64,000 bases of DNA, taken from contig JAIBEZ010000007.1 in NCBI GenBank assembly GCA_019459485.1, positions 1-64,000 on the forward strand, read 5' to 3'. Position numbers and translations under genes: made by a program. This DNA is from Prolixibacteraceae bacterium (lineage in GTDB: Bacteria > Bacteroidota > Bacteroidia > Bacteroidales > Prolixibacteraceae). The notes below the pieces were generated by a model, which searched no databases, was not told the origin of the DNA, and saw only the letters and a list, made by a program, of their open reading frames with translations. Position 1 is the first letter of the stretch; the number at the start of each line of letters is the position of its first letter. This document shows positions 1 to 64,000 of this stretch, in pieces.

Positions 1-1
1 T

Positions 2-223
2 GAACGGATTGAAAAACTGTTTGCCTTGGTGATAGTCGCCTTCACCTGGGCGTTTTTGGTCGGAGATTATCTGCACAAATACATTAAACCAATCAAGGTC
101 AAAAATCATGGGAAAAAAGCCAAAAGTTTGTTCAAATATGGATTAACTTATATAGCTTCAGTGCTGTTAAACGCTTTGTTCCAAGATGATATAGGAATTT
201 TTAAATTTTTGTCATGTACTTAG
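2..223 (+). CDS. IS4-type transposase, C-terminal fragment at window edge
   Basis: The reading frame is open from the first bases to the stop at 221-223, so the gene starts outside the window. The residues include ERIEKLFALVIVAF, VGDYLHKYIKPIKVKNHG and KAKSLFKYGLTYI. This is the C-terminal signature of IS4-family DDE transposases, whose last catalytic acidic residue lies just upstream of it. The DDE core and left end are not visible, and I could not define a terminal inverted repeat after the stop. It marks the left border of the accessory region. An internal ATG at 26 exists but is not the true start. Confidence 0.8.
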   Translation, partial: ERIEKLFALVIVAFTWAFLVGDYLHKYIKPIKVKNHGKKAKSLFKYGLTYIASVLLNALFQDDIGIFKFLSCT

Positions 224-283
224 ATTCTCAATATATACCTTTACTGTTAAGTTTTACTGCACTAAATTGTTACAAAGCAGGTG

Positions 284-523
284 ATGGATAAAAAAGAGTT
301 TGAACCGATTTTGGAATTGAAAATTAGCGATATAATGGCGTTAATAATCGACCGGGAACAGCTAAACTTCGAAGAAGCGATCCAATATTTGTACGAATCG
401 AAGTTATATGCCGCGCTGACCAACGAAAGCACAAAACTTTGGCATCTGAGCGCTATAAAGCTCTTCGAAATGCTACATGACGAAAAGCAAACCAACGAAT
501 TGATTTTTCCTGATTATGTATAA
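284..523 (+). CDS. Small hypothetical protein, first gene of a DUF3791/DUF3990 operon
   Basis: About 79 residues, acidic and helix-rich (EFEPILELKISDIMALII, NFEEAIQYLYESKLYAALTNES), with no signal peptide or membrane segment. GTG at 281 and ATG at 284 are both possible starts; ATG is preferred. It overlaps the next gene by 8 bp, and that gene overlaps the third by 4 bp, so the three are translationally coupled. The pattern suggests an antitoxin-like or accessory partner of the DUF3990 protein. That role is inferred from operon structure; I recognise no named domain. Confidence 0.6.
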   Translation: MDKKEFEPILELKISDIMALIIDREQLNFEEAIQYLYESKLYAALTNESTKLWHLSAIKLFEMLHDEKQTNELIFPDYV

Positions 524-737
524 GCAGATTAAAAAATTAGATCAGATAGAACATTTCCAATTGTTTTGTCTGGAGAGTTACCGGAACTCGGAAGGGATTA
601 CCGGTATGGATGCATTGCGCGATTTTAAACGTGCCGAGGTATTCCGTTTTTTATCTTCCGGTTACGAGGTTTTGCATAGCATGGGCAAAAATTATCTGAC
701 TTCATTAATAACCGATTATATTAAGCGACGAAAATGA
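516..737 (+). CDS. DUF3791-like protein, candidate antitoxin/partner
   Basis: A 73-residue protein with the pattern IEHFQLFCLESYRNSEGITGMDALRDF followed by GYEVLHSMGKNYLTSLITDYI. This matches the usual layout of DUF3791 (helix, short GxxA turn, then a Y-x-LH motif). It sits between a coupled upstream gene and a DUF3990 gene with an ATGA overlap at 734-737. DUF3791 and DUF3990 genes are commonly adjacent in Bacteroidota and Firmicutes, which suggests a two- or three-component module. A cytoplasmic antitoxin role is inference. Confidence 0.65.
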   Translation: MYKQIKKLDQIEHFQLFCLESYRNSEGITGMDALRDFKRAEVFRFLSSGYEVLHSMGKNYLTSLITDYIKRRK

Positions 738-1228
738 AGCTTTATCACGGAAGTACAGCCATTGTTGAACAACCCCAAATACTCGAAACGCAACGCTTAC
801 TCGACTTTGGCAAAGGATTTTATACCACCACAAATCGGGAACAGGCAGAAAGGTGGTCAATCATTAAACAAAAACGATTAGGTGAAACTGCAAAATCTAT
901 TGTCACAGTGTACGAATTTAATGACCTCCTACTCACAAGCCAATCATTAACTGTTAGGAGATTTAATCAAGCCAGCGAAGAGTGGTTGGATTTCGTAGTT
1001 CAAAATCGAAACGAAGATATTAATCATGGATATGATATAGTAATTGGCCCTGTGGCAAACGACACCTTATATCAAACATTCACCTTATACGAAGCTGGTA
1101 TTTTAACAAAACCGGAAACCATTGCCCGCTTAAAAGTTCATCCCCTTTTCGACCAGGTTTCGTTTCATAGTCACAAAGCGCTTGACCATTTAAAATTTAT
1201 TGATGCCTACCCTGTTAAGGCTAATTAA
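734..1228 (+). CDS. DUF3990 protein, ADP-ribosyltransferase-like candidate toxin
   Basis: A 164-residue protein that starts LYHGSTAIVEQP (residues 3-14), followed by LLDFGKGFYTTTNREQAERW near residues 22-43 and YDIVIGPVANDTLYQTF near residues 100-115. The His-Gly motif, the G-x-GFY motif and a later strand fit an H-Y-x arrangement like that of the ADP-ribosyltransferase fold, to which DUF3990 has been related. It is the last gene of a coupled three-gene operon. Toxic activity and substrate are not established. The family call is good; the toxin role is moderate inference. Confidence 0.7.
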   Translation: MKLYHGSTAIVEQPQILETQRLLDFGKGFYTTTNREQAERWSIIKQKRLGETAKSIVTVYEFNDLLLTSQSLTVRRFNQASEEWLDFVVQNRNEDINHGYDIVIGPVANDTLYQTFTLYEAGILTKPETIARLKVHPLFDQVSFHSHKALDHLKFIDAYPVKAN

Positions 1229-1247
1229 ATAGGTTCCGATAACGATC

Positions 1248-1308
1248 AACTTTTTACAACTGACAACCTTTTCAACAACTGACAACCTTTTTAACAACTG
1301 CCAACCCA
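1248..1308 (+). repeat. Short tandem repeat of CAACTGACAACC type
   Basis: Three imperfect units of about 19 bp, each built around AACTGACAACCTTTT, lie in the gap after the DUF3990 gene. They belong to the low-complexity repeats scattered through this genome and have no visible coding content. Confidence 0.6.
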
Positions 1309-1319
1309 TTGATACCAAT

Positions 1320-1412
1320 ATGCTGAAACCTGCGGTTGTATTCGATGGAAGAAATATTCCGGATGCTGAAAAGCAAAAAGGAGATCGGGTTTGAATATAA
1401 AAGCATTGGGTC
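1320..1412 (+). pseudogene. Decayed 3' end of UDP-glucose 6-dehydrogenase (copy 1)
   Basis: One frame reads LKPAVVFDGRNIPDAEK and the +1 frame continues EIGFEYKSIG. Together these give the conserved C-terminus of UDP-glucose dehydrogenases (DGRN ... GFEYxSIG), interrupted by a frameshift near 1370-1380. No other part of the gene is present. A second, differently decayed copy of the same end lies at 2323-2416 in the same orientation, and the PIN toxin-antitoxin pair lies between them. Confidence 0.75.
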
Positions 1413-1607
1413 GCATTCGACCAGAGCTACTTTATCATTATCTTTGTTTTCAGTTTACTAACTTAAGCAACACCCAAAAAAGTGTGAAAACCATTTAGGA
1501 GGATCCAGATAAACGAATTTTCCAAACAACGGAAAATAAAAACCCCAGGTCATCCAAAACATTGAAAACGAATACATCTTGTTTCTCTTTTTTTAATTAA
1601 TTGCAAA

Positions 1608-1615
1608 TATTTTTG
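1608..1615 (+). promoter_or_regulatory. Bacteroidota-type -7 element (TATTTTTG)
   Basis: The octamer matches the TAnnTTTG -7 consensus of Bacteroidota. It ends only 2 bases before the ATG at 1618, so a transcript from it would be leaderless or nearly so. No clear TTTG -33 box is present at the usual spacing, so this is tentative. Confidence 0.35.
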
Positions 1616-1617
1616 AT

Positions 1618-1848
1618 ATGAAAACACAGGAATACAACAAAACTTACAATATTCCCTTCTATTTTAACGACCTTATAAAACTAATTAAAACCCTTCCAAT
1701 TCAGGATAAATTAAAAATTGAAAAGGAGCTGGAAAAAGAAACATTGATATACCGATCCAATCTGCTTTCAAAAAGTATTAAAGAAAATCAGATTGACATG
1801 GAAAGTATTGTTGCCGAAGTTTCAGAATACAGAACTGAAAGGAAATGA
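1618..1848 (+). CDS. Antitoxin of a PIN-domain toxin-antitoxin pair
   Basis: A 76-residue, lysine- and glutamate-rich protein with the segment LPIQDKLKIEKELEKETLIYRS, followed by a C-terminal region ending EVSEYRTERK. Its ATGA overlap (1845-1848) with a PIN-domain gene is the typical arrangement of an antitoxin followed by its toxin. I do not recognise a defined DNA-binding fold. The antitoxin call rests on size, composition and neighbour. The C-terminal tail would be the likely toxin-binding part. Confidence 0.65.
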   Translation: MKTQEYNKTYNIPFYFNDLIKLIKTLPIQDKLKIEKELEKETLIYRSNLLSKSIKENQIDMESIVAEVSEYRTERK

Positions 1849-2255
1849 CGCGGGATATTATTATTCTCGACACAAATATCTGGATAAGTTACCTCCTGTC
1901 ACGAAGATTTCATATCCTAACCAAACTAATTTTAGATAATGAACTCGACATCGTGACGTGTAACAATCTTACAAATGAAATTAGCGAGGTGCTTCAAAGG
2001 GAAAAGTTCAGTAGATACATAAACAAAAAAGATATTAATGAAGCTATTAAAATCCATCTTAAACTTTGCCGTTTCATTGAAATTCAAATAAAAACTAACT
2101 ATCTGACAGACAAAAAGGATAATTATTTACTTGACCTTTATCAAGCTGCATGTGCAACAGTATTGGTAACTGGCGACAAACAAATATTAGAACAAGCACC
2201 GAAATTTGGATTTAATGCGATAACACTCAAACAATTTGAAGATCAGACACTATAA
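1845..2255 (+). CDS. PIN-domain ribonuclease toxin (COG1569-like)
   Basis: A 136-residue PIN-domain protein. The acidic residues expected of a Mg-dependent ribonuclease are visible: D9 in LDTNIW, a Glu in EISEVL near residue 47, an Asp in DKKDNYLLDL near 90, and an Asp in TGDKQIL near 110. It resembles the 'putative toxin, PIN family' group, which carries PIN_3. It is coupled to the antitoxin by a 4-bp overlap. The pair lies between two decayed UDP-glucose dehydrogenase tails and is probably an acquired module. Confidence 0.85.
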   Translation: MTRDIIILDTNIWISYLLSRRFHILTKLILDNELDIVTCNNLTNEISEVLQREKFSRYINKKDINEAIKIHLKLCRFIEIQIKTNYLTDKKDNYLLDLYQAACATVLVTGDKQILEQAPKFGFNAITLKQFEDQTL

Positions 2256-2322
2256 ACTCCTTAAACCGACATAATCCAAAATTGCGTAATTCATATTAAT
2301 TCGTGTAATCTATGCGGATAAC

Positions 2323-2416
2323 ATGCAAAAACCAACGTTCCCTGTTCTACTAACAAAACATCCCCGATGCAAAAGCCTTGACAGAAATCGGCTTCGAATA
2401 CAAAAGTATTGGGAAA
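2323..2416 (+). pseudogene. Decayed 3' end of UDP-glucose 6-dehydrogenase (copy 2)
   Basis: Frames joined across a stop and indels give NIPDAKALTEIGFEYKSIGK, the conserved C-terminus of UDP-glucose dehydrogenase. Sequence upstream of it (FY-stop-Q) corresponds to the eroded FDGR. It is clearly related to the 1320-1412 copy but has diverged, so this is not a recent exact duplication. It lies 117 bp before the functional nucleotide-sugar dehydrogenase, which belongs to a different subfamily. Confidence 0.75.
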
Positions 2417-2512
2417 AGCCAATCCGCGTAATTCGTTGATTCCTGAGCGCGAAGCAGTCGAAGGAAATTCGCGTAATTCGCATTTTCCTGTAATCCGTAA
2501 TTTAAAACCAAA
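2417..2512 (+). repeat. AATTCG(C/T)GTAATTCG-type repeat cluster
   Basis: Degenerate repeats of the form aattcgYgtaattcg, with a fragment resembling the TTTCGAC/GTCGAA family (cgaagcagtcgaag) inside. The same short word recurs near 15917-15945, 16885, 24990, 32514 and 33345. It is non-coding here. Confidence 0.55.
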
Positions 2513-2532
2513 AATCACAATAAAATATACAA

Positions 2533-3843
2533 ATGAATCACTCTGAACTCCTATTACAAAAAATTGCTGCCAATACCGAAGTAGTTGGTATTATTGGCCT
2601 TGGTTATGTTGGCTTGCCTCTTGCCGTTGGCTTTGCACAGGCAGGCATTAATGTCATTGGTTTCGACAAATCACAAAACAAAGTAGATCAGATTAACTCC
2701 GGTGAAAATTACATCAAAGATATTCGTGATGCTGTTTTACGCGAAGTTGTTGACAACATTAAGCTTGTTGCTACCACCGATTTTACGAGAATAAAAGAAT
2801 GCGATGCCCTGCTCATTTGCGTGCCTACCCCGCTTGATAAATTCCGCAAGCCTGATATGTCGTACATCGAATCTGCATGTATGGCCATCGGACAAAACAT
2901 GAAGCCCGGCACCTTTATTAGTTTGGAAAGCACTACCTACCCCACCACCACCGAAGATCTGATGCTTCCCATCATCGAAAAGGAATCTGGATTAGAGAGT
3001 GAGGTTGACTTTTGGCTGGCTTATTCTCCGGAACGTGTTGATCCGGGCAATGCCTCTTTCCATACCAAAAATACACCAAAGGTATTGGGAGCCATTACCA
3101 AAGAAGGTTTGGAAATTGGTGAAAAGATATACTCCAAAGCCATTGACACCCTTCATTTGGTAAGCTCACCCAAGGTAGCCGAAATGGTAAAGATATTGGA
3201 GAACACGTATCGTTTGGTAAACATTAGCCTGATTAACGAACTGGCCTTGTTATCCGGGAAAATGGGAATAGACATTTGGGAAGTGATTGAAGCCGCCAAG
3301 ACCAAACCTTTTGGCTTCCAGGCTTTTTATCCCGGACCGGGCATTGGCGGGCATTGTATTCCTTTAGATCCCTTTTACCTCGAACACATTGCCAAAAAAT
3401 TTGATTTTGACCTAAGCATGATCCATGCAGCAGGGCATATCAACATGCGGATGCCGCATTACATGTATATAAAAATTGCAACGGCTCTAAACAGCCAACA
3501 AAAAGCAGTAAATGGTAGCAAAATTCTGTTCCTGGGCGTAGCTTATAAACCAAACATTGATGATGCACGCGAATCTCCTGCATTGGAAATCATGGACATT
3601 ACAGCACACAAAGGCGGATTGGTAAGCTACCACGACCCGTATATACCTTCGGTAGAGACGCACCATGGTGCGTCTCTACAATCCGTTCCATTAACACCGG
3701 AAACCCTACACGCTGCCGATTGTGTTGTATTGACTACTAATCACCAGGTGTTTAATCCTGAAATGATAAAAGGACATGCAAGATTGATTGTCGATTTAAG
3801 AAATGTTATCAAAGAATCCTCCGATAATATCTTTAAACTTTAA
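2533..3843 (+). CDS. Nucleotide-sugar dehydrogenase (UDP-GlcNAc 6-dehydrogenase, WbpA-like)
   Basis: A 436-residue enzyme of the UDP-glucose/GDP-mannose dehydrogenase family. It has an N-terminal NAD-binding motif IIGLGYVGLPLAVGFAQAG (residues 20-38), a central domain, and the catalytic Cys275 in GGHCIPLDPFYL. It would oxidise C6 of a UDP-HexNAc to a uronic acid with two NAD. The HINMRMPHYM region and overall length resemble WbpA-type UDP-GlcNAc dehydrogenases more than Ugd. It begins the polysaccharide cluster. A 28-bp perfect palindrome (3652-3679) lies in frame and adds residues 374-383 in the C-terminal domain. The exact substrate is inference. Confidence 0.88.
   Translation: MNHSELLLQKIAANTEVVGIIGLGYVGLPLAVGFAQAGINVIGFDKSQNKVDQINSGENYIKDIRDAVLREVVDNIKLVATTDFTRIKECDALLICVPTPLDKFRKPDMSYIESACMAIGQNMKPGTFISLESTTYPTTTEDLMLPIIEKESGLESEVDFWLAYSPERVDPGNASFHTKNTPKVLGAITKEGLEIGEKIYSKAIDTLHLVSSPKVAEMVKILENTYRLVNISLINELALLSGKMGIDIWEVIEAAKTKPFGFQAFYPGPGIGGHCIPLDPFYLEHIAKKFDFDLSMIHAAGHINMRMPHYMYIKIATALNSQQKAVNGSKILFLGVAYKPNIDDARESPALEIMDITAHKGGLVSYHDPYIPSVETHHGASLQSVPLTPETLHAADCVVLTTNHQVFNPEMIKGHARLIVDLRNVIKESSDNIFKL
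3652..3679 (+). repeat. Perfect 28-bp palindrome inside the dehydrogenase gene
   Basis: Two 14-base arms, GTAGAGACGCACCA and its exact reverse complement, abut at CATG. It is translated in frame as VETHHGASLQ within the C-terminal domain. The perfect symmetry and the low conservation expected at this site mark it as an inserted palindromic element. Confidence 0.9.
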
Positions 3844-4053
3844 TTCATAAAGAGTAAATTACCTTATTTAATGTCTAGACGACGAACAAATTTATTCTTA
3901 CATCCCTGAAATCTTGATGAATCAAATCAAATAATCTTCCTGAAGACGTTTTTTTCATTCACCAGTACTATCAAGGCCAAAAACCTAATGAATATATTAA
4001 AATTAGCATAACATTTACAATTCAAAAAATCATTCCTACTCACATTTTTATCA

Positions 4054-5505
4054 ATGTCACTCAAACAAAAAACAATAAATGGTATAATTTGGAGTGCCAT
4101 TGATAGCCTTGGGGGTCAAGGTATCCTATTTGTTGTTGGAATAATACTTGCACGATTACTTTCTCCTAGAGAATTCGGATTAATCGGGATGATTACAGTT
4201 TTTATAGCTGTCTCTGAAACGTTTATAAATAGTGGATTTTCAAGTGCCTTAATCCGTAAAAGAGATTGTACACAAACAGACTATTCTACTGTTTTCTTTT
4301 TCAACCTGGCAGTGGGTATATTTTTTTTTATTCTTCTATTTTTCTCTGCTCCTGCAATAGCCAACTTTTTTGAAGAACCAGAGTTAACAAATATTGTAAA
4401 GGTTTTAGGAATTGTTTTGATTATTGATTCATTGACGATCATACAACGTACCATCCTCGCCAAACGAATTGATTTTAAATTACAGGCACGTATCTCAGTA
4501 ATTGCTTCCATCGGTTCAGGAGCTATTGCCATTACGATGGCTTACAGCGGATTTGGCATTTGGTGTCTTGTTGCCCTTCAGCTAAGCAAACAAGCCCTTA
4601 ACTCAATTTTTCTATGGTTATGGAACCGTTGGAAACCCATGCTTGTTTTTAGCAAACAATCATTTCTGGAACTCTTTCATTTTGGGGGGAAGCTTCTTTT
4701 AAGCGGACTGATTGATACTCTTTATAGAAATATCTATTACTTAATTATTGGCAAATATTTTTCAGCTCAGGATTTGGGTTTTTATACCCGTGCAACTCAA
4801 TTCAAAGATCTTCCTGCTAAAAATCTAAACACTATTATTGCCAAGGTCAGCTACCCGGTACTTTCGACCATCCAAGACGATATCCCACGGCTAAGAGCAA
4901 ATTACCAAATTCTTATTCGTAGTACGATGTTTATCACTTTTATTCTGAACATGGGCTTGGTTGCAGTGGCAAAACCTATGGTACTTACCCTAATTGGCGC
5001 TAAATGGGAACCAAGTATCATTTATTTGCAAATGCTTTGTTTTGTTGGTATGTTTTACCCACTTCATGCATTAAACTTAAATATGTTACAAGTACAAGGG
5101 CGCTCCGATTTGTTCCTAAAACTAGAAGTTATTAAAAAGATATTGGCTGTACCGACCATTATAATAGGAATATTCTGGGGAATCAAAATAATGATTCTGG
5201 GAATGATGGTAAATACCATTATCGCATATTACCTCAACAGTTACTGGTCAGGTAAAATGATTGGATATTCTTTTAAACAACAGGTGAAGGATATTATGCC
5301 TTCGTTTATGCTTGCATTAATCGTTAGCGGCTTTATTTACAGCTTAGGTTTTCTGCCTATTGACTCTTATTTGATCCTTTTAATCCTCCAGATTGCCATC
5401 GGAGCGTTTTTAACTATTTTGATTTGCGAAGTCATTAAATTCAAAGACTATATCTATATAAAAAACATTGCATTTTCGAAAATATTAAAGAAAAAATTAA
5501 AATGA
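4054..5505 (+). CDS. Wzx-type lipopolysaccharide/capsule flippase (MOP superfamily)
   Basis: A 483-residue integral membrane protein with about 12-14 hydrophobic segments. It begins SLKQKTINGIIWSAIDSLGGQG, as in WzxC-like members of the polysaccharide transporter family, and has the RLLSPREFGLIGMITVF motif after the first helix. It would move undecaprenyl-diphosphate-linked repeat units across the inner membrane. The gap of about 210 bp before it is AT-rich with no feature seen. It overlaps the aminotransferase gene by 4 bp, so the two are probably cotranscribed. Confidence 0.9.
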   Translation: MSLKQKTINGIIWSAIDSLGGQGILFVVGIILARLLSPREFGLIGMITVFIAVSETFINSGFSSALIRKRDCTQTDYSTVFFFNLAVGIFFFILLFFSAPAIANFFEEPELTNIVKVLGIVLIIDSLTIIQRTILAKRIDFKLQARISVIASIGSGAIAITMAYSGFGIWCLVALQLSKQALNSIFLWLWNRWKPMLVFSKQSFLELFHFGGKLLLSGLIDTLYRNIYYLIIGKYFSAQDLGFYTRATQFKDLPAKNLNTIIAKVSYPVLSTIQDDIPRLRANYQILIRSTMFITFILNMGLVAVAKPMVLTLIGAKWEPSIIYLQMLCFVGMFYPLHALNLNMLQVQGRSDLFLKLEVIKKILAVPTIIIGIFWGIKIMILGMMVNTIIAYYLNSYWSGKMIGYSFKQQVKDIMPSFMLALIVSGFIYSLGFLPIDSYLILLILQIAIGAFLTILICEVIKFKDYIYIKNIAFSKILKKKLK

Positions 5506-6632
5506 ATAAATTAGAAAACCCAATTTATGTTACACAACCAGCCTTGCCTCCCCTGGAAGAATTCACGGAATTACTCAAGCAAATCTGGGACAATAAAATA
5601 TTGACCAACAACGGTCCGTTTCACCAACAATTTGAAAAGGAGTTGGCAGCATACCTCGGTGTAAAATACATTTCGGTATTCTCGAATGGCACTTTAGCCC
5701 TAATCACAGCCTTGCAAGCCCTTCGTATTACAGGCGAAGTAATTACAACCCCCTTTAGTTTTGTAGCTACCACCCATTCGTTGTGGTGGAACAACATAAA
5801 ACCGGTATTTGCCGATATTGAACCCAACACATTTAATCTCGACCCGGAAAAAGTAGAAGCGGCAATTACTCCTCAAACAACCGCAATTATGCCGGTACAT
5901 GTTTACGGGAATCCTTGTAACTTAAAAGAATTTCAACGGATTGCTGATACTTATGGATTAAAATTGATTTATGATGCTGCACATGCTTTTGGAGTAAAGG
6001 TAAATGGCGATTCAGTCTTGAATTTTGGTGATCTTTCCATATTAAGTTTTCATGCTACCAAAGTTTTTAATACCATTGAAGGTGGTGCGATTATTTGCCA
6101 GGATGAGAAAACCAAACAACGGATAGATTACCTGAAGAATTTTGGCTTTGCCGGTGAAACCACGGTAATAGCGCCTGGTATAAACGCTAAGATGAACGAA
6201 GTACAAGCAGCGTATGGCTTATTACAACTGAAATATGTAGATGAAAACATAGCCAAACGCAAAGCAATTACCGAAAACTACCGGAAACAATTAGCAAATA
6301 TTCCGGGAATAAAATACATGGAAGACATGGCAGAAGTAGAACATACTTACTCCTATTTCCCAATTTTTATTGATGCAAAAGTGTATGGAAAAACCAGGGA
6401 TGAACTCTATAATGAGCTGAAGAAAAATAATATTTACGGGCGGAGATATTTCTACCCATTAATAAGTGAGTTTCCTTCCTACCGCGGACTTACTTCTGCA
6501 AATCCTGCAAATCTGCCAGTAGCAGAGGCAGTAGCGGAACAGGTAATTTGTTTGCCGATATACCCAAATTTAGATTTAGAATCTATCAATAAAATTATTG
6601 AAACAATAAAGTCATATTCTATAAATATCTGA
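5502..6632 (+). CDS. DegT/DnrJ/EryC1 aminotransferase, VioA-like
   Basis: A 376-residue PLP enzyme. Its N-terminus VTQPALPPLEEF and the segment LTNNGPFHQQFEKELAAYLGV resemble VioA, the dTDP-4-keto-6-deoxyglucose aminotransferase that makes viosamine (Qui4N). The PLP-binding lysine is K187 in SFHATKVFNTIEGG, and the sugar-binding loop APGINAKMNEVQAAYG is present. The following acyltransferase, MaoC and CitE-like genes are closely packed and suggest that the 4-amino sugar is N-acylated. No rmlA/rmlB is present in this window, so a dTDP-sugar substrate would need genes elsewhere. Confidence 0.88.
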   Translation: MNKLENPIYVTQPALPPLEEFTELLKQIWDNKILTNNGPFHQQFEKELAAYLGVKYISVFSNGTLALITALQALRITGEVITTPFSFVATTHSLWWNNIKPVFADIEPNTFNLDPEKVEAAITPQTTAIMPVHVYGNPCNLKEFQRIADTYGLKLIYDAAHAFGVKVNGDSVLNFGDLSILSFHATKVFNTIEGGAIICQDEKTKQRIDYLKNFGFAGETTVIAPGINAKMNEVQAAYGLLQLKYVDENIAKRKAITENYRKQLANIPGIKYMEDMAEVEHTYSYFPIFIDAKVYGKTRDELYNELKKNNIYGRRYFYPLISEFPSYRGLTSANPANLPVAEAVAEQVICLPIYPNLDLESINKIIETIKSYSINI

Positions 6633-6649
6633 AAAATATTAGACCAAAT

Positions 6650-7306
6650 ATGAAAAATTTAGTGATTTTAGGAGGAAGTGGAATTGGAATGATTGCTGCT
6701 TCTATAGCAAATGAATTAGGATTTTATAAAGTTCTGGGTTTTTTAAATGATGTCTTGCCCGTTGGCACCTTGATTGGAAAATTCAATACAATCCCGGTAA
6801 TTGGTGCAACAACTGATTTATCCAAATACCTTCAGGATGAAAACACATTGGTTTTTATTGCCTATGTGGGTATGCAAAATGAAAAACAAGTATTTGAAAA
6901 AATTGAGGAATTTAACATTCCATCTTCAAAATTTGCTACACTAATACACCCTACTGCTATTATTCCAAAAGGTTTTTGCCATATAGGAAATGGAGTATTG
7001 ATGGCTCCATTATCTCAATTATCACCTGACACTACAATTGAAGATAATTGTATTCTACTGCCAAACTCATTTGTAGGACATGATAGTACTTTGAAAAAGT
7101 TTGCTCATATAGCAACCAACGCTGTTGTGGGAGCAAATGTTACAGTCGGTAGAGCCTGTCATATTGGAAGTAATGCAACTATCAGAGAAAGAATAACCAT
7201 AGGCGATTTTTCATTAGTTGGAGCTGGTTCAGTTGTATTGCATGATGTGCCGGATAATTCAATTGTAGTGGGCAATCCGGCAAAATTATTAAGAACTAAG
7301 GAATAA
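6650..7306 (+). CDS. PglD/NeuD/VioB-like sugar acyltransferase (left-handed beta-helix)
   Basis: A 218-residue protein. The N-terminal Rossmann-like half starts LVILGGSGIGMIAASIA. The C-terminal half is a hexapeptide-repeat left-handed beta-helix (residues about 95-215) ending with the typical VVGNPAKLLR. The catalytic His of this family is probably in NSFVGHDSTL. Members transfer an acyl group from acyl-CoA to the 4-amino group of a nucleotide sugar. It sits 18 bp after the VioA-like aminotransferase, which is the expected enzyme order. Whether the donor is acetyl-CoA or a hydroxyacyl-CoA made by the next two genes is open. Confidence 0.85.
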   Translation: MKNLVILGGSGIGMIAASIANELGFYKVLGFLNDVLPVGTLIGKFNTIPVIGATTDLSKYLQDENTLVFIAYVGMQNEKQVFEKIEEFNIPSSKFATLIHPTAIIPKGFCHIGNGVLMAPLSQLSPDTTIEDNCILLPNSFVGHDSTLKKFAHIATNAVVGANVTVGRACHIGSNATIRERITIGDFSLVGAGSVVLHDVPDNSIVVGNPAKLLRTKE

Positions 7307-7311
7307 TAAAT

Positions 7312-7776
7312 ATGAATCCATCCATCTTAGGTTTATACTTCGAAGAACTCGAGGTTGGTGCTGAAATATCTCATTCATTGTCAAAAACAATTTTTGAAAG
7401 TGATAATAATTTTTTCAGTCTATTGACTATGAATCATCATCCCTTACATACCAATTTGGACTATGCAAAAAAGAGTCAACAAGGACAAATACTTGTTGTT
7501 GGCACTTTAGTATTTAGCTTAGCGGTAGGAATGACAGTTCCAGATATTAGCGGAAAAGCCATTGCGAATTTGGGCTACGAGGATGTTAAACACCTGAATC
7601 CTGTTTTCATTGGCGACACAATTTATGTAAAAACAAAAGTACTTGACAAGATAGAATCGAAAACAAAACCCGATAGAGGGATTGTTTATGTTGAAACAAT
7701 GGCTTACAATCAACATGGAGAAAATGTACTTTCGTTCCGAAGAAAAGTATTAATAAAAAAACAATTTGTATTATGA
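7312..7776 (+). CDS. MaoC-like (R)-hydratase, hot-dog fold
   Basis: A 154-residue single-hotdog protein. It starts with YFEELEVGAEISHSLSKT and contains the dehydratase motif region MNHHPLHTNLDYAKKS followed by LVVGTLVFSLAVGMT, as in MaoC-family dehydratases. Members hydrate enoyl-CoA or dehydrate 3-hydroxyacyl-CoA. It lies 6 bp after the acyltransferase gene and overlaps the CitE-like gene by 4 bp, so it is part of the same operon. In a sugar cluster it probably prepares a hydroxyacyl-CoA donor for an amino sugar; this is inference. Confidence 0.82.
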   Translation: MNPSILGLYFEELEVGAEISHSLSKTIFESDNNFFSLLTMNHHPLHTNLDYAKKSQQGQILVVGTLVFSLAVGMTVPDISGKAIANLGYEDVKHLNPVFIGDTIYVKTKVLDKIESKTKPDRGIVYVETMAYNQHGENVLSFRRKVLIKKQFVL

Positions 7777-8663
7777 ATATAGATTATTTAACCCGAAGTC
7801 TCATGTTTGTGCCTGCACACAATGAACGATTGATGGAAAGCGCAACAAGGGTAAATGCCGATGTTTTATTGCTAGATCTTGAAGATTCAGTACAACCCAT
7901 CGAAAATAAGCAAATCGCAAGAGACAATATTATAAAGTATATTTCCGAAGGTCGCTTTAAGGGTCGTCCGGTTTTCCCAAGGGTTAATGACAGGGAAAGT
8001 GGTCAACTGCTAAAAGATGTTTATCAATTAACAATTGATGGAGTTACCGGATTTATGTATCCAAAGGCGAAAAAAGGCGAAGATATTTATTTCTTTGGAA
8101 AGCTTTTGGAAACAATTGAATTTGAAAAAGGAATTCCCATAGGGACCTTTAAAATTATCGCTCTGATAGAAACATCTGGCGCTGTAATGAACATACAGGA
8201 AATTTGTACTGCTTGTCCATCACGTTTAGTCGCTGTAGCTTTTGGTTGCGAAGATTTTGTAACCGATTTAGGAGGAAAACACGATGGGCAAGGTCAGAGT
8301 ATTTTTACGGCTCGTTCAATGATTGCCATGGGTGCAAAAGCAAATAAAGTTATTCCAATAGATACGGTACACATTAAAGTGCATGATTTAGAAGATTTGG
8401 AGAAAAATATTATAATAGCAAAGAATCTTGGATTTGAAGGAATGATGATACTTAATCCAAAAGAATTACCTCTTGCTCATCAATATTTCTCGCCCTCCAA
8501 AGAAGAGATCGATTGGGCCAATGAAATGCTCCAGTTATCAAAAGAAGCAGAAGCCATGGGCAAAGGTGTAGCAGTAAAGGATAACAAATTCATTGGACCA
8601 CCCATGGTTAAAATGGCAAATGGAATATTGAAACGACAAGAGTTAATTGAAAAAAATAAATGA
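7773..8663 (+). CDS. HpcH/HpaI-CitE-like CoA-ester lyase
   Basis: A 296-residue TIM-barrel protein of the citrate lyase beta / malyl-CoA lyase superfamily. Visible motifs are RSLMFVPAHNERLME at the start, LLLDLEDSVQP (metal-proximal Glu/Asp), ALIETSGAV and AFGCEDFVTDLGG. It would cleave or condense a beta-hydroxyacyl-CoA such as malyl- or citramalyl-CoA. Such enzymes are not standard for polysaccharide loci. Its coupling to the MaoC gene and its position after the acyltransferase suggest synthesis of an unusual acyl donor. It overlaps the next glycosyltransferase gene by 4 bp. Confidence 0.85.
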   Translation: MNIDYLTRSLMFVPAHNERLMESATRVNADVLLLDLEDSVQPIENKQIARDNIIKYISEGRFKGRPVFPRVNDRESGQLLKDVYQLTIDGVTGFMYPKAKKGEDIYFFGKLLETIEFEKGIPIGTFKIIALIETSGAVMNIQEICTACPSRLVAVAFGCEDFVTDLGGKHDGQGQSIFTARSMIAMGAKANKVIPIDTVHIKVHDLEDLEKNIIIAKNLGFEGMMILNPKELPLAHQYFSPSKEEIDWANEMLQLSKEAEAMGKGVAVKDNKFIGPPMVKMANGILKRQELIEKNK

Positions 8664-9580
8664 TACCTATACAAGGACCTTTAGTAAGTATCTGCTGCCT
8701 TACATTTAATCACGAATTCTATATACGCGAATGTATTATTGGATTTATTTCGCAAAAAACGAGCTTTACTTTTGAAGTTTTAATCCACGATGACGCATCA
8801 TCTGATAATACAGCAAACATTATTCGTGAATACGAGGCAAAATACCCGGATATTATCAAACCGATCTATCAAACAGAAAACCAGTATTCAAAAGGGGTAG
8901 GGGTCACAAGAACCTATCAGTTTCCTAGAGCTAAAGGAAAATATATAGCCCTGTGCGAGGGAGACGATTATTGGACTGACCCCCTTAAATTGCAGAAACA
9001 AATTAATTTTTTGGAAGAAAATTCAACTTTTTCAGGGTGTTACCATGCATGTAAAATCGAATATCAAGAAAGTGCAAAAAAAACTATTGTAAGACATAAA
9101 GGGAATTCAGAAATTGATTTGGGGTATTTTCTAAAAAATTCAATTTTTGTTGCTACTCATTCATTGGTTTTTAAAAAGGAAATTATAAAGAATATTCCTG
9201 TAAGGGAAAAGTCACTTTTTGCTGGAGATTTTGAGCTTCGTTATCATATTCTTGCAGATGGGAACCTTAAATATTTAGATGATGTGATGGGCGTGTACAG
9301 AAAAGGTGTACCAGGCTCTTGGTCAAAAAATAAAATAACATTTGAAAAAGTTGAAAAGGAATACTTTGATAATCTCCTTGTTCTATTTGAAATAAATAGA
9401 TTAACAAACTACAAATATCAAATTGGAATAATGAAAAAAGTTGAGAAATTATATAGTAGGTATGTAGCGAGAAATTTAAAACTATTAAGATATAAGGAAA
9501 AATTGGTTTTTTTCATAAGTAATTTATCAATTTTTAGGCTACAAGATTATAAAACAATAATAAAAGGGGTGCTTAAATAG
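8660..9580 (+). CDS. Family 2 glycosyltransferase
   Basis: A 306-residue GT-A enzyme. It has PLVSICCLTFNHEFYIRECI at the N-terminus, the DDASSDNT nucleotide-sugar-binding motif near residues 44-51, and the metal-binding EGDDYW motif near residue 105. The donor sugar cannot be read from sequence. The last third is lysine-rich and may contact membrane. It overlaps citE by 4 bp, so it belongs to the same operon. From about here to 13.7 kb the DNA becomes visibly more AT-rich, as is common for serotype-specific genes acquired by transfer. Confidence 0.88.
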   Translation: MIPIQGPLVSICCLTFNHEFYIRECIIGFISQKTSFTFEVLIHDDASSDNTANIIREYEAKYPDIIKPIYQTENQYSKGVGVTRTYQFPRAKGKYIALCEGDDYWTDPLKLQKQINFLEENSTFSGCYHACKIEYQESAKKTIVRHKGNSEIDLGYFLKNSIFVATHSLVFKKEIIKNIPVREKSLFAGDFELRYHILADGNLKYLDDVMGVYRKGVPGSWSKNKITFEKVEKEYFDNLLVLFEINRLTNYKYQIGIMKKVEKLYSRYVARNLKLLRYKEKLVFFISNLSIFRLQDYKTIIKGVLK

Positions 9581-9724
9581 CCCATTAAACCTACGAACTA
9601 AATACACTTTTGCCGAGTTTAAAAATCTAAGGTCATACTTTATGCTGAGTATTTGCAATAGAAACGATCGTCAAAAAGCCAACCCCTTCCATTTTTTAGC
9701 CAAACTATATGCACTAAATTAATA

Positions 9725-10987
9725 ATGAAACAGAAAATATTATTTTTCATCTCATTTGTTTCCTTTATAGGTTATTTTTGCGGGTTAACATTACTAATAT
9801 CTTTTGGCTATAGTGATTTAAGTCGTTACTATTCAATTCCTATAAGAATTATACTATCCGGGCTGATGTTTTATATAATGGTTAAAATATCTTTTAAACA
9901 TTTGCCAGAAAATAGGTTGAATTATTTGCTCTTTTGGATTTTTTGGCTTTTCTATTTTCTAGCAATAGCAAAAGCCATGTTGAATTCTAAAATTGATTAT
10001 TACATTCCGCCATTTGAATTTATGGCCTATTCGATCATCTATAGCATTATTCCTTTTATATTCTTTTCATTAAGACACAGTAATGATACTTTAAACGTAT
10101 TTAAAAATGCAATAATTGCTTCAGGAGTTCTCTTAGCAGCAACAACATATTATTTGTATAGCTCTTTATTGTTTTCTGGTGTAGGGCGAATTTCCATGGC
10201 CAAATATATGGTAGGAAAAGATTTTGCAGCTATTTCACCTTTGTCATTATCTTATGCCAGCAGTTTGGTAATAGCCATTTGTTTATATTATCTGGCCGTT
10301 ACCAAGCTTACAAAAAAAGTTAAGCTATATTATATGATTGCAATTATCTTATCAATGGTCCCATTTTTTTTGGGCGCCTCTCGTGGTAGTGTTTTTGCTC
10401 TGTTGATAACATTTGCCTTTGTGGTTTTCTATCAAGGTTCGATTAAAACTAAAGTAAAATCAATTGTTGTATTTATTATTTTAGGAATAGGCGTCATGTT
10501 CATGGCAAACTATATTGGCAGTTCTGTTATTACACGTGTATTAAGTATTTCTGAAAATATAGATTCCCAAAGCAGTTCTACAATACGATTAGATATGTGG
10601 AGAAGCGCATGGTCCCAATTTCTCTATTCTCCGATTTGGGGCGATAGTATTCAAAGTAAAATTCCTCCACATCCACATAATATCATCTTAGAAGTTCTCA
10701 TGTCAGTAGGCCTATTAGGCTTTATCCCATTTGTATTTCTACTTGTGGCTGCTTTTAAGAAAAGTATCCAAATCATTAAATATTGTCCAGAACAGGTTTG
10801 GGTGTTTATCCTGTTTATTCAAGGGTTCATCCTAAACATGTTTAGTGGATCTTTGTCTACAGCGATTTTCTTTTGGGCAGGGATGGGCTTGGTCTTTTCG
10901 GTCAAAATTGAAAATGAGGACCAATACCAAAAAGTTAAGATTCATTCTATAGATGACGATAATATGGTCGTGTCGCATCCTATATAA
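9725..10987 (+). CDS. O-antigen polymerase (Wzy-like)
   Basis: A 420-residue membrane protein with about 10-12 predicted transmembrane helices and a large periplasmic loop near residues 280-320. It contains FLGASRGSVFALLITF, a motif region typical of the O-antigen ligase/polymerase (Wzy_C, PF04932) family, and PHPHNIILEVLMSVGLLG, in which the His/Asn segment is characteristic. In a Wzx-containing cluster it is more likely the polymerase than the WaaL ligase. Low sequence conservation is usual. A 144-bp non-coding gap precedes it. Confidence 0.82.
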   Translation: MKQKILFFISFVSFIGYFCGLTLLISFGYSDLSRYYSIPIRIILSGLMFYIMVKISFKHLPENRLNYLLFWIFWLFYFLAIAKAMLNSKIDYYIPPFEFMAYSIIYSIIPFIFFSLRHSNDTLNVFKNAIIASGVLLAATTYYLYSSLLFSGVGRISMAKYMVGKDFAAISPLSLSYASSLVIAICLYYLAVTKLTKKVKLYYMIAIILSMVPFFLGASRGSVFALLITFAFVVFYQGSIKTKVKSIVVFIILGIGVMFMANYIGSSVITRVLSISENIDSQSSSTIRLDMWRSAWSQFLYSPIWGDSIQSKIPPHPHNIILEVLMSVGLLGFIPFVFLLVAAFKKSIQIIKYCPEQVWVFILFIQGFILNMFSGSLSTAIFFWAGMGLVFSVKIENEDQYQKVKIHSIDDDNMVVSHPI

Positions 10988-11030
10988 ATGTTAACATTAG
11001 AGTGATTAGAATAAAAATAAATTGAGTGAC

Positions 11031-11963
11031 ATGAATATATTCAAGACGATAAATTTAAGAGTACGAAAAATTAGAAATATCAGAATAATATTTTTATTGG
11101 GGTTAACAATGTTTAATTTCTCTGCCCAGGGGCAAGGAAAGGATTCATTTCACATATATGTTTTAGAAAAAAGATATGATGAAAATGGAGAACACTTCAT
11201 TAAAAACAATGGGTTGCTAAAAAAGATTGATTTAATTGGCGGTTATATGATCGATCCTAAAGAAAGAGGGCTTATTGATTTGGAAAGTATCAAAATATAT
11301 TTAAATAAATTATATCCACAAGCCGATGATGAAGGTGTTTTATGTTTAAATATTGAAAATAGATTATATAATAACCTGAAAAAACATGATTCCGGAACCA
11401 AAGAATTTAATGAAGCAATTCTAGGTTTATCCAAAATGGTAGAATATGTAAAAGGCTATAGACCTAATTTAAAGGTAGGGATCTACGGACTACCATTTAG
11501 ATTTTATTACCCCTCACAAAAAACCTGGGACAAAGGAGCAAAATTGGATTCATTATTATCCAAAACTGATTATATTTTTCCTTCTTTATATGTGCTTTAT
11601 CCTGACAAGCAAAAAGGGATTGAGGCCAATAATAAGTATTGGAAGGAAAATTTAGATAGCGCCTTTGATTATGCAGATCGTTTAAAAAAACCGGTCATCC
11701 CATTCATTTGGTATATTGTAACCATAGGAAATAAAAAATTTGGTGGAGAATTATTAGGGCAAAACGAAATGGTCAGGTATTTGAATTTTATTAAGGAATA
11801 TAAATCAAAAAATTACAATACAGTTAAAGGGGTTGTTTGGTGGGAATCCTCTAAAAATATTTTTGTCGAAAATGTAAAACAGGCAAGTCATCTAAAAGAA
11901 AATATAGAATTAAATAGCTCAAAAATATTGTCTACATATATTGGATCTTTTATAAGGGATTAA
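11031..11963 (+). CDS. Secreted TIM-barrel glycosidase-like protein (hyaluronidase-like)
   Basis: About 310 residues. A hydrophobic stretch IIFLLGLTMFNFSAQGQG near residues 20-37 looks like a signal peptide. VLCLNIENRLY has an acidic pair where GH56-like TIM barrels carry catalytic Asp/Glu, and DYIFPSLYVLYP and VVWWESS resemble later barrel strands. ATG at 11031 is preferred over TTG at 11022. No other gene here is an obvious hydrolase, so it may trim or edit the polymer in the periplasm. Similarity is at motif level only; the function is inference. Confidence 0.55.
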   Translation: MNIFKTINLRVRKIRNIRIIFLLGLTMFNFSAQGQGKDSFHIYVLEKRYDENGEHFIKNNGLLKKIDLIGGYMIDPKERGLIDLESIKIYLNKLYPQADDEGVLCLNIENRLYNNLKKHDSGTKEFNEAILGLSKMVEYVKGYRPNLKVGIYGLPFRFYYPSQKTWDKGAKLDSLLSKTDYIFPSLYVLYPDKQKGIEANNKYWKENLDSAFDYADRLKKPVIPFIWYIVTIGNKKFGGELLGQNEMVRYLNFIKEYKSKNYNTVKGVVWWESSKNIFVENVKQASHLKENIELNSSKILSTYIGSFIRD

Positions 11964-12018
11964 ATTTTCATGGTCCAATTGAATAAAAATAAATCAAACG
12001 AATAATATTTCTAAAATA

Positions 12019-13086
12019 ATGACGAAGGTTTTATTTATTACAGGAAAACTCCAGGAATATCGAATTCCCATATTTAATATCATTGGCAAAACGGAAAATA
12101 TTGAATTGTCTGTTGCTCATGCTGGAAAACCATTAAATATTGCATCTGACAGCTTTACGGAGATCATCCTGAAAGAAAGGCATTTTGGAGGTTTTACTCT
12201 ACATGATAAAACTTTAAAAAGTTTATGTGATAAATATGATGTTGTTGTTGCAATGTTTTATGTGCAAAAATTATCCTTTCTAAAACTTGCATTTATAAAA
12301 AGAAATTTCAAACTTATTTATTGGGGTATTGGTGTAAAAGCTTCACAAAAAAGTAAATATGACTCACCTGGTTTATCAAATTTATTAAGGTATATGCTAA
12401 TAAAGAGAGCTGATGCTATGATTTTTTATTCTGATTATCCAATTGCTAAATATATCGGTAAGGGGATGGGAAGTGAAAATTTATTTGTCATGAATAATAC
12501 TGTAAAAATAAGTGAAACGATTTCAAAAGATTTAGTACGTGATAAGCTTATATTTGTGGGTACATTAAATAAATCAAAAAAAATATTTCAACTTCTCGAA
12601 AGTTATTACGCTGCTTTTAATCAAAATCAATCTCTCCCTAAATTAGATGTAATTGGTGACGGTGCCGACTTTGTAACAGCAAAAGAATGGGTGAAGCAGC
12701 ATAATATGGAAAATCAAATTTTTCTTTATGGATCTATTTTTAATGAGCAACTTTTGGAAAAACATTTTCGTCAAGCTATCGCATGTATTTCCCCGGGTCA
12801 GGCAGGGTTATCTGTTTTGAAAAGTATGGGATATGGCGTTCCATTTATTACGAAATTTGATGCAATAACTGGGGGTGAACGCTTTAATATTCAAAATGAT
12901 TTTAATGGCATTCTTTATAAAAGTGAGGAAGATTTAACCAATATATTGCTAAATATCGCATCTAATATAGACAAATACCTGAAAATGGGTGTAAACGCCA
13001 AAGAGTATTACAATTCCAATAGAACACCCAAGCACATGGCACAAGGATTCATTGACGCAGTAAAGTATGTAATTCAAAAAAAATAA
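12019..13086 (+). CDS. Family 4-like (GT-B) glycosyltransferase
   Basis: A 355-residue protein with a two-Rossmann layout. KVLFITGKLQEYRIPIFNII opens the N-terminal domain, and DKLIFVGTLNKSKKIFQLLESY opens the C-terminal donor-binding domain near residue 175. SPGQAGLSVLKSMGYGVPFI near residue 260 corresponds to the EX7E region of GT4 enzymes, though the first Glu is replaced by Gln/Ala here. It transfers an unknown sugar during repeat-unit assembly on the cytoplasmic face. Confidence 0.78.
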   Translation: MTKVLFITGKLQEYRIPIFNIIGKTENIELSVAHAGKPLNIASDSFTEIILKERHFGGFTLHDKTLKSLCDKYDVVVAMFYVQKLSFLKLAFIKRNFKLIYWGIGVKASQKSKYDSPGLSNLLRYMLIKRADAMIFYSDYPIAKYIGKGMGSENLFVMNNTVKISETISKDLVRDKLIFVGTLNKSKKIFQLLESYYAAFNQNQSLPKLDVIGDGADFVTAKEWVKQHNMENQIFLYGSIFNEQLLEKHFRQAIACISPGQAGLSVLKSMGYGVPFITKFDAITGGERFNIQNDFNGILYKSEEDLTNILLNIASNIDKYLKMGVNAKEYYNSNRTPKHMAQGFIDAVKYVIQKK

Positions 13087-13097
13087 ATCAGGTTATT

Positions 13098-13739
13098 ATG
13101 AAACAATATTTGTATTCTTTCCTAACTTTTAAAAAATATCTATACTCCAGGGTTTCATTTTTTGCATTATGGGATAAAAAAACTCGATTTACCAAGTATT
13201 CTGAGATTAGACGTTTTGCAAAATTAAAAAATTGTAATATCGGAAAATATAGTAGGGTTAATCCTAATTGCAAGTTATCAAATACAACTGTTGGAAAGTT
13301 TTCCGCGATTGGTCATAGTAGTGAAATTGGTTTAGGAAGGCATCCTTTAAACTATGTATCCTCACAAAATATTTTTTACAAAAATAATAATTTAAATAAT
13401 CGTTGGGTTAAATCAATTGATTTTCCAATACTTCCAATTAAGATTGGCAATGATGTTTGGATAGGAATTCATAGTCTAATTATGGATGGAGTTTCAATTG
13501 GTGATGGGGCCGTTGTAGGTGCCTGTTCTGTTGTAACAAAAGATGTACCTCCATATGCTATTGTTGTTGGTTCTCCATCAAGGATCATTAAATATCGGTT
13601 TGAAAAAGCCGTGATCGATAGACTACTTGAAATAGAATGGTGGAATTTTTCAGATGACGAAATCTCAGGATGTATTGATTTTTTCAGAGAACCTGAAATA
13701 AATTTGGAAATATTAAACAAATACTTTCCAAAACATTAA
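13098..13739 (+). CDS. CatB/WbbJ-like O-acetyltransferase (hexapeptide repeat)
   Basis: A 213-residue left-handed beta-helix acyltransferase with repeats such as IGKYSRVNPNCKLS, VGKFSAIGHSSEIG and NDVWIGIHSLIMDGVSIG. It ends in the typical IVVGSPSRIIKYRF loop and a C-terminal helix. The His in SAIGHSSEIGLGRHPLN is a candidate catalytic residue. It probably O-acetylates a sugar of the polymer using acetyl-CoA. It lies 11 bp after the GT gene and 14 bp before the oxidoreductase gene. A role as an N-acetyltransferase for a 3-amino sugar cannot be excluded. Confidence 0.82.
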   Translation: MKQYLYSFLTFKKYLYSRVSFFALWDKKTRFTKYSEIRRFAKLKNCNIGKYSRVNPNCKLSNTTVGKFSAIGHSSEIGLGRHPLNYVSSQNIFYKNNNLNNRWVKSIDFPILPIKIGNDVWIGIHSLIMDGVSIGDGAVVGACSVVTKDVPPYAIVVGSPSRIIKYRFEKAVIDRLLEIEWWNFSDDEISGCIDFFREPEINLEILNKYFPKH

Positions 13740-13753
13740 TAATTTGAATTATC

Positions 13754-15919
13754 ATGAAACAACTCATACAAGACCTTAAAAACGGTAATACCTTATTGGA
13801 ACAAGTACCTGCCCCACAAGTAAAGGGTGGTTCTGTTTTAATAAAGACCACACACAGTTTGGTATCCTTAGGAACCGAGCGCATGTTGGTGGAGTTTGGC
13901 AAAGCCAGTTTAATTGACAAAGCCCGCCAACAACCAGACCGGGTAAAGGAAGTTTTGAATAAAATGAAGACGGATGGCATCATGCCAACGTTGGAAGCCG
14001 TATTCAATAAATTGAACCAGCCATTGCCCCTGGGTTATTGCAATGTAGGTATTGTGGAAGAAGTAGGCAAAGGCGTACATGGGTTTCAGGTAGGCGATCG
14101 CGTGGCTTCCAATGGCAACCATGCCGAATATGTATGTGTGCCGGAAAACCTGGCAGCAAAAATACCAGAGAATGTAAGTGATGAAGAAGCATCATTTACA
14201 GTGATCGGCTCCATCGGACTGGAAGGAATTCGCTTGTGTAATCCTACTTTTGGAGAAACGATTGTGGTGATTGGCTTGGGTTTGATTGGTTTGGTAACGG
14301 CTGAATTACTAAAAGCCAATGGCTGCAAGGTCATCGGTTACGATTTCGATCAGCAAAAAGTAGAGTTGGCTTTGAGTAAAGGCATTGTTGCTTTTAATCC
14401 GTCACAGGGAAACAATCCGGTCAAGTTTGTACTGCAAGCCACCAATGAAATTGGCGCCGATGGAGTTATAATTACTGCCTCGAACAAAGGAGATGAAATT
14501 ATTCATCAGGCTGCCGAAATGAGCCGTCAACGAGGCCGGATTATATTGGTAGGAGTGATTGGTTTAAACATCCTCCGCGATGATTTCTATAAAAAGGAAT
14601 TGACCTTCCAGGTTTCCTGTTCGTATGGTCCCGGCCGCTATGACGAAAACTACGAACTAAAAGGACAGGATTATCCTATTGGTTATGTGCGCTGGACCGA
14701 AAAACGGAATTTTGAAACCGTACTGAATGCCATCTCAACTGGCCAACTCGATGTAAAACCATTGATAACCGAAAGAGTTTCGTTGGAGAATTTCGATCAG
14801 ATTTATGGGGATATGCGCAAATCAGGTTCTATTGCTTCTATATTGGTTTATCCAACCGATTCAAAAAGAATAAATACGGTAAGTTTGAATAACCAAACAT
14901 TTGAAGGAAAGAAAGGCGTGTTTGGCATTATCGGAGCAGGTAACTTTACATCTGCCACTATCATACCCGGAATGAAAGCGGCCAATGCCAATATGAAATA
15001 CATTGCCAGCGCCGGAGGATTGACAGCAAAGATCATGGCAAAGAAAGGAAACATCTCGAAAGCCACTTCTGATTACAAGGAGATTCTGAATGATCAGGAG
15101 GTTGATACCATCATGATCACCACCCGCCATAACCTTCATGCCAAAATGGTGTTGGAAGCGCTAAAGGCTGGCAAAAATGTTTTTGTTGAAAAACCGTTGT
15201 GCCTCACAGAGGATGAACTTCAACGGATCGTCATTGCGAGCGGAGCGAAGCAAACTGTCCTTGACGAGCAGATTGCCGCGCTCCCCTCGGTCGCTCGCAA
15301 TGACGCACCCATGATCGTTGTTGGTTTCAACCGTCGTTTTGCTCCCCTTGCTCAAAAAATGAAACAACTGTTGGGTGAAGGCCCTAAGAATATCAATGCA
15401 ACCATGAATGCAGGTTTTATCCCTGCCAATGTATGGATACACGATTTGGAAGTGGGAGGTGGCCGCATTATCGGAGAAGCATGTCACTACATTGATTTAT
15501 GTACTTTTCTGGCAGGCAGCAAAGTGAAATCGGTTTGTATGAACAGCATGGGAACCAATCCGGAAGAGAATACAGACAATGCCAGTATCCTTTTAAAATA
15601 TGAAAACGGCACCAACGCGGTGATCAACTATTTTGCCAATGGCAGCAAAGCCTATTCAAAAGAACGGATTGAAGCCTTCAACCAGGAAAAAACATTGATC
15701 ATTGACAACTGGCGGGTTTTATCGGGTTATGGAACCAAGGGTTTTTCGAAAATGAAAACCAAACTGGACAAGGGACACAAAGAACAATTCCGCTTGTTGG
15801 TCGAATCGGTCAAAACCGGAAAGCCAATTATTCCATTCGATGAAATTGTGAATACCACCAAAGCAAGCTTCGCAGCCATCCAATCCTTAAAAGAAGGTAG
15901 ATGGGTCGAAGTTTCGTGA
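13754..15919 (+). CDS. Bi-domain oxidoreductase: zinc-type alcohol dehydrogenase plus Gfo/Idh/MocA
   Basis: A 721-residue fusion. Residues 1-370 form a medium-chain dehydrogenase with a GLGLIGLVTAELL NAD motif. Residues 385-715 form a Gfo/Idh/MocA oxidoreductase with GIIGAGNFTSATIIPG and the FVEKPLCL (EKP) motif. In polysaccharide clusters this fusion often sits, as here, directly before a heparinase II/III-like gene and wecB. Its reaction in the pathway is not established; redox isomerisation of a sugar is plausible. A 77-bp repeat with perfect 14-bp ends (15229-15305) is inserted in frame at residues 492-517, just after the EKP motif. Family members normally pass directly to GFNRRFAP there. 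Confidence 0.85.
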   Translation: MKQLIQDLKNGNTLLEQVPAPQVKGGSVLIKTTHSLVSLGTERMLVEFGKASLIDKARQQPDRVKEVLNKMKTDGIMPTLEAVFNKLNQPLPLGYCNVGIVEEVGKGVHGFQVGDRVASNGNHAEYVCVPENLAAKIPENVSDEEASFTVIGSIGLEGIRLCNPTFGETIVVIGLGLIGLVTAELLKANGCKVIGYDFDQQKVELALSKGIVAFNPSQGNNPVKFVLQATNEIGADGVIITASNKGDEIIHQAAEMSRQRGRIILVGVIGLNILRDDFYKKELTFQVSCSYGPGRYDENYELKGQDYPIGYVRWTEKRNFETVLNAISTGQLDVKPLITERVSLENFDQIYGDMRKSGSIASILVYPTDSKRINTVSLNNQTFEGKKGVFGIIGAGNFTSATIIPGMKAANANMKYIASAGGLTAKIMAKKGNISKATSDYKEILNDQEVDTIMITTRHNLHAKMVLEALKAGKNVFVEKPLCLTEDELQRIVIASGAKQTVLDEQIAALPSVARNDAPMIVVGFNRRFAPLAQKMKQLLGEGPKNINATMNAGFIPANVWIHDLEVGGGRIIGEACHYIDLCTFLAGSKVKSVCMNSMGTNPEENTDNASILLKYENGTNAVINYFANGSKAYSKERIEAFNQEKTLIIDNWRVLSGYGTKGFSKMKTKLDKGHKEQFRLLVESVKTGKPIIPFDEIVNTTKASFAAIQSLKEGRWVEVS
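15229..15305 (+). repeat. CGTCATTGCGAGCG palindromic repeat inserted in frame
   Basis: Perfect 14-bp inverted ends (CGTCATTGCGAGCG and its complement) bound a 77-bp element. It is translated as IVIASGAKQTVLDEQ ... VARNDA inside the Gfo/Idh/MocA domain. The same word family occurs as a non-coding cluster at 23440-23720. Confidence 0.85.
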
Positions 15920-15934
15920 AATTCGTTCTAATTC

Positions 15935-17566
15935 GTGAAATACGTGTTTACAAAATACTATCATACACTTATCCATCTCAAACCAATACAAATCCGCTAC
16001 CAGCTTTGGTACCGGATTCGTCGGTCGTGGAGAAAAATGAGCGGATTTAAGTATCCATTATCAACAAAAAGAGATGGCTATCCGTTAGTTTTGAAACCTT
16101 TTATTCCAAAGAATAACAGTTTTGACAATTTCAGGTTTACGTTTCTCAACCAACCCAATGCTTTCGCAGAAAATGCCATAGACTGGAACTTTAACAAGAA
16201 TGGTAAACTGTGGACCTATAATCTGAATTACTTTGACTTCCTTCTTCAGCCGGGAATAAAAGTTGAAGAGGGGCAAACTTTGATAGAAGATTTCATTTTG
16301 AAATTGAAAAATAACTCCACCGCATTAGAGCCCTACCCTATTGCCCTGCGCGGAATCAACTGGATTAAATTCATAGCTCAATGCTCATCTTCAAATTCTC
16401 AAATTCTCAAATTCTCAAATTCATTATTCGCCCAATATCAAATCCTTTTAGACAACATCGAATATCACCTTTTGGGCAATCATCTACTCGAAGATGGATT
16501 CAGCCTGTTGTTTGGTGCCTTCTATTTCAGGGATGAAAAATTTTACCGGAAAGCAGTTGAAATAATCAAACCGGAATTGGATGAACAAATACTGGAGGAT
16601 GGCGCCCATTTTGAATTAAGCCCCATGTACCATCAAATTATTCTTGATCGCTTACTTGATTGTATTAACCTGGTTCAAAACAACCAACGATTCGCTAATC
16701 AGGAATCCATACTCATCTTTCTCAAAGAGAAGGCTGTCAGAATGTTGCAATGGCTCAATGGAATGACCTTCTCCAATGGGCAAATCCCATTATTAAACGA
16801 CTCTACTACCGGAATCGCTGCCACAACGGACCAATTAAATCAATATGCAATACGCTTAGAAATACTTACACAAAGCGCCATTAATGTAATTCGTAATAAT
16901 TCGTGTAATTTGAATGAATCGGGTTACCGCAGATTTAACAGCACTTTTTATGAATGCATTTTTGACATCGGTCACATTGGTCCATCATACCAAACTGGTC
17001 ATGCACATGCCGATACTTTCAATTTTGTGTTAAATGTAAACAACCTGCCTTTTATTGTTGATACCGGCATTTCTACCTATGAAGACAATGATACAAGATT
17101 AAATGAACGCGGAACAGCTGCTCATAACACCAGTACAATTCAGGATAAAAATTCATCACAAATTTGGTCTTCGTTCCGGGTTGCTAAAAGAGCCAAAGTC
17201 AAAATAATTACCCGGGAACCAACTGAAATTGTGGCAATACACAATGGTTATCAATCAATTGGTCTTACCCACCAACGATCTTTTCAGTTTGAAAAGAAGA
17301 GTATTCTTATAATAGATTCACTCTTAGGCAAATCAAGTGCCGAAGGAACGGTTCATTTACATTTTCATCCCGATGTTCACATTTCCCAGGCTAAAAGTGA
17401 ATTGATTGTAGATAATAAATATTGCATAAAGTTTAATAACTACCTTGATTTAAAAATAATTGACTACCAGTATCCATTGGGATATAATAAATACATTTCA
17501 GCAAAAAAATGTTTAGCAACGTTTCATTCAACAATGAGTTTTAAAATTATACTGTATGAAGATTGA
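15935..17566 (+). CDS. Heparinase II/III-like / alginate-lyase-like protein
   Basis: A 543-residue protein. The N-terminal alpha/alpha toroid part holds NYFDFLLQPG, LLGNHLLEDGFSLLFGAF and FELSPMYHQIILDRLLD. The C-terminal heparinase II/III beta-sandwich (about 320-530) includes HAHADTFNFVLN with His residues. It may cleave or modify uronate-containing chains; its substrate in these clusters is unknown. The only start after an in-frame TAA (15929-15931) that leaves full length is GTG at 15935, which lies inside an attcgtgaaat repeat, so a repeat seems to supply the start codon. Two other repeat insertions lie in frame at 16391 and 16885. It overlaps wecB by 11 bp. Confidence 0.82.
   Translation: MKYVFTKYYHTLIHLKPIQIRYQLWYRIRRSWRKMSGFKYPLSTKRDGYPLVLKPFIPKNNSFDNFRFTFLNQPNAFAENAIDWNFNKNGKLWTYNLNYFDFLLQPGIKVEEGQTLIEDFILKLKNNSTALEPYPIALRGINWIKFIAQCSSSNSQILKFSNSLFAQYQILLDNIEYHLLGNHLLEDGFSLLFGAFYFRDEKFYRKAVEIIKPELDEQILEDGAHFELSPMYHQIILDRLLDCINLVQNNQRFANQESILIFLKEKAVRMLQWLNGMTFSNGQIPLLNDSTTGIAATTDQLNQYAIRLEILTQSAINVIRNNSCNLNESGYRRFNSTFYECIFDIGHIGPSYQTGHAHADTFNFVLNVNNLPFIVDTGISTYEDNDTRLNERGTAAHNTSTIQDKNSSQIWSSFRVAKRAKVKIITREPTEIVAIHNGYQSIGLTHQRSFQFEKKSILIIDSLLGKSSAEGTVHLHFHPDVHISQAKSELIVDNKYCIKFNNYLDLKIIDYQYPLGYNKYISAKKCLATFHSTMSFKIILYED
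16391..16422 (+). repeat. In-frame AAATTCTC tandem repeat
   Basis: About four 8-bp units (AAATTCTC) are translated as SNSQILKFSNS at residues 153-163 of the heparinase-like protein. The unit length is not a multiple of three, so each unit is read in a different phase. The overall insertion keeps the frame. Confidence 0.8.
16885..16911 (+). repeat. In-frame AATTCGT repeat
   Basis: The word aattcgt occurs twice within 27 bp and is read as NVIRNNSCNL at residues 317-326 of the heparinase-like protein. It matches the non-coding attcgtgtaattcgt repeats elsewhere in the window. Confidence 0.65.
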
Positions 17567-18647
17567 TTTAATAGCAGGCGCCCGTCCCAATTTCATGAAA
17601 ATCGCTCCCATCATAGACGCCATTCATAAAGCCCAAAAAGAAAATAAACCAATCACCTACCGTCTTATTCACACAGGTCAGCATTATGACAGAAATATGA
17701 GCGGTAGTTTTTTTGAGGAACTTGGAATCCCTGATCCAAATGTAAATTTAGGCGCTGGAGGTGGCACTCAGGCTGAACAAACAGCAGCAATCATGATTGG
17801 TTATGAGAAGTTGTTGTCAGAAGAAAAATCAGATCTCTGTTTGGTAGTTGGTGATGTTACTTCTACGATGGCTTGTGCAATCAGTGCCCAAAAAATGCAT
17901 GTTAAAGTAGCCCATGTAGAGGGTGGAATTCGATCAGGTGACTGGTCAATGCCAGAAGAGATCAATCGTATGGTGACTGACAGCATTACCAACTATTTTT
18001 TCACAACTACTGAAATTGCCGACAACAATCTACGGAAGTTGGACATTACTGACGATCGTATTTTCCGGGTTGGGAATACCATGATCGATACCCTTATCAG
18101 GCACCGTCCGCGTTTTAAAAAGCCTGCAGTTTGGGATAAGATAGGACTTGAAGAACACAAATATATAGTGATGACACTTCATCGACCCGCCAATGTTGAC
18201 GAAGAAGGCACTCTAAAGGAATTATTAAATGAAATTATTTCGCATTCACACAACGTTCCGCTTGTATTTCCGGTGCATCCACGTACTGCTAAAATCCTCA
18301 TCAATATGGGAATATCCCATCAACGTCTTCATATGATTGAACCCTTGAGTTATCTTGAATTCAACTATTTGGTTGAACGAAGTTTGGCTGTAATTACGGA
18401 TTCTGGTGGCATCACAGAAGAAACGACCGTTATGGGCATCCCATGTATGACCTTAAGAGACAATACGGAACGCCCTGAAACAATTACGCTCGGGACCAAT
18501 GAATTACTTGGCACCGATCCGAAATCCATAAAGCCAGCAATGGAACAACTTTTTACAGGCAAATGGAAAGAAGGCAGTATCCCTGAATTTTGGGATGGCA
18601 AGACAGCAGAAAGAATTGTTGATATTTTATTGCAATTAAAAATTTAA
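17556..18647 (+). CDS. wecB: UDP-N-acetylglucosamine 2-epimerase (non-hydrolysing), WecB-like
   Basis: A 363-residue GT-B-fold epimerase beginning DLIAGARPNFMKIAPII. The catalytic acidic region VAHVEGGIRSGDWSMPEEINR and the later VFPVHPRTAKIL, ITDSGGITEETTVMGIP and R-PETI motifs are all present. It interconverts UDP-GlcNAc and UDP-ManNAc, or a 2-epimer pair of a modified UDP-HexNAc. With the dehydrogenase at 2533 it could give UDP-ManNAcA-type precursors. It overlaps the heparinase-like gene by 11 bp. The symbol is used in the broad family sense. Confidence 0.88.
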   Translation: MKIDLIAGARPNFMKIAPIIDAIHKAQKENKPITYRLIHTGQHYDRNMSGSFFEELGIPDPNVNLGAGGGTQAEQTAAIMIGYEKLLSEEKSDLCLVVGDVTSTMACAISAQKMHVKVAHVEGGIRSGDWSMPEEINRMVTDSITNYFFTTTEIADNNLRKLDITDDRIFRVGNTMIDTLIRHRPRFKKPAVWDKIGLEEHKYIVMTLHRPANVDEEGTLKELLNEIISHSHNVPLVFPVHPRTAKILINMGISHQRLHMIEPLSYLEFNYLVERSLAVITDSGGITEETTVMGIPCMTLRDNTERPETITLGTNELLGTDPKSIKPAMEQLFTGKWKEGSIPEFWDGKTAERIVDILLQLKI

Positions 18648-18800
18648 TGGGTTTTATTGTGTTGGTCGAATTACGTTTGCTTTAGCAAATTGATAAAGCA
18701 TAAGCATATTAATAGATATCAACAACATTGCAATTAAGACTTATAAATTATTGCAAATTTAACTGAGCCTAAGCTTATAGAAAAAAATAGCCTTATTATA

Positions 18801-19973
18801 ATGAATATATTATTACTTACTTTTTATTTTGAACCTGATTTGTGTGCCGGATCGTTCAGAAACAGTCCATTATTTAAAGAATTATTAAGCCAGACAAAAG
18901 AAGGCGATTTTATTCATGTAATTACTACCCAACCTAATCGATACAAATCATATAATACTGTAGTTGAAAAGGTTGAAAATGGAATCAATTTTAAAATAGA
19001 CAGAATTAAAATACCAGATCATAATAGCGGTCTTTTTGATCAGGCAACCTCATTTTTGGTATTTTATAAAGAGGCATTCAAATTAGCCAGAAAAAATAAA
19101 TATGATTTGGTTTATGCCTCATCTTCCCGCTTGTTCACTGCATTTCTGGGAAGAAGAATTTCGTATAAACAAAAACTCCCTTTATATCTTGATATTCGGG
19201 ATATTTTTGTTGATACCATGAAGGATGTATTTAAACATCGGAAAATCATTCAAATTCCAGCAGTCGCTTTTTTAAAGATTATTGAAAAATATACATTTTC
19301 GAGAGCTAATCATATTAACCTGGTTTCTGAAGGTTTTAAAGACTATTTTCTCGGATATCCAAAGCCAGCATATACATTTTTTACGAATGGAATTGATGAC
19401 ATCTTTCTGGAAGATCATCAGACTTATAATTCCCGAAAATCAGATGTTAAGATAATTACATATACGGGGAACATAGGAAGTGGTCAGGGTCTTGAAAAAA
19501 TCATTCCACAGGCGGCTAAAATTTTGGGAAACAAATATCTCTTTAAAATCATTGGAGATGGTGGAACCAAAGTTTTACTAAAAAACAAAGTTGAGGAATT
19601 GTGTCTGACAAATGTTGAGCTAATCAATCCGGTATCAAGAGATGAATTAATTGCATACTATAAGGAGGCTGATTTTTTATTTTTACACCTGAATGATTTA
19701 GCTGCATTTAAAAATGTCTTACCTTCAAAGATATTTGAATATGCAACATTTAATAAACCTATAATTGCAGGAGTTAGTGGATATGCTAATAAATTTATCA
19801 AAGATAATCTGGATAATTATATATTATTTAATCCAACAGATGTGAACGGATTCGTAAGTCAATTAAAACTATTCCGCCCCGGAAATATGGACCGAACTAA
19901 ATTTATTGAAAAATTTGCGAGAAAAAATATCATGAAAAACATGGCTGGAAGTATCTTAAATGTAAGGAATTAA
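18801..19973 (+). CDS. WbuB-like family 4 glycosyltransferase
   Basis: A 390-residue GT-B enzyme. It has MNILLLTFYFEPDLCAGSFR at the start, LPLYLDIRDIFVDTM near residue 130 as in WbuB (an L-fucosamine transferase), GSGQGLEKIIPQA near 225, and FLHLNDLAAFKNVLPSKIFEY near 290. That last segment corresponds to the donor-binding EX7E region. Its place after wecB and before the sugar-reductase genes agrees with transfer of an N-acetylated 6-deoxysugar. The sugar itself is inferred. Confidence 0.8.
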   Translation: MNILLLTFYFEPDLCAGSFRNSPLFKELLSQTKEGDFIHVITTQPNRYKSYNTVVEKVENGINFKIDRIKIPDHNSGLFDQATSFLVFYKEAFKLARKNKYDLVYASSSRLFTAFLGRRISYKQKLPLYLDIRDIFVDTMKDVFKHRKIIQIPAVAFLKIIEKYTFSRANHINLVSEGFKDYFLGYPKPAYTFFTNGIDDIFLEDHQTYNSRKSDVKIITYTGNIGSGQGLEKIIPQAAKILGNKYLFKIIGDGGTKVLLKNKVEELCLTNVELINPVSRDELIAYYKEADFLFLHLNDLAAFKNVLPSKIFEYATFNKPIIAGVSGYANKFIKDNLDNYILFNPTDVNGFVSQLKLFRPGNMDRTKFIEKFARKNIMKNMAGSILNVRN

Positions 19974-19984
19974 ACAATTTTGAA

Positions 19985-20089
19985 TTCATGCAATTTTTTT
20001 TTAGTCACCGGAATCCACGGATTTGTTGGAAGCAATATCGTTTCTGCCCTTGAAAAACAGCATACCATTTATGGTTTGGATATTTGAAC
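19985..20089 (+). pseudogene. Truncated 5' copy of the 4-keto-reductase gene
   Basis: One frame reads LVTGIHGFVGSNIVSALE then KQHTIYGLDI and a stop. This is a diverged copy of the first 35 residues of the gene starting at 20970 (ILITGIHGFVGSNLVAAL ... TIYGLDI). The rest of the gene is absent. Both copies point the same way, and an antitoxin remnant (20634-20843) lies between them. Confidence 0.85.
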
Positions 20090-20204
20090 CTTAACAGAAC
20101 CAAAAGGCGAAAGAGCGTTTAACCTTATTACCTTATTGATTTACAGTTAGATTTATATGGCTAAAACAAGGTAGATGAAGCTTTTTTTTATGTAACTTCA
20201 TTTG

Positions 20205-20570
20205 CGATTGCGATTTCCCTGCCTGCCGACAGGCAGGCATTCCGTCCGAAAGTGGGCAATCGCTTTAATCATCCTTTTAGCGCGGACGGGTTTCACTTTT
20301 TCATTGGCTTATTCTGCAAAGAGGTCGCTGCGATGCAGCTTTTCACTGGTACGGAATTTACATCGTGACCGCCCCTATTTCTTGCCTTTTGTTCATGGCC
20401 TACATATACCATAATGAATTATAGATTAATCCAATAACTTTGATGGTATAATGCCGATGGAAAGAAATGTTTAGGCTAATCGAGTTTGCGAAGATTGGAC
20501 TATTACTTTTTTCAAATCGGTATTAAAAATTCCAATATTTCGGACGCCTGCCTGCCGCAGGCAGGGAAAA
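20205..20570 (+). repeat. Dispersed repeats: CCTGCCTGCCG palindromes and TTCCGTCCG ... GCGCGGACGG element
   Basis: This non-coding stretch holds CCTGCCTGCCGACAGGCAGG (near 20217) and a similar palindrome near 20548. It also holds a block from ttccgtccg (20240) to gcgcggacgggtttcacttttt (20280-20302), whose outer words recur at 56608-56655. Open frames across it are not conserved coding sequence. Confidence 0.6.
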
Positions 20571-20633
20571 GCATTCGTCCCCCTTTTAAAATTAAAATTT
20601 GAATTCTTTTTCACAGACCTCTGCAACATTGGG

Positions 20634-20843
20634 TGTACGACAAAATTTATTCCTATTGAAGAATGGCAAACGTTGAAAACAAAATACACCGATCTTCAAA
20701 AAGAGGAAGCAAAAAACTTCATTGAACCCAATAGCCGGCAAAAGAAAATTTTGGATGACAGGTTATCCGATTATTACCAAAACCCCAGCGATGTAGCCGA
20801 CTTTAATAAAACCATCGATGATATTGAAATATCAATTGGTTAA
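20634..20843 (+). pseudogene. Antitoxin remnant (Unstab_antitox / addiction-module component-like)
   Basis: The frame ending at 20841-20843 reads TTKFIPIEEWQTLKTKY, then RQKKILDDRLSDYYQNPSDVADF and IDDIEISIG. The W/RQKKILDDRL ... NPxxVxDF pattern is typical of small addiction-module antitoxins upstream of ParE/RelE toxins. No usable start codon precedes it (TGT stands where ATG is expected) and no toxin follows. Confidence 0.6.
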
Positions 20844-20969
20844 TCGGCTCAATTTTAATCTCCATATCAAATTCATTACCTAATCGACGACTTGCACCAA
20901 AATATTATTATCCTGGCAATAATACACGCGTATAAAAATCCAATGGATTATTCAAACAGGTAGATATAC

Positions 20970-21965
20970 ATGAATATACTAATTACCGGCATCCACGGTT
21001 TCGTTGGAAGTAACTTAGTTGCTGCCCTTAAACAACATCACACGATTTACGGCTTGGACATTGTTTCACCACAAAAGGATGGAGTTACCAAAACTTATGG
21101 GTGGAATGAATTACATGATATTCCACCCATTGATTGTATGATTCATTTGGCAGGGAAAGCACATGATACAAAAAAACAAGCCAATGCACAGGTTTATTTT
21201 GATATCAATACCGGATTGACCCAAAAGATATTTGATTGGTTTTTAACCACCAATGCCAGCAAGTTTATTTATTTTAGTTCGGCCAAAGCTGCAGCCGATC
21301 AGGTAGATGGCGAAATACTCACCGAAGATGTAATCCCCAAACCCAAAGGACCTTACGGCGAAAGTAAGATAGCGGCGGAGGAGTACATACTTAGTTCGCA
21401 GTCACAGAACAAGGTACAAGAAAAAAGAATTCAGGGAGCAGGGAGCAGGGAGCAGGGGGCATGGGAGCAGTCTTCCAACAAAAAAGTCTTCATCCTTCGC
21501 CCTTGTATGATTCATGGTCCGGGGAACAAAGGCAATTTAAACCTGCTGTACAAGTTGGTTCAAAAAGGAATTCCCTGGCCTTTAGGTGCTTTTGAAAACA
21601 AACGATCGTTCACATCAATTGATAACCTGACATTTGTAATCAATCAAATCATTGAAAAAGACATTGAACCGGGCATCTACAACATGGCCGATGATACGCC
21701 CATTTCAACCAATCACCTGATTGAAATCATAGCAGCTTCAAAAGGTAAAAAAGTCAGGATATGGAGAATCAATCAGAAATTAATTTCAATCGCCGCCCGG
21801 ATTGGAGATATCTTCCATCTTCCTTTAAACTCAGAACGCTTAAAAAAACTAACAGAATCTTATGTGGTATCAAACCAGAAACTAAAAAAAGCATTGGGAA
21901 TAGAAAAGATGCCGGTGAGTGCAGAAGAAGGAATGAAAAAAACACTTGAGTCGTTCAGGAGATAA
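20970..21965 (+). CDS. NAD-dependent epimerase/dehydratase, UDP-4-keto-6-deoxy-HexNAc reductase-like (WbpV-like)
   Basis: A 331-residue extended SDR with the GxxGxxG motif TGIHGFVGSNLV (residues 5-16), the active-site Ser region FIYFSSAKAAAD and YxxxK in YGESKIAAEE (residues 130-139). Followed by a 4,6-dehydratase and an initiating transferase gene, it fits the set that makes UDP-QuiNAc/FucNAc and loads it on undecaprenyl phosphate. A G-rich repeat (21433-21470) adds about 13 residues (GAGSREQGAWEQ) in frame after the catalytic helix. A truncated copy of its 5' end lies at 19985. Confidence 0.85.
   Translation: MNILITGIHGFVGSNLVAALKQHHTIYGLDIVSPQKDGVTKTYGWNELHDIPPIDCMIHLAGKAHDTKKQANAQVYFDINTGLTQKIFDWFLTTNASKFIYFSSAKAAADQVDGEILTEDVIPKPKGPYGESKIAAEEYILSSQSQNKVQEKRIQGAGSREQGAWEQSSNKKVFILRPCMIHGPGNKGNLNLLYKLVQKGIPWPLGAFENKRSFTSIDNLTFVINQIIEKDIEPGIYNMADDTPISTNHLIEIIAASKGKKVRIWRINQKLISIAARIGDIFHLPLNSERLKKLTESYVVSNQKLKKALGIEKMPVSAEEGMKKTLESFRR
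21433..21470 (+). repeat. In-frame GGGAGCA tandem repeat
   Basis: Units of agggagc/agggggc repeat about five times and are translated as QGAGSREQGAWEQ at residues 155-167 of the SDR protein. This low-complexity block interrupts otherwise normal family sequence. Confidence 0.85.
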
Positions 21966-22168
21966 GCACCTTCTTCATTGCCTGCCAAGGCTTGTCGGGC
22001 GGGCGAGGAGTTGGAGTGAAACGGAAACGATGAAGCAATCTGCCGGAAGATCGCCACAAATCTGGCTACTGACGGACTCGCGATGACGGTTGACACGGGC
22101 ATCATTGACTATCCAATAAACCAGAGCTTTGAACTTTAAACTTTGAACAATTAACATTAAACTCGCAC

Positions 22169-23437
22169 ATGCAAACAAACTTCAATCTCGACAGATTCAT
22201 ATCAACCTACGTTACCAAACGTGCAAAAAGCCTTTTGGCTGATGATTTCATAAAATACAATGCAGAGCTCAATAAGCGCATCAATGGTAAAAAAGTATTA
22301 GTAATTGGCGGTGCAGGAACCATTGGCTCATCTTACATTAAAGCCATTTTAAAATTCAACATTGCCAAGCTGGTGGTAGTTGATATCAATGAAAATGGCC
22401 TGACCGAACTGGTACGCGACTTAAGAAGTTCTAAAGGATACAATATCCCAAATGATTTTATCACCTATCCGGTTAATTTCGGAGAACGTGTATTTGAAAA
22501 GATCTTTCAGCAACACGGTCCCTTTGAGATCGTTGCCAATTTCGCGGCCCACAAACATGTACGCAGCGAGAAAGACATCTTCTCCATTGAGGCCATGATT
22601 GAAAACAATGTGTTGCGTGCCCGTAAACTTCTCGATCTTTTATTGCAATACCCGCCGGAACATTTCTTTTGCGTTTCAACCGACAAAGCAGCAAACCCTG
22701 TAAACATTATGGGCGCCAGCAAAAAGCTGATGGAAGAAATGATTATGGCTTATTCTGATCGGTTACCCATTAAAACAGCAAGGTTCGCCAATGTAGCCTT
22801 CTCAAACGGAAGTTTACCATTGGGCTTTCTTGAAAGATTAAACAAGCAACAACCCTGGTCATGTCCGTTAGGCATTCGCAGGTTCTTTGTTTCACCACAG
22901 GAATCCGGAGAACTGTGTTTAATGGCTTCCATCATGGGAGAATCGGGAGATATTTTCTTCCCAAAACTGGATGAAGACCGCGACATGATTCCATTTGATG
23001 AAATTGCTTTGAACCTGCTGAAAGAACTTGGATTGGAAGCGGATATTTGCGTGTCAGAAGACGAAGCCAAACAAAAAGCAACGTTTCGACAAGCTCAACG
23101 AGCGAATCAGGACCCTGAGCTTGTGGAAGGAGTGGCCCCTGAGCTCGTCGAAAGGTATCCTATTTATTTCTTTGGTTCCGATACTTCAGGTGAAAAATCC
23201 TTTGAAGAGTTTTTCACTGAACAGGAAGAACTGGACAATGATTCGTTTATCAATTTGGGAGTAGTTAAAAATTCAAAGAAACGCAGTATTCAGGAAATAG
23301 ATACCATATTTGATCAGCTTCATTCCCTTTTCGAATCAAAAGAAGTGACCAAAGCTGCCATTGTGAATATCCTGAAAGTCTATTTACCCAACTTCGAACA
23401 CATTGAGACGGGTAAAGGATTAGATTCGAAGATGTAA
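22169..23437 (+). CDS. UDP-HexNAc 4,6-dehydratase-like polysaccharide biosynthesis protein
   Basis: A 422-residue SDR of the Polysacc_synt_2 group (PF02719). It has GKKVLVIGGAGTIGSSYIKA (NAD motif, about residue 34), FAAHKHVRSEKD and STDKAANPVNIMGASKKLMEE (active site, about 170-190). It would convert UDP-GlcNAc to a 4-keto-6-deoxy sugar for the reductase upstream. A 70-bp repeat (23084-23153) adds RQAQRANQDPELVEG at residues 306-328, in frame, in the C-terminal part, making the protein longer than usual for the family. The upstream gap holds degenerate dispersed repeats and an AACTTTGAAC-type inverted repeat. Confidence 0.85.
   Translation: MQTNFNLDRFISTYVTKRAKSLLADDFIKYNAELNKRINGKKVLVIGGAGTIGSSYIKAILKFNIAKLVVVDINENGLTELVRDLRSSKGYNIPNDFITYPVNFGERVFEKIFQQHGPFEIVANFAAHKHVRSEKDIFSIEAMIENNVLRARKLLDLLLQYPPEHFFCVSTDKAANPVNIMGASKKLMEEMIMAYSDRLPIKTARFANVAFSNGSLPLGFLERLNKQQPWSCPLGIRRFFVSPQESGELCLMASIMGESGDIFFPKLDEDRDMIPFDEIALNLLKELGLEADICVSEDEAKQKATFRQAQRANQDPELVEGVAPELVERYPIYFFGSDTSGEKSFEEFFTEQEELDNDSFINLGVVKNSKKRSIQEIDTIFDQLHSLFESKEVTKAAIVNILKVYLPNFEHIETGKGLDSKM
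23084..23153 (+). repeat. TTTCGACAAGCTCA palindromic repeat inserted in frame
   Basis: It starts TTTCGACAAGCTCA and ends with the complementary TGAGCTCGTCGAAA (one mismatch), 70 bp in all, with an internal ctgagcttgtggaagg. It is translated as FRQAQRANQDPELVEG. This inverted repeat is of a type common in intergenic regions, here inside a CDS. Confidence 0.85.
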
Positions 23438-23439
23438 GC

Positions 23440-23720
23440 GGATTGCTTCGTCGTACCTAAAAATACAAAGCAGGCAAACATTACTGGGGATTGCTTCGTC
23501 GTGCCTCCTCGCAATGACGAAGCCTTCGTGCGAAATGGTATGGGGGGAAATATGGCGGCTTCGCCGCAATATTTCCCCCCATACCATCCAACCATGCCCG
23601 TCATTGCGAGGAGACGGAGTGAAACGGAGTCGACAAAGCAATCCTTTTGCGTCTTCCCCGCCCGTCATTGCGAGGAATTTTTCTGAGGAACGAAGAAAAA
23701 TGACGAAGCAATCCCCTCAC
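23440..23720 (+). repeat. Mosaic of GTCATTGCGAGG repeats around a 25-bp-stem hairpin
   Basis: At least four copies, in both orientations, of the CGTCATTGCGAGG / GATTGCTTCGTCG element (near 23441, 23489, 23600 and 23668). Between them lies a hairpin at 23535-23587 with arms ATGGTATGGGGGGAAATAT and complement and an inner GCGGC/GCCGC stem with a TTC loop. Open frames across it are artefacts of the palindromes. It separates the dehydratase gene from the GIY-YIG gene. Confidence 0.85.
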
Positions 23721-23738
23721 TTATAAACAAAATTTCTT

Positions 23739-24035
23739 ATGCTCAAAGGAGGTTTTATATACATCTTGACTAATCACCAACATATGGTACTTTATACCGG
23801 GGTAACAAGCAATTTAGTCAACAGGATACACCAACATAAAACCCACGCTTTCAAGAATTCATTTACCAGCAAATACAACACAAACATTCTTGTTTACTTC
23901 GAAATGTTTGATCAAATAGAACAAGCAATCCTTAGAGAGAAACAACTAAAAGCTGGGTCCCGACAAAAGAAAATCGATTTGATCAACAAGTTCAATCCTG
24001 AATGGAAAGAACTTACACCACCACAACTATTTTAG
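23739..24035 (+). CDS. GIY-YIG domain endonuclease-like protein
   Basis: A 98-residue stand-alone GIY-YIG protein: FIYILTN (GIY position), LYTGVTSNLVNRIHQH (YIG position plus catalytic Arg), YFEMFDQIEQAILREKQLKAG with the catalytic Glu, and a C-terminal NPEWKEL. Such UPF0213/YhbQ-like proteins are presumed nucleases with unknown targets. It sits between two polysaccharide genes that would normally be neighbours, directly after a mosaic of palindromic repeats. That setting suggests it arrived with the repeats or acts on them. Confidence 0.85.
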   Translation: MLKGGFIYILTNHQHMVLYTGVTSNLVNRIHQHKTHAFKNSFTSKYNTNILVYFEMFDQIEQAILREKQLKAGSRQKKIDLINKFNPEWKELTPPQLF

Positions 24036-24065
24036 AATGCAATAGATAACTAAAAACACAGATAA

Positions 24066-24740
24066 ATGTACAAACATTTCCTCAAACGGCTTTTCGATTT
24101 CCTCCTTGCTCTTATTGCATTGATCATTCTTTCACCTATTCTGATTCCTGTTATTATTGGGTTGTTATTAACCGGGGAGCATTACGTATTCTACTTCCAA
24201 AAACGTATTGGGTACAAAAACAAACCATTCAATATCTGGAAATTTGCTACCATGCTTAAAAATAGTCCAAATCTGGCAGGAGGCTTTCACACAACCAGAA
24301 AAGATCCGCGCGTTCTTCCCATGGGAGGCTTCTTGCGCAAAACAAAGATCAATGAACTGCCACAAATTATAAATATCCTTATTGGAGATATGAGCATCAT
24401 TGGTCCGCGGCCATTGGTCGATAAAACATTTGATCCATATCCGGAACATGTAAAAGCCAGCATCTACAATGTAAAACCAGGGCTTGCTGGTATTGGGTCC
24501 ATTGTGTTTCGTGATGAAGAAAGACTGCTGTCAGAAACAACATTACCACCACAGGAATTTTATGCTAAACATATTTCACCCTACAAAGGAGAATTGGAAT
24601 TGTGGTATCAAAAACATCTTTCTTTTTATACCGATTTCATGCTGATTTTTCTTACTGCATGGGTAATTATCTCGCCAAAAAGCAATTTGGTGTATCTGGT
24701 GTTTAAAGATTTACCGGAGTGTCCAAAAGAGTTGAAATAA
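24066..24740 (+). CDS. Initiating phosphoglycosyl transferase (bacterial sugar transferase, PglC/WcaJ type)
   Basis: A 224-residue monotopic PGT (PF02397). An N-terminal membrane helix (LLALIALIILSPILIPVI) precedes TRKDPRVLPMGGFLRKTKINELPQ and the signature GDMSIIGPRPL. It transfers a sugar-1-phosphate, here probably from the UDP-6-deoxy-HexNAc made upstream, to undecaprenyl phosphate to start the repeat unit. The N-terminal CoA-binding-like region of large PGTs is absent, as in short PglC-type enzymes. A strong hairpin follows 7 bp after the stop. Confidence 0.9.
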   Translation: MYKHFLKRLFDFLLALIALIILSPILIPVIIGLLLTGEHYVFYFQKRIGYKNKPFNIWKFATMLKNSPNLAGGFHTTRKDPRVLPMGGFLRKTKINELPQIINILIGDMSIIGPRPLVDKTFDPYPEHVKASIYNVKPGLAGIGSIVFRDEERLLSETTLPPQEFYAKHISPYKGELELWYQKHLSFYTDFMLIFLTAWVIISPKSNLVYLVFKDLPECPKELK

Positions 24741-24747
24741 TCTGAAC

Positions 24748-24782
24748 AAGAAAGGGTTTCACTCGAAGTGAAGCCCTTTCTT
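24748..24782 (+). terminator. Hairpin after the polysaccharide cluster
   Basis: Arms AAGAAAGGGTTTCACT and AGTGAAGCCCTTTCTT pair with one G.T wobble around a CGA loop, 7 bp after the stop of the sugar transferase gene. Related hairpins close other genes (29693-29723 and 41863-41895). A T-tract is weak, so its terminator function is inferred. Confidence 0.6.
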
Positions 24783-24793
24783 GGCAATTAACA

Positions 24794-24868
24794 AAATGCC
24801 CTTCCCATTATGGATTTTGCTGGCGAAGAACGTTTCAAAATCCCGCAATTGTTTTTTAGGAAAAGATG
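24794..24868 (+). repeat. 75-bp dispersed repeat (ATGCCCTTCCCATT ... type), copy 1
   Basis: This block starts aaatgcccttcccattatgg and runs through gtttcaaaa and cgcaattgttttttagg. It recurs at 27161-27236 (close match) and 29584-29647 (weaker). All copies have the same orientation and bracket TA modules. One frame would read MPFPLWILLAKNVSK, but no copy is an intact gene. Confidence 0.65.
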
Positions 24869-24955
24869 AACAGAAAGGATGAGGTTGTTTTTGAGTCGGA
24901 ATAACCCCATTTAGTAGAGTTTCACTTGAAACCTGCCCGCCCATACTTGCCAAAA

Positions 24956-24988
24956 AGTGGGAGCGCGACTTCGAGTCGCACCCCCACT
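24956..24988 (+). repeat. AGTGGGAGCGCGACTT hairpin repeat, copy 1
   Basis: An imperfect palindrome, agtgggagcgcgact then cga/taa centre then gtcgcacccccact. Further copies are at 27671-27703, 28491-28523 and 29930-29962, all within the 25-30 kb accretion zone. Confidence 0.8.
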
Positions 24989-25070
24989 GATTCGTGTAAT
25001 TCGTTTAGCTGGGAATGTGTGTATTTTAAAATTTTAATGCGCAACGCAAAGGCCTTAAAATTGAATTAGC

Positions 25071-25078
25071 TAACTTTG
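25071..25078 (+). promoter_or_regulatory. -7 element TAACTTTG before a TA operon
   Basis: An exact match to TAnnTTTG, 18 bp before the ATG at 25097. No convincing TTTG at -33 was found. Confidence 0.5.
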
Positions 25079-25096
25079 TAAAAAAAATAAAGCAAA

Positions 25097-25297
25097 ATGG
25101 AAGCGATAAATTTCAAAGTGTATCCTCATAACAGGGAACAAATAGAAGCGATTAAAACAGTCTTTAAAGCCTTTAAAATCAAGTTTGAAGTTGAAGAAGA
25201 AAAATCATACAACCCTGAGTTTGTAAAGCGGGTTCTTTTAGCCAAAGAAGAAATCAAACAGGGTAAAGGTGTTAAAATAGCCACCAAAGATTTATGA
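25097..25297 (+). CDS. Antitoxin (DUF2683-like) of a broken YoeB-type pair
   Basis: A 66-residue protein starting INFKVYPHNREQIEAIKTVFKAFKIKFEVEEE, then YNPEFVKRVLLAKEEIKQGKGVKIATKDL. This pattern is seen in DUF2683-like antitoxins that precede RelE/YoeB toxins in Bacteroidota. It overlaps the toxin frame by 4 bp (ATGA). The antitoxin frame and its -7 element are intact even though the toxin has a nonsense codon. Confidence 0.8.
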   Translation: MEAINFKVYPHNREQIEAIKTVFKAFKIKFEVEEEKSYNPEFVKRVLLAKEEIKQGKGVKIATKDL

Positions 25298-25557
25298 AAA
25301 TAATTTATTCGCTGAAAGCTCTTGAGGATATAAGCTACTGGAAAAAAAGTGGCAATAAAGCAGTGTAGGAGAAAATTTCGGCATTGATTAACGATATCGT
25401 AAAGCATCCTTTTACGGGTATAGGCAAGCCGGAAGCATTAAAATATCATCTGTCAGGTTCCTGGTCCCGAAGAATAACACTCACTGACCGACTTGTTTAC
25501 AGCGTAAATATTGAAAATAACAGCATAGAAATTGAAACTGCCAGAGGACACTATTGA
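25294..25557 (+). pseudogene. YoeB/Txe-type toxin gene with a premature TAG
   Basis: The frame reads MKIIYSLKALEDISYWKKSGNKAV, a TAG at 25366-25368, then EKISALINDIVKHPF, GKPEALKYHLSGSWSRRITLTDRLVYSV and a final ETARGHY. KPEALKYHLSGSWSRRI and the terminal HY are YoeB/Txe signatures, including the catalytic Glu/Arg/His-Tyr region. The rest of the frame is intact, so one base change (probably CAG to TAG) seems to have silenced it. Confidence 0.85.
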
Positions 25558-25568
25558 TTCGCAACCAA

Positions 25569-25618
25569 TAAAAAAGCGTTATTACAACCCGGCAATCTGC
25601 CGTCTGCAATAACGCTTT
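25569..25618 (-). terminator. Rho-independent terminator for the minus-strand gene 25737-26423
   Basis: On the minus strand, AAGCGTTATT and AATAACGCTT pair around an inner GACGGCAGATTGCCGGG loop, followed by a run of T. It lies about 120 bp after the stop of the helical-protein gene and about 10 bp after the YoeB remnant, so it may serve both strands. Confidence 0.75.
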
Positions 25619-25736
25619 ACATACCAAATAACTTCAGGCAAAGCTCACCATACAGTTCTTACAGGCTTTATCGAACTACATTTAAAACTTGCCGGAAATT
25701 GAACAATCAGTTCACTCATCCTTTCGGCCCATTGCC

Positions 25737-26423
25737 TTAGTCAGTTGGAGGATCAGGAGGATCAGCAGGTCCCCGTCCGGAATAGTTAACAATGATCCGG
25801 GCATTTTTGTACGCTTTGTAAAAATCGGGCTGGCTTTCTTCGAAAAGACGCATCAGCACATCAATTTCCCCTTTAAGCAGTTTGCTTATGCTTACAATCA
25901 CCTCGCCGATATTTCCGGTTGAGACTTTTGTAACCGAATTGGCCGCTCTCTTCTGAGGAATGGCCAGATTAAAATCAGAGAGCAAAGCATTCAGTTCAGC
26001 GATTTTTTCTTCGCTTACAAAATACTTGTTCAGTTCACCAAGTATTGGACTGGCCAGATTGACCATTAAAATTCCAATATCATACAAAACCGGATCAGGC
26101 GATTGTGTGAGATCTGACTTGCTGTAGTTGGCTTTTGCCTTCAAATCCTTATCATTCACAGAATTGGCATGAGACATTAATGCTGCAGACAAGAAACCAA
26201 TCCGGTTAATCAGGTTCGTTCGAAAATCAGTCTTGGTCTCAGTAAGACCCGAGTTGTCGGCTTCCTGCACCTGTCGGTTTTGCCCCAAAAGCAGAAGACC
26301 ATCCTGTAAGCGCTGATGTGCGAAAACCAGGTCTGCCAACTGGGCAAAAAGCTCAGAATGATTTTTAAGTACCAAATCAACAGAACCAAACATCCGGAGC
26401 TTATTAATTTGCTTTTTTTCCAT
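25737..26423 (-). CDS. Helical cytoplasmic protein, paralogue of 51532-52470, beside a 21-bp tandem array
   Basis: A 228-residue protein from the ATG at 26423; an upstream extension to 26663 is open but unlike the paralogue. It has no signal peptide and is largely helical. It aligns throughout with the N-terminal 220 residues of the protein at 51532: GLTETKTDFRTNLIN, SAALMSHANSVND, the SDL ... DPVLYDIG region, KYFVSEEKIAELNALLSDFN and PDFYKAYKNA match in order. The tail is Pro/Asp-rich (GPADPPDPPTD) instead of carrying the second domain. A 12-unit 21-bp array lies about 350 bp upstream in its own direction. Truncated copies of this family lie at 28240-28490 and 29803-29922. Function unknown. 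Confidence 0.75.
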   Translation of the reverse strand: MEKKQINKLRMFGSVDLVLKNHSELFAQLADLVFAHQRLQDGLLLLGQNRQVQEADNSGLTETKTDFRTNLINRIGFLSAALMSHANSVNDKDLKAKANYSKSDLTQSPDPVLYDIGILMVNLASPILGELNKYFVSEEKIAELNALLSDFNLAIPQKRAANSVTKVSTGNIGEVIVSISKLLKGEIDVLMRLFEESQPDFYKAYKNARIIVNYSGRGPADPPDPPTD

Positions 26424-26769
26424 TTGTAAAGTAATTATTGAGTGTTCAAAAAATAACATATCACCGGTACCATGAATAGTCTGAACTGATAGAATCAGTT
26501 TCATTTTCAATACGCACAATACTGGTCTGAAAGATCCTCCCCGTCTATCTCCCGGCCTGATGAAACGTTGTAAAAACAACGAATCCGAAGAAAATAAAAA
26601 GCGATAAATCAAGAGTATGCGCTGTTTAAATACAGCAGTTTCAATTTCATGCAAAAGGTACAAAATAATTTACACATAATATAGTATACTTTAATTTTGT
26701 TTAATGTTATTTTTATTAATTTTTACAAATAAAATTTAATAAAGGAAGAATTTCAGGCCACTCTCACTT

Positions 26770-27021
26770 GCTATGATCAACTACCGGACTATTATTTTCA
26801 ATTGCCGGTGCATGTTTAGCTACTTACGGTTAACCTTAACCGATCGACGATGCGCATTTATCACCTGCCGACTGACATTACTACAGCTTCGTTATTCATC
26901 TACCCAATGCCGGCTGACAACATTGCACCGCCGATGCACATATAGTAACTGCCGGTGCACATTATTTCACTGACGATGTCCATCTATCAACTGACGATGC
27001 ATATCATTTCGCTGACGACTA
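26770..27021 (-). repeat. 12-unit, 21-bp-period variable tandem array
   Basis: Twelve consecutive units of exactly 21 bp, each differing by several bases. The plus-strand consensus is close to ACATTTATCAACTG followed by CCGATGC. Read in the sense of the gene at 25737-26423, the unit contains GCATCGGCAGTTG. The best conserved parts are TCAACTG and CCGATGC/CCGGTGC. An open frame of 7-residue periodicity across it (26773-26973) is a by-product. It sits 5' of the helical-protein gene. Confidence 0.85.
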
Positions 27022-27160
27022 AATTTCAGGACAAAACACTTACCATTTCCTATTTGCCCGAGGTCATTACAAAAATGCGCATGGGAGGAATGAGTACCCG
27101 GGGGAATTCAAAACCAACTCAATAAAAAGAAGGAAGATTATTGGGTATTGAAGAATAATA

Positions 27161-27236
27161 AAATGCCCTTCCCATTGTGGATTTTGCTTGCAAAAAATGT
27201 TTCAAAAATTCCGCAATTGTTTTTCAGGAAAAGATT
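27161..27236 (+). repeat. 75-bp dispersed repeat, copy 2
   Basis: It closely matches 24794-24868 (aaatgcccttcccattgtgg ... gtttcaaaaattccgcaattg). It lies between the 21-bp array and the next TA remnant. Confidence 0.65.
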
Positions 27237-27281
27237 ATAACGAAAGAAACGCTTAAGAAAAACATTTGAATTGCATCAAAT

Positions 27282-27310
27282 TTTGTAGCTGAAGAATATC
27301 ACTACATTTG
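27282..27310 (+). promoter_or_regulatory. Bacteroidota-type promoter (TTTG-N17-TACATTTG)
   Basis: TTTG at 27282-27285 and TACATTTG at 27303-27310 match the -33 and -7 consensus, 47 bp before the ATG at 27358. It probably drives the small antitoxin gene. Confidence 0.6.
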
Positions 27311-27357
27311 TAGCAGATGAATTTCTGTGATAAAAGTAAATTTCAGAATATCCTATT

Positions 27358-27534
27358 ATGAGAACAAAAGAAACAAAAGAGACTAAAAATCTACAGACTC
27401 CCGGAGAACAACTACCAGATAAAGTATTGGCTAAGCTGGTTAAAGATGCAGAAAAGGGTCCATTTATAACATTTGAAGAGCATCATAAAAAAATGGATAA
27501 ATGGATACAAGAAAACTACAGTAATCTTATCTGA
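27358..27534 (+). CDS. Small antitoxin-like protein left without a complete toxin
   Basis: A 58-residue protein: RTKETKETKNL at the start, then KVLAKLVKDAEKGPFITFEEHHKKMDKWIQENY. The KGPFITFEEHHKKMDKWI segment resembles antitoxins of RelE/ParE pairs in Bacteroidota. A good promoter precedes it. Its stop is immediately followed by the C-terminal piece of a RelE/ParE toxin, so the toxin has lost most of its gene. Confidence 0.6.
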   Translation: MRTKETKETKNLQTPGEQLPDKVLAKLVKDAEKGPFITFEEHHKKMDKWIQENYSNLI

Positions 27535-27602
27535 TCATCTATCGCATTGCTCCTGTTCGAATAGAAGTTCTCCGGGTATTCCATTCGAGTATTTGTACTA
27601 CC
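27534..27602 (+). pseudogene. RelE/ParE toxin, C-terminal remnant
   Basis: The frame reads IIYRIAPVRIEVLRVFHSS, the last beta-strands of RelE/ParE toxins (YRI ... IEVLRVFHS). Everything before it is missing; the antitoxin stop codon abuts the remnant, which points to an internal deletion. Confidence 0.65.
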
Positions 27603-27670
27603 TCCCGGATTCGATCGGTACGAAAAATTAAAGTTTAGCTCCCGCAATTGGCAACAATACAGCTCAGCAA

Positions 27671-27703
27671 AGTGGGAGCGCGACTTTAAGTCGCACCCCC
27701 ACT
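27671..27703 (+). repeat. AGTGGGAGCGCGACTT hairpin repeat, copy 2
   Basis: The same imperfect palindrome as 24956-24988, with a TTTAA centre. It lies just upstream of the hicBA operon. Confidence 0.8.
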
Positions 27704-27777
27704 AATTTAAAGAAAAGGTGTCGTCCAATCATTTTGAGCAAGCAAATTCTTTTGATACCTTTGAAAAAAAGAAAAAG

Positions 27778-28002
27778 ATGGAAAAGATTATTAGCTTACA
27801 TATTGAGAAACTTCCGGAAGGATATTATTTGGCTACTTCTGATGATGTTCAGGGCTTGGTTGCCCAAGGCAGGACAATTGCCGAAACCATTGAAATAGCC
27901 AGAGATATTGCAAAAAAACTGATTGAAGCCAGTGAAGGACAAATTGCAATGTTGCCCGGATTATCAGATAACTTTGATTATCCAATTTTAATAGGAGTTT
28001 AA
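27778..28002 (+). CDS. HicB-family antitoxin
   Basis: A 74-residue protein from the ATG at 27778; the upstream open frame to 27718 runs into the hairpin repeat and is not needed. EKIISLHIEKLPEGYYLATSDDVQGLVAQGRTIAETIEIARDIA is the partial RNase H-like fold of HicB/DUF1902 proteins. It lacks a long C-terminal DNA-binding domain. It is followed after 2 bp by hicA, and the two would form a type II TA pair. Confidence 0.85.
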   Translation: MEKIISLHIEKLPEGYYLATSDDVQGLVAQGRTIAETIEIARDIAKKLIEASEGQIAMLPGLSDNFDYPILIGV

Positions 28003-28004
28003 AA

Positions 28005-28232
28005 ATGGGTCGGCTATCAGGTTTTAGGTATCGCGATATCATTAAAAAACTTAAAAGAGCTGGGTTTGAATTTTACCGGCAAGCTGCAGGCAGCCATGAA
28101 ATTTGGTACAATCCATTAACGAACAAATATACCACCATTCCAAATCATTCAGGCGATATGCCTGAAGGTACACTAAAGGCTATTTTAACCCAGGCGAATA
28201 TTTCAATTTCTGATTTTCTGGAAAAATTGTAA
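28005..28232 (+). CDS. HicA-family mRNA interferase toxin
   Basis: A 75-residue double-stranded-RNA-binding-like protein: SGFRYRDIIKKLKRAGFEFYRQAAGSHEIWYN, then TTIPNHSGDMPEGTLKAILTQANIS. The catalytic His is in GSHEIW. HicA cleaves mRNA, and HicB neutralises it. The 2-bp spacing after the antitoxin gene implies coupling. The antitoxin-first order is the less common arrangement for hicAB. Confidence 0.88.
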   Translation: MGRLSGFRYRDIIKKLKRAGFEFYRQAAGSHEIWYNPLTNKYTTIPNHSGDMPEGTLKAILTQANISISDFLEKL

Positions 28233-28239
28233 TTCCAAC

Positions 28240-28490
28240 CTTTTCTGTTTTCCATTTCTGGTTCCTATGGTATTCGTTGTAAAAATCGGCATGTGCGAAC
28301 TGGTAAGGCATCAGCAAAACATCCATCTCATTCTTTAACAAGGCATCAATCGTATTAAAAGTATCGTTTATATTTCCGGTCGATACTTTTGATGTACCAG
28401 TTGCTACCCGCTTTTGAGGAATAGAAGCTTTAAAATTGGTTAATACAATACCCATTGCCTCGTATTCTGCAGCTATTTCATGTCGTTGCA
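28240..28490 (-). pseudogene. Fragment of the helical-protein family
   Basis: The minus-strand frame reads VLTNFKASIPQKRVATGTSKVSTGNIND then IDALLKNEMDVLL and ADFYNEYHRNQKW. This matches the C-terminal third of the 25737-26423 protein (IPQKRAANSVTKVSTGNIG ... DFYKAYKNA). The first about 130 residues and the tail are missing. The hicA gene abuts its 3' end and a hairpin repeat its 5' end. The 120-bp core (28269-28388) is repeated almost exactly at 29803-29922. Confidence 0.8.
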
Positions 28491-28523
28491 AGTGGGAGCG
28501 CGACTTTAAGTCGCACCCCCACT
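28491..28523 (+). repeat. AGTGGGAGCGCGACTT hairpin repeat, copy 3
   Basis: Identical core to copies 2 and 4. It abuts the broken helical-protein fragment, as copy 4 abuts the second fragment. Confidence 0.85.
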
Positions 28524-28808
28524 GAGATTACGCAATTCGCTGGCGTTTGAATCTTCCGAGTGAGACTTCGAACGCTCAGTCAAACGCCTGTCGAAATTGG
28601 GTAACTGAGCCTGTCGACGTTATAGATTACAGAAAAGCATGAAGTAGTTTTTGAGTCGAAATAAACTATGAACACAGCCTGCCCCGAGTATCTGGGGTTT
28701 TAAAAAAGGAACACGGATAAAATTTATAAAATCAGTGACTATCCGTTTAATCAGTGTCATCTGTGTTCCAAAGGCTGAACTCAAGTGTAATTTACACATC
28801 GGATTTAT

Positions 28809-28816
28809 TATCTTTG
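28809..28816 (+). promoter_or_regulatory. -7 element TATCTTTG before vapBC
   Basis: An exact TAnnTTTG match 47 bp before the ATG at 28864. No clear -33 TTTG. Confidence 0.45.
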
Positions 28817-28863
28817 CTAATGAGTATTGAAAAAGTACAAATAAAAGTTTAATATCTCTAATA

Positions 28864-29121
28864 ATGAATAGAATGGATACAATAACAATAAAAATCGAAG
28901 GCCGTGAAAATGTTTCTTTCTTCATTAGCCTTCTTGAAAAATTCAATTTTATAAAGGAAATAACTGTCAATAAGAAAAAGGCATTGCACAATAAAAGCGT
29001 TGAAGAGGCTCCCATTGAATGGGCCGAGAAGCACCCTTCAATTGATGATTTTACCGGAATCTGGAGTGATCATTCCATTACACTCAATGATATAAGAACC
29101 AAAGGATGGAAAAGGAATTAA
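28864..29121 (+). CDS. VapB-like antitoxin
   Basis: An 85-residue protein: TITIKIEGRENVSFFISLLEKFNFIKEITV, then a C-terminal APIEWAEKHPSIDDFTGIWSD ... LNDIRTKGWKRN. ATG at 28864 or 28873 could be used. The acidic, tryptophan-containing C-terminus is the usual PIN-toxin-binding tail. It overlaps the PIN gene by 16 bp. The module is bracketed by two nearly identical 120-bp direct repeats. Confidence 0.75.
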   Translation: MNRMDTITIKIEGRENVSFFISLLEKFNFIKEITVNKKKALHNKSVEEAPIEWAEKHPSIDDFTGIWSDHSITLNDIRTKGWKRN

Positions 29122-29516
29122 TCCTTTGCGATACAAATATTTTTATTTCCTGGTTTAGGGGTGATTTAGAAACACTTACAAGGATTAAACTCATTGGTCT
29201 CGAAAATATTTTAATTCCATCAGTTACGGTAATGGAATTGTTGCAAGGAACCCGGAACAAGACCGAATCAATGCAATTAAAGAAAAAACTTAAAGCATAT
29301 CACGTCATACATTTCAATGAGATAACGTCGAAGCTCACCATTGAGTTAATTGAACAATTCAGATTAAGTCATGGATTGCTTATACCTGATGCAATAATTG
29401 CTGCAACAGCTATTACATTCAATCTCAAACTTTTCACATACAATCTAAAAGACTTTAAGTTCATTCCAGGTATTCAGTTATACCAATATGATGGTTCAAA
29501 TTATCCTATTGATTGA
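29106..29516 (+). CDS. VapC-like PIN-domain ribonuclease toxin
   Basis: A 136-residue PIN protein with ILCDTNIFISWF (D9), VTVMELLQGTRN (Glu near 44) and LLIPDAIIAATAI (Asp near 95), then the LFTYNLKDFKFIPGI region that normally carries the last acidic residue. VapC enzymes cleave tRNA or rRNA. It is translationally coupled to the antitoxin gene. Confidence 0.88.
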   Translation: MEKELILCDTNIFISWFRGDLETLTRIKLIGLENILIPSVTVMELLQGTRNKTESMQLKKKLKAYHVIHFNEITSKLTIELIEQFRLSHGLLIPDAIIAATAITFNLKLFTYNLKDFKFIPGIQLYQYDGSNYPID

Positions 29517-29583
29517 AAAAGTACTGTGAATCCCCTACCCTGCGAAGCCCTCAAAAATACAGCACTGTGGTGATGAATTATGT

Positions 29584-29647
29584 ATGGATTCTGCTTACAC
29601 AAAATGTTTCAAAAATTCTGCAACTGTTTTTCAGGAAAAAGATGAAC
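29584..29647 (+). repeat. 75-bp dispersed repeat, copy 3 (diverged)
   Basis: It shares atggatt-ctgc, aaaatgtttcaaaaattc and caggaaaaagatgaac with 24794-24868 and 27161-27236, in the same orientation. Confidence 0.5.
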
Positions 29648-29692
29648 ACAGCCTGCCCGCCTTTGAAAAGGATAAGAATTTAATCAGAATTA

Positions 29693-29723
29693 GTAAGGTT
29701 TTCACTCAAAGTGAAGCCCTTAC
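29693..29723 (+). repeat. GGTTTTCACT / AGTGAAGCCC hairpin
   Basis: Arms GTAAGGTTTTCACT and AGTGAAGCCCTTAC around CAA, the same family as 24748-24782 and 41863-41895. The sequence following it (acttgccaatt) also resembles the 24748 copy. Confidence 0.65.
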
Positions 29724-29802
29724 TTGCCAATTAACCAAATGCAATTAATCTGCCTCTGGGTCATCCGTTTTTGCCTTGCGGTTTCCTCCCGTGTCAACAA
29801 TC

Positions 29803-29922
29803 GGTATTCGTTGTAAAAATCGGCATGTGTAAACTGGTAAGGCATCAGCAAAACATCCATCTCATTCTTTAACAAGGCATCAATCGTATTAAAAGTATCG
29901 TTTATATTTCCGGTCGATACTT
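29803..29922 (-). pseudogene. Second, nearly identical fragment of the helical-protein family
   Basis: 120 bp that differ from 28269-28388 at only two positions and encode, on the minus strand, STGNINDTFNTIDALL and ADFYNEYR. It is a direct duplicate that shares the following hairpin repeat (copy 4) after an internal deletion. VapBC lies between the two copies. Confidence 0.85.
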
Positions 29923-29929
29923 CCCAACA

Positions 29930-29962
29930 AGTGGGAGCGCGACTTTAAGTCGCACCCCCACT
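29930..29962 (+). repeat. AGTGGGAGCGCGACTT hairpin repeat, copy 4
   Basis: Same palindrome as copy 3, including the flanking aag and tga bases. Confidence 0.85.
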
Positions 29963-29998
29963 GATTTGAAGTGGGTAAAATGAAGCAAGTATTTTCAG

Positions 29999-30063
29999 GT
30001 GCAGAGCACCGTTAAAATTTGTAGTATATAGGTTACAATACACACAAAAGGTGCAGAGCACCG
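29999..30063 (+). repeat. Two GGTGCAGAGCACCG palindromes
   Basis: The 14-bp near-palindrome occurs at 29999-30012 and 30050-30063 in the leader region of gmd. The 689-bp gap 29517-30205 holds only the repeats and the gene fragment listed here; I see no gene in it. Confidence 0.7.
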
Positions 30064-30205
30064 GAATATAGGCACCATCTGTAGCGTAAGATATAACTTA
30101 CACAAAAAACAATACTAAACAAAAATTTATTTTCACTGTTACCTTGGTCATTGGACTAATTTTAAGAGGCAATAATTATATTTACAATACTCAAAACAAA
30201 CTTAC

Positions 30206-31363
30206 ATGACACAAAAAACTGCCCTTATTACCGGTGTTACCGGACAAGATGGTGCTTACCTAAGTGAGTACCTGCTGAAGAAAGGATACATGGTTCACGG
30301 TATCAAACGTCGTTCATCCATGTTCAACACTGAAAGGATCGATCATATCTACGAAGATCCGCATGTTGAAAACCGACATTTCAAACTTCATTACGGCGAT
30401 CTGACCGACAGTATGAACCTGACCCGCATCATTCAGGAGACACAGCCGGACGAAATATACAACCTTGCTGCCATGAGCCACGTGGCGGTTAGTTTCGAAA
30501 CTCCTGAATATACAGGAAATGCCGACGGACTTGGAACACTGCGTATTCTTGAAGCAGTGCGTTTGCTCGGATTGATCCAGAAAACCCGCATCTACCAGGC
30601 CTCTACTTCCGAACTCTACGGAATGGTTCAGGAAGTTCCGCAAACAGAAAGAACACCTTTTTACCCGCGCTCGCCTTATGCTGTTGCAAAAATGTACGCC
30701 TACTGGATCACTGTAAACTACCGCGAAGCATATAAGATGCACGCCAGCAACGGTATTTTATTCAACCACGAATCGCCCATCCGCGGTGAAACCTTTGTAA
30801 CCCGTAAGATTACCAGAGCCCTTAGCCGTATTGCATTGGGCATGCAGGAACAGGTATTTTTAGGCAACCTTTCATCGAAACGCGACTGGGGTCATGCCAA
30901 AGACTATGTGAAAGCCATGTACCTGATCCTTCAGCAAGATCAACCGGACGACTATGTGATTGCAACGGGTATCACTACCACTATCCGCGACTTTATTAAA
31001 TTGTCGTGTGCCGAAATAGGACTTGAAATGAGCTTTACCGGAGAAGGCGCCGACGAAAAAGGAACCATCACTGCAATCGATGAAAAACTATTCATTGAAA
31101 AAGTGGGCGAACGATACCTGGGAGGCATAAAATCCCGCATGGCTTCTTCAACAATTGTTGCAGTTGACCCCAAATATTTCCGCCCAACAGAAGTCGATCT
31201 GCTAATCGGCGATCCTACCAAATCAAAAACAAAATTGGGATGGGAACCACAGTACGATCTTCAGGGATTGGTGACCGACATGATGCAATCAGACATCAAA
31301 CTGATGAAAAAAGATGCATGGCTGCGTGAAGGCGGGTATAGAACGCTGAATTATTTCGAATAA
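30206..31363 (+). CDS. gmd: GDP-mannose 4,6-dehydratase
   Basis: A 385-residue extended [23 protein letters not shown] (NADP motif), [18 protein letters not shown], the active-site [18 protein letters not shown], and [19 protein letters not shown] (Tyr/Lys). It converts GDP-mannose to GDP-4-keto-6-deoxymannose, the first step of de novo GDP-L-fucose synthesis; fcl, the second step, follows. The sequence is well conserved and carries no repeat insertion, unlike its neighbours. The mildly different base composition from the TA zone fits a return to core sequence. Confidence 0.95.
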
Positions 31364-31379
31364 AAAATAATTTCACGGA

Positions 31380-31580
31380 TGTCGAGCGGGCGACAAGGCG
31401 ATTTGGCGACGAGGAGAATGGGAGACGAGGAGACAGGGAGACGAGGAGACGAGGAGAAATAGAGATAAAACATCATTATCACTTCATAATTTCAATAATC
31501 AATTCACCCGAAAAATGGTATCATTAACCCGCACCATCGCCCTGTCGCCTTGTCGCCTTTTCGCCTTTTCGCCCTGTCGA
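31380..31580 (+). repeat. G-rich/C-rich inverted repeat pair without a gene (MITE-like)
   Basis: A G-rich block of gacgaggaga units (31388-31456) and a C-rich cgccttgtcgcc block (31540-31578) face each other. Between them, agagataaaacatcattatcacttcataattt, a cgaaaaatgg segment and cattaaccc match the left and right margins of the four-helix-bundle element at 32800-33330, with that gene missing. Confidence 0.75.
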
Positions 31581-31612
31581 AACACCCCAGATAATCATAA
31601 ATAATACAAATA

Positions 31613-32785
31613 ATGAAACACTCTAGTAAGATATATATCGCTGGTCATCGCGGCCTCGTGGGCTCTGCCCTATGGAAAAACCTTCAATCGAAAGGATACA
31701 TCAATCTGATTGGAAGAACACTCGATGAATTAGATCTGATGGACACCAAAGCAGTCAACAGTTTCTTTGAAACGGAAAAGCCTGAATATGTTATTCTCGC
31801 GGCTGCCAAAGTAGGCGGTATTGTTGCCAACAACACCTATCGCGGACAGTTCATCTACGAAAATCTGATGATTCAGAACAACGTAATACATGCAGCTTAC
31901 CTGAACAAAGTTACGAAACTGCTTTTTCTCGGCAGCACCTGCATCTACCCGCGTGACGCGCCGCAACCCATGCCCGAAGATTGTTTACTGACTGGTCCGC
32001 TCGAATACACCAACGAGCCTTATGCAATTGCCAAAATCGCCGGAATAAAACTGTGCGAAAGCTACAACCTGCAATACGGCACCAATTTCATTTCGGTGAT
32101 GCCTACCAACCTTTACGGACCAAATGACAATTTCGATCTTGAAAAATCGCATGTATTGCCAGCCATGGTTCGAAAAATGCACCTGGGCAAATGTCTGGAA
32201 GAAAACAACTGGGATGCCATTCGCGAAGATCTGAACAAACGCCCAATCGAAGGAATCAATGGAGACGAGGCGACAGGGAGAAAAGGAGACGGGGCGAATG
32301 GTAATGAAGAAATACTCAATATTCTTGAAAAATATGGAATTCGCCTCACCAATTCGCCCACTCGCCCACTCGCCCACTCGCCCAGTCTCCCACTCGCCCA
32401 GTCGGTTTCGGTCGAGCTATGGGGAACCGGTGCTCCTTTCCGCGAGTTTCTGTGGAGCGAAGAAATGGCCGATGCCTGCGTCTTCCTGATGGAGAACGTT
32501 GACTTTCAGGATGCAATTCGTGAAAATTCGTCTTCAATTCGTGAAATTCGTAATTCACACATCAACATCGGCACCGGCATTGAAATTACCATTCGTGATC
32601 TGGCCAATCTCATCAAAGAAAAAGTCGGATTCAGGGGTGAACTGGTATTCAACACCTCAAAACCCGATGGCACCATGCGCAAACTGACCGATCCGTCCAA
32701 ACTACATTCACTTGGCTGGCACCATCAGATCGAAATTGATGAAGGAATTAGCCGGTTATACGACTGGTATCTTAATCAGAAATAA
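31613..32785 (+). CDS. fcl: GDP-L-fucose synthase (with repeat insertions)
   Basis: A 390-residue SDR: IYIAGHRGLVGSALWKNLQ, the active-site LFLGSTCIYPRDAPQP, and YAIAKIAGIKLCESYN (Tyr/Lys). It epimerises and reduces GDP-4-keto-6-deoxymannose to GDP-L-fucose. Bacteroidota members are usually about 355-360 residues. The extra length comes from a G-rich block (residues about 217-230), a C-rich Pro/Ser block (about 245-264, SPTRPLAHSP) and an attcgtgaaattcgt block (about 301-315), all in frame. All catalytic residues are kept, so activity is plausible. Confidence 0.93.
   Translation: MKHSSKIYIAGHRGLVGSALWKNLQSKGYINLIGRTLDELDLMDTKAVNSFFETEKPEYVILAAAKVGGIVANNTYRGQFIYENLMIQNNVIHAAYLNKVTKLLFLGSTCIYPRDAPQPMPEDCLLTGPLEYTNEPYAIAKIAGIKLCESYNLQYGTNFISVMPTNLYGPNDNFDLEKSHVLPAMVRKMHLGKCLEENNWDAIREDLNKRPIEGINGDEATGRKGDGANGNEEILNILEKYGIRLTNSPTRPLAHSPSLPLAQSVSVELWGTGAPFREFLWSEEMADACVFLMENVDFQDAIRENSSSIREIRNSHINIGTGIEITIRDLANLIKEKVGFRGELVFNTSKPDGTMRKLTDPSKLHSLGWHHQIEIDEGISRLYDWYLNQK
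32263..32403 (+). repeat. In-frame inverted G-rich and C-rich repeat blocks in fcl
   Basis: 32263-32303 is ggagacgaggcgac-type and 32346-32403 is ctcgcccactcgccc-type, complementary in composition. Between them the normal fcl sequence NEEILNILEKYGI is kept. The blocks match the margins of the elements at 31380 and 32800. Confidence 0.85.
32514..32557 (+). repeat. In-frame AATTCGTGAAA repeat in fcl
   Basis: Four attcgt words in 44 bp are translated as AIRENSSSIREIRNS before the conserved HINIGTG motif. Confidence 0.75.
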
Positions 32786-32804
32786 TTTCACGGATTACAT
32801 AGCG

Positions 32805-33330
32805 ACTGGGAGACAGAGAGATTGGGCGACTTGGAGACGGGGCGAAAGAGAGATAAAACATCAATATCACTTCATAATTTTCAACCATCATGGGAAATAT
32901 TAAGACTCACAAAGATCTTCAGGTTTATCAGGCAGCGTTTAAGGCAGCAACACAAATACACCAAATTTCGATGTTCTTTCCTCCTGAGGAAAAATACTCA
33001 TTGACAGATCAGGTCAGGAGAAGTTCACGATCTGTTTGTGCAAACATCGGGGAAGCATTCAGAAAAAGAAGATATCCTAAATCATTCATTGTCAAACTAT
33101 CTGATTCGGAAGCAGAAGCAGCAGAAACACAGATATGGCTGGATTTTGCATTGGAATTCGGCTATATTGACAATGAAAAACACGCGTTACTCTACGACAA
33201 ATACGATCATATCCTTTCCCAACTAGTCATCATGATCAATTCTCCGGAAAAATGGTGCATTTAACCCGGTCGCCCTTTCTCCCCATCGCCTTGTCGCCCT
33301 TTCGCCTTGTCGCCTTGTCGCCCCGTCGCA
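32805..33330 (+). mobile_element. Candidate mobile element: four-helix-bundle gene flanked by inverted G/C-rich repeats
   Basis: The left margin (32805-32852) carries gggagacagagag / gacggggcgaaag and the right margin (33268-33327) the complementary cgccctttcg / ccttgtcgcc words. Between them lies the S23-type gene. The inner margins match the gene-less element at 31380-31580. No transposase is visible, so any mobility would act in trans. Confidence 0.5.
32890..33264 (+). CDS. Four-helix-bundle protein (S23/IVP family)
   Basis: A 124-residue protein: TNRTHKDL-type start (IKTHKDLQVYQAAFKAA), DQVRRSSRSVCANIGEAFRKRR, then KLSDSEAEAAETQIWLDFALEFGYI. This is the TIGR02436/S23 family first known from 23S rRNA intervening sequences and related to the bAvd accessory protein of diversity-generating retroelements. 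Here it lies alone between gene-sized inverted repeats in the gmd-fcl-fkp fucose set. No reverse transcriptase or rRNA is nearby. Molecular function unknown. Confidence 0.88.
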   Translation: MGNIKTHKDLQVYQAAFKAATQIHQISMFFPPEEKYSLTDQVRRSSRSVCANIGEAFRKRRYPKSFIVKLSDSEAEAAETQIWLDFALEFGYIDNEKHALLYDKYDHILSQLVIMINSPEKWCI

Positions 33331-33393
33331 CTAATCCGTGCAATCGACTTTTATTCTTGTAATTCGTAAAAATTCGCGATAATTCGTATTCCT

Positions 33394-36258
33394 ATGCACC
33401 TAATATCCGTTCCACCAAATACTATCCCGCATTTTCACCGGATTTCGGGTTTGCCGGAGTCCAGTTGGTTTGTAACGTCCGATCCTGAAGGCCAGAGAAT
33501 TGGTTCAGGTGGCGGAACCGCACACGTGCTGACGGAAAAGTTTCATCAGGAAGAAGGCGAAAATTTCGAGTCATGGTTGGGCAACGAGAAACGGATGATT
33601 ATTCATGCCGGTGGGCAAAGTCGTCGTTTGCCGGCGTATGCGCCTGTAGGTAAAAGCTTGCTGCCCATGCCGGTGTTTCGCTGGTCGCGCGGACAGCAAC
33701 TCAACCAACGGCTCATCCATCTGCAGGTGCCATTGTTCGACCGGATACTCGACAAAGCACCTGAAAAACTCAACACACTCGTTGCCAGTGGCGATACTTT
33801 GATATTTTCAGGCAAAAATATTCCCGAAATTCCTGAAGCCGACATCGTTTGTTTCGGACTTTGGCTCGAACCCGAAAAAGCCACCAATCATGGCGTTTTC
33901 TTTGCCAAACACGAATCGCCCGGCCAAATGCAGTTCATGCTGCAGAAACCTTCCATCCAAACCATCAAGGAACTGATTCACCAGTATTATTTCCTGATGG
34001 ACATTGGCATCTGGTTGCTGAGCGAAAAAGCGGTGAACCTGCTGATGAAACGTTGCGGCTGGAATGGAGAAACTTACGAGAATCATGTTCCCGGGTATTA
34101 CGATTTATATACCGATTTCGGCATGGCGCTCGGAGAATCGCCCGTTGAAAAAGACAATGACATCAGCGATCTGACAGTCGCTTTGGTGAATCTTGAAGGA
34201 GGAGAATTTTACCACCTGGGCAATACTTCCGAGTTGATTTCATCCAACCTTGCGATCCAGAACAGAATTACCGATCAGCGGGAAATCTGGCACCGGCAAA
34301 TCAAACCACATCCTTCCATTTTTGTGCTGAATGCTGATGTTCAGACGAAGTTAAATTCACAGCACAACAACATCTGGATAGAAAATTCATGCATCTCTTC
34401 AGGCTGGGAACTAAAAAACAACCATGCATTAACCGGAATACCTGAAAATGAATGGAACCTGAAGCTACATTCAGGAAACTGCCTCGACCTGATACCTGTC
34501 AGCACACAAGAAATCGTGATTCGTAATTACGGCTTTACCGATCCGTTCCGGGGAATACTTGCTGATAAAACCACTAAGTTTATGGACATATCACTGTCCG
34601 AATGGCTTGAAAAGCATGGTTTTTCGAATGCGTTTAATAATTTTCCGGAGAATACTGACATTCAATTTTTGCCTCTTTTCCCGATCATTCAAAAGGATCA
34701 GCTCAGCGAATCATTTATACAATGGCTGATTGATCCTCAACCGGAACATCAACCTGCATTCACCGAACTTTGGCTGCAATCGCAAAGAGTTAGCGCCGAT
34801 CAGATCAGCCAAATATGCAACATTCAGCGACTCGACGAACAAAGTATCAACAATCGGTTGAAGTCAATCCCTGCACTGGCCGGCAATTACAGCAATTCGG
34901 TATTTTACCAGCTCGATCTGGACAAACTGGCCAACGATTACATCAGTCATAATTTAATTCTTCCTGAAACGCTGCCAACAAAAAGCAACGATTGGCTCCC
35001 GATTCATTTACACATGTTTAGGGCTACCGTTTTGCGAAAGACAGAAAAAGAGTGGCAGCACGAAGAAAAGAAAGCTTTTGATTACCTGCGCGATTCGGTG
35101 CTGGAGCATTTTCAGCAAAGACCTGTCGATCCCGGAATTCATCTGTTACCCGATCAGATTGCATGGGGTCGGAGTCCCATCAGGCTCGATCTGGCAGGCG
35201 GCTGGACAGACACTCCACCTTATTGTTTCCTTTACGGCGGGAAAGTGGTCAATCTTGCTGTTGAACTGAACCAGCAACCACCGCTGCATTGTTACATCAA
35301 ATCCACCGATAAATTGGAGATCGTTTTGCGATCTATTGATCTGGGCGCACAGGAAACCATTACAACTTTCGAAGAATTAAGGGCATTCTACAACGTAGGT
35401 TCTCCATTCTCAATCCCAAAAGCAGCTTTGGCGCTTGCCGGTTTTATTCCTGAATATGCCTTCAGAAAATATTCAACCCTCCGGAAACAACTTTCCGACA
35501 TGGAAGGAGGCCTCGAAATCTCCATTCTTTCGGCAGTACCGAAAGGTTCAGGATTGGGCACCAGTTCCATTCTGGCTGCAACGGTACTTGGTACCATTTC
35601 AGAAGTTTGCGGCCTTGGATGGGACAAAATGGAAACAGGAAAGCGCTCGCTGGCTCTCGAACAGCTGCTAACAACAGGAGGAGGGTGGCAAGATCAGTTC
35701 GGTGGAATACTGGAAGGCATCAAGCTGTTGGAAACCAATCCCGGAAAACTTCAAAGTCCAACGATCAAATGGCTTCCCGAATCGCTTTTCACCGATGTAA
35801 GCTATAAAAACCGGATGTTGCTTTATTACACCGGCATCACAAGAGTTGCAAAGAATATTCTGGCAGACATCGTGCGGGGAATGTTCCTGAATTCGTCCAC
35901 ACACCTGGCCTTGCTGGAGGAACTGAAACAACATGCTGTCAGCACCAGCGAAACGCTGTTGGTCAAAGACTTTAATGGTCTTGGCAGGAATATCCATACC
36001 AGTTGGCAACTCAATCAGAAACTGGATGCCGGAACCAATACTCCGGAAATACAAAAGATCATCGATCGCATTTCGCCCTGGGTCATCGGGCAAAAACTAT
36101 TGGGTGCCGGAGGTGGTGGATTTATGCTCATCATTGCCAAAGACGAAGAAGCTGCCGCACATATCAGGAACGAACTGACTACAAATCCAATTAACAAAAG
36201 AGCCAGACTGGTAGATTTCAGTGTTTCACAATCAGGATTACAGGTAACAAAAAGCTAA
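33394..36258 (+). CDS. fkp: Bifunctional fucokinase / GDP-L-fucose pyrophosphorylase
   Basis: 954 residues, close to the 949 of Bacteroides fragilis Fkp. The N-terminal guanylyltransferase domain has IIHAGGQSRRLPAYAPVGKS (residues 69-88), followed by a beta-helix-like middle region. The C-terminal GHMP kinase (about 585-950) has AWGRSPIRLDLAGGWTDTPP at 590, PKGSGLGTSSILAAT near 715 and GAGGGGFMLII near 903. It phosphorylates L-fucose and then forms GDP-L-fucose, the salvage route parallel to gmd/fcl. The leader holds dispersed attcgt repeats. Confidence 0.95.
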   Translation: MHLISVPPNTIPHFHRISGLPESSWFVTSDPEGQRIGSGGGTAHVLTEKFHQEEGENFESWLGNEKRMIIHAGGQSRRLPAYAPVGKSLLPMPVFRWSRGQQLNQRLIHLQVPLFDRILDKAPEKLNTLVASGDTLIFSGKNIPEIPEADIVCFGLWLEPEKATNHGVFFAKHESPGQMQFMLQKPSIQTIKELIHQYYFLMDIGIWLLSEKAVNLLMKRCGWNGETYENHVPGYYDLYTDFGMALGESPVEKDNDISDLTVALVNLEGGEFYHLGNTSELISSNLAIQNRITDQREIWHRQIKPHPSIFVLNADVQTKLNSQHNNIWIENSCISSGWELKNNHALTGIPENEWNLKLHSGNCLDLIPVSTQEIVIRNYGFTDPFRGILADKTTKFMDISLSEWLEKHGFSNAFNNFPENTDIQFLPLFPIIQKDQLSESFIQWLIDPQPEHQPAFTELWLQSQRVSADQISQICNIQRLDEQSINNRLKSIPALAGNYSNSVFYQLDLDKLANDYISHNLILPETLPTKSNDWLPIHLHMFRATVLRKTEKEWQHEEKKAFDYLRDSVLEHFQQRPVDPGIHLLPDQIAWGRSPIRLDLAGGWTDTPPYCFLYGGKVVNLAVELNQQPPLHCYIKSTDKLEIVLRSIDLGAQETITTFEELRAFYNVGSPFSIPKAALALAGFIPEYAFRKYSTLRKQLSDMEGGLEISILSAVPKGSGLGTSSILAATVLGTISEVCGLGWDKMETGKRSLALEQLLTTGGGWQDQFGGILEGIKLLETNPGKLQSPTIKWLPESLFTDVSYKNRMLLYYTGITRVAKNILADIVRGMFLNSSTHLALLEELKQHAVSTSETLLVKDFNGLGRNIHTSWQLNQKLDAGTNTPEIQKIIDRISPWVIGQKLLGAGGGGFMLIIAKDEEAAAHIRNELTTNPINKRARLVDFSVSQSGLQVTKS

Positions 36259-36276
36259 ATTATTTTGCAATAACTG

Positions 36277-36591
36277 ATGATTTCTGCCAATTCAAAACAC
36301 AACTGTCTTATTCGTTTAACTGATGAACGAATGACTCATATCATAACCAATCATCCGGAAACAAAAGATTCTATTTCGTGGATTATTGAAACCATTGAAA
36401 ATCCTGATTTTATTCTTGCCGGTGATTTTGATGAATTACTTGCTGTTAAATTATATGAGAAAACTCCGGTCACGCATGATAAGTATCTTTCAGTAGTGTA
36501 TAAGGAAACCAGCAAACTTGACGGTTTCATATTAACTGCCTATTTTAGCAGAAGTTTTAATAAAAAAAGAAAAATGATATGGCAACCTTAA
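36277..36591 (+). CDS. Putative RNase-like toxin (PBECR-like) paired with DUF2283
   Basis: A 104-residue protein: IRLTDERMTHIITNHPETKDSISWIIETIENPDFIL, then YLSVVYKETSKLDGFILTAYFSRSF. The xHxxNHPE, NPD-I and FI(V/L)TAYFxR pattern resembles the Barnase/EndoU/ColicinE5-RelE-like (PBECR) nuclease families. It overlaps a DUF2283 gene by 13 bp, a pairing that suggests a TA module with toxin first. The nuclease call is motif-based inference. Confidence 0.6.
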   Translation: MISANSKHNCLIRLTDERMTHIITNHPETKDSISWIIETIENPDFILAGDFDELLAVKLYEKTPVTHDKYLSVVYKETSKLDGFILTAYFSRSFNKKRKMIWQP

Positions 36592-36842
36592 ATATATCTG
36601 AAAAGAAAGAAAAAATAAAATGGGATTACGATGCTGAATCAGATGTTCTCTATATATCTTATGGAAATCCCCAGAATGCAGAAGGTGTTGATATTGGCGA
36701 TGGTACAATTATCAGGATAGAACCTGAGTCAAAAGAAATAATCGGCATTACTATTCTTAATCCATTGCAGAGAACATTGTCTTCACTTATGGGAAAGCAA
36801 TCTACGACCCGTAAAAGAAAGACCACTTCTGTCACAAAATAG
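36579..36842 (+). CDS. DUF2283 family protein, candidate antitoxin
   Basis: An 87-residue protein with WDYDAESDVLYISYGNPQNAEGVDIGDGTIIRIEPESKEIIGITILN. This is the DUF2283 signature (YDxExDxLYI ... I-G-T-I-L). It is coupled to the preceding nuclease-like gene by overlap. The basic C-terminus (TTRKRKTTSVTK) may bind nucleic acid or the partner. The antitoxin role is inferred from the pairing. Confidence 0.8.
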   Translation: MATLNISEKKEKIKWDYDAESDVLYISYGNPQNAEGVDIGDGTIIRIEPESKEIIGITILNPLQRTLSSLMGKQSTTRKRKTTSVTK

Positions 36843-36906
36843 AATACCGACAACATAACCCCTTCCCCGAACTTCCGTCTTCTACCTCTCGCCCCATCGC
36901 CCTTTC

Positions 36907-38766
36907 CTACATCTCCACCACAATCCCCAAACTTCCGGTAAATAAATTCTTGCTTGCCGGTGCAGCTACCTCGCTGGCATTGCTTTTCCACCAGGTATTC
37001 GAATAGCCCAAACTTCCCACCAGACGATAATAATTCAATTTTCCTGCATTACGCATTTTCAGGTCAAACTTCAATTCCGACTGAATCGTCCAGTCATAAA
37101 TTCCATCTTTCGTAAAATCCAACAGCGGATACTGATAGATATCTTTATCCGGCCCCTCAATCTGATGGCGATACACATCGCCATAAATCTGGTAAACATT
37201 CGTGCTCGCCAAATCGTTGGTGCCGTGCATAATCAGACGGTTATCAAGCGTTAAAATCAAATCAGGAACAGCAACATTCACCAAAGTCCAGTTCAATTCT
37301 CCGGAATTGGGAGGAAGATAAAATCCCAGGTTAAACTCATCGTGCGTATAGGTCATGTCCAACGGACGATCGCTTCCAAAAGTGTTGAAATCAGTTTCAG
37401 GATAATGGGTATAGACAAATGGTGTTAGACGTGTATATTTCAGTGTGGAAGTGGTAGCAGGAAGAATTCCCGACAACAGGGAGGTTTTCCAACCCAACTG
37501 CCACCCGTATCGGTTTCGTGGCATTTTCAACAATTCTCCTGAAGTAGTAAAACTGAACTCGTCCACAAAAAAGCTGAACCACGTTTTACCGATTTGGGGA
37601 ATTTGAGTGGCCACATCAAAATAAAGTGAAAGATTATCGTGGTCGCCCACATCAATCTGGGTAAAATGAGGAAGAACGAAAGGAACCAGATAGGCAAGTT
37701 CGAGGCGTTTCGACCAGATATTGCCGCCCGCAGCAGTCACCTGAAGCCATTTGGCCGGCATAAACTCGAGCATGTGCAAGGTGAAATTCTTCTGTACCTG
37801 GCCCAAATCGTATCCATAAATATCCTGCCGGTAGCTCGCTCTTTGGTTGGCATACGAAAACAGGGAGCCGGTCAAATTCGAATACCTGATCCAGCTTGCC
37901 GGCTGAATTTTAAATTCCACTCCCGGAAACCTTCTGGCAGTGGACGAAAGCATCAGATTGTGCTCATCATGGCCCCACGACCTTCGCTGATTGTTGATAC
38001 TCACCTGCAAAGCGCCGTCAAACCATGAACCGCTCAGTTCTGTATGATAAATCATTCCGGCGGTAAGTTCGTCTTTTACAGGCGGTCCTTCCCCACTTTC
38101 GGCTGATGCCAGCACATGTGCCCACATGGTTTCAAAACTAAACTGATAGGGATGATAAGCATAGCCAATGTTCTGGTTCGGGAAATTGACTTTTCCATCG
38201 CGGCTGTACGATTGATAAAACAAGTCAGGAGCAAGCCGTTCAACCGCCAAACCCATCCCTGCATGAAAAGTTAAGTGCTCACCCAAATCTCCTGAAAGGA
38301 ATGGCTCTCCGATCAGGCTCACTGACCACGTTCCGTCATCGCCGGCACCAGCTCTGACAGAAGTTTCAGCCGCAAAACCTGCAAGTGCGAAGGTACTTTT
38401 GGATGCCTGTTTGTAAACAGTCACGCCATTGTTGTCAAAGGAAAAATCAGTCAGGTATTGGTTCACAATTTTCTTTTCCCTTGCCGACAAGTTCTCGTTT
38501 ACCGACAGTTTTTGTAACAACTCCACGATAACAACCTTTGTGTAAGGCTTCGCCTGCGGTAAAAATCCCAATTCACCTTTTGTTTCGAAATAATCAAGAA
38601 TCTGATAGACTTGGTTTGACAACGGAACTATCTTGTGTTTTAACCGAAGGTTGGGTTGAACCTGCTGAGCAGTTTTTAAGCTATCCGAAGCATCTGAATT
38701 CAGTGGGAAAACGGCCAGACACAAAACAGCCACTGGCAATAAACAGATCAGGCGTTTGATACTCAT
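36907..38766 (-). CDS. Outer-membrane beta-barrel protein, capsule-assembly Wzi-like
   Basis: About 619 residues from the ATG at 38766, chosen because MSIKRLICLLPVAVLCLAVFPLNSDAS is a clear signal peptide. An N-terminal alpha-helical region (about 40-120, PLSNQVYQILDYFETKG) precedes a long series of amphipathic strands. INNQRRSWGHDEHNLMLSSTARRFPGVEF resembles the Wzi strand pattern. The C-terminus ends in FTGSLGIVVEM, compatible with barrel insertion. Wzi-type proteins help anchor or organise capsule at the surface. The distant homology makes this moderately certain. It is transcribed towards the polysaccharide genes. Confidence 0.65.
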   Translation of the reverse strand: MSIKRLICLLPVAVLCLAVFPLNSDASDSLKTAQQVQPNLRLKHKIVPLSNQVYQILDYFETKGELGFLPQAKPYTKVVIVELLQKLSVNENLSAREKKIVNQYLTDFSFDNNGVTVYKQASKSTFALAGFAAETSVRAGAGDDGTWSVSLIGEPFLSGDLGEHLTFHAGMGLAVERLAPDLFYQSYSRDGKVNFPNQNIGYAYHPYQFSFETMWAHVLASAESGEGPPVKDELTAGMIYHTELSGSWFDGALQVSINNQRRSWGHDEHNLMLSSTARRFPGVEFKIQPASWIRYSNLTGSLFSYANQRASYRQDIYGYDLGQVQKNFTLHMLEFMPAKWLQVTAAGGNIWSKRLELAYLVPFVLPHFTQIDVGDHDNLSLYFDVATQIPQIGKTWFSFFVDEFSFTTSGELLKMPRNRYGWQLGWKTSLLSGILPATTSTLKYTRLTPFVYTHYPETDFNTFGSDRPLDMTYTHDEFNLGFYLPPNSGELNWTLVNVAVPDLILTLDNRLIMHGTNDLASTNVYQIYGDVYRHQIEGPDKDIYQYPLLDFTKDGIYDWTIQSELKFDLKMRNAGKLNYYRLVGSLGYSNTWWKSNASEVAAPASKNLFTGSLGIVVEM

Positions 38767-38821
38767 TTCAGGGATTTTAATATTAACCAATAATATTTCA
38801 GTATTCAGGCACTTCAGCCTT

Positions 38822-39436
38822 TTAGAAAAAATACTTTATCAGCACGAATCCGCCTATCAGGAAAACCGTAAAACCAAGTGCCAGCCAGTTAAAATATTTG
38901 TCGATAAAGCCTTTGATGCTTGGTCCATACTTCCAGATAAGCCATGCTACCAGGAAAAAACGGGCGCTCCGGCTGATAACGGACGCAATGATAAACATGA
39001 AGAAATTTACCTGAAAAACACCGGCAGTAATGGTAAACACTTTGTATGGAATTGGTGTAAAACCTGCAGTGAAGATGACCCAGAAATTCCATTTCTCAAA
39101 TAGCAATGCAATTTTTTCGTACAATTCAACGGTAAACCCAGGTATATTGTGAAAGAAAAAATTGGCGAATCCTGTAAATTCCCCGGAGGATGCAACCCAG
39201 GCATAATAACCCAGTGAATATCCAATTATTGCACCAAGTACCGAACCCACTGAACAATTCAGCGCAAACCTGAATGATTTTTTAGAATTTCCGAGGGCTA
39301 AAGCAATCAGCAGGATATCCGGTGGTATTGGAAAAAAAATTGATTCTATAAATGCCAATACAAAAAGTGCAATCGGCCCGTAAGGCGACTCTGCCCACGC
39401 CAGCACCCAGTCATACAATTTTTTAACCCAATTCAT
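38822..39436 (-). CDS. DedA/YqaA-type (VTT domain) membrane protein
   Basis: A 204-residue membrane protein with about five hydrophobic segments, FIESIFFPIPPDILLIAL near the start and TAGFTPIPYKVFTITAGVF in the middle. These are the re-entrant-loop motifs (F-PIPxD, G-xxPxPxK) of the DedA/VTT family, YqaA subgroup. Such proteins act in lipid or undecaprenyl phosphate flipping and envelope homeostasis. That role would suit a polysaccharide-rich region, though the YqaA subgroup is not well characterised. Confidence 0.88.
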   Translation of the reverse strand: MNWVKKLYDWVLAWAESPYGPIALFVLAFIESIFFPIPPDILLIALALGNSKKSFRFALNCSVGSVLGAIIGYSLGYYAWVASSGEFTGFANFFFHNIPGFTVELYEKIALLFEKWNFWVIFTAGFTPIPYKVFTITAGVFQVNFFMFIIASVISRSARFFLVAWLIWKYGPSIKGFIDKYFNWLALGFTVFLIGGFVLIKYFF

Positions 39437-39616
39437 TCAATAAAATTTAGTGCTTTTCTGAATTTATTTTCAGGCGGCCAAATATAGGAAGAAACACAGA
39501 TGTTTCAATGTTAAATTTGGAAGGTAAATTTGAATTTTAAACAACCCAATTTGTACTGAATTGTTAATTCAGAAACAGAGCCAAGGTATTATTTCCAATC
39601 CTGTTGAAAAAAAGGA

Positions 39617-39624
39617 TACTTTTG
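39617..39624 (+). promoter_or_regulatory. -7 element TACTTTTG before gpmI
   Basis: Exact TAnnTTTG match 40 bp before the ATG at 39665. No good -33 TTTG at standard spacing. Confidence 0.45.
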
Positions 39625-39664
39625 TGACCTTAAAACTGTTTCTTATTTAAAACGATTATAAATT

Positions 39665-41197
39665 ATGGCAACGCATAAAAAAGCACTTTTAATGATCCTC
39701 GATGGCTGGGGAATTGGTGACGGGTCGGAAAAGGACGTGATTTCAACTGCACCAACGCCTTTCATTGATTACCTTACAGCCACCTATCCACACTCGCAAT
39801 TGCTTACCAGCGGCGAAAATGTTGGTTTGCCCGACGGTCAAATGGGCAACTCAGAAGTGGGTCACCTCAACATTGGCGCCGGACGCGTAATGTATCAGGA
39901 CATGGTTAAAATTACCAAGTCTATCCGCGACAAAGCACTTTGGAACGAGCCACAAATTGTGAAAGCCTTCACTTTTGCAAAAGAGAACAACAAAAACGTT
40001 CACCTGATTGGGTTGATCGGTCCCGGCGGTGTTCATGCATTGAGCGCCCACATGGTTGCCCTTTGCCAGATCGGAACCGATATGGGACTTAAGAATACTT
40101 TCATCCACGGACTGACCGATGGCCGCGATACAGATCCTCGCTCGGGTTTGGGATTTCTGGAAGAAGATTTGAAAAACCTTGAAGGAACCAACGGAAAATT
40201 TGCATCGTTGATTGGCCGCTATTTTGGGATGGATCGCGATAAAAATTACGACCGCCTGAAATTGGCATACGATCTTTACACCGAAGGAAAAGGAACTCCA
40301 TCAACCGATTTGCTGAAGACAGTTAAGGAATCATACGAAGCTGGTGTAACCGATGAATTTTTACAACCAATTGTAATGGTTGACGCAGACGGAAAACCGT
40401 TGGCAACGATTCAGGACAACGATGTGGTCATCTGTTTTAATTTCCGCACCGACCGCCTGAGACAAACCACCATCGCATTCACCCAGAAAGACCTTCCGGA
40501 GTTTGGCATGAAAACAATGCCTCTGCAATGGTTCACCATGACCAATTACAAGGCCGACTTCAAAAACGTACATGTAATTTTCGACAAGCCAAACCTGAAC
40601 AACACAATGGGCGAAATCGTTTCGAAAGCCGGACTGAAACAAATCAGAATAGCCGAAACCGAAAAATATGCGCATGTTACTTTCTTTTTCAGCGGTGGCC
40701 GCGAAGAAGAATTTCCAGGTGAAAAACGACTGATGGCTCCATCTCCAAAGGTTCCGACCTACGATTTTCAACCAGAAATGTCAGCGCCACTGGTACGCGA
40801 CCTCATTGTCCCTGAATTGCTGAACCAAACAGCTGATTTCGTTTGCCTGAACTTTGCAAATGGCGACATGGTTGGTCATACCGGCGTTTACGAAGCCATT
40901 GTTAAAGCAGTTTCGGCTGTTGACAGTTGTGCCCGGGCGGTGGTTGAAGCAGCTCAAAAAAGTGGTTACGAAATCATAATTATTGCCGACCACGGAAATG
41001 CCGACAATGCTTTGAACGAAGACGGATCGGCCAACACAGCCCATTCGCTGAACCCGGTTCCATGCATCTACGTTTCCGAAAATAAAAATGCAAAAATTAA
41101 AAACGGTATCCTGGCTGATGTGGCTCCTACCCTGCTTTCAATCATGGGTCTGGAAATTCCTTCAGAAATGACAGGAAACGTTTTAATTGAAAAATAA
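39665..41197 (+). CDS. gpmI: 2,3-bisphosphoglycerate-independent phosphoglycerate mutase
   Basis: 510 residues, the usual length. LLMILDGWGIGDG opens the alkaline-phosphatase-like domain. The phosphoserine nucleophile is S63 in GQMGNSEVGHLNIGAGR. HGLTDGRDTDPRSG and NADMVGHTG / IIIADHGNAD hold the Mn-binding Asp/His residues. It interconverts 3- and 2-phosphoglycerate in glycolysis. It is a core housekeeping gene with its own putative promoter. Confidence 0.97.
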   Translation: MATHKKALLMILDGWGIGDGSEKDVISTAPTPFIDYLTATYPHSQLLTSGENVGLPDGQMGNSEVGHLNIGAGRVMYQDMVKITKSIRDKALWNEPQIVKAFTFAKENNKNVHLIGLIGPGGVHALSAHMVALCQIGTDMGLKNTFIHGLTDGRDTDPRSGLGFLEEDLKNLEGTNGKFASLIGRYFGMDRDKNYDRLKLAYDLYTEGKGTPSTDLLKTVKESYEAGVTDEFLQPIVMVDADGKPLATIQDNDVVICFNFRTDRLRQTTIAFTQKDLPEFGMKTMPLQWFTMTNYKADFKNVHVIFDKPNLNNTMGEIVSKAGLKQIRIAETEKYAHVTFFFSGGREEEFPGEKRLMAPSPKVPTYDFQPEMSAPLVRDLIVPELLNQTADFVCLNFANGDMVGHTGVYEAIVKAVSAVDSCARAVVEAAQKSGYEIIIIADHGNADNALNEDGSANTAHSLNPVPCIYVSENKNAKIKNGILADVAPTLLSIMGLEIPSEMTGNVLIEK

Positions 41198-41204
41198 ATC
41201 AAGT

Positions 41205-41285
41205 TGTTTAATGTTCAGAGTTTAATGTTCAAAGTTGATGCCTGACGTTGAACTTTAAACTTTGAACTTTAAAACCTTTAACTTT
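41205..41285 (+). repeat. GTTTAATGTTCAAAGTT / AACTTTGAACTTTAAAC inverted repeat
   Basis: Repeated gtttaatgttcaaagtt words face ttgaactttaaactttgaactttaaa, able to form a hairpin between gpmI and the next gene. A shorter relative lies at 22125-22160 before the dehydratase gene. Confidence 0.7.
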
Positions 41286-41292
41286 CCCTTGT

Positions 41293-41859
41293 ATGCTCGA
41301 AATCGGACGCACCATTGTCAGCATGGATATTATTGAGAAACAATTCCTTTGTGATTTGCTGAAATGCAAAGGTGCTTGCTGCGTGGAAGGCGATTCGGGT
41401 GCTCCTGTTACTCATGAAGAGGCAGAAGCGATTAAAGAGGCTTATCCTGAAGTTCGTTCATACATCTCGAAAGCCCATCAGGATGAAATCAGTAAACAAG
41501 GTTTTGCGGTGATCGATCTCGATGGAGATTTGGTTACACCATTGGTGAACAACCGCCAGTGTGCCTATACTTTCGAGGAAAAAGGAATCCTGAAATGTGG
41601 TATCGAAAAAGCTTTTCTGGATGGCAAAATCAAGTTTCGCAAGCCGGTTTCATGTCATCTTTTCCCCATCCGGATTACTGAATACAAACGTTTTGATGCA
41701 GTAAACTATCAACAAATTGACATTTGCAAACCGGGTCGCCAATGTGGCAAAAGCGAAAAACTGCCATTGTATGTATTCCTGAAAGAACCGCTGATCCGCA
41801 AATATGGTGAAGAATGGTACGAACAACTAAGTTATGCAGCAGAAAATTATCATGGGTAA
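41293..41859 (+). CDS. DUF3109 family cysteine-rich protein
   Basis: A 188-residue protein with clustered cysteines: CDLLKCKGACCVEGDSGAP (residues 16-34), CAYTFEEKGILKCGIE, VSCHLFPIRI and CKPGRQCGK. The pattern is DUF3109 (related to the YkgJ zinc/iron chelate group). Metal binding is likely; the function is unknown. The family is widespread in Bacteroidota as a single-copy gene. A strong hairpin follows the stop. Confidence 0.88.
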   Translation: MLEIGRTIVSMDIIEKQFLCDLLKCKGACCVEGDSGAPVTHEEAEAIKEAYPEVRSYISKAHQDEISKQGFAVIDLDGDLVTPLVNNRQCAYTFEEKGILKCGIEKAFLDGKIKFRKPVSCHLFPIRITEYKRFDAVNYQQIDICKPGRQCGKSEKLPLYVFLKEPLIRKYGEEWYEQLSYAAENYHG

Positions 41860-41862
41860 TTT

Positions 41863-41895
41863 AGTGAGGGCTTCACTTTAAGTGAAACCCTCACT
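41863..41895. terminator. Bidirectional hairpin between convergent genes
   Basis: Arms AGTGAGGGCTTCACT and AGTGAAACCCTCACT pair around TTA with one mismatch. It lies between the ends of the DUF3109 gene (+) and the VOC gene (-). Same family as 24748-24782 and 29693-29723. Confidence 0.6.
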
Positions 41896-41902
41896 ATAAA
41901 AC

Positions 41903-42298
41903 CTATGCCACAATTTCAATACGGTTTTTCTCGGGATCAAAAACGGAACTTTCATAATAACCGTCACCTGTCATTCTTCCCGGACTAATAATTTCGAATC
42001 CGTCCTCTCGCAATTTGTCGGTAATTTCGTCCACCTTTTCGCGTGTGCCTACTTTAAATGCAAAATGCGTAATTCCAAAATAATGTTTCCGGTAATCGTT
42101 TTTATTTCCGGCAACGGCAGGCATTTCCATCAGTTCGAGTCGGCAATCGCCTTCGAACGAAAGAAAATATGACCTGAATTCTTTGGAATGATTGAAGTAA
42201 CAAGCACCCGAAACTGCATCAAAATAATGGGTATAGAAGTTACGCATTCCTTCCAGATCGCGGGTCCAAATGGCAATGTGTTCAATTTTCATAGTCAT
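41903..42298 (-). CDS. VOC-family (glyoxalase/dioxygenase fold) protein
   Basis: A 131-residue protein with KIEHIAIWTRDLEGMRNFYTHYF at the N-terminus, RLELMEMP, HFAFKVGTREKVDEI and YYESSVFDPEKNRIEIVA. It has two beta-alpha-beta-beta-beta repeats with a metal site from His7, Glu and a terminal Glu, as in VOC lyases similar to YwkD. The substrate is unknown. ATG at 42298 or 42292 could serve as start. It lies 18 bp downstream of the HD-domain gene on the same strand. Confidence 0.85.
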   Translation of the reverse strand: MTMKIEHIAIWTRDLEGMRNFYTHYFDAVSGACYFNHSKEFRSYFLSFEGDCRLELMEMPAVAGNKNDYRKHYFGITHFAFKVGTREKVDEITDKLREDGFEIISPGRMTGDGYYESSVFDPEKNRIEIVA

Positions 42299-42316
42299 GG
42301 CAATTGTAGTTATTTT

Positions 42317-42967
42317 TTATCCCTTAGCTTCCCATTCATCAAAAAAATGCTGAAGATAATTCTCCATAAACAGATGCCTTTGTGCTGCCATCTGTTTTGC
42401 GGTCTTGGTATTCATCCGGTCTTTCAGGAGCAAAAGCTTTTCATAGAAATGGTTGATAGTTGGAGCGGTACTGCTTTTATACGACTGAAAATCATCGTGC
42501 ATTTCAGGTACAATTTCAGGATCGTAAATGAGACGGTTTTTATGCCCTCCGTATGCAAATGTACGCGCTATTCCGATGGCGCCAATGGCATCCAAGCGGT
42601 CAGCATCCTGAACCACTGCCGACTCAACCGAACTAACCGGAGTTTCAACGTCCGAACCTTTGTACGACACCTCTTCAATTACCTGCAGAATGAGGGAAGC
42701 AACTTCAGCCTCCACGTTTTGGGAAGAAAGCCAGCCTTTTGCTTTCTCCGGAACATGTGATTCCAATCCGGTAATTTTGTAATCGTCCAGATCGTGCAGC
42801 AATGCAGCCATTTCAATAACAAAAAGGTCTCCTCCTTCTGCTTTACCAATTCTGAGAGCCATTCTGCGCACACGATCAATGTGAAACCAGTCGTGTCCGC
42901 TGCCTTCAGAAGCAAATTCGCCTGCCACAAAAGTTGCTGTTGATTGTATGATTTCCGGTCTTTCCAT
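42317..42967 (-). CDS. HD-domain metal-dependent phosphohydrolase
   Basis: A 216-residue protein of the YedJ-like HD group. GSGHDWFHIDRVRRMALRI carries the first His, AALLHDLDDYK is the HD doublet, and QDADRLDAIGAIGIARTFAYGG holds the last Asp. Members hydrolyse nucleotides or related phosphoesters. It is probably cotranscribed with the VOC gene. Confidence 0.9.
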   Translation of the reverse strand: MERPEIIQSTATFVAGEFASEGSGHDWFHIDRVRRMALRIGKAEGGDLFVIEMAALLHDLDDYKITGLESHVPEKAKGWLSSQNVEAEVASLILQVIEEVSYKGSDVETPVSSVESAVVQDADRLDAIGAIGIARTFAYGGHKNRLIYDPEIVPEMHDDFQSYKSSTAPTINHFYEKLLLLKDRMNTKTAKQMAAQRHLFMENYLQHFFDEWEAKG

Positions 42968-43213
42968 TACCTGCCAAATTTATATCATTTAAAGGCTATT
43001 TCAAGCGAACTTTCAGAATTTTATTTATCATTCGTTGAACAAAAATAATATTTACCTGGAGCCAATAATCCAGAGATTTTTTGTACAAATGGCATTAAAA
43101 TTCTTTTTTAGACCCTGATGAATAACGATATTGACGGAAATATTCAGGAATTCGAAAAAAGAATTGGAGAACCCTTAAATAAAATGGCTTAAAGCTTAAT
43201 TGTTGTTAATAAT

Positions 43214-43246
43214 TTAAACCCTTATAGAACATTTATATACTTTTGT
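43214..43246 (+). promoter_or_regulatory. Promoter for the acyl-CoA ligase gene
   Basis: TTTA at 43214-43217 (one mismatch to TTTG), 21 bp, then TACTTTTG at 43239-43246. The ATG is 49 bp further. The 328-bp gap 42968-43295 otherwise shows nothing convincing. Confidence 0.5.
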
Positions 43247-43295
43247 CAGGTTTAATTTTTAATTGAAAAATAATCGTTTGATAAAACATTGAATT

Positions 43296-44933
43296 ATGGG
43301 AAGGATGGACTTTTTGACGATTCCTGCTATGCTGCAAGCAAGTTTCAGAGACTTTGCATCAAACCTGTCACTGGTATTTGTCGGTGAAGAAAACAGAACC
43401 TATGCACAACTTGAGGTTGAAGTAAAAAAGGCTGCACTTCAACTTCAGGCAATTGGAGTAAAGAAAGGTGACAAGGTTGGTATTTTGAGCCTGAATATGC
43501 CACAATGGGGAATTGCATTTTTTGCCGCCAGCATTACAGGCGCAGTTGTTGTTCCTATCCTGCCTGATTTTCACCCCAACGAAATAAAAAACATTCTTGA
43601 CCATTCAGAGGTATCTGTAGTTTATGTTTCAGAATCGCTGAGCAGCAAATTGGAACCTGTTCCGGGGATGACAGTTATTCAGATTGAAAAATTCGAGGTT
43701 GTATCAGCGACTTCCGGACCTGTTTTCGGTGAGATGGATGCAGAACAGTTCATCTATGAAAAAATTGAAGAACAGGACCTGGCTTCTATCATTTATACTT
43801 CGGGCACAACCGGCAAGTCAAAAGGCGTGATGCTGACTCACAAAAATATTGTGTGGACTGCTCAGCAATGCTGGTTACTTCAGAATATATTCCCGACCGA
43901 CCGCTTTCTTTCTATACTTCCGCTTTCGCATACACTCGAAAATACCCTGGTTCTTATGCTGCCTTTAAAGTATGGCGCTTCGGTTCATTATCTGCAAAAG
44001 CCACCTGTCGCATCGGTTTTGCTTACAGCACTGAAAGTGGTTCGTCCGACTATCATGCTAATTGTACCATTGATTATTGAAAAGATATACAAAACCAAAA
44101 TACTACCTCAAATCAACAGCAAATTTATTACACGAGCCTTGTACAAGGTTCCACCTTTCAGAAAATTACTGAACAAAGTGGCAGGTAAAAAGCTGTACGA
44201 AACCTTTGGTGGCCAACTGAAGTTTTTTGGGGTTGGAGGTGCAAAACTCGACGACAACGTTGAACGCTTCCTTATGGAGGGCGGATTTCCTCTTGCGATT
44301 GGTTACGGAATGACCGAATCGTCGCCATTGCTGGCAGGAGCAGGTGTAGGCAAAACCGAATTTTTGTCAACCGGACCAGCCATGCCAGGCGTACAATTGC
44401 GCATTGCCAAAGCTGATAAAAAAACCGGACAGGGAGAAATTCAGGCAAAGGGTGAAAACGTAATGCTTGGCTACTACAAAGAACCTGAAATAACAAAAGA
44501 AACTTTTACCGATGACGGATGGCTAAAAACCGGCGATCTGGGTTACTTCGACAAAAAAGGCAACCTTTTTATAAAAGGCCGGATAAAAAACATGATTGTT
44601 GGCGCCAGTGGCGAAAACATCTATCCTGAAGAAATTGAATCGGTGATAAACCGCATGGAATATGTACTTGAATCGCTGGTGGTTCAGCAAAAAGGCCGGT
44701 TGGTAGCGATGGTATATCTGAACATGGAAGAGCTCGAAAAGAAATACCTGGACATGAAATCTGAGGCAGTATCTTTCCTTCAGCTGAAAGCAGAAGAAAT
44801 TCTGAAGGAAATTCAAAGCAAGGTTAACGAGGAAGTGAATAATTTCTCAAAAATTCAACGCATTGTATTGCAACCAATTCCGTTTGAAAAAACACCAACA
44901 CAGAAAATTAAGCGATTTCTTTATTACGCCTGA
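43296..44933 (+). CDS. AMP-dependent long-chain fatty acid-CoA ligase
   Basis: A 545-residue ANL-superfamily enzyme with the P-loop-like SIIYTSGTTGKSKGVMLTHKN (about 163-183), the A5 region AIGYGMTESSPLLAG, DDGWLKTGDLGYFDKKGNL and a C-terminal KTPTQKIKRFLY lysine. It adenylates a fatty acid and transfers it to CoA; the chain length is unknown. ATG at 43305 is an alternative start. Confidence 0.9.
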   Translation: MGRMDFLTIPAMLQASFRDFASNLSLVFVGEENRTYAQLEVEVKKAALQLQAIGVKKGDKVGILSLNMPQWGIAFFAASITGAVVVPILPDFHPNEIKNILDHSEVSVVYVSESLSSKLEPVPGMTVIQIEKFEVVSATSGPVFGEMDAEQFIYEKIEEQDLASIIYTSGTTGKSKGVMLTHKNIVWTAQQCWLLQNIFPTDRFLSILPLSHTLENTLVLMLPLKYGASVHYLQKPPVASVLLTALKVVRPTIMLIVPLIIEKIYKTKILPQINSKFITRALYKVPPFRKLLNKVAGKKLYETFGGQLKFFGVGGAKLDDNVERFLMEGGFPLAIGYGMTESSPLLAGAGVGKTEFLSTGPAMPGVQLRIAKADKKTGQGEIQAKGENVMLGYYKEPEITKETFTDDGWLKTGDLGYFDKKGNLFIKGRIKNMIVGASGENIYPEEIESVINRMEYVLESLVVQQKGRLVAMVYLNMEELEKKYLDMKSEAVSFLQLKAEEILKEIQSKVNEEVNNFSKIQRIVLQPIPFEKTPTQKIKRFLYYA

Positions 44934-45102
44934 CAGAACCTTCAGATATTATGCAATGTTTGAATAACAAATAAGGTGTTGCCGGAACTTTACAACATAA
45001 CAAAATAACGCTGGTGAAAATATATTGGAAAAAGCCGTTAGGTACTATGGTTGTAACACTTTAATTTATTATTTTTAAGGTACATTAACAACATAAGCTG
45101 AT

Positions 45103-47694
45103 ATGTTTCCTCAAAACCAAAATACAGAATATACTTCAGGCTACATAAAAATCGACGAACAGCTGAAAGTTTTGGAGATTTCGGGTGAAATAAATCAAAT
45201 TCTTCAAATTGATGAATTTGATCCGGATGAAAGTTTTCTTCATATCATTGAGGTTCTGAAGAAAAATACCCGTTCGTTTTTCAAACAGGAAGTTTTACCG
45301 GCTATAAAAGCCCGGAAAATCAGAAATTTTTCGCTCAACCGAAAAAAAACAATCCTTAACGTCACTGTAACTTCCATCCCATCCGGATTGACAATCATAA
45401 GCCTGGAGGAAAAGCTGGCAGCAATAAGCATTGACTACCAATCGCTTCCTGAAAAAATACAGGATTTAATTATCCGGATAAATCCCGATCTTCAAGTAAG
45501 CTATATTTCGAAAAAAAGCTATTCAAAACTTGGCATTAAAGCCGCCAATGTAAAAGGAAAATCAGTTGAAGAAATCGGTTTGTTTGGTGATCAAACTGCA
45601 AATGTTGTCCAACTGATCAATCAGGCATTCCAGCTTCAAAAAAAGATCAAAGAAAATATCAGTTTTAAAAAGGCTGATGGAACAACCTGGTGGAATATGA
45701 CTTTCATTCCTGAAATTGACCCGGCTGACAATCAGCAATCTGTACTTGTCATTCTGAAAAATGTAAGTCGTTTAGTAAAAACCGAAGAAAAACTTCAGGA
45801 TAGCGAACAGCGTTTCCTGCTGGCCACCGAAGCAGCCGACATGGGAATCTGGGACTACATGGTTGGTACGGGAAAAACCTACTATTCAAGAAGATGGAAA
45901 TCAATGCTCGGATATTACCCTGACGAAATTTCCGATAATTACTCTGCCTGGCTTGACATGATCCATCCGCTGGACAAAGACAGAATGATTTATTTTATGA
46001 ATAACTTTATAAATAGCGATTCGCTTATTTATGAAGCAGAATTCAGAATGTTGCACAAAAAAGGGAACTATATCTGGATTAAAAGCCGTGCTTCAGTAAT
46101 ACGCGACGAAAATGGCAAAGCCGTCCGGATGTTTGGTGTTCATCGGGATATCACGGAAGAAAAAAAATCAGCCAGCGAATATAAAAAACTTCATCAGGCC
46201 ATACTTCAGAGTCCGATTGCAGTTATAATTACCGATACTGAAGGATACATCGAATTCTTTAACCCCGCCTTTTGCAAAATTACAGGCTGGAGCGATCAGG
46301 AAATACTTGGTAAAAAACCAAATATCCTGAAATCGGGATTTCAACCACCAAGCTTTTACGAAAAACTTTGGAAAACCGTCAGCTCTGGTAACGAATGGCA
46401 GGGCGAGTTTAAAAACAGAAAAAAAACAGGCGAATATTACTGGGAATTGGCAAGCATTTCGCCCATCAGAAACAGCTTTGGCAACATTACGCATTATGTG
46501 AAAATTGCAGAAAACATTACCTATCTGAAGAAAATCGAGCGGGACCTGAAAAAAGCAAAACAAGATGCCGAGATTGCCAATAACTACAAGAATCATTTCT
46601 TGTCTAATATGAGTCACGAAATCAGGACACCGATCAACACGATTATTGGATTCAGTGAATTGATGAAAAACGATGAGCTGCCGATACAAAAGCGAAATAA
46701 ATATTCGGAAATTATTGAAGAAAACAGCCAGGCATTGCTTCGGCTGATTGACGACATTATCGACGTTGCAAAAATTGAGGCCAACGAACTGAAAATTAAA
46801 AAGGAAGCTTGTTCTCTGGGTGATTTGTTTGCTGAACTTGAAATGACTTATAACAATTATCTGAGGCGTAAACAAAAAAGAAACATGGAACTGATTTTTC
46901 AGCTTCCTGAAGAAGCGCATCACGATGTAATTTTTACCGACCCTTACCGGTTAAAACAAATATTAAACAATTTATACCTTAATGCCTTAAAATACACCGA
47001 AACAGGGAACATTGAAATAGGCTACAACATACTCGCCGATAACAAACTGAGATTTTTTGTTTCGGACACTGGAGAAGGAATTCCGGCTGAACGGCTTAAA
47101 AACATTTTTAAACGTTTCAATTATTCTGAAGAAACAAGTCCATCCGAAGCAGGATCAGGACTGGGTCTGTCGATTTGCAAAGATCTTGCATTGTTGCTTG
47201 GCGGAAGCGTCAATGTAAAATCGGTGCCGGGGGAAGGAAGTGTCTTTTATTTGACTTTACCCTACGATAAAATAAAGATTCCAATGGTTCGATCAGCGGC
47301 CAAATCACAAACGCAGCGGAAATACAATTTCAGCAATTACACCATCATGATTGCAGAAGACACTCCATACAACTATGAATACCTGAATAGCATACTCGAA
47401 AAAACCGGTGCCAATGTTGTCTGGGCAAAAGACGGAATAGATGTTTTGAATATTTTCAACGCTACAAAAATTGATCTTATCCTGATGGACATTCAATTGC
47501 CCGAAATAAGCGGGTACGAAGCAACTTCCCAAATCAGGCTGAAAGATATGGCTGTTCCGATCATCGCCCAAACAGCCTATGCAATGGCCGACGACAAACA
47601 GAAATGTCTTGATTCAGGATGCAACGATGTGCTTGTAAAACCCATCAGAATGGACGATGTATTGACCACGGTTGCTAAATACCTGAATAAATAA
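45103..47694 (+). CDS. Hybrid sensor histidine kinase with three PAS domains and a receiver
   Basis: 863 residues without a clear transmembrane segment, so probably cytosolic. PAS-like domains lie at about 130-225, 240-355 (with FGVHRDITEEKK) and 360-480. The HisKA domain has H505 in SNMSHEIRTPINTIIGFSEL. HATPase_c shows DTGEGIPAERLKNIF and GSGLGLSICKDLALLLGG. The C-terminal receiver (about 745-860) has phospho-acceptor D796 in LILMDIQLPE and K in DVLVKPI. It would sense an intracellular signal through PAS. No partner regulator gene is adjacent. Confidence 0.93.
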   Translation: MFPQNQNTEYTSGYIKIDEQLKVLEISGEINQILQIDEFDPDESFLHIIEVLKKNTRSFFKQEVLPAIKARKIRNFSLNRKKTILNVTVTSIPSGLTIISLEEKLAAISIDYQSLPEKIQDLIIRINPDLQVSYISKKSYSKLGIKAANVKGKSVEEIGLFGDQTANVVQLINQAFQLQKKIKENISFKKADGTTWWNMTFIPEIDPADNQQSVLVILKNVSRLVKTEEKLQDSEQRFLLATEAADMGIWDYMVGTGKTYYSRRWKSMLGYYPDEISDNYSAWLDMIHPLDKDRMIYFMNNFINSDSLIYEAEFRMLHKKGNYIWIKSRASVIRDENGKAVRMFGVHRDITEEKKSASEYKKLHQAILQSPIAVIITDTEGYIEFFNPAFCKITGWSDQEILGKKPNILKSGFQPPSFYEKLWKTVSSGNEWQGEFKNRKKTGEYYWELASISPIRNSFGNITHYVKIAENITYLKKIERDLKKAKQDAEIANNYKNHFLSNMSHEIRTPINTIIGFSELMKNDELPIQKRNKYSEIIEENSQALLRLIDDIIDVAKIEANELKIKKEACSLGDLFAELEMTYNNYLRRKQKRNMELIFQLPEEAHHDVIFTDPYRLKQILNNLYLNALKYTETGNIEIGYNILADNKLRFFVSDTGEGIPAERLKNIFKRFNYSEETSPSEAGSGLGLSICKDLALLLGGSVNVKSVPGEGSVFYLTLPYDKIKIPMVRSAAKSQTQRKYNFSNYTIMIAEDTPYNYEYLNSILEKTGANVVWAKDGIDVLNIFNATKIDLILMDIQLPEISGYEATSQIRLKDMAVPIIAQTAYAMADDKQKCLDSGCNDVLVKPIRMDDVLTTVAKYLNK

Positions 47695-47769
47695 TCCCTT
47701 AAAATTGAGCGTAGATTCTGTTTATTAAAATTCGCTGATTAAATTTGAGGCTTACAAAAGAAATGGAAT

Positions 47770-48396
47770 ATGCACCTCGACCGGTTTCCCTCCAGATTAT
47801 TGGAAAATGCAGTGAACGAATTCGCCAAACTTCCGGGTATTGGCCGGAAATCGGCGCTGCGATTGGTTCTCCACATCCTGAAACAAGAAGTTCATGAGGT
47901 GGAGATTTTCGCCAACAGCCTGCTGCAGTTGCGTTCCGAAGTAAAACACTGCCGCGTTTGCCACAACATTTCGGATACTGATGTTTGCAATATCTGTTCA
48001 AATCCATCGCGAAACAATTCTTTTATCTGTGTAGTCGAAAACATAAAAGACGTGATGGCCATCGAAAACACCCATCAGTTTAACGGATTGTACCACGTTT
48101 TGGGAGGGATTATCTCGCCAATGGATGGGATCGGCCCTTCTGACCTCGAAGTTGATTCGCTGGTTGGCCGTGTAAACGAAGGTGGAATTGATGAGATTAT
48201 TTTAGCCCTGAGTACCACCATGGAAGGCGATACCACCAACTTTTTCATTTTCAAAAAGCTTAAAAACCTGAATGTGAAAATATCGACCCTCGCCCGTGGC
48301 GTCTCGATTGGCGACGAACTGGAATATACCGACGAAGTTACGCTTGGACGTTCGATCGTAAACCGGATGAACTTTGAAGATTCCATTATTCAATAA
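47770..48396 (+). CDS. recR: Recombination mediator RecR
   Basis: A 208-residue protein: [20 protein letters not shown] (helix-hairpin-helix), the four-Cys zinc motif [16 protein letters not shown], and the Toprim domain [14 protein letters not shown] ... [10 protein letters not shown]. The start ATG at 47770 fits the family. RecR with RecO loads RecA at gaps. The gene is followed by a long inverted repeat before the GT2 gene. Confidence 0.97.
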
Positions 48397-48424
48397 GAAA
48401 AAGGAAAAAAGGAAAAAAGGAAAA

Positions 48425-48496
48425 AACCACATAGACACATAGAAAGCATAGAAAATGAATTTTAAAAAACTAGGTGCCCTATGTGTCTATGTGGTT
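48425..48496 (+). repeat. Long inverted repeat AACCACATAGACACATAG
   Basis: 18-bp perfect arms, AACCACATAGACACATAG and its complement, are separated by about 36 bp in the recR-GT2 gap. They are preceded by three ggaaaaaa units. It could form a stem-loop in RNA and may end recR transcription. Confidence 0.85.
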
Positions 48497-48517
48497 CTAA
48501 AATAAAATAGAGACCTG

Positions 48518-50464
48518 ATGAAATTAACCGTGATCATTGTCAATTACAACGTTAAATATTTTCTGGAGCAATGTCTTTATGCAGCTTATAAAGCAGCATC
48601 GAAAACAAGTTCCGAAATTATCGTGGTTGACAACGATTCTGTTGATGGTTCCTGTCAAATGGTTACCGAAAAATTTCCGGAGGCAACATTGATAGCCAAC
48701 AAAGAAAATGTTGGTTTTTCAAAAGCCAACAATCAAGCCATCCGAATCGCGCAGGGTGAATACATTTTACTTCTGAACCCTGATACTGTAGTCGAAGAAG
48801 ACTGCTTTCTGAAGATCGTTCAATTTATGGACAAAACGCCTGCTGCCGGTGGATTGGGTGTAAAAATGATTGATGGCAAAGGCCGTTTCTTGCCTGAATC
48901 GAAACGCGGGTTACCAACTCCTGAAGTTGCATTCTGGAAAATGTTTGGATTTTCAAGCCTTTTCCCTCATTCAAAACGTTTTGGCCGATACCACTTGGGC
49001 TATCTCGACAACGAGCAGATTCATGAAGTTGAAGTGCTGGCAGGCGCTTTTATGCTGCTCCGCCGCGAAACACTCGATAAAGTTGGCTTACTCGACGAAG
49101 ATTATTTTATGTACGGCGAAGACATCGACCTTTCTTACCGAATCACGAAAGGCGGTTACAAAAACTACTACTTCCCGGAAACAACTATCATTCATTATAA
49201 GGGAGAAAGCACCAAAAAGGGCAGCATCAACTACGTAAAAGTGTTTTACAATGCGATGATCATCTTTGCAAAAAAACATTTTTCGAAAGGGAATGCCCGA
49301 AAATATGCCATTTTGATCAATCTGGCCATATACTTCCGGGCTATTTTAACACTAACCGGACAATTCACAAAATCAGCTATTTTACCGGCAATCGATGCCC
49401 TGATGATTTACATTGGTTTTGCAGTTTTATTGCCAAATTGGGAAGCTTACAAATACGAACGGGGTTACTATCCCCCCGAATATCTGCACTTTGCTGTTCC
49501 TATCTATATCCTGATATGGATTTGCTGCATCTGGTTTAACGGTGGTTACCGGAAAAACATTCAGTTCGCGCGAATCTTTAAAGGATTGCTTTGGGGAACA
49601 CTTTCCATCCTTATTTTTTATTCTCTGGTTGATGAAAGTATGCGTTACTCAAGGGCATTGCTTCTTTTGGGTTCCGGCTGGGCATTTCTGGCGTTGCCTA
49701 CTTATCGGTATTTATTATATAAACTGCGTGTATCCGGATTGGAACTTGAACTCGATCATCAAAAACGCATTGCTGTGGTGGCTGCGCTGGAAGAATCAAA
49801 ACGAATATCGGAACTGATTACACAGTCAGGATTAAATATTGACGTGGTTGGATTTGTTTCACCCAATGATTCGGTTCACCAGCAATTTTATCTGGGAAAT
49901 ATTCACCAGTTGCCCGAAATTATCCGCATCAATAAAATTGACGAACTAATTTTTTCATCCGGAGATATTCCTTCGCAGGAAATCATCAGGATTATGCTCG
50001 AATTAAGCGAGCTGAACATCGACTATAAAATTGCTCCACCCGAAAGCCTTTCAATTATTGGCAGCAACTCAATTTCTACTGCGGGCGATTTATATGTGGT
50101 TCACATCAACTCAATCGCAAAGGAAAACAACAAACAAAACAAACGTGCTTTCGACCTTGCAATGGCAATTGCCCTGCTTTTTCTTTCTCCTTTTATAATT
50201 TGGCTCACCCATTCCCAAACAGGGTTCCTCCGGAGTATTTTCGAAGTTTTCGCCGGAAATAAAAGTTGGGTTGGATACTGTGCCGGAAATAAAGATCACT
50301 TGCCGCCGATAAAAAAAGGCATCCTCTCCCCTGCTTCAATTTATCCTGAAAACATTCAGGAGAAAAAGAAGGATGAACTGAACATTGTTTACGCCAAAGA
50401 TTACAAGCTGATGAACGATATGGAAATCGTGCTGAAAGCCTGGAGAAATATAGGGAAACCATGA
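48518..50464 (+). CDS. Family 2 glycosyltransferase fused to a degenerate phosphoglycosyl transferase
   Basis: 648 residues. Residues 1-260 form a WcaA/rhamnosyltransferase-like GT2 (LTVIIVNYNVKYFLEQCL, IIVVDNDSVDG, LLNPDTVV, MYGEDIDLSYRI). Several transmembrane helices follow (about 265-410), then a CoA-binding-like Rossmann segment (about 420-560). The C-terminal NKRAFDLAMAIALLFLSPFIIW resembles the membrane anchor of PF02397, but the catalytic DE and PRP motifs are missing. The PGT part thus looks structural. It is coupled to the GNAT gene by a 4-bp overlap. Confidence 0.85.
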   Translation: MKLTVIIVNYNVKYFLEQCLYAAYKAASKTSSEIIVVDNDSVDGSCQMVTEKFPEATLIANKENVGFSKANNQAIRIAQGEYILLLNPDTVVEEDCFLKIVQFMDKTPAAGGLGVKMIDGKGRFLPESKRGLPTPEVAFWKMFGFSSLFPHSKRFGRYHLGYLDNEQIHEVEVLAGAFMLLRRETLDKVGLLDEDYFMYGEDIDLSYRITKGGYKNYYFPETTIIHYKGESTKKGSINYVKVFYNAMIIFAKKHFSKGNARKYAILINLAIYFRAILTLTGQFTKSAILPAIDALMIYIGFAVLLPNWEAYKYERGYYPPEYLHFAVPIYILIWICCIWFNGGYRKNIQFARIFKGLLWGTLSILIFYSLVDESMRYSRALLLLGSGWAFLALPTYRYLLYKLRVSGLELELDHQKRIAVVAALEESKRISELITQSGLNIDVVGFVSPNDSVHQQFYLGNIHQLPEIIRINKIDELIFSSGDIPSQEIIRIMLELSELNIDYKIAPPESLSIIGSNSISTAGDLYVVHINSIAKENNKQNKRAFDLAMAIALLFLSPFIIWLTHSQTGFLRSIFEVFAGNKSWVGYCAGNKDHLPPIKKGILSPASIYPENIQEKKKDELNIVYAKDYKLMNDMEIVLKAWRNIGKP

Positions 50465-50988
50465 TCCGCCACAAACTTGAATTTGGGAAAGTTCGTTTCA
50501 GGGCTTTGGAACCCGACGACATTGACCTGTTGTACGATTGGGAAAACGATGCAAAAATCTGGGAAGTGAGCAACACTTATGAGCCATTCTCAAAATACAT
50601 TCTGGCAAAATACATCAAGGATTCGCAGCGCGACATATACGAAAGCAAACAGGTACGCATGATTATTGAAACGCTGGAAGGAAACGCTGTCGGCGCCATC
50701 GACCTGTTCGATTTTGATCCATTCCATTTCAGGGCAGGCGTTGGTATTCTGATTCATGATGAAAAAGACCGCAAAATGGGTTATGCCAACGATGCGCTTC
50801 AACTGCTTTGCAGCTATGCCGCCAATTACCTCCGTTTACACCAATTGTTTGCCAACATTACCGCAGACAACCTGGCAAGTATTCAATTGTTCAAAAACAA
50901 CGGATTTGAACTTTCCGGTACAAAAAAAGACTGGCGCCGAACTTTGGATGGCTGGAAAACGGAACTCTTTTTTCAGAAGATATTGTAA
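50461..50988 (+). CDS. GNAT acetyltransferase (RimJ/RimL type)
   Basis: A 175-residue protein with VRFRALEPDDIDLLYDWENDAKIWEVS at the start, AVGAIDLFDFDP, and the acetyl-CoA-binding KDRKMGYANDALQLLCSYA, followed by FANITADNLASIQLFKNNGFEL. This is the acetyltransf_3 subgroup that modifies protein N-termini or small amines. It overlaps the GT2 fusion by 4 bp, so a sugar-amine or lipid-linked substrate is possible. Confidence 0.9.
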   Translation: MIRHKLEFGKVRFRALEPDDIDLLYDWENDAKIWEVSNTYEPFSKYILAKYIKDSQRDIYESKQVRMIIETLEGNAVGAIDLFDFDPFHFRAGVGILIHDEKDRKMGYANDALQLLCSYAANYLRLHQLFANITADNLASIQLFKNNGFELSGTKKDWRRTLDGWKTELFFQKIL

Positions 50989-50997
50989 CTGTTCAAT

Positions 50998-51291
50998 CAC
51001 CAGACAATAGTCCCGGAACAGCAAGCAAGTGTGTCGGAATATCAAACAATTGCGTCCGAGCATCAAGCAAGTGTGTCGGAATATCAAGCAATTGCGTCCG
51101 AGCATCAAACATTCGCGTCGGAACATCAAGCAATCATGATAAATTATCAAACATTTGCTTCGGTTCATCAAACAATTGTGTCGGACCATTAAGCAATAAC
51201 CCCGCAGCATCAAACAATTCATTCTGATCGTTAATCAGTAACATCTCAACATTGATAACTTGTATCTGAGCGGCAATCACCCGATTCACAA
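50998..51291 (+). repeat. About 14-unit, 21-bp-period variable tandem array
   Basis: Consecutive 21-bp units with consensus near CATCAAGCAATTG followed by CGTCGGAA. The first nine are clearest and the last four or five are degenerate. In the sense of the downstream gene the unit reads GCATCAAGCAATTG, close to GCATCGGCAGTTG of the array at 26770-27021. The array begins 10 bp after the GNAT stop and ends about 240 bp before the 51532 gene. The remaining 240 bp are AT-rich with a possible TTTG ... TAAATTAG promoter near 51455-51482. A 7-residue-periodic minus-strand frame is a by-product. Confidence 0.85.
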
Positions 51292-51531
51292 CAACGTTTA
51301 ATCCAAACTGATTTCAGCTCATTGGCTTTGGTCAGGTAATTAATATTACCGAAAATAAGAATAGTTAAACTGCTGACAGTAAAATGAATGTACAATCGTC
51401 CAACAAAACAAAAAATAAATAAAAGATTACGCAAAAAGAACATGAAATTATTTTTTTGTTTAGTTGATATTCCGTAAATTAGCTCGGGTTGTTTATTCTT
51501 ATCCATGCAATTATGAAATCAATTTGTTTTT

Positions 51532-52470
51532 ATGACCCAAAATCAGGAAAATAAAATTAATTCACTTGAAACTCTTATTTTGTTTTGCGAGGAGAAAGCC
51601 GACACTACTGCAAATCTTCCGGAATTTGATCAAAATCTGGCGGAATTAAAAAGTACTGTAGCTGAAATAAAATTGACAGGCGAAAAACAAAAAAAAGGTT
51701 TGACCGGAATAGCTGCTACTAAAAAACAGCTACGAACCAAATTAATTGACCTGGGCTCTGACAGCGCCCGGAAATTAACCTCTTATGCCACATTAAAAGA
51801 GCAATTCACCTTGCTTGGCACCATCGATTTTACAATTACTGATTTCAATCGTTTTTCAGACCTTGAACTCAGAGACAATTGCCAGATCGTTTACAACGCA
51901 GCCCAGGAAATCCTCGAAGATCTGGGCAGTTATTTCATTAACGAGGAAACGCAGGCCATTTTGCAGGGAGCAATTAACGATTTTAACAGTTCGATGAGTG
52001 CCCCGCGCCTCGGAGCGACTGCAAAAAGTCAGCTGACCAAGCAACTGGTTGTGTTATTCAAACGTGCTGAAGTTGCTGAAACCCGTATGAATGCTTCGGT
52101 TGAACTGATCAGAAATTCGAATGCTGATTTTTACAACGGATACCAGGCAGCGGGCAAAGTAATTAAACGCGGAAAGGCAAGTTTATCGGTTAGAGGAGTG
52201 GTTACAGAAGCTCAAACGAGCAACCCGCTTAAGGGGGTAACCGTGACTTTTATTCCGGTAAACGGAACCGCAAAACTGATACAGGCATCGGGCAATGGTG
52301 CCGGTTTGGTTAAGAAAACTGCGGCCAAAGGTGGTTTTAATATTAAATCGCTCGAAGGCGGAACTTACCAGGTACTGTTTCAGAAACCTGGATATGCCGA
52401 ATCAACCCAAGAAGTGAATGTAAACAATGGCGAACTATGTGTTGTGAACGCAACACTGGAAAAGAAATAA
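51532..52470 (+). CDS. Helical protein with C-terminal carboxypeptidase-regulatory-like domain, beside a 21-bp array
   Basis: 312 residues with no signal peptide. Residues 1-220 are helical and homologous over their length to the protein at 25737-26423: GLTGIAATKKQLRTKLID, the SDLELRDN region, SYFINEETQAILQGAINDFN and NADFYNGYQAAGKVIK align in order. Residues about 228-312 form a beta-sandwich like CarboxypepD_reg (LSVRGVVTEAQTSNPLKGVTVTFIP ... GGFNIKSLEGGTYQVLFQKPGY). This domain is usually periplasmic, so its presence without a signal peptide is odd. A terminator follows. Function unknown. Confidence 0.8.
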   Translation: MTQNQENKINSLETLILFCEEKADTTANLPEFDQNLAELKSTVAEIKLTGEKQKKGLTGIAATKKQLRTKLIDLGSDSARKLTSYATLKEQFTLLGTIDFTITDFNRFSDLELRDNCQIVYNAAQEILEDLGSYFINEETQAILQGAINDFNSSMSAPRLGATAKSQLTKQLVVLFKRAEVAETRMNASVELIRNSNADFYNGYQAAGKVIKRGKASLSVRGVVTEAQTSNPLKGVTVTFIPVNGTAKLIQASGNGAGLVKKTAAKGGFNIKSLEGGTYQVLFQKPGYAESTQEVNVNNGELCVVNATLEKK

Positions 52471-52500
52471 GCCAATCCACACATTCCATCCACCCAAAAG

Positions 52501-52533
52501 AAAGAGACCTGTGCATGGAGGGTCTCTTTTTTT
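52501..52533 (+). terminator. Rho-independent terminator
   Basis: Stem AAAGAGACC / GGTCTCTTT with an 11-base loop and seven T, 30 bp after the stop of the 51532 gene. It ends that transcript just before the next ATG. Confidence 0.9.
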
Positions 52534-53805
52534 ATGAACAAACCATACAAAAACCAAATGAAAAAAAAGGACAAGGGCAAAAATGCACAGCAACAAAAGC
52601 AGGAAGAAATTCATCAGAAGAATTGCTACCTGAAACGGATAAAAGCAATGATGGGAATCATTGGAGATGAATCGGCTTTTGATCTTTTGGGAACGAAAGG
52701 GGTTGAATCTTTGTATTTTTTTCGGTTGCGTCCCGTGAAACTAATAAGCGCCGAAAATTCAGATTTAAAGGCTACAAAACAAGACTTAATTGCGATGAAC
52801 AAAGTCCTAAACTGGATGCTTCGAGATTCATTGGTTAATATTGGTTCGGATAAAAAACAAATAAGCCTGTACGATTATTTTTGTTACCCCGAAACTATAC
52901 TATTATACTGGCGAAATGTTGATAAAGATAACTGCCTAAACCCGGAAGCTTTTAAAAATAAATTTCCAGTCTTCAATGATTTTGATTCTATAAGACTTGA
53001 AGCCTATCGAAAAAAAGAAGAATCTATGCAATTAATTTCATTGTTCTTTACTCAGCTAGGACGTTTCACCATTCGGTTTGAGTTAGAAGCTTCAAAACTT
53101 GATACATCTTCATATCACCCAAAAGCCTTCTATAACAATTACCTCGTTTACTTTGAGAAACCGGAAACCGAATTATTTGAAATTGATGGACACAAACGCA
53201 CTATTTTCAGGATAAACATATACAATGAAAATAAGGTTACAGGAATAACTATAAAACCCGAACAGCTTGGAATAAATGGGCTATTAAAAGATCTTCCCCT
53301 AAAAGTTTACATACAAAAACATGCGCTCGACCGGATAAATGAGCGGATTGGGGATCATTTTACCGATTTAAATTATTCTGAAGTTATTGATATGGTCTTG
53401 AAGCATCAGACTTTTCCGACGGATGATGGTGGCTACTTGTTTCCATATACCTACATGAACAAAAGGCTGGGATACCTGAAAGCAAATATCTTTGGTGACC
53501 GATTGATTTTTCGTACTTTTTTATTTCTCACCAATAACGGTACTCCTGAAGGAAATAAACTGGCTAAATTATTGGGTATTCAGAAAGCTGATAAGAAATA
53601 CCTGGGCATTGATAACCTAAAAACGTTTATCAATTCGGATATCGAATCGAACGAAAATCTAAAACGGATTTTTTGTCAGACTGGGTGCGGTGAATTGTTT
53701 GAGTTGATAAAAATTATGAGGATAAATCCATCTCCAACCATTCATTGCGCCGATTTTTTGGAAAAATACCTTGGATTAAAGCGGGAAGAACAGTTAAATA
53801 AGTAG
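52534..53805 (+). CDS. Hypothetical protein with a C-terminal HxxxRxxER motif
   Basis: Up to 423 residues. ATG at 52534 sits in the terminator T-tract, so 52558 or MMGIIGDESAF (52648) may be the real start. I do not recognise a named family. A notable segment near residue 265 is YIQKHALDRINERIGDHFTDL. Its His-Arg-Glu-Arg pattern resembles RelE-like/DUF4258-like nucleases, and it is followed by LGYLKANIFGDRLIFRTFLFLTN. The rest is mixed alpha/beta and soluble. Toxin or nuclease activity is speculation from one motif. Confidence 0.6.
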   Translation: MNKPYKNQMKKKDKGKNAQQQKQEEIHQKNCYLKRIKAMMGIIGDESAFDLLGTKGVESLYFFRLRPVKLISAENSDLKATKQDLIAMNKVLNWMLRDSLVNIGSDKKQISLYDYFCYPETILLYWRNVDKDNCLNPEAFKNKFPVFNDFDSIRLEAYRKKEESMQLISLFFTQLGRFTIRFELEASKLDTSSYHPKAFYNNYLVYFEKPETELFEIDGHKRTIFRINIYNENKVTGITIKPEQLGINGLLKDLPLKVYIQKHALDRINERIGDHFTDLNYSEVIDMVLKHQTFPTDDGGYLFPYTYMNKRLGYLKANIFGDRLIFRTFLFLTNNGTPEGNKLAKLLGIQKADKKYLGIDNLKTFINSDIESNENLKRIFCQTGCGELFELIKIMRINPSPTIHCADFLEKYLGLKREEQLNK

Positions 53806-53894
53806 TAACTTTCGTTGGACAAATTTGACAATCATAACACTTTAACCGTCCACGAAGTCATAATTGTACAGCGAATGAAAAAAAACAAAAGCCA

Positions 53895-54440
53895 ATGGAT
53901 AAACAATACAACCACGATGGTTTTATTCCCAAACATGGTGGTTACGAACGTTTGATAACCTACCAAAAAGCCGAAATTATTTACGATGGCACCTACTATT
54001 TCTGCAAAAAATATTTTCAACTTTATGACAGAACCATTGACCAAATGATACAAGCTGCCCGTTCGGGCAAACAAAATATTGTTGAAGGGAGCATGGCGTC
54101 AGGGACTTCAAAAGAAATGGAAATCAAACTCACCAACGTTGCCCGGGCTTCGCTCGAAGAACTTTTAGTCGATTACAAAGACTTTTTGCGTATCCGCAAA
54201 CTTCAAATCTGGGACAAGAAGCACTTCTATTATCCCCATCTCACAAAACTACTTACGACTCCTAACGCTACTTACGAAACTTACCAGAAAGGTATTGAAA
54301 GCTCCAATCCAGAGGTATCAGCCAATGTAATGATTGGCTTAATCAAAATAACTTCCTACTTACTCGCCAAGCAGTTAAAAACTTTGGAAAAAGAATTTTT
54401 GCAGGAGGGTGGGCTGCGGGAACGAATGTCGCAGGCTTGA
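53895..54440 (+). CDS. Four-helix-bundle suffix-domain protein
   Basis: A 181-residue protein: FIPKHGGYERLITYQKAEIIYDGTYYFCKKYF, then DQMIQAARSGKQNIVEGSMASGTSKEMEIKLTNVARASLEELL. This is the S23-like four-helix bundle with the extra 'suffix' domain at the C-terminus (about 115-181). It is a longer relative of the gene at 32890, without the G/C-rich inverted repeats. Function unknown; no retroelement is nearby. Confidence 0.88.
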   Translation: MDKQYNHDGFIPKHGGYERLITYQKAEIIYDGTYYFCKKYFQLYDRTIDQMIQAARSGKQNIVEGSMASGTSKEMEIKLTNVARASLEELLVDYKDFLRIRKLQIWDKKHFYYPHLTKLLTTPNATYETYQKGIESSNPEVSANVMIGLIKITSYLLAKQLKTLEKEFLQEGGLRERMSQA

Positions 54441-54509
54441 ATTGATGTAAGGCGGAAACAAAAATAAAAACAACTTTGAAAATCATCAACTTGTATATAA
54501 ACTCCCTTT

Positions 54510-54604
54510 TTAGATTTCTCGTTTTCGCGTCAAATCCAGCAACCCATTTATAATTGTAAGCGGATGAGCCGGATTTCCCGGAATGTAAAGATCGATGGGA
54601 TGTT
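54510..54604 (-). pseudogene. Duplicate 3' end of the NuoB-like gene
   Basis: The minus strand reads VKHPIDLYIPGNPAHPLTII then NGLLDLTRKREI and a stop. This nearly matches the C-terminus of the protein at 55795-56550 (YPVDLYIPGNPAHPL ... DLTRKKKW). It is a direct repeat of the gene end. HicB, a HicA remnant and the MNT/HEPN pair lie between the two copies. Confidence 0.9.
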
Positions 54605-54676
54605 TTACTTCAATAAGTTCAGAAACTCATCCAGTTCCATGTCCAAATCTTCACGGATTATTTTACGCATCAATCC
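54605..54676 (-). pseudogene. HicA-like C-terminal remnant
   Basis: The minus frame reads GLMRKIIREDLDMELDEFLNLLK and a stop, which fits the last helix of HicA toxins. An in-frame stop lies just before it. It follows hicB on the same strand, so a former hicBA pair has lost its toxin. It joins the duplicated NuoB-like end directly at 54604/54605. Confidence 0.6.
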
Positions 54677-54687
54677 TTAGGAAGGTC

Positions 54688-54924
54688 TTAAACAATTGTC
54701 ACCTGCATTTCTCTAAAACCCACAAAACGATTAAATCCTGAAACATTTGTTGTTTCTTCATCCATGCAAATATCGATCACCTCTTTGATGTTTCCCATGG
54801 CTTCATCAATGGTTTTGCCATAAGAGTAACAGCCTTTGAAAACAGGGCAACTAACGATGTAAACATTGTCTTCGTCTTGCTCGACGAGGATAGGAAGGTG
54901 TAACATCTTGTCTTTTGGCATCAT
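54688..54924 (-). CDS. HicB-like antitoxin (orphan)
   Basis: A 78-residue protein with LHLPILVEQDEDNVYIVSCPVFKGCYSYGKTIDEAMGNIKEVIDICMDE. This is the HicB/DUF1902 fold with the CPxFxGCYSxGxTxxEA signature. The matching toxin seems reduced to a remnant at 54605-54676. The short C-terminus has no separate DNA-binding domain. ATG at 54924 or 54921 may be used. Confidence 0.85.
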   Translation of the reverse strand: MMPKDKMLHLPILVEQDEDNVYIVSCPVFKGCYSYGKTIDEAMGNIKEVIDICMDEETTNVSGFNRFVGFREMQVTIV

Positions 54925-55067
54925 AATAGTTCTTTAAACGTCTGGTAATCTTATTAGTGCCTTGTAATTTACAAGGTAAAGATAACAAAAAAGAGTTGGC
55001 CAAAACAACTCACATTCTAAACGCTGCAGGGATTTGAACTTAAGTATTACCGGCGATTTGCTTTCCA

Positions 55068-55466
55068 TTATTCCTTTATTCCGATCATCTGAAGTGCCAG
55101 ATTTCTAAACTCCTGTGCAATATTGATTGACAGTTCTAATTCTTCTTTTGTCAAATAAACGTTTTTATTCGGATATCTGATCTGAACACTGAACCCATTT
55201 AATAAGATTGCCTGATCATAGATATCTTCTGACAACGCTATTTTTTGAGATAACAGATCCAGCAGGTAAACTAAATTATGGGTGCGTTGAAAATCAATCC
55301 CATAATAGACAAGCGAAGCTTTTAAGTATTTTTCAGTTGCCTGTTGACAATGAAATGCAATGGTGTCAAAATATTCAGGAATATGAAGAAAAATCAATTT
55401 AGCGGAACCCAAATCATGGTCAGCTTTATCAATCCACTCTCTGATCAACTGACTATCTGCGCTCAT
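55068..55466 (-). CDS. HEPN-domain protein, toxin of a MNT/HEPN pair
   Basis: A 132-residue helical protein: REWIDKADHDLGSAKLIF, IAFHCQQATEKYLKASLVYYGIDFQRTHNLVYLL. The RTHNL segment corresponds to the RxxxxH-type RNase motif of HEPN proteins, and the FHCQQATEKYLKA helix is typical. It overlaps the nucleotidyltransferase gene by 14 bp, forming a MNT-HEPN type VII-like TA module in which the MNT partner can AMPylate HEPN. Confidence 0.88.
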   Translation of the reverse strand: MSADSQLIREWIDKADHDLGSAKLIFLHIPEYFDTIAFHCQQATEKYLKASLVYYGIDFQRTHNLVYLLDLLSQKIALSEDIYDQAILLNGFSVQIRYPNKNVYLTKEELELSINIAQEFRNLALQMIGIKE

Positions 55467-55770
55467 AAAGAATCTTTGATGTTTTCACGACATTACTTAA
55501 AAAAGAATTTTTCTCTGTTTGCCCGTGTTCAAATTCCTGATTGGTATAAACGAGTATATCCATAGGAACCATTGAGCCGATCAGCAATTTCTGAATATCA
55601 AAACTTCTCCGATGAGGTGGCAAATCGGTATCTTGAATAATCAAAAGATCTATATCACTATCCATATTTGGAGTGCCTGCTGCATAGGAACCAAATAAAA
55701 TAATTTTATCAGGATTGAATTTAGCGGCAATCCTATTAACGATATCGTATATCTTTGATGTTTCAATCAT
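55453..55770 (-). CDS. MNT-type minimal nucleotidyltransferase (antitoxin)
   Basis: A 105-residue protein with KIILFGSYAAGTPNMDSDIDLLIIQD, the GSxAxG ... DxD motif of minimal nucleotidyltransferases, and a third acidic residue in PMDILVYT. It lies upstream of the HEPN gene with overlap. It probably neutralises HEPN by adding AMP to a tyrosine. The pair lies between the two copies of the NuoB-like 3' end. Confidence 0.9.
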   Translation of the reverse strand: MIETSKIYDIVNRIAAKFNPDKIILFGSYAAGTPNMDSDIDLLIIQDTDLPPHRRSFDIQKLLIGSMVPMDILVYTNQEFEHGQTEKNSFLSNVVKTSKILYERR

Positions 55771-55794
55771 GCCATTTATTAAATCAAACGCAAG

Positions 55795-56550
55795 TTACCA
55801 TTTTTTCTTTCTGGTCAAATCCAGTAATCCATTAATAATTGTAAGCGGATGCGCCGGGTTTCCCGGAATGTACAGATCAACCGGATATTTGTCCAAAAAA
55901 CTGCGGTTAAGGGCTGAACTGCCTGCATGAATTCCGCCACTGATGGCATCGGTTCCGACCAAAACAATTATTTTGGGTTCGGGAACGGCATCATAACAAA
56001 TCTGTAAGGCTTCGGCCATATTTTCGGTAATCGGACCGGTAATCACAATTCCATCGGCATGACGGGGCGATGCCACAAATTCGATCCCGTAACGCCCCAT
56101 ATCAAACTGTACATTATTCGAAGCATTCAATTCCCACTCGCAGCTGTTATCGCCACCGGCACTTACCTGCCTCAGCTTTAATGAACTTCCAAACACACGA
56201 TGAATGTCGCTTCTGACCGTTTCCGGATTCACTTCGACCAACTTGTCTTCGCCTTCTTTAACGATGAGACGTTCGCGTTCGTTGGTCGATATTTTATACT
56301 CGCTGGTAAACCTGATTTTGTTGGGAAATTGTTTGGCACATTCACCACAGTATGTACATTTGCCCATATCGATGCTCACCGGATTGGACGCAATCGCATT
56401 AACCGGACACAAATCAATCAATTCAGTTTCATTTACCTTTTCGGTAGTAATAACAGGACGACCCCTGAAAATGCCGGGAACTTTTGTGGTCGCAGTATTC
56501 CGAATATATTGTTTCCCCTGATGATAGACTATCCTTAAGTTATTGAACAT
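55795..56550 (-). CDS. NuoB/HycG-like subunit fused to a ferredoxin-like domain, lacking three of four cluster ligands
   Basis: 251 residues. The N-terminus (about 30-90) has a ferredoxin-like site: C48 in DLCPVNAI and C65, C68 and C71 in CTYCGEC. The C-terminal half is a HycG/NuoB-like small subunit with RHADGIVITGPITENMAEALQ and EPKIIVLVG. Typical family members bind a 4Fe-4S cluster by CxxC, GxC and PGCP. Here only C137 (NSCEWEL) remains, and the others read GTDAISGG (D201) and PGNPAHP (N231). It is the last gene of the hydrogenase-like operon, separated from the large subunit by a repeat-rich gap. Confidence 0.88.
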   Translation of the reverse strand: MFNNLRIVYHQGKQYIRNTATTKVPGIFRGRPVITTEKVNETELIDLCPVNAIASNPVSIDMGKCTYCGECAKQFPNKIRFTSEYKISTNERERLIVKEGEDKLVEVNPETVRSDIHRVFGSSLKLRQVSAGGDNSCEWELNASNNVQFDMGRYGIEFVASPRHADGIVITGPITENMAEALQICYDAVPEPKIIVLVGTDAISGGIHAGSSALNRSFLDKYPVDLYIPGNPAHPLTIINGLLDLTRKKKW

Positions 56551-56594
56551 GATGTGTCGCTTTATGAATTATATCTAATGAAACTACATTTTTA

Positions 56595-56818
56595 AAGGTC
56601 TTTCACTTCCGTCCGAAAAGAGGTATTGCATTGAACAACAATCTTGCGCGGACGGTTTCACTTTTTACTCTTCATCCGTTGGCTGAAGCCAACGGCAAAG
56701 GATATCGTTCTAATCATTTTTTTCGCGATATCCTTTACCGCTAAATGAATGTGATGGTCTGTATCCTAAACCAGAATCCCAAGGCTTTCCCCTAACTTAA
56801 GGGGAACTGGAAGGGGGC
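56595..56818 (+). repeat. Three dispersed repeats inside the hydrogenase-like operon
   Basis: The TTCCGTCCG ... GCGCGGACGG-TTTCACTTTTT block lies at 56608-56655 (relative of 20240-20302). The CCGTTGGCTGAAGCCAACGG hairpin lies at about 56677-56696, inside a larger aaaggatatcg/cgatatccttt inverted repeat. A CCCCTAACTTAAGGGG hairpin lies near 56790-56805. No gene is seen in the 275-bp gap. Confidence 0.75.
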
Positions 56819-56825
56819 TTCTTTC

Positions 56826-58328
56826 CTATAAATCGTGGCCCGAATACGACAAGCTAAAACTCTTGTTGCAGATCGGAAAATCGGAAATTTCGTTGTTACG
56901 CACAGCCAGCGCCAAAGCCAGCCAATTGTGAAATGACGGATCCTTTATTTTATACAAAATCAATTCTCCTGAATTGTCAGTAATGGCGCAATGGCAAATC
57001 TCACCTCTCCAACCTTCAACCAATGAAAGTGTAAAAGAATTGGGTTTCGGACTGCCAATCATCGGCTCTTTTTCAACATATTCCGGAACGTTTGCAATCA
57101 TATCGCGGATGTATTGCATCGACTGCATTACTTCCTGCCTGCGTATCTGCACGCGCGAATAAACGTCTCCGTGATGTTTTACAATTGGTTCGTGCGTAAT
57201 TTCAGGATAAAGACTGTATGGATGCGATGAACGAATATCGCGGCTTAATCCACTCATGCGAGCCGCCATTCCAACCGTACCAATCGACAAAACATCGTCG
57301 TACGAAACCACGCCGGTTCGTTCAAACCTGGAAAGGGCGCTGGGAAGCTGGAACAATTGTTTGTTCATTTCCACAAAATCGGGCTCATAGGCTTCCAATA
57401 CCTCAGTGAGCCGTTTTGCCAATTCCGGAGTAAATGGAAACTGGTTGCGTCCCGGCCTGATCAATCCTTTCGACAACCGGTTTCCGCCCCATTCCTGCAT
57501 GAAATTAATAAGCGGCGTCCTCAAACGACCAAGGACAGAATTGCCCAACTGATAGGCAATGTCGGCACAAACCGCGCTCAAATCGCCGGTATGAATTGCC
57601 ATTCGCTCCATCTCCAATGCAAGCGTTCTCGAAAATTCAATATCGCGTGAGGGCTGAATTCCGCAAAGGCTTTCCCAAACATGCGAGAAAGTGGTGGTAT
57701 GCCCGACAACCGTATCGCCGGCAATTGATTCGGCAAGGGTTGAACGTTGGAGCAGATTTTTCTTATCCAGAAATTGTTGCTCGATTCCGCGGTGCTGATA
57801 TCCCAATTGGATTTCTAGATGCAAAATTTGTTCGCCGTTGCATATAAACCGGAAATGTCCGGGTTCAATAATTCCGGCGTGTATTGGACCAACAGCGACT
57901 TCGTGCAATTCATCGCTGTCGATGGAGTAAAAAGGGTAATTGGCAATGGTTTTTGACTGATCGAAGCGTTTTTTGGAATACCTGACGGGTTTCAGCCACG
58001 GATGATCTTTATAGCCAACACCAAAGTTCTCATGAATTTCGCGTTCAAATTTTTCGAAGCAATGGTGCCGGGCGGTAAATGAATCAAGCGCATCCGCTGA
58101 ATTCACCAAACAGGACGATACATGTATATTGTGGGTATTGTCGTCAGCAATGCAGCAAATCAGTTTAATCTGATTTCCAACCGGATATCCGAAATAGTTT
58201 ACACAATGCCTTTCCGGAGAACTGAGAATGAAACCAGTATTCATTTCCAGAAACGTCGCATAGTTTACTTCAGGAATATCGGCCACCGGAATGGTCTGAT
58301 TGTTTAATATCGTTGTGAAGTTTTCCAT
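56826..58328 (-). CDS. HycE/HyfG-NuoCD-like large subunit without NiFe ligands
   Basis: 500 residues. A NuoC-like N-terminal domain (1-125, FEKFEREIHENFGV) is followed by a NuoD/hydrogenase large-subunit domain (about 150-500) with GYQHRGIEQQF. Real [NiFe] enzymes have a CGIC motif just after this. Here residues 201-210 read SIAGDTVVGH. The C-terminal DPCxxC motif is replaced by FPICNKSFSLSYSGHDL, so no NiFe centre can form. This matches the 'energy-converting hydrogenase-related' (Ehr) proteins. It overlaps no gene and lies 3 bp after the HyfF-like gene. Confidence 0.9.
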   Translation of the reverse strand: MENFTTILNNQTIPVADIPEVNYATFLEMNTGFILSSPERHCVNYFGYPVGNQIKLICCIADDNTHNIHVSSCLVNSADALDSFTARHHCFEKFEREIHENFGVGYKDHPWLKPVRYSKKRFDQSKTIANYPFYSIDSDELHEVAVGPIHAGIIEPGHFRFICNGEQILHLEIQLGYQHRGIEQQFLDKKNLLQRSTLAESIAGDTVVGHTTTFSHVWESLCGIQPSRDIEFSRTLALEMERMAIHTGDLSAVCADIAYQLGNSVLGRLRTPLINFMQEWGGNRLSKGLIRPGRNQFPFTPELAKRLTEVLEAYEPDFVEMNKQLFQLPSALSRFERTGVVSYDDVLSIGTVGMAARMSGLSRDIRSSHPYSLYPEITHEPIVKHHGDVYSRVQIRRQEVMQSMQYIRDMIANVPEYVEKEPMIGSPKPNSFTLSLVEGWRGEICHCAITDNSGELILYKIKDPSFHNWLALALAVRNNEISDFPICNKSFSLSYSGHDL

Positions 58329-58331
58329 TTT

Positions 58332-59762
58332 TTAAATTTGTAGCAAAATGACACTTTCCCTGATCAGGTCAACAAATATTTCAGGAGGATTTAAGCCCAG
58401 CCAAACAGCGGCAAACAGCAATACATATTGGGTTAGTGATTCCCAAGGATTTATTCTAGGAACATTGCTGTCATCAAACCCTTCAACCGGAGAAAACAGT
58501 ATTTTGAAGATATTTTTTGCAAATGCCCAGATAATGATCGTCAGGAGTAAAAGCACCAGCAACAGCACAAAAATATATTGACCTTCGAACAACGCCCTGA
58601 AAATCAGGAATTCGCTTACAAACAATCCTGAAGGCGGCATTGCAGTGGCACTGATAAATGCAATCAGCAACACAATTGCACCGGTTGGGTTGTATTTAAA
58701 ATAATTGCCCACGTATGCAACGCTTTTGCTCTGAAAAACATTGTACAACTGGTTGAACTGAAAAAACATGCTCGACTTAACCAACGCATGTAAAACAAGA
58801 TGCAGAATGGCTGCATAATAGCCAATTCCTCCGGCAGCAACACCCAACATCACCAAACCCATGTGCTCGATACTCGAATAGGCAAACATACGCTTGATAT
58901 TTATAACCTTCGTCATGTAAACAGTGGCTACAAATATGGAGAGTATGGCCGAAACAAAAATAACAATGTTGGCCCAGTGATGCAAAGGCGTATGGGCAAT
59001 TACAATATAAAACCTGAAAATGCCGATAAAACCCATGTTCATTAAAGCACTCGATAACAGCGCGCCAGCTGGTGCGGGAGCTTTGTCTTTGGCATCAACT
59101 CCGGCGGTGTACATCGGGACTAATCCGAGCTTGGCAGTAAATCCGGTGAAAATAAACAGGAAAGCAAGCCTCAGCCAAAAAGGATTTAACTGGTCGCTTT
59201 TTGCCATTAAGTTGGAGTACGACAAATCTTCAGAACCGGTTCCCTGAAGCGAAAGACTTAGAAACAGGATACCAATGAAAACAAATGTGATACTGATGGC
59301 ACAAATAAACACGTATTTCCACGTGCCTTCAAGCGCCAATTTGTTTCGGTGATGGTAAATCAAAGCTGAAGCGCTCAGGGTTGTCAATTCAGTAAAAATC
59401 CAGACAACGGCAATGTGGTTGGCCAAATAGGCAGCACTGATTGATGTAATTAGCAGAACAAGCGCCGCGAAATAAATACTTCTTGAATGGTGCGATGTTT
59501 CGGGACTGCGCTTTATGTATAAGTAACTGTGCATCAAAGCCGGAAGACTAACGACAGTTAAGGTGATTAAAAATAACAATCCCAAAGAATCGGAGGTGAA
59601 ATACTCCAATTCAGTTCCCCTGTAATTTGAACATTGATAGATCGTAAAAATAGTTTGCAATAAGCCAAAGAGGATGATCAATACATTGTTAATGATTACA
59701 TTCCGATTTGCGAATAGCAAACCTGCTATGAGAATACCTCCTGTTAAATAAATTCCGGTCAT
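58332..59762 (-). CDS. HyfF/NuoN-like proton-pumping membrane subunit
   Basis: 476 residues with about 14 transmembrane helices (PF00361). Proton-channel residues are visible: Glu in WIFTELTTLSASALIYHH and Lys in FTAKLGLVPMYTAGVDAKDKAPAP, plus YSSIEHMGLVMLGVA and the Lys in VLHALVKSSMFFQFNQL. It belongs to the antiporter-like subunits shared by complex I and hydrogenase-4. It sits 3 bp before the large-subunit gene and 11 bp after the HyfE-like gene. Confidence 0.92.
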   Translation of the reverse strand: MTGIYLTGGILIAGLLFANRNVIINNVLIILFGLLQTIFTIYQCSNYRGTELEYFTSDSLGLLFLITLTVVSLPALMHSYLYIKRSPETSHHSRSIYFAALVLLITSISAAYLANHIAVVWIFTELTTLSASALIYHHRNKLALEGTWKYVFICAISITFVFIGILFLSLSLQGTGSEDLSYSNLMAKSDQLNPFWLRLAFLFIFTGFTAKLGLVPMYTAGVDAKDKAPAPAGALLSSALMNMGFIGIFRFYIVIAHTPLHHWANIVIFVSAILSIFVATVYMTKVINIKRMFAYSSIEHMGLVMLGVAAGGIGYYAAILHLVLHALVKSSMFFQFNQLYNVFQSKSVAYVGNYFKYNPTGAIVLLIAFISATAMPPSGLFVSEFLIFRALFEGQYIFVLLLVLLLLTIIIWAFAKNIFKILFSPVEGFDDSNVPRINPWESLTQYVLLFAAVWLGLNPPEIFVDLIRESVILLQI

Positions 59763-59773
59763 GTAGTTGTATT

Positions 59774-60406
59774 TTAATAATCCTTCAAATTGCTTAACTG
59801 GTTAACATCGACGTCTTTGAAAACATCGCCAATTTTATTCAGAAATATCCCCAAAATTAAAACACTCGCAAAAATATCGAGCATAACGCCAAGGTTTACG
59901 AGCATTGGCATTTCGTTTCCAACTGCCAGCGACAATACGAAAACACCATTTTCAATGATCAGGTATCCCATTACGTGTGTGATTATTTTCTTTCGCGAAG
60001 CGATGAAATACAAACCTGTAAACAGTGTTGAAAGCGCTACAATGAAAAATATCTTGTCCAGATTATCATCCTTTACCGAATTGGCCAGCAATATGGTTAC
60101 CACAATAATGATGGTCGTGATTACGAGTGACAGGAAGTTGGGAATGTATGGTTCTGCTTCGCGGGTGATGTTGTTCCTTTTGATGAGATGATCTAAAAAC
60201 AAGGGAACCGCTATTGCTTTAAAAATAATGGTTTCAAGAAGAATGAGCACCAGGTTTAAGGTATTGATTTCCTGCAACTGCATAAAAGTTACCCCAAAGA
60301 GTATAAATCCCTGAAGCGCCAAGACCTTCACGTACGTGATGATCCGGTTTGCGATGGAAACATACAAAAGGGTGATAATGAAAACTATTAAAAGTACGTC
60401 AATCAT
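59774..60406 (-). CDS. HyfE-like membrane subunit (NuoK-related)
   Basis: 210 residues with about seven transmembrane helices. LALQGFILFGVTFMQL, YIPNFLSLVITTIIIVV and GYLIIENGVFVLSLAVGNEMPMLVNLGVMLDIF match hydrogenase-4 component E. The NuoK-like half carries the conserved Glu in IENGVF. It is a proton-path subunit of the membrane arm and lies between the HyfC-like and HyfF-like genes in the usual order. Confidence 0.92.
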   Translation of the reverse strand: MIDVLLIVFIITLLYVSIANRIITYVKVLALQGFILFGVTFMQLQEINTLNLVLILLETIIFKAIAVPLFLDHLIKRNNITREAEPYIPNFLSLVITTIIIVVTILLANSVKDDNLDKIFFIVALSTLFTGLYFIASRKKIITHVMGYLIIENGVFVLSLAVGNEMPMLVNLGVMLDIFASVLILGIFLNKIGDVFKDVDVNQLSNLKDY

Positions 60407-60417
60407 TTTCGTAAGTA

Positions 60418-61323
60418 TTAAACAAATTTTCCCAGGACAAGCAATACGCCTAAAAAGATCAGCAAACTGACCGATGAAAGTGCAAAAATAAACTGCGGGT
60501 TATGGCTCATCCTGTAACGGGCCATGAAAGATTCTATCAATCCGACTGATACTGCAAAAGCAAATTGAGTTATGAAAAAGATCGGAATTGCATAAGCCAT
60601 TGACAGTTCTCCAATGTATAGGTTGGTAATGAGGGTTCCGTACATGGCGAATTTCAGATATCCGGTCGAAAGGATCAAACCCAGATCGAAACCGCTGTTG
60701 TCGAGTATCATTACTTCGTGAACCATTGTCAGTTCAAGGTGCGTTTTTGGATCATCGATTGGCATCCGGCTGTTTTCGATCATGGCAATCATTACCAGAA
60801 CAAAAGTGGCCATAATTCCCAACGCATAAGTTATATATGATCCCAAATGCAAAGTCGAAAAGATTTCGAAGAATGAAGTGTGTCCTGTCAGCAAAGCAAA
60901 CGAACCCATTAAAATGAAGAACGCTGGCTCGGCAAACATTGAATACAATGCTTCGCGGCTGGCACCCATGCCTTCGAAACTGCTTCCGGTATCCATTGCC
61001 GAAATAATGCTGAAGAATTTACCCAGTGCCAAAACGTAGGCAAAAAAGATAAAGTCGCCATCGAAACTTATAATTCCTTTGGTTGAACCGAACGGAACCA
61101 CCAAAATTGCCATCACTACCGATGAAAAATAGACTACCGGGGCAATCTGGAATACAAAGCTGGTAGTTTCGCTGTAAACTGAACCTTTTTTAAATAGCCT
61201 CCACACATCTTTAACAGGCTGAAAGATGCCTGGCCCTTTTCTTCCTGAAGCAATACTTTTTGTCCGAATTATAATTCCGGTGAAGAAAAGGCTTGCGATA
61301 AGTATGAGTACCAAACTTAGCAT
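60418..61323 (-). CDS. HyfC/HycD-like (NuoH-related) membrane subunit
   Basis: 301 residues with about eight transmembrane helices. SIASGRKGPGIFQPVKDVWRLFKKGSVY and NSRMPIDDPKTHLELTMVHEVMILDNSG are the NuoH/HycD quinone-site-facing loops. The conserved Glu and Asp residues are kept. It joins the membrane arm to the hydrophilic subunits. The stop lies 11 bp before the HyfE-like gene. Confidence 0.93.
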   Translation of the reverse strand: MLSLVLILIASLFFTGIIIRTKSIASGRKGPGIFQPVKDVWRLFKKGSVYSETTSFVFQIAPVVYFSSVVMAILVVPFGSTKGIISFDGDFIFFAYVLALGKFFSIISAMDTGSSFEGMGASREALYSMFAEPAFFILMGSFALLTGHTSFFEIFSTLHLGSYITYALGIMATFVLVMIAMIENSRMPIDDPKTHLELTMVHEVMILDNSGFDLGLILSTGYLKFAMYGTLITNLYIGELSMAYAIPIFFITQFAFAVSVGLIESFMARYRMSHNPQFIFALSSVSLLIFLGVLLVLGKFV

Positions 61324-61324
61324 A

Positions 61325-63346
61325 TTATAAGTGGTTTAAGAATTGTAAAATTATTAAAAAACTATCGATCAGAACCGGGATAATTATTACTGAAGCGATG
61401 AAGACGATGCCATAAAGAATGTACCGCTGCAAATGGCCATTCTGTAAAAATACGAACCATTCCCTAATCGATGCAATCTTCTTTAGCGGAAAATCTATGA
61501 GAATCCGTTCAATATTATCGTACGGATGCGTTTCATAATGCCTCTTCGAAGGGAAGATTCCGGTGATTTCAGTTTCATCTTTTTCGATAAAAAGCATTGG
61601 TTTGGCAAGTTTGGTATAAGTCCGCACAAATGAATTCGCTGTGTATTGTATTTTAGACGATGGTACAGTGTATCCACAACCCCAGGTTGGCTCAATCGTT
61701 ATTATTTTCGATCGGGTAACGAGTTTCCGGATTCCCCAAACGGCCAAAATAAACAAGATAAATCCGGCACTCACCCAATTGATTGTTTGCAAAGAATCGA
61801 ACACTCTCATTTGAGGCAGATTGGGATTAAACACAATATCCCCGGTAAAAAGCGCAACTGGCTTTATTAACAGATTTAAAAATACCGAAGGAAACAAGCC
61901 AATAAGTATCATCAATGCCGCAGCCAGATACATGGGAAACAATTGCCAGAAACTCATTTCGGAAGTATGTATTTCTGGGTTGCTGCGATTGGTTCCTAAA
62001 AACACAATGCTGAATGCTTTGGTAAAACAGAAAATTGCCAATCCGCCAATCGCCACCAGTCCGAGTATTGAAAACGTAATAATGATAAGTGAAATCAGAT
62101 CTGCAGAAAATAGCCAGTCGTAGATTCCTCCGTAGATTAAAAATTCAGAAATGAAACCATTTAACGGCGGCAATCCACAAATAGCCAATGCGCCAATCAG
62201 AAACAAGAAAGCCGTATGTGGCATTTTTTTAATTAAGCCGCCCAACCGTTCAACATTCATGGTATGTGCCGACTGATATACGTTTCCGGCGCTGTAAAAA
62301 AGCAACGATTTAAACAGCGAATGGTTGAGTGTATGCAACAGCGCTCCCATAAATCCCAGGGTCGCCATCAGTTCATTGCCGGTTCCCAGACCGATGCACC
62401 CAATGCCGATGCCAATGCCGATAATGCCAATATTTTCGATGCTGTGGTAGGCGAGTAATTTTTTCAGATTGTGCTGAATAATGGCAAGCGCAACTCCGTA
62501 AACTCCTGAAATTATTGAGATGAACAGAATGATGTAACCAATCGTTGCGTAATCTGCATTGATCAGCAAAATCATCCGGAGAATGCCATAAATACCAATC
62601 TTGATCACAACGCCTGACATTACTCCGGAGACATGAGATGGAGCAACCGGATGGGCATGAGGAAGCCAGGTGTGAAACGGCACGAACCCGGCTTTAATGG
62701 CAAATCCGATAAAAAAGCTTAGGAAAAGTACCGTTCCGGCCATTGCAGGTTGCTGATGCGAGAATTCGGCAATGGCATCAAAATCATAGCTGCCCGTTTT
62801 AACTGCCACATAAATAAATCCGAGCATTAAAAACAGGATGGAAACATGCGATTGAATCAGGTAATTAATGCCCGCCTTTAAAGTGTCCGCTTTGTAACTC
62901 TCAAAAATAACCAGTATAAAAGCTGACAATGCCATCGCTTCCCAACTTATGAGAAACACCATTGCATTCTGAACCGAACAAATCAAAATCAGGGAAATAT
63001 GCAGTAAGTTATACGACAGCCAATGCATGGTCAGATTGGTTCTTTGCCTGGCATATGGCTTCATGTAACTCTTACCGTATATGACACCGGTTATCATCGT
63101 AAAATTAATGACGAGGATAAACCATGCAGATAAAGCGTCAATTTTTATGGGAACCGCACCAAAAGGAATTGTTCCGGCCAGCAGAGTCTGAAATTCGTTG
63201 CCAAGCAGTGCCGGTATTGCAAACATACTGCTGAACAAACTGGTAATTACAACCATTGTAACCGTAACCATCCCTTTCGTTGTTGATTTAACGAACAAAA
63301 GAGCTGTGATAGCTGATAACAATATGGCTAAATACAAGTATATCAA
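61325..63346 (-). CDS. HyfB/NuoL-like proton-translocating membrane subunit
   Basis: 673 residues with about 15 transmembrane helices. It has LISWEAMALSAFILV (TM5 Glu), FAIKAGFVPFHTWLPHAHPVAPSHVSGVMSG (TM7 Lys) and LLHTLNHSLFKSLLFYSAGNV (TM8 Lys). The C-terminal extension PTWGCGYTVPSSKIQYTANSF is typical of HyfB. It overlaps the upstream gene by 4 bp and is followed after 1 bp by the HyfC-like gene. The complex thus has two HyfB-like and one HyfF-like pump subunits. Confidence 0.93.
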   Translation of the reverse strand: MIYLYLAILLSAITALLFVKSTTKGMVTVTMVVITSLFSSMFAIPALLGNEFQTLLAGTIPFGAVPIKIDALSAWFILVINFTMITGVIYGKSYMKPYARQRTNLTMHWLSYNLLHISLILICSVQNAMVFLISWEAMALSAFILVIFESYKADTLKAGINYLIQSHVSILFLMLGFIYVAVKTGSYDFDAIAEFSHQQPAMAGTVLFLSFFIGFAIKAGFVPFHTWLPHAHPVAPSHVSGVMSGVVIKIGIYGILRMILLINADYATIGYIILFISIISGVYGVALAIIQHNLKKLLAYHSIENIGIIGIGIGIGCIGLGTGNELMATLGFMGALLHTLNHSLFKSLLFYSAGNVYQSAHTMNVERLGGLIKKMPHTAFLFLIGALAICGLPPLNGFISEFLIYGGIYDWLFSADLISLIIITFSILGLVAIGGLAIFCFTKAFSIVFLGTNRSNPEIHTSEMSFWQLFPMYLAAALMILIGLFPSVFLNLLIKPVALFTGDIVFNPNLPQMRVFDSLQTINWVSAGFILFILAVWGIRKLVTRSKIITIEPTWGCGYTVPSSKIQYTANSFVRTYTKLAKPMLFIEKDETEITGIFPSKRHYETHPYDNIERILIDFPLKKIASIREWFVFLQNGHLQRYILYGIVFIASVIIIPVLIDSFLIILQFLNHL

Positions 63347-64000
63347 TGCAGTAAATTAAACACTGTTCCAATAAATACAATCAGTATAAATACAATACCA
63401 TAGAGGACATAGGCCTGAATCCGCCCATTCTGGAAAAACTTAAACAGATCGATAAATAAACCGAGGTATTTAATTGCAGGATTTATCAGCCAATGTTCCC
63501 AAAAGTCGAGATAGGACGAAGAGTAGTTTCTACTTACAGGAAATATCTCGTTGGTTTTTAATTCGTTGAAACTCTTTTTTTCGATCAGCACAAAATTGAA
63601 AAGCTTGCTCAACGGCTTTGTAAACGACTTCCCGGAGTATTGCATTCGGCTTGTTGGAGCAGTATATCCACATCCCCAGGTTGAATTGTAAGTGCTTTTT
63701 CGTTTTTGGGTAATCGCTTTCCGGAGGTAAAATATTAATCCTATTCCAACAATGAACAGAAATGAATACAAGCTAATGTGTTGTAAAACGGATGAGTAAC
63801 GGAGAAAGTCAATGTTTCCGACTTCCATGTTGGCATGAAAAGATCCGTTGAGAATGGTCAGAATAACATTCAGGAAATAACCCGAAAAGAAAGCAATGGA
63901 AAGCATAACCAGCACAATCATGTATTGCGGAACCAACATGATGTTTGAGGCTTCGCGGGGCTCGTGATGCAGTTCAGTTCTTGCCGAACCCAGGAATATG
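63343..64000 (-). CDS. Second HyfB/NuoL-like subunit, C-terminal part (runs off the window)
   Basis: The frame is open to the window edge (FLGSARTELHHEPREASN precedes the internal Met at 63939), so the gene continues beyond 64000. The visible part holds the last transmembrane helices and STWGCGYTAPTSRMQYSGKSFTKP, parallel to the C-terminus of the 61325-63346 protein. ATG at 63939 is therefore not the start. The two tandem HyfB-like genes look like an ancient duplication within the operon. Confidence 0.85.
   Translation of the reverse strand, partial: IFLGSARTELHHEPREASNIMLVPQYMIVLVMLSIAFFSGYFLNVILTILNGSFHANMEVGNIDFLRYSSVLQHISLYSFLFIVGIGLIFYLRKAITQKRKSTYNSTWGCGYTAPTSRMQYSGKSFTKPLSKLFNFVLIEKKSFNELKTNEIFPVSRNYSSSYLDFWEHWLINPAIKYLGLFIDLFKFFQNGRIQAYVLYGIVFILIVFIGTVFNLLH

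Follow-up and report, generated by a model that had tools for sequence, protein, structure and literature searches.

Across the phylum Bacteroidota, a family of helical proteins is usually accompanied by non-coding tandem arrays with a conserved period of 21 bp and an unconserved sequence. This combination is unusual, and it suggests an undescribed kind of partnership between a protein and repeat DNA. No description of such a pairing was found among the matches listed by open-licence PubMed Central for DUF6261, DUF4469, and Bacteroidetes or Prolixibacteraceae repeats. The pairing is documented here starting from two loci, A and B, in a contiguous 64,000-nucleotide stretch from a Prolixibacteraceae bacterium, referred to as the window (Table 1).

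Table 1. Arrays, genes, and gene fragments of loci A and B, with positions in the window
Feature	Position	Strand	Description	Basis
Array B	50975..51331	+	At most 17 imperfect 21-bp units with degraded ends; 42-/63-bp higher order	Tandem Repeats Finder, lag scan, extension, BLAST
Promoter-like TTG-N16-TAAATTAG	51456..51482	+	Putative; between array B and gene B	Read from sequence; inference
Gene B	51532..52470	+	312 aa; all-helical from residue 1 to ~210; transthyretin-like domain at 219-310	ORF, Pfam, AlphaFold2
Gene A	25737..26423	-	228 aa; paralogue of B that lacks the C-terminal domain	Translation, homology, model
Array A	26769..27048	-	21/42-bp units upstream of gene A	Tandem Repeats Finder (26917-27018), extension, position
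Third family member, 3' fragment	28267..28458	-	Within 1.5 kb, no array other than array A	
Fourth family member, 3' fragment	29801..29938	-	No adjoining array found	

When the window was scanned for self-matches at lags 10-69, array B accounted for the top three (lags 42, 63, and 21), and array A was the fourth-best and the next locus after it. The best core of array B reported by Tandem Repeats Finder spans 51014-51197 (period 21, 8.8 copies, 67% matches, 0% indels, score 137), and a second call covers 51022-51134 (period 42, 2.7 copies, 90%). The limits of array B in Table 1 were set by extending it while the lag identity stayed high, and from these extended limits its 3' end lies 200 bp before the ATG of gene B. 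Array A ends 345 bp upstream of the ATG of gene A. The original prediction had described about 14 back-to-back 21-bp units upstream of gene B, which are visible at 50998-51292, and had correctly assigned an array of its own to the paralogue. The motif GCATC-n-GCA(A/G)TTG, which had been proposed as common to the units of A and B, turned out to be at chance level: the motif similarity of the two arrays (0.26) lay close to the median (0.28) and was equalled or exceeded in 222 of 351 array pairs. Array B had no second copy in the genome, where other matches covered only 20-30 bp with E values of 0.19 or worse.

The paralogy of genes A and B was likewise borne out (24% identity, E 6e-10). The C-terminal domain of B was identified by Pfam as PF13620 (E 8.9e-11), and the AlphaFold2 models reached a pLDDT of 83 with a pTM of 0.41 for B and a pLDDT of 82 with a pTM of 0.49 for A. 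The genome that contains the window holds six full-length family members. For the helical domain, no consistent Pfam family emerged from 24 scanned members (four single-member matches), NCBIfam and PHROGs gave weak or C-terminal matches only, and PADLOC gave no defence-family match for five proteins. A Foldseek search of the PDB returned no solved structure matching the helical domain at E < 0.001; the fold matches of the whole model mapped to the transthyretin-like domain, and solved relatives detected by sequence (E 0.02-1) were coiled coils for the most part. The charge of the protein cores is near neutral (mean pI 7.2, range 5.0-9.7). An origin from a phage, plasmid, or virus was rejected, as B had no match in phages or in 72,556 plasmid records, and neither B nor A had one in viral contigs. 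Gene B is preceded by an acetyltransferase gene (Pfam) and followed by a gene for a 423-aa protein (52534-53805) that has no Pfam or PADLOC match.

The generality of the pairing was assessed with family members that had been gathered by protein similarity alone, the array search coming afterwards. We scored an array as present when the identity at lag 21, 42, or 63 was at least 0.60 within an 84-bp window. The first sample, consisting of the same genome and 60 relatives, yielded 55 matches, distributed over 24 of the 61 genomes, from which 15 partial matches were left out, so that the count refers to 40 near-full-length homologues from 20 genomes. An array was located within 800 bp upstream in 23 of these 40 and downstream in four, while 13 had neither; in the genome of the window, five of the six members had an upstream and one a downstream array. 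Another genome (G028) has four members, of which an intact one follows an upstream array, one that is interrupted by an in-frame stop has its array downstream, and two have none. The upstream arrays ended 21-605 bp before the start of the protein match, and array presence clustered on the protein tree. As a control, we took 1,111,140 bases from the genome of the window, in 60 stretches, and examined the 698 open frames that were 150 aa or longer and had 400 bp or more of upstream sequence. Four of the 698 had an upstream array, one of them belonging to a third protein family, and six of 676 had a downstream array (Fisher p 6e-29 for homologues versus controls, the homologues not being independent of each other).

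The result was replicated with 395 genomes from across the phylum, of which 17, including the genome of the window, contained matches. There were 39 matches, 30 of them with locus sequence; three came from the genome of the window, and 26 of the remaining 27, which extended far enough upstream, were counted. An upstream array was present at 20 of these 26 loci, or at 17 of 20 when the six partial matches are set apart, and two of the six misses showed weak 20/40-bp lags (0.54 and 0.58). Nine loci came from a scan of named genomes, among them a Tangfeifania MAG and the cultured species Prolixibacter denitrificans DSM 27267 (array-bearing locus L172); an array lay upstream in seven, four of which had already been counted. 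In agreement with the original prediction, array and protein therefore form a recurrent pair: most homologues carry an array, and arrays are rare beside control genes.

Wider and finer scans of the array-less homologues detected only lag 42 at 0.62, located 846 bp upstream of one gene (G021a). At two loci (G043 and G050), period 21 was the best but near background, and at another (L169), a degraded 21-bp array was recognizable by eye only. Arrays also occur apart from family genes. The array of one member (C68) has a relative in the same genome (C43; L095 4871-5146; 72% identity over 261 bp) that lies in a 20-kb stretch free of family genes and may be a site on which the C68 protein acts in trans. 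Additional orphan 21-bp arrays are present in the genome.

Distant homologues have the period in common and not the array sequence. In 540 comparisons between arrays of the relatives and arrays of the phylum sample, the median similarity was 0.29, and 0.2% reached at least 0.6. Among 27 arrays (351 pairs), motif similarity tracked protein identity (Mantel r 0.71, p 0.0002) and dropped to background below about 50% protein identity, a result that co-evolution and co-inheritance of a linked array would give equally well. Four related loci whose proteins are 57-79% identical have matching conserved columns with the core CAT(T/C)(T/C)GGA, and their six pairwise profile correlations were 0.52-0.78 versus 0.07 +/- 0.23 in the null. 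The agreement in column conservation was poor between G015a and its four relatives (0.04-0.34), -0.05 between G013a and G003b despite 58% identity, and 0.08 on average among C60, G013b, and G020a. Unit steps were in exact register in 242 of 243 cases, a number subject to bias, since the arrays had been trimmed at the points of falling lag identity. Overdispersed columns were detected in 24 of 27 arrays, and this test was set aside as it is confounded by unit duplication.

A fixed-period array is also found upstream of genes of a second family, DUF6261 (PF19775; proteins of ~250 aa), whose first case was a 41-bp array before such a gene inside one of the control stretches. In 22 loci from 13 of 31 genomes, 41 bp was the best upstream lag at 19, with 17 reaching at least 0.60, and none of the 20 loci with downstream sequence had a downstream array. 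Of 28 further loci, drawn from additional genomes of the order at one per genome out of many more matches, 23 reached at least 0.60 (lag 41 in 15, lag 42 in seven, and lag 43 in one); two of the seven period-42 arrays are situated about 1 kb upstream. A 41-bp upstream array was found in one of the 698 control frames, and the stretches concerned include the array-bearing DUF6261 gene of L077. DUF6261 loci thus resemble those of the family of A and B (family 1) in having a protein gene with a fixed-period upstream array, and they differ in the period of 41-43 bp, in units that are often palindromic (10 of 17 arrays versus none of 27 in family 1, for which palindromic units were rejected), and in the proteins, which have no detectable homology to family 1 (hhalign probability 0.9%); neither B nor A matched the DUF6261 profile in Pfam.

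Two smaller groups were noted in addition. Both DUF4469 genes of the genome of the window have a 22/44-bp array directly downstream (L175, 1859 onward; L176, 1288 onward), and the one that was scanned has a Pfam HU-DNA_bdg domain; two matches below the curated cut-off were left out, and the sole DUF4469 gene checked outside this genome (G049) had no array. A third family of ~234-aa proteins that are helical by eye and have no Pfam name (C54, C17, and C110; L116, L117, and L118) has a 21-bp upstream array in two of three members at the 0.60 threshold, the third member reaching 0.58. Its hhalign probability against family 1 is 33.7%, and it may be a distant branch of that family.

We tentatively favor, with a confidence that falls just short of even, the view that the array provides clustered DNA sites cognate to the encoded protein, which assembles there at a fixed helical spacing. 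Several copies of the protein would bind the direct repeats along one face of the helix at a spacing of two turns (21 bp), and the resulting nucleoprotein complex would probably control the gene and may mark or organize the locus. The geometry of the assembly would set the period, which would thus be fixed for each protein family, while the recognition sequence would diverge together with each protein and be homogenized within the array by unit turnover. An assembly of fixed geometry on DNA would explain why the period is shared by the members of a family and changes from one family to the next. DUF6261 would have arrived at another solution, in which the site is often palindromic, presumably for a dimer, and recurs every 41-43 bp or about four turns; direct asymmetric units would suit one subunit per unit, and palindromic units a dimer. 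The earlier idea that 21 bp reflects two helical turns is compatible with the fixed period and with the 41-43 bp of DUF6261, and phasing of the AA/TT type at lags 9-12 gave no clear signal of DNA curvature (mean z -0.11 to 0.26). Counting for this view are the frequent upstream arrays of the homologues compared with the controls, the separate periods kept by the two families, the motif that follows protein identity, the conserved columns common to four related loci, the 22-bp arrays next to the DUF4469 genes, and the promoter-like box described below. We infer the binding of the protein to the array, its assembly there, and any cellular role from these comparisons. The near-neutral pI, the lack of a matching solved fold, and the low pTM of the models weigh against binding to the array, and the 13 of 40 homologues without an array at the threshold, the poor column agreement of other related pairs, and the orphan arrays count against the cognate-site model.

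The closest described behavior is that of ParR on parC in type II partition (ParMRC) systems. ParR is a ribbon-helix-helix protein, and ParM is the actin-like motor encoded in the same operon. As in ParR/parC, direct repeats lie next to, and usually upstream of, the gene whose protein is presumed to bind them. In the cited part of one account (PMC9426499), ParR binds solely the repeats of its cognate family, repeat sequence and spacing vary by family, and the parC repeats of pSK41 are 20 bp. Membership in ParMRC is nevertheless not supported: the helical domain has no ribbon-helix-helix match (Pfam; no fold match at E 0.001), neither neighbor of gene B matches an actin-like family (Pfam, locus B only), B is absent from the plasmid records searched, unlike plasmid-borne ParMRC, and the units of the arrays, unlike those of parC, number up to 23.

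As the repeats are upstream of the gene at most loci, the array could instead be transcribed into repeat RNA that the protein binds or processes, by analogy with type III toxin-antitoxin loci (ToxIN, CptIN, and TenpIN). We consider this rather unlikely, though it is the alternative with most in its favor. The type III loci also have tandem repeats before one protein gene, and their antitoxin repeats likewise differ greatly between loci in sequence and length, according to the cited section of PMC4627078. The signal for a structured RNA was weak. On the gene strand, five of 27 arrays folded better than their column permutations (p <=0.03), where about 0.8 were expected, which favors the RNA reading; two of the five come from one protein clade. 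The remaining 22 arrays had no such signal in this pseudoknot-free folding, and the mean z amounted to only -0.43 for the gene strand and -0.13 for the opposite strand. The distance between array and gene varies, and the four of 40 arrays behind the gene are easier to reconcile with a linked site than with a leader of the mRNA. In the DUF6261 palindromes, G-T and A-C mismatches were alike (10 versus 7), as expected for DNA sites and without a clear strand asymmetry. Rfam had no match anywhere in the window, and Pfam, NCBIfam, and PADLOC, libraries that may not hold all three families, gave no match to ToxN, CptN, or TenpN.

It is also unlikely that the array serves as a site for another factor, with the helical gene merely being the target and its protein never contacting the array. 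In agreement with such an arrangement, the helical domain has no recognizable DNA-binding fold, the proteins are near neutral, and orphan 21-bp arrays stand beside other genes. Against it, the period is family-specific in two families across an order or a phylum, and the motif tracks protein identity, though co-inheritance would do likewise.

A neutral minisatellite, that is, slippage-prone DNA that lies near family genes by accident, is very improbable. The genome does hold other tandem arrays, and the unit number is unequal between the close loci C64 and G007, yet 4 of 698 controls versus 23 of 40 homologues had an upstream array, and one period persists throughout the phylum with unrelated sequences while another period goes with another family. 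A described minisatellite of the phylum is BrickBuilt of Porphyromonas gingivalis, a minisatellite/MITE which, in the cited part of PMC4596501, consists of intergenic 23-bp tandem repeats with gain and loss of units and occurs as one sequence at 19 places in a genome beside various genes. Our arrays are likewise intergenic tandem repeats in a Bacteroidota genome; they differ in that array B is single-copy, that the array of C68 has one relative (C43) among the stretches searched, and that the arrays accompany a protein family.

We see hardly any room for a TIGR-like guide-RNA array of repeats and variable spacers with a new effector. As in TIGR-Tas, where repeats are conserved within and variable across loci and the array lies upstream or downstream of one gene (cited part of PMC12045711), a tandem array with locus-specific sequence adjoins a helical protein, 42-bp double units exist at several loci, and in some arrays a conserved part can be told from a variable one. 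Unlike in TIGR-Tas, no Nop domain was found by Pfam or by Foldseek against the PDB, and arrays of near-identical units, thus having no spacers, exist in G713 (23 units, lag identity 0.99) and G581b (18 units, 0.98). A heptad-repeat peptide encoded by the array (21 bp being seven codons) has a next to negligible probability, as the frames that were open through the 27 arrays, despite an ATG-started minus-strand frame covering much of array B, numbered 12 versus 11.3 +/- 3.1 after column permutation, and 41-bp DUF6261 arrays are unable to keep a frame.

A wider and distinctly less certain proposal is that Bacteroidota have a general class of satellite-DNA/protein pairs in which the family dictates only the period (21, 22, or 41-43 bp) and the sequence is free to change with each protein. 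This possible class would comprise two families with no detectable homology and perhaps HU-like proteins, would give a single genome several pairs of different specificity, and would be a bacterial counterpart of the fast-evolving centromeric satellites. The prediction is an assembly of proteins that acts as a gauge of DNA length and whose recognition sequence re-evolves freely. Binding would provide several orthogonal DNA-protein pairs in one genome, ready for studies of how specificity co-evolves, and would assign unannotated families their first role; if the proteins do not bind, the fixed period still calls for another explanation.

The interval between array and gene may contain a promoter. 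Besides the promoter-like element of gene B, TTG-N20-TAAATTAG occurs about 80 bp before the ATG in G013a and G003b, which are the closest homologues of B. A scan with a pattern based on what we take to be the promoter consensus matched six of 40 loci from two clades, at -79 to -82 in the interval between array and gene, versus 1.6 +/- 1.3 (largest 6) in null sequences. Gene B itself is not among these matches, the spacer being shorter there.

Several other elements were noted. The region 25097-29516 contains paralogue A and two 3' family fragments amid small genes with the look of toxin-antitoxin genes, which we take by eye to be HicB/HicA-like (~27781-28232) and PIN-like (29106-29516). A 31-bp palindrome-like element, GTGGGAGCGCGACTTNNAGTCGCACCCCCAC, is present in four mismatch-free copies (24957-24987, 27672-27702, 28492-28522, and 29931-29961) within some 5 kb that include paralogue A and both fragments. 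Palindromic GGTGCAGAGCACC / GGTGCGCTGCACC elements are located upstream of the arrays in L002, L003, and L005, and one is also found near a family fragment at 29999-30062 of the window. Arrays of 8 bp (GACGAGGA, TCGCCCTG, and similar) follow at 31408-31457, 31537-31579, 32354-32404, and 33265-33329. Finally, 19-bp arrays at 1256-1306 of the window and at L056 11982-12084 both have GACAACC inside a similar unit and may represent a different, possibly dispersed minisatellite.
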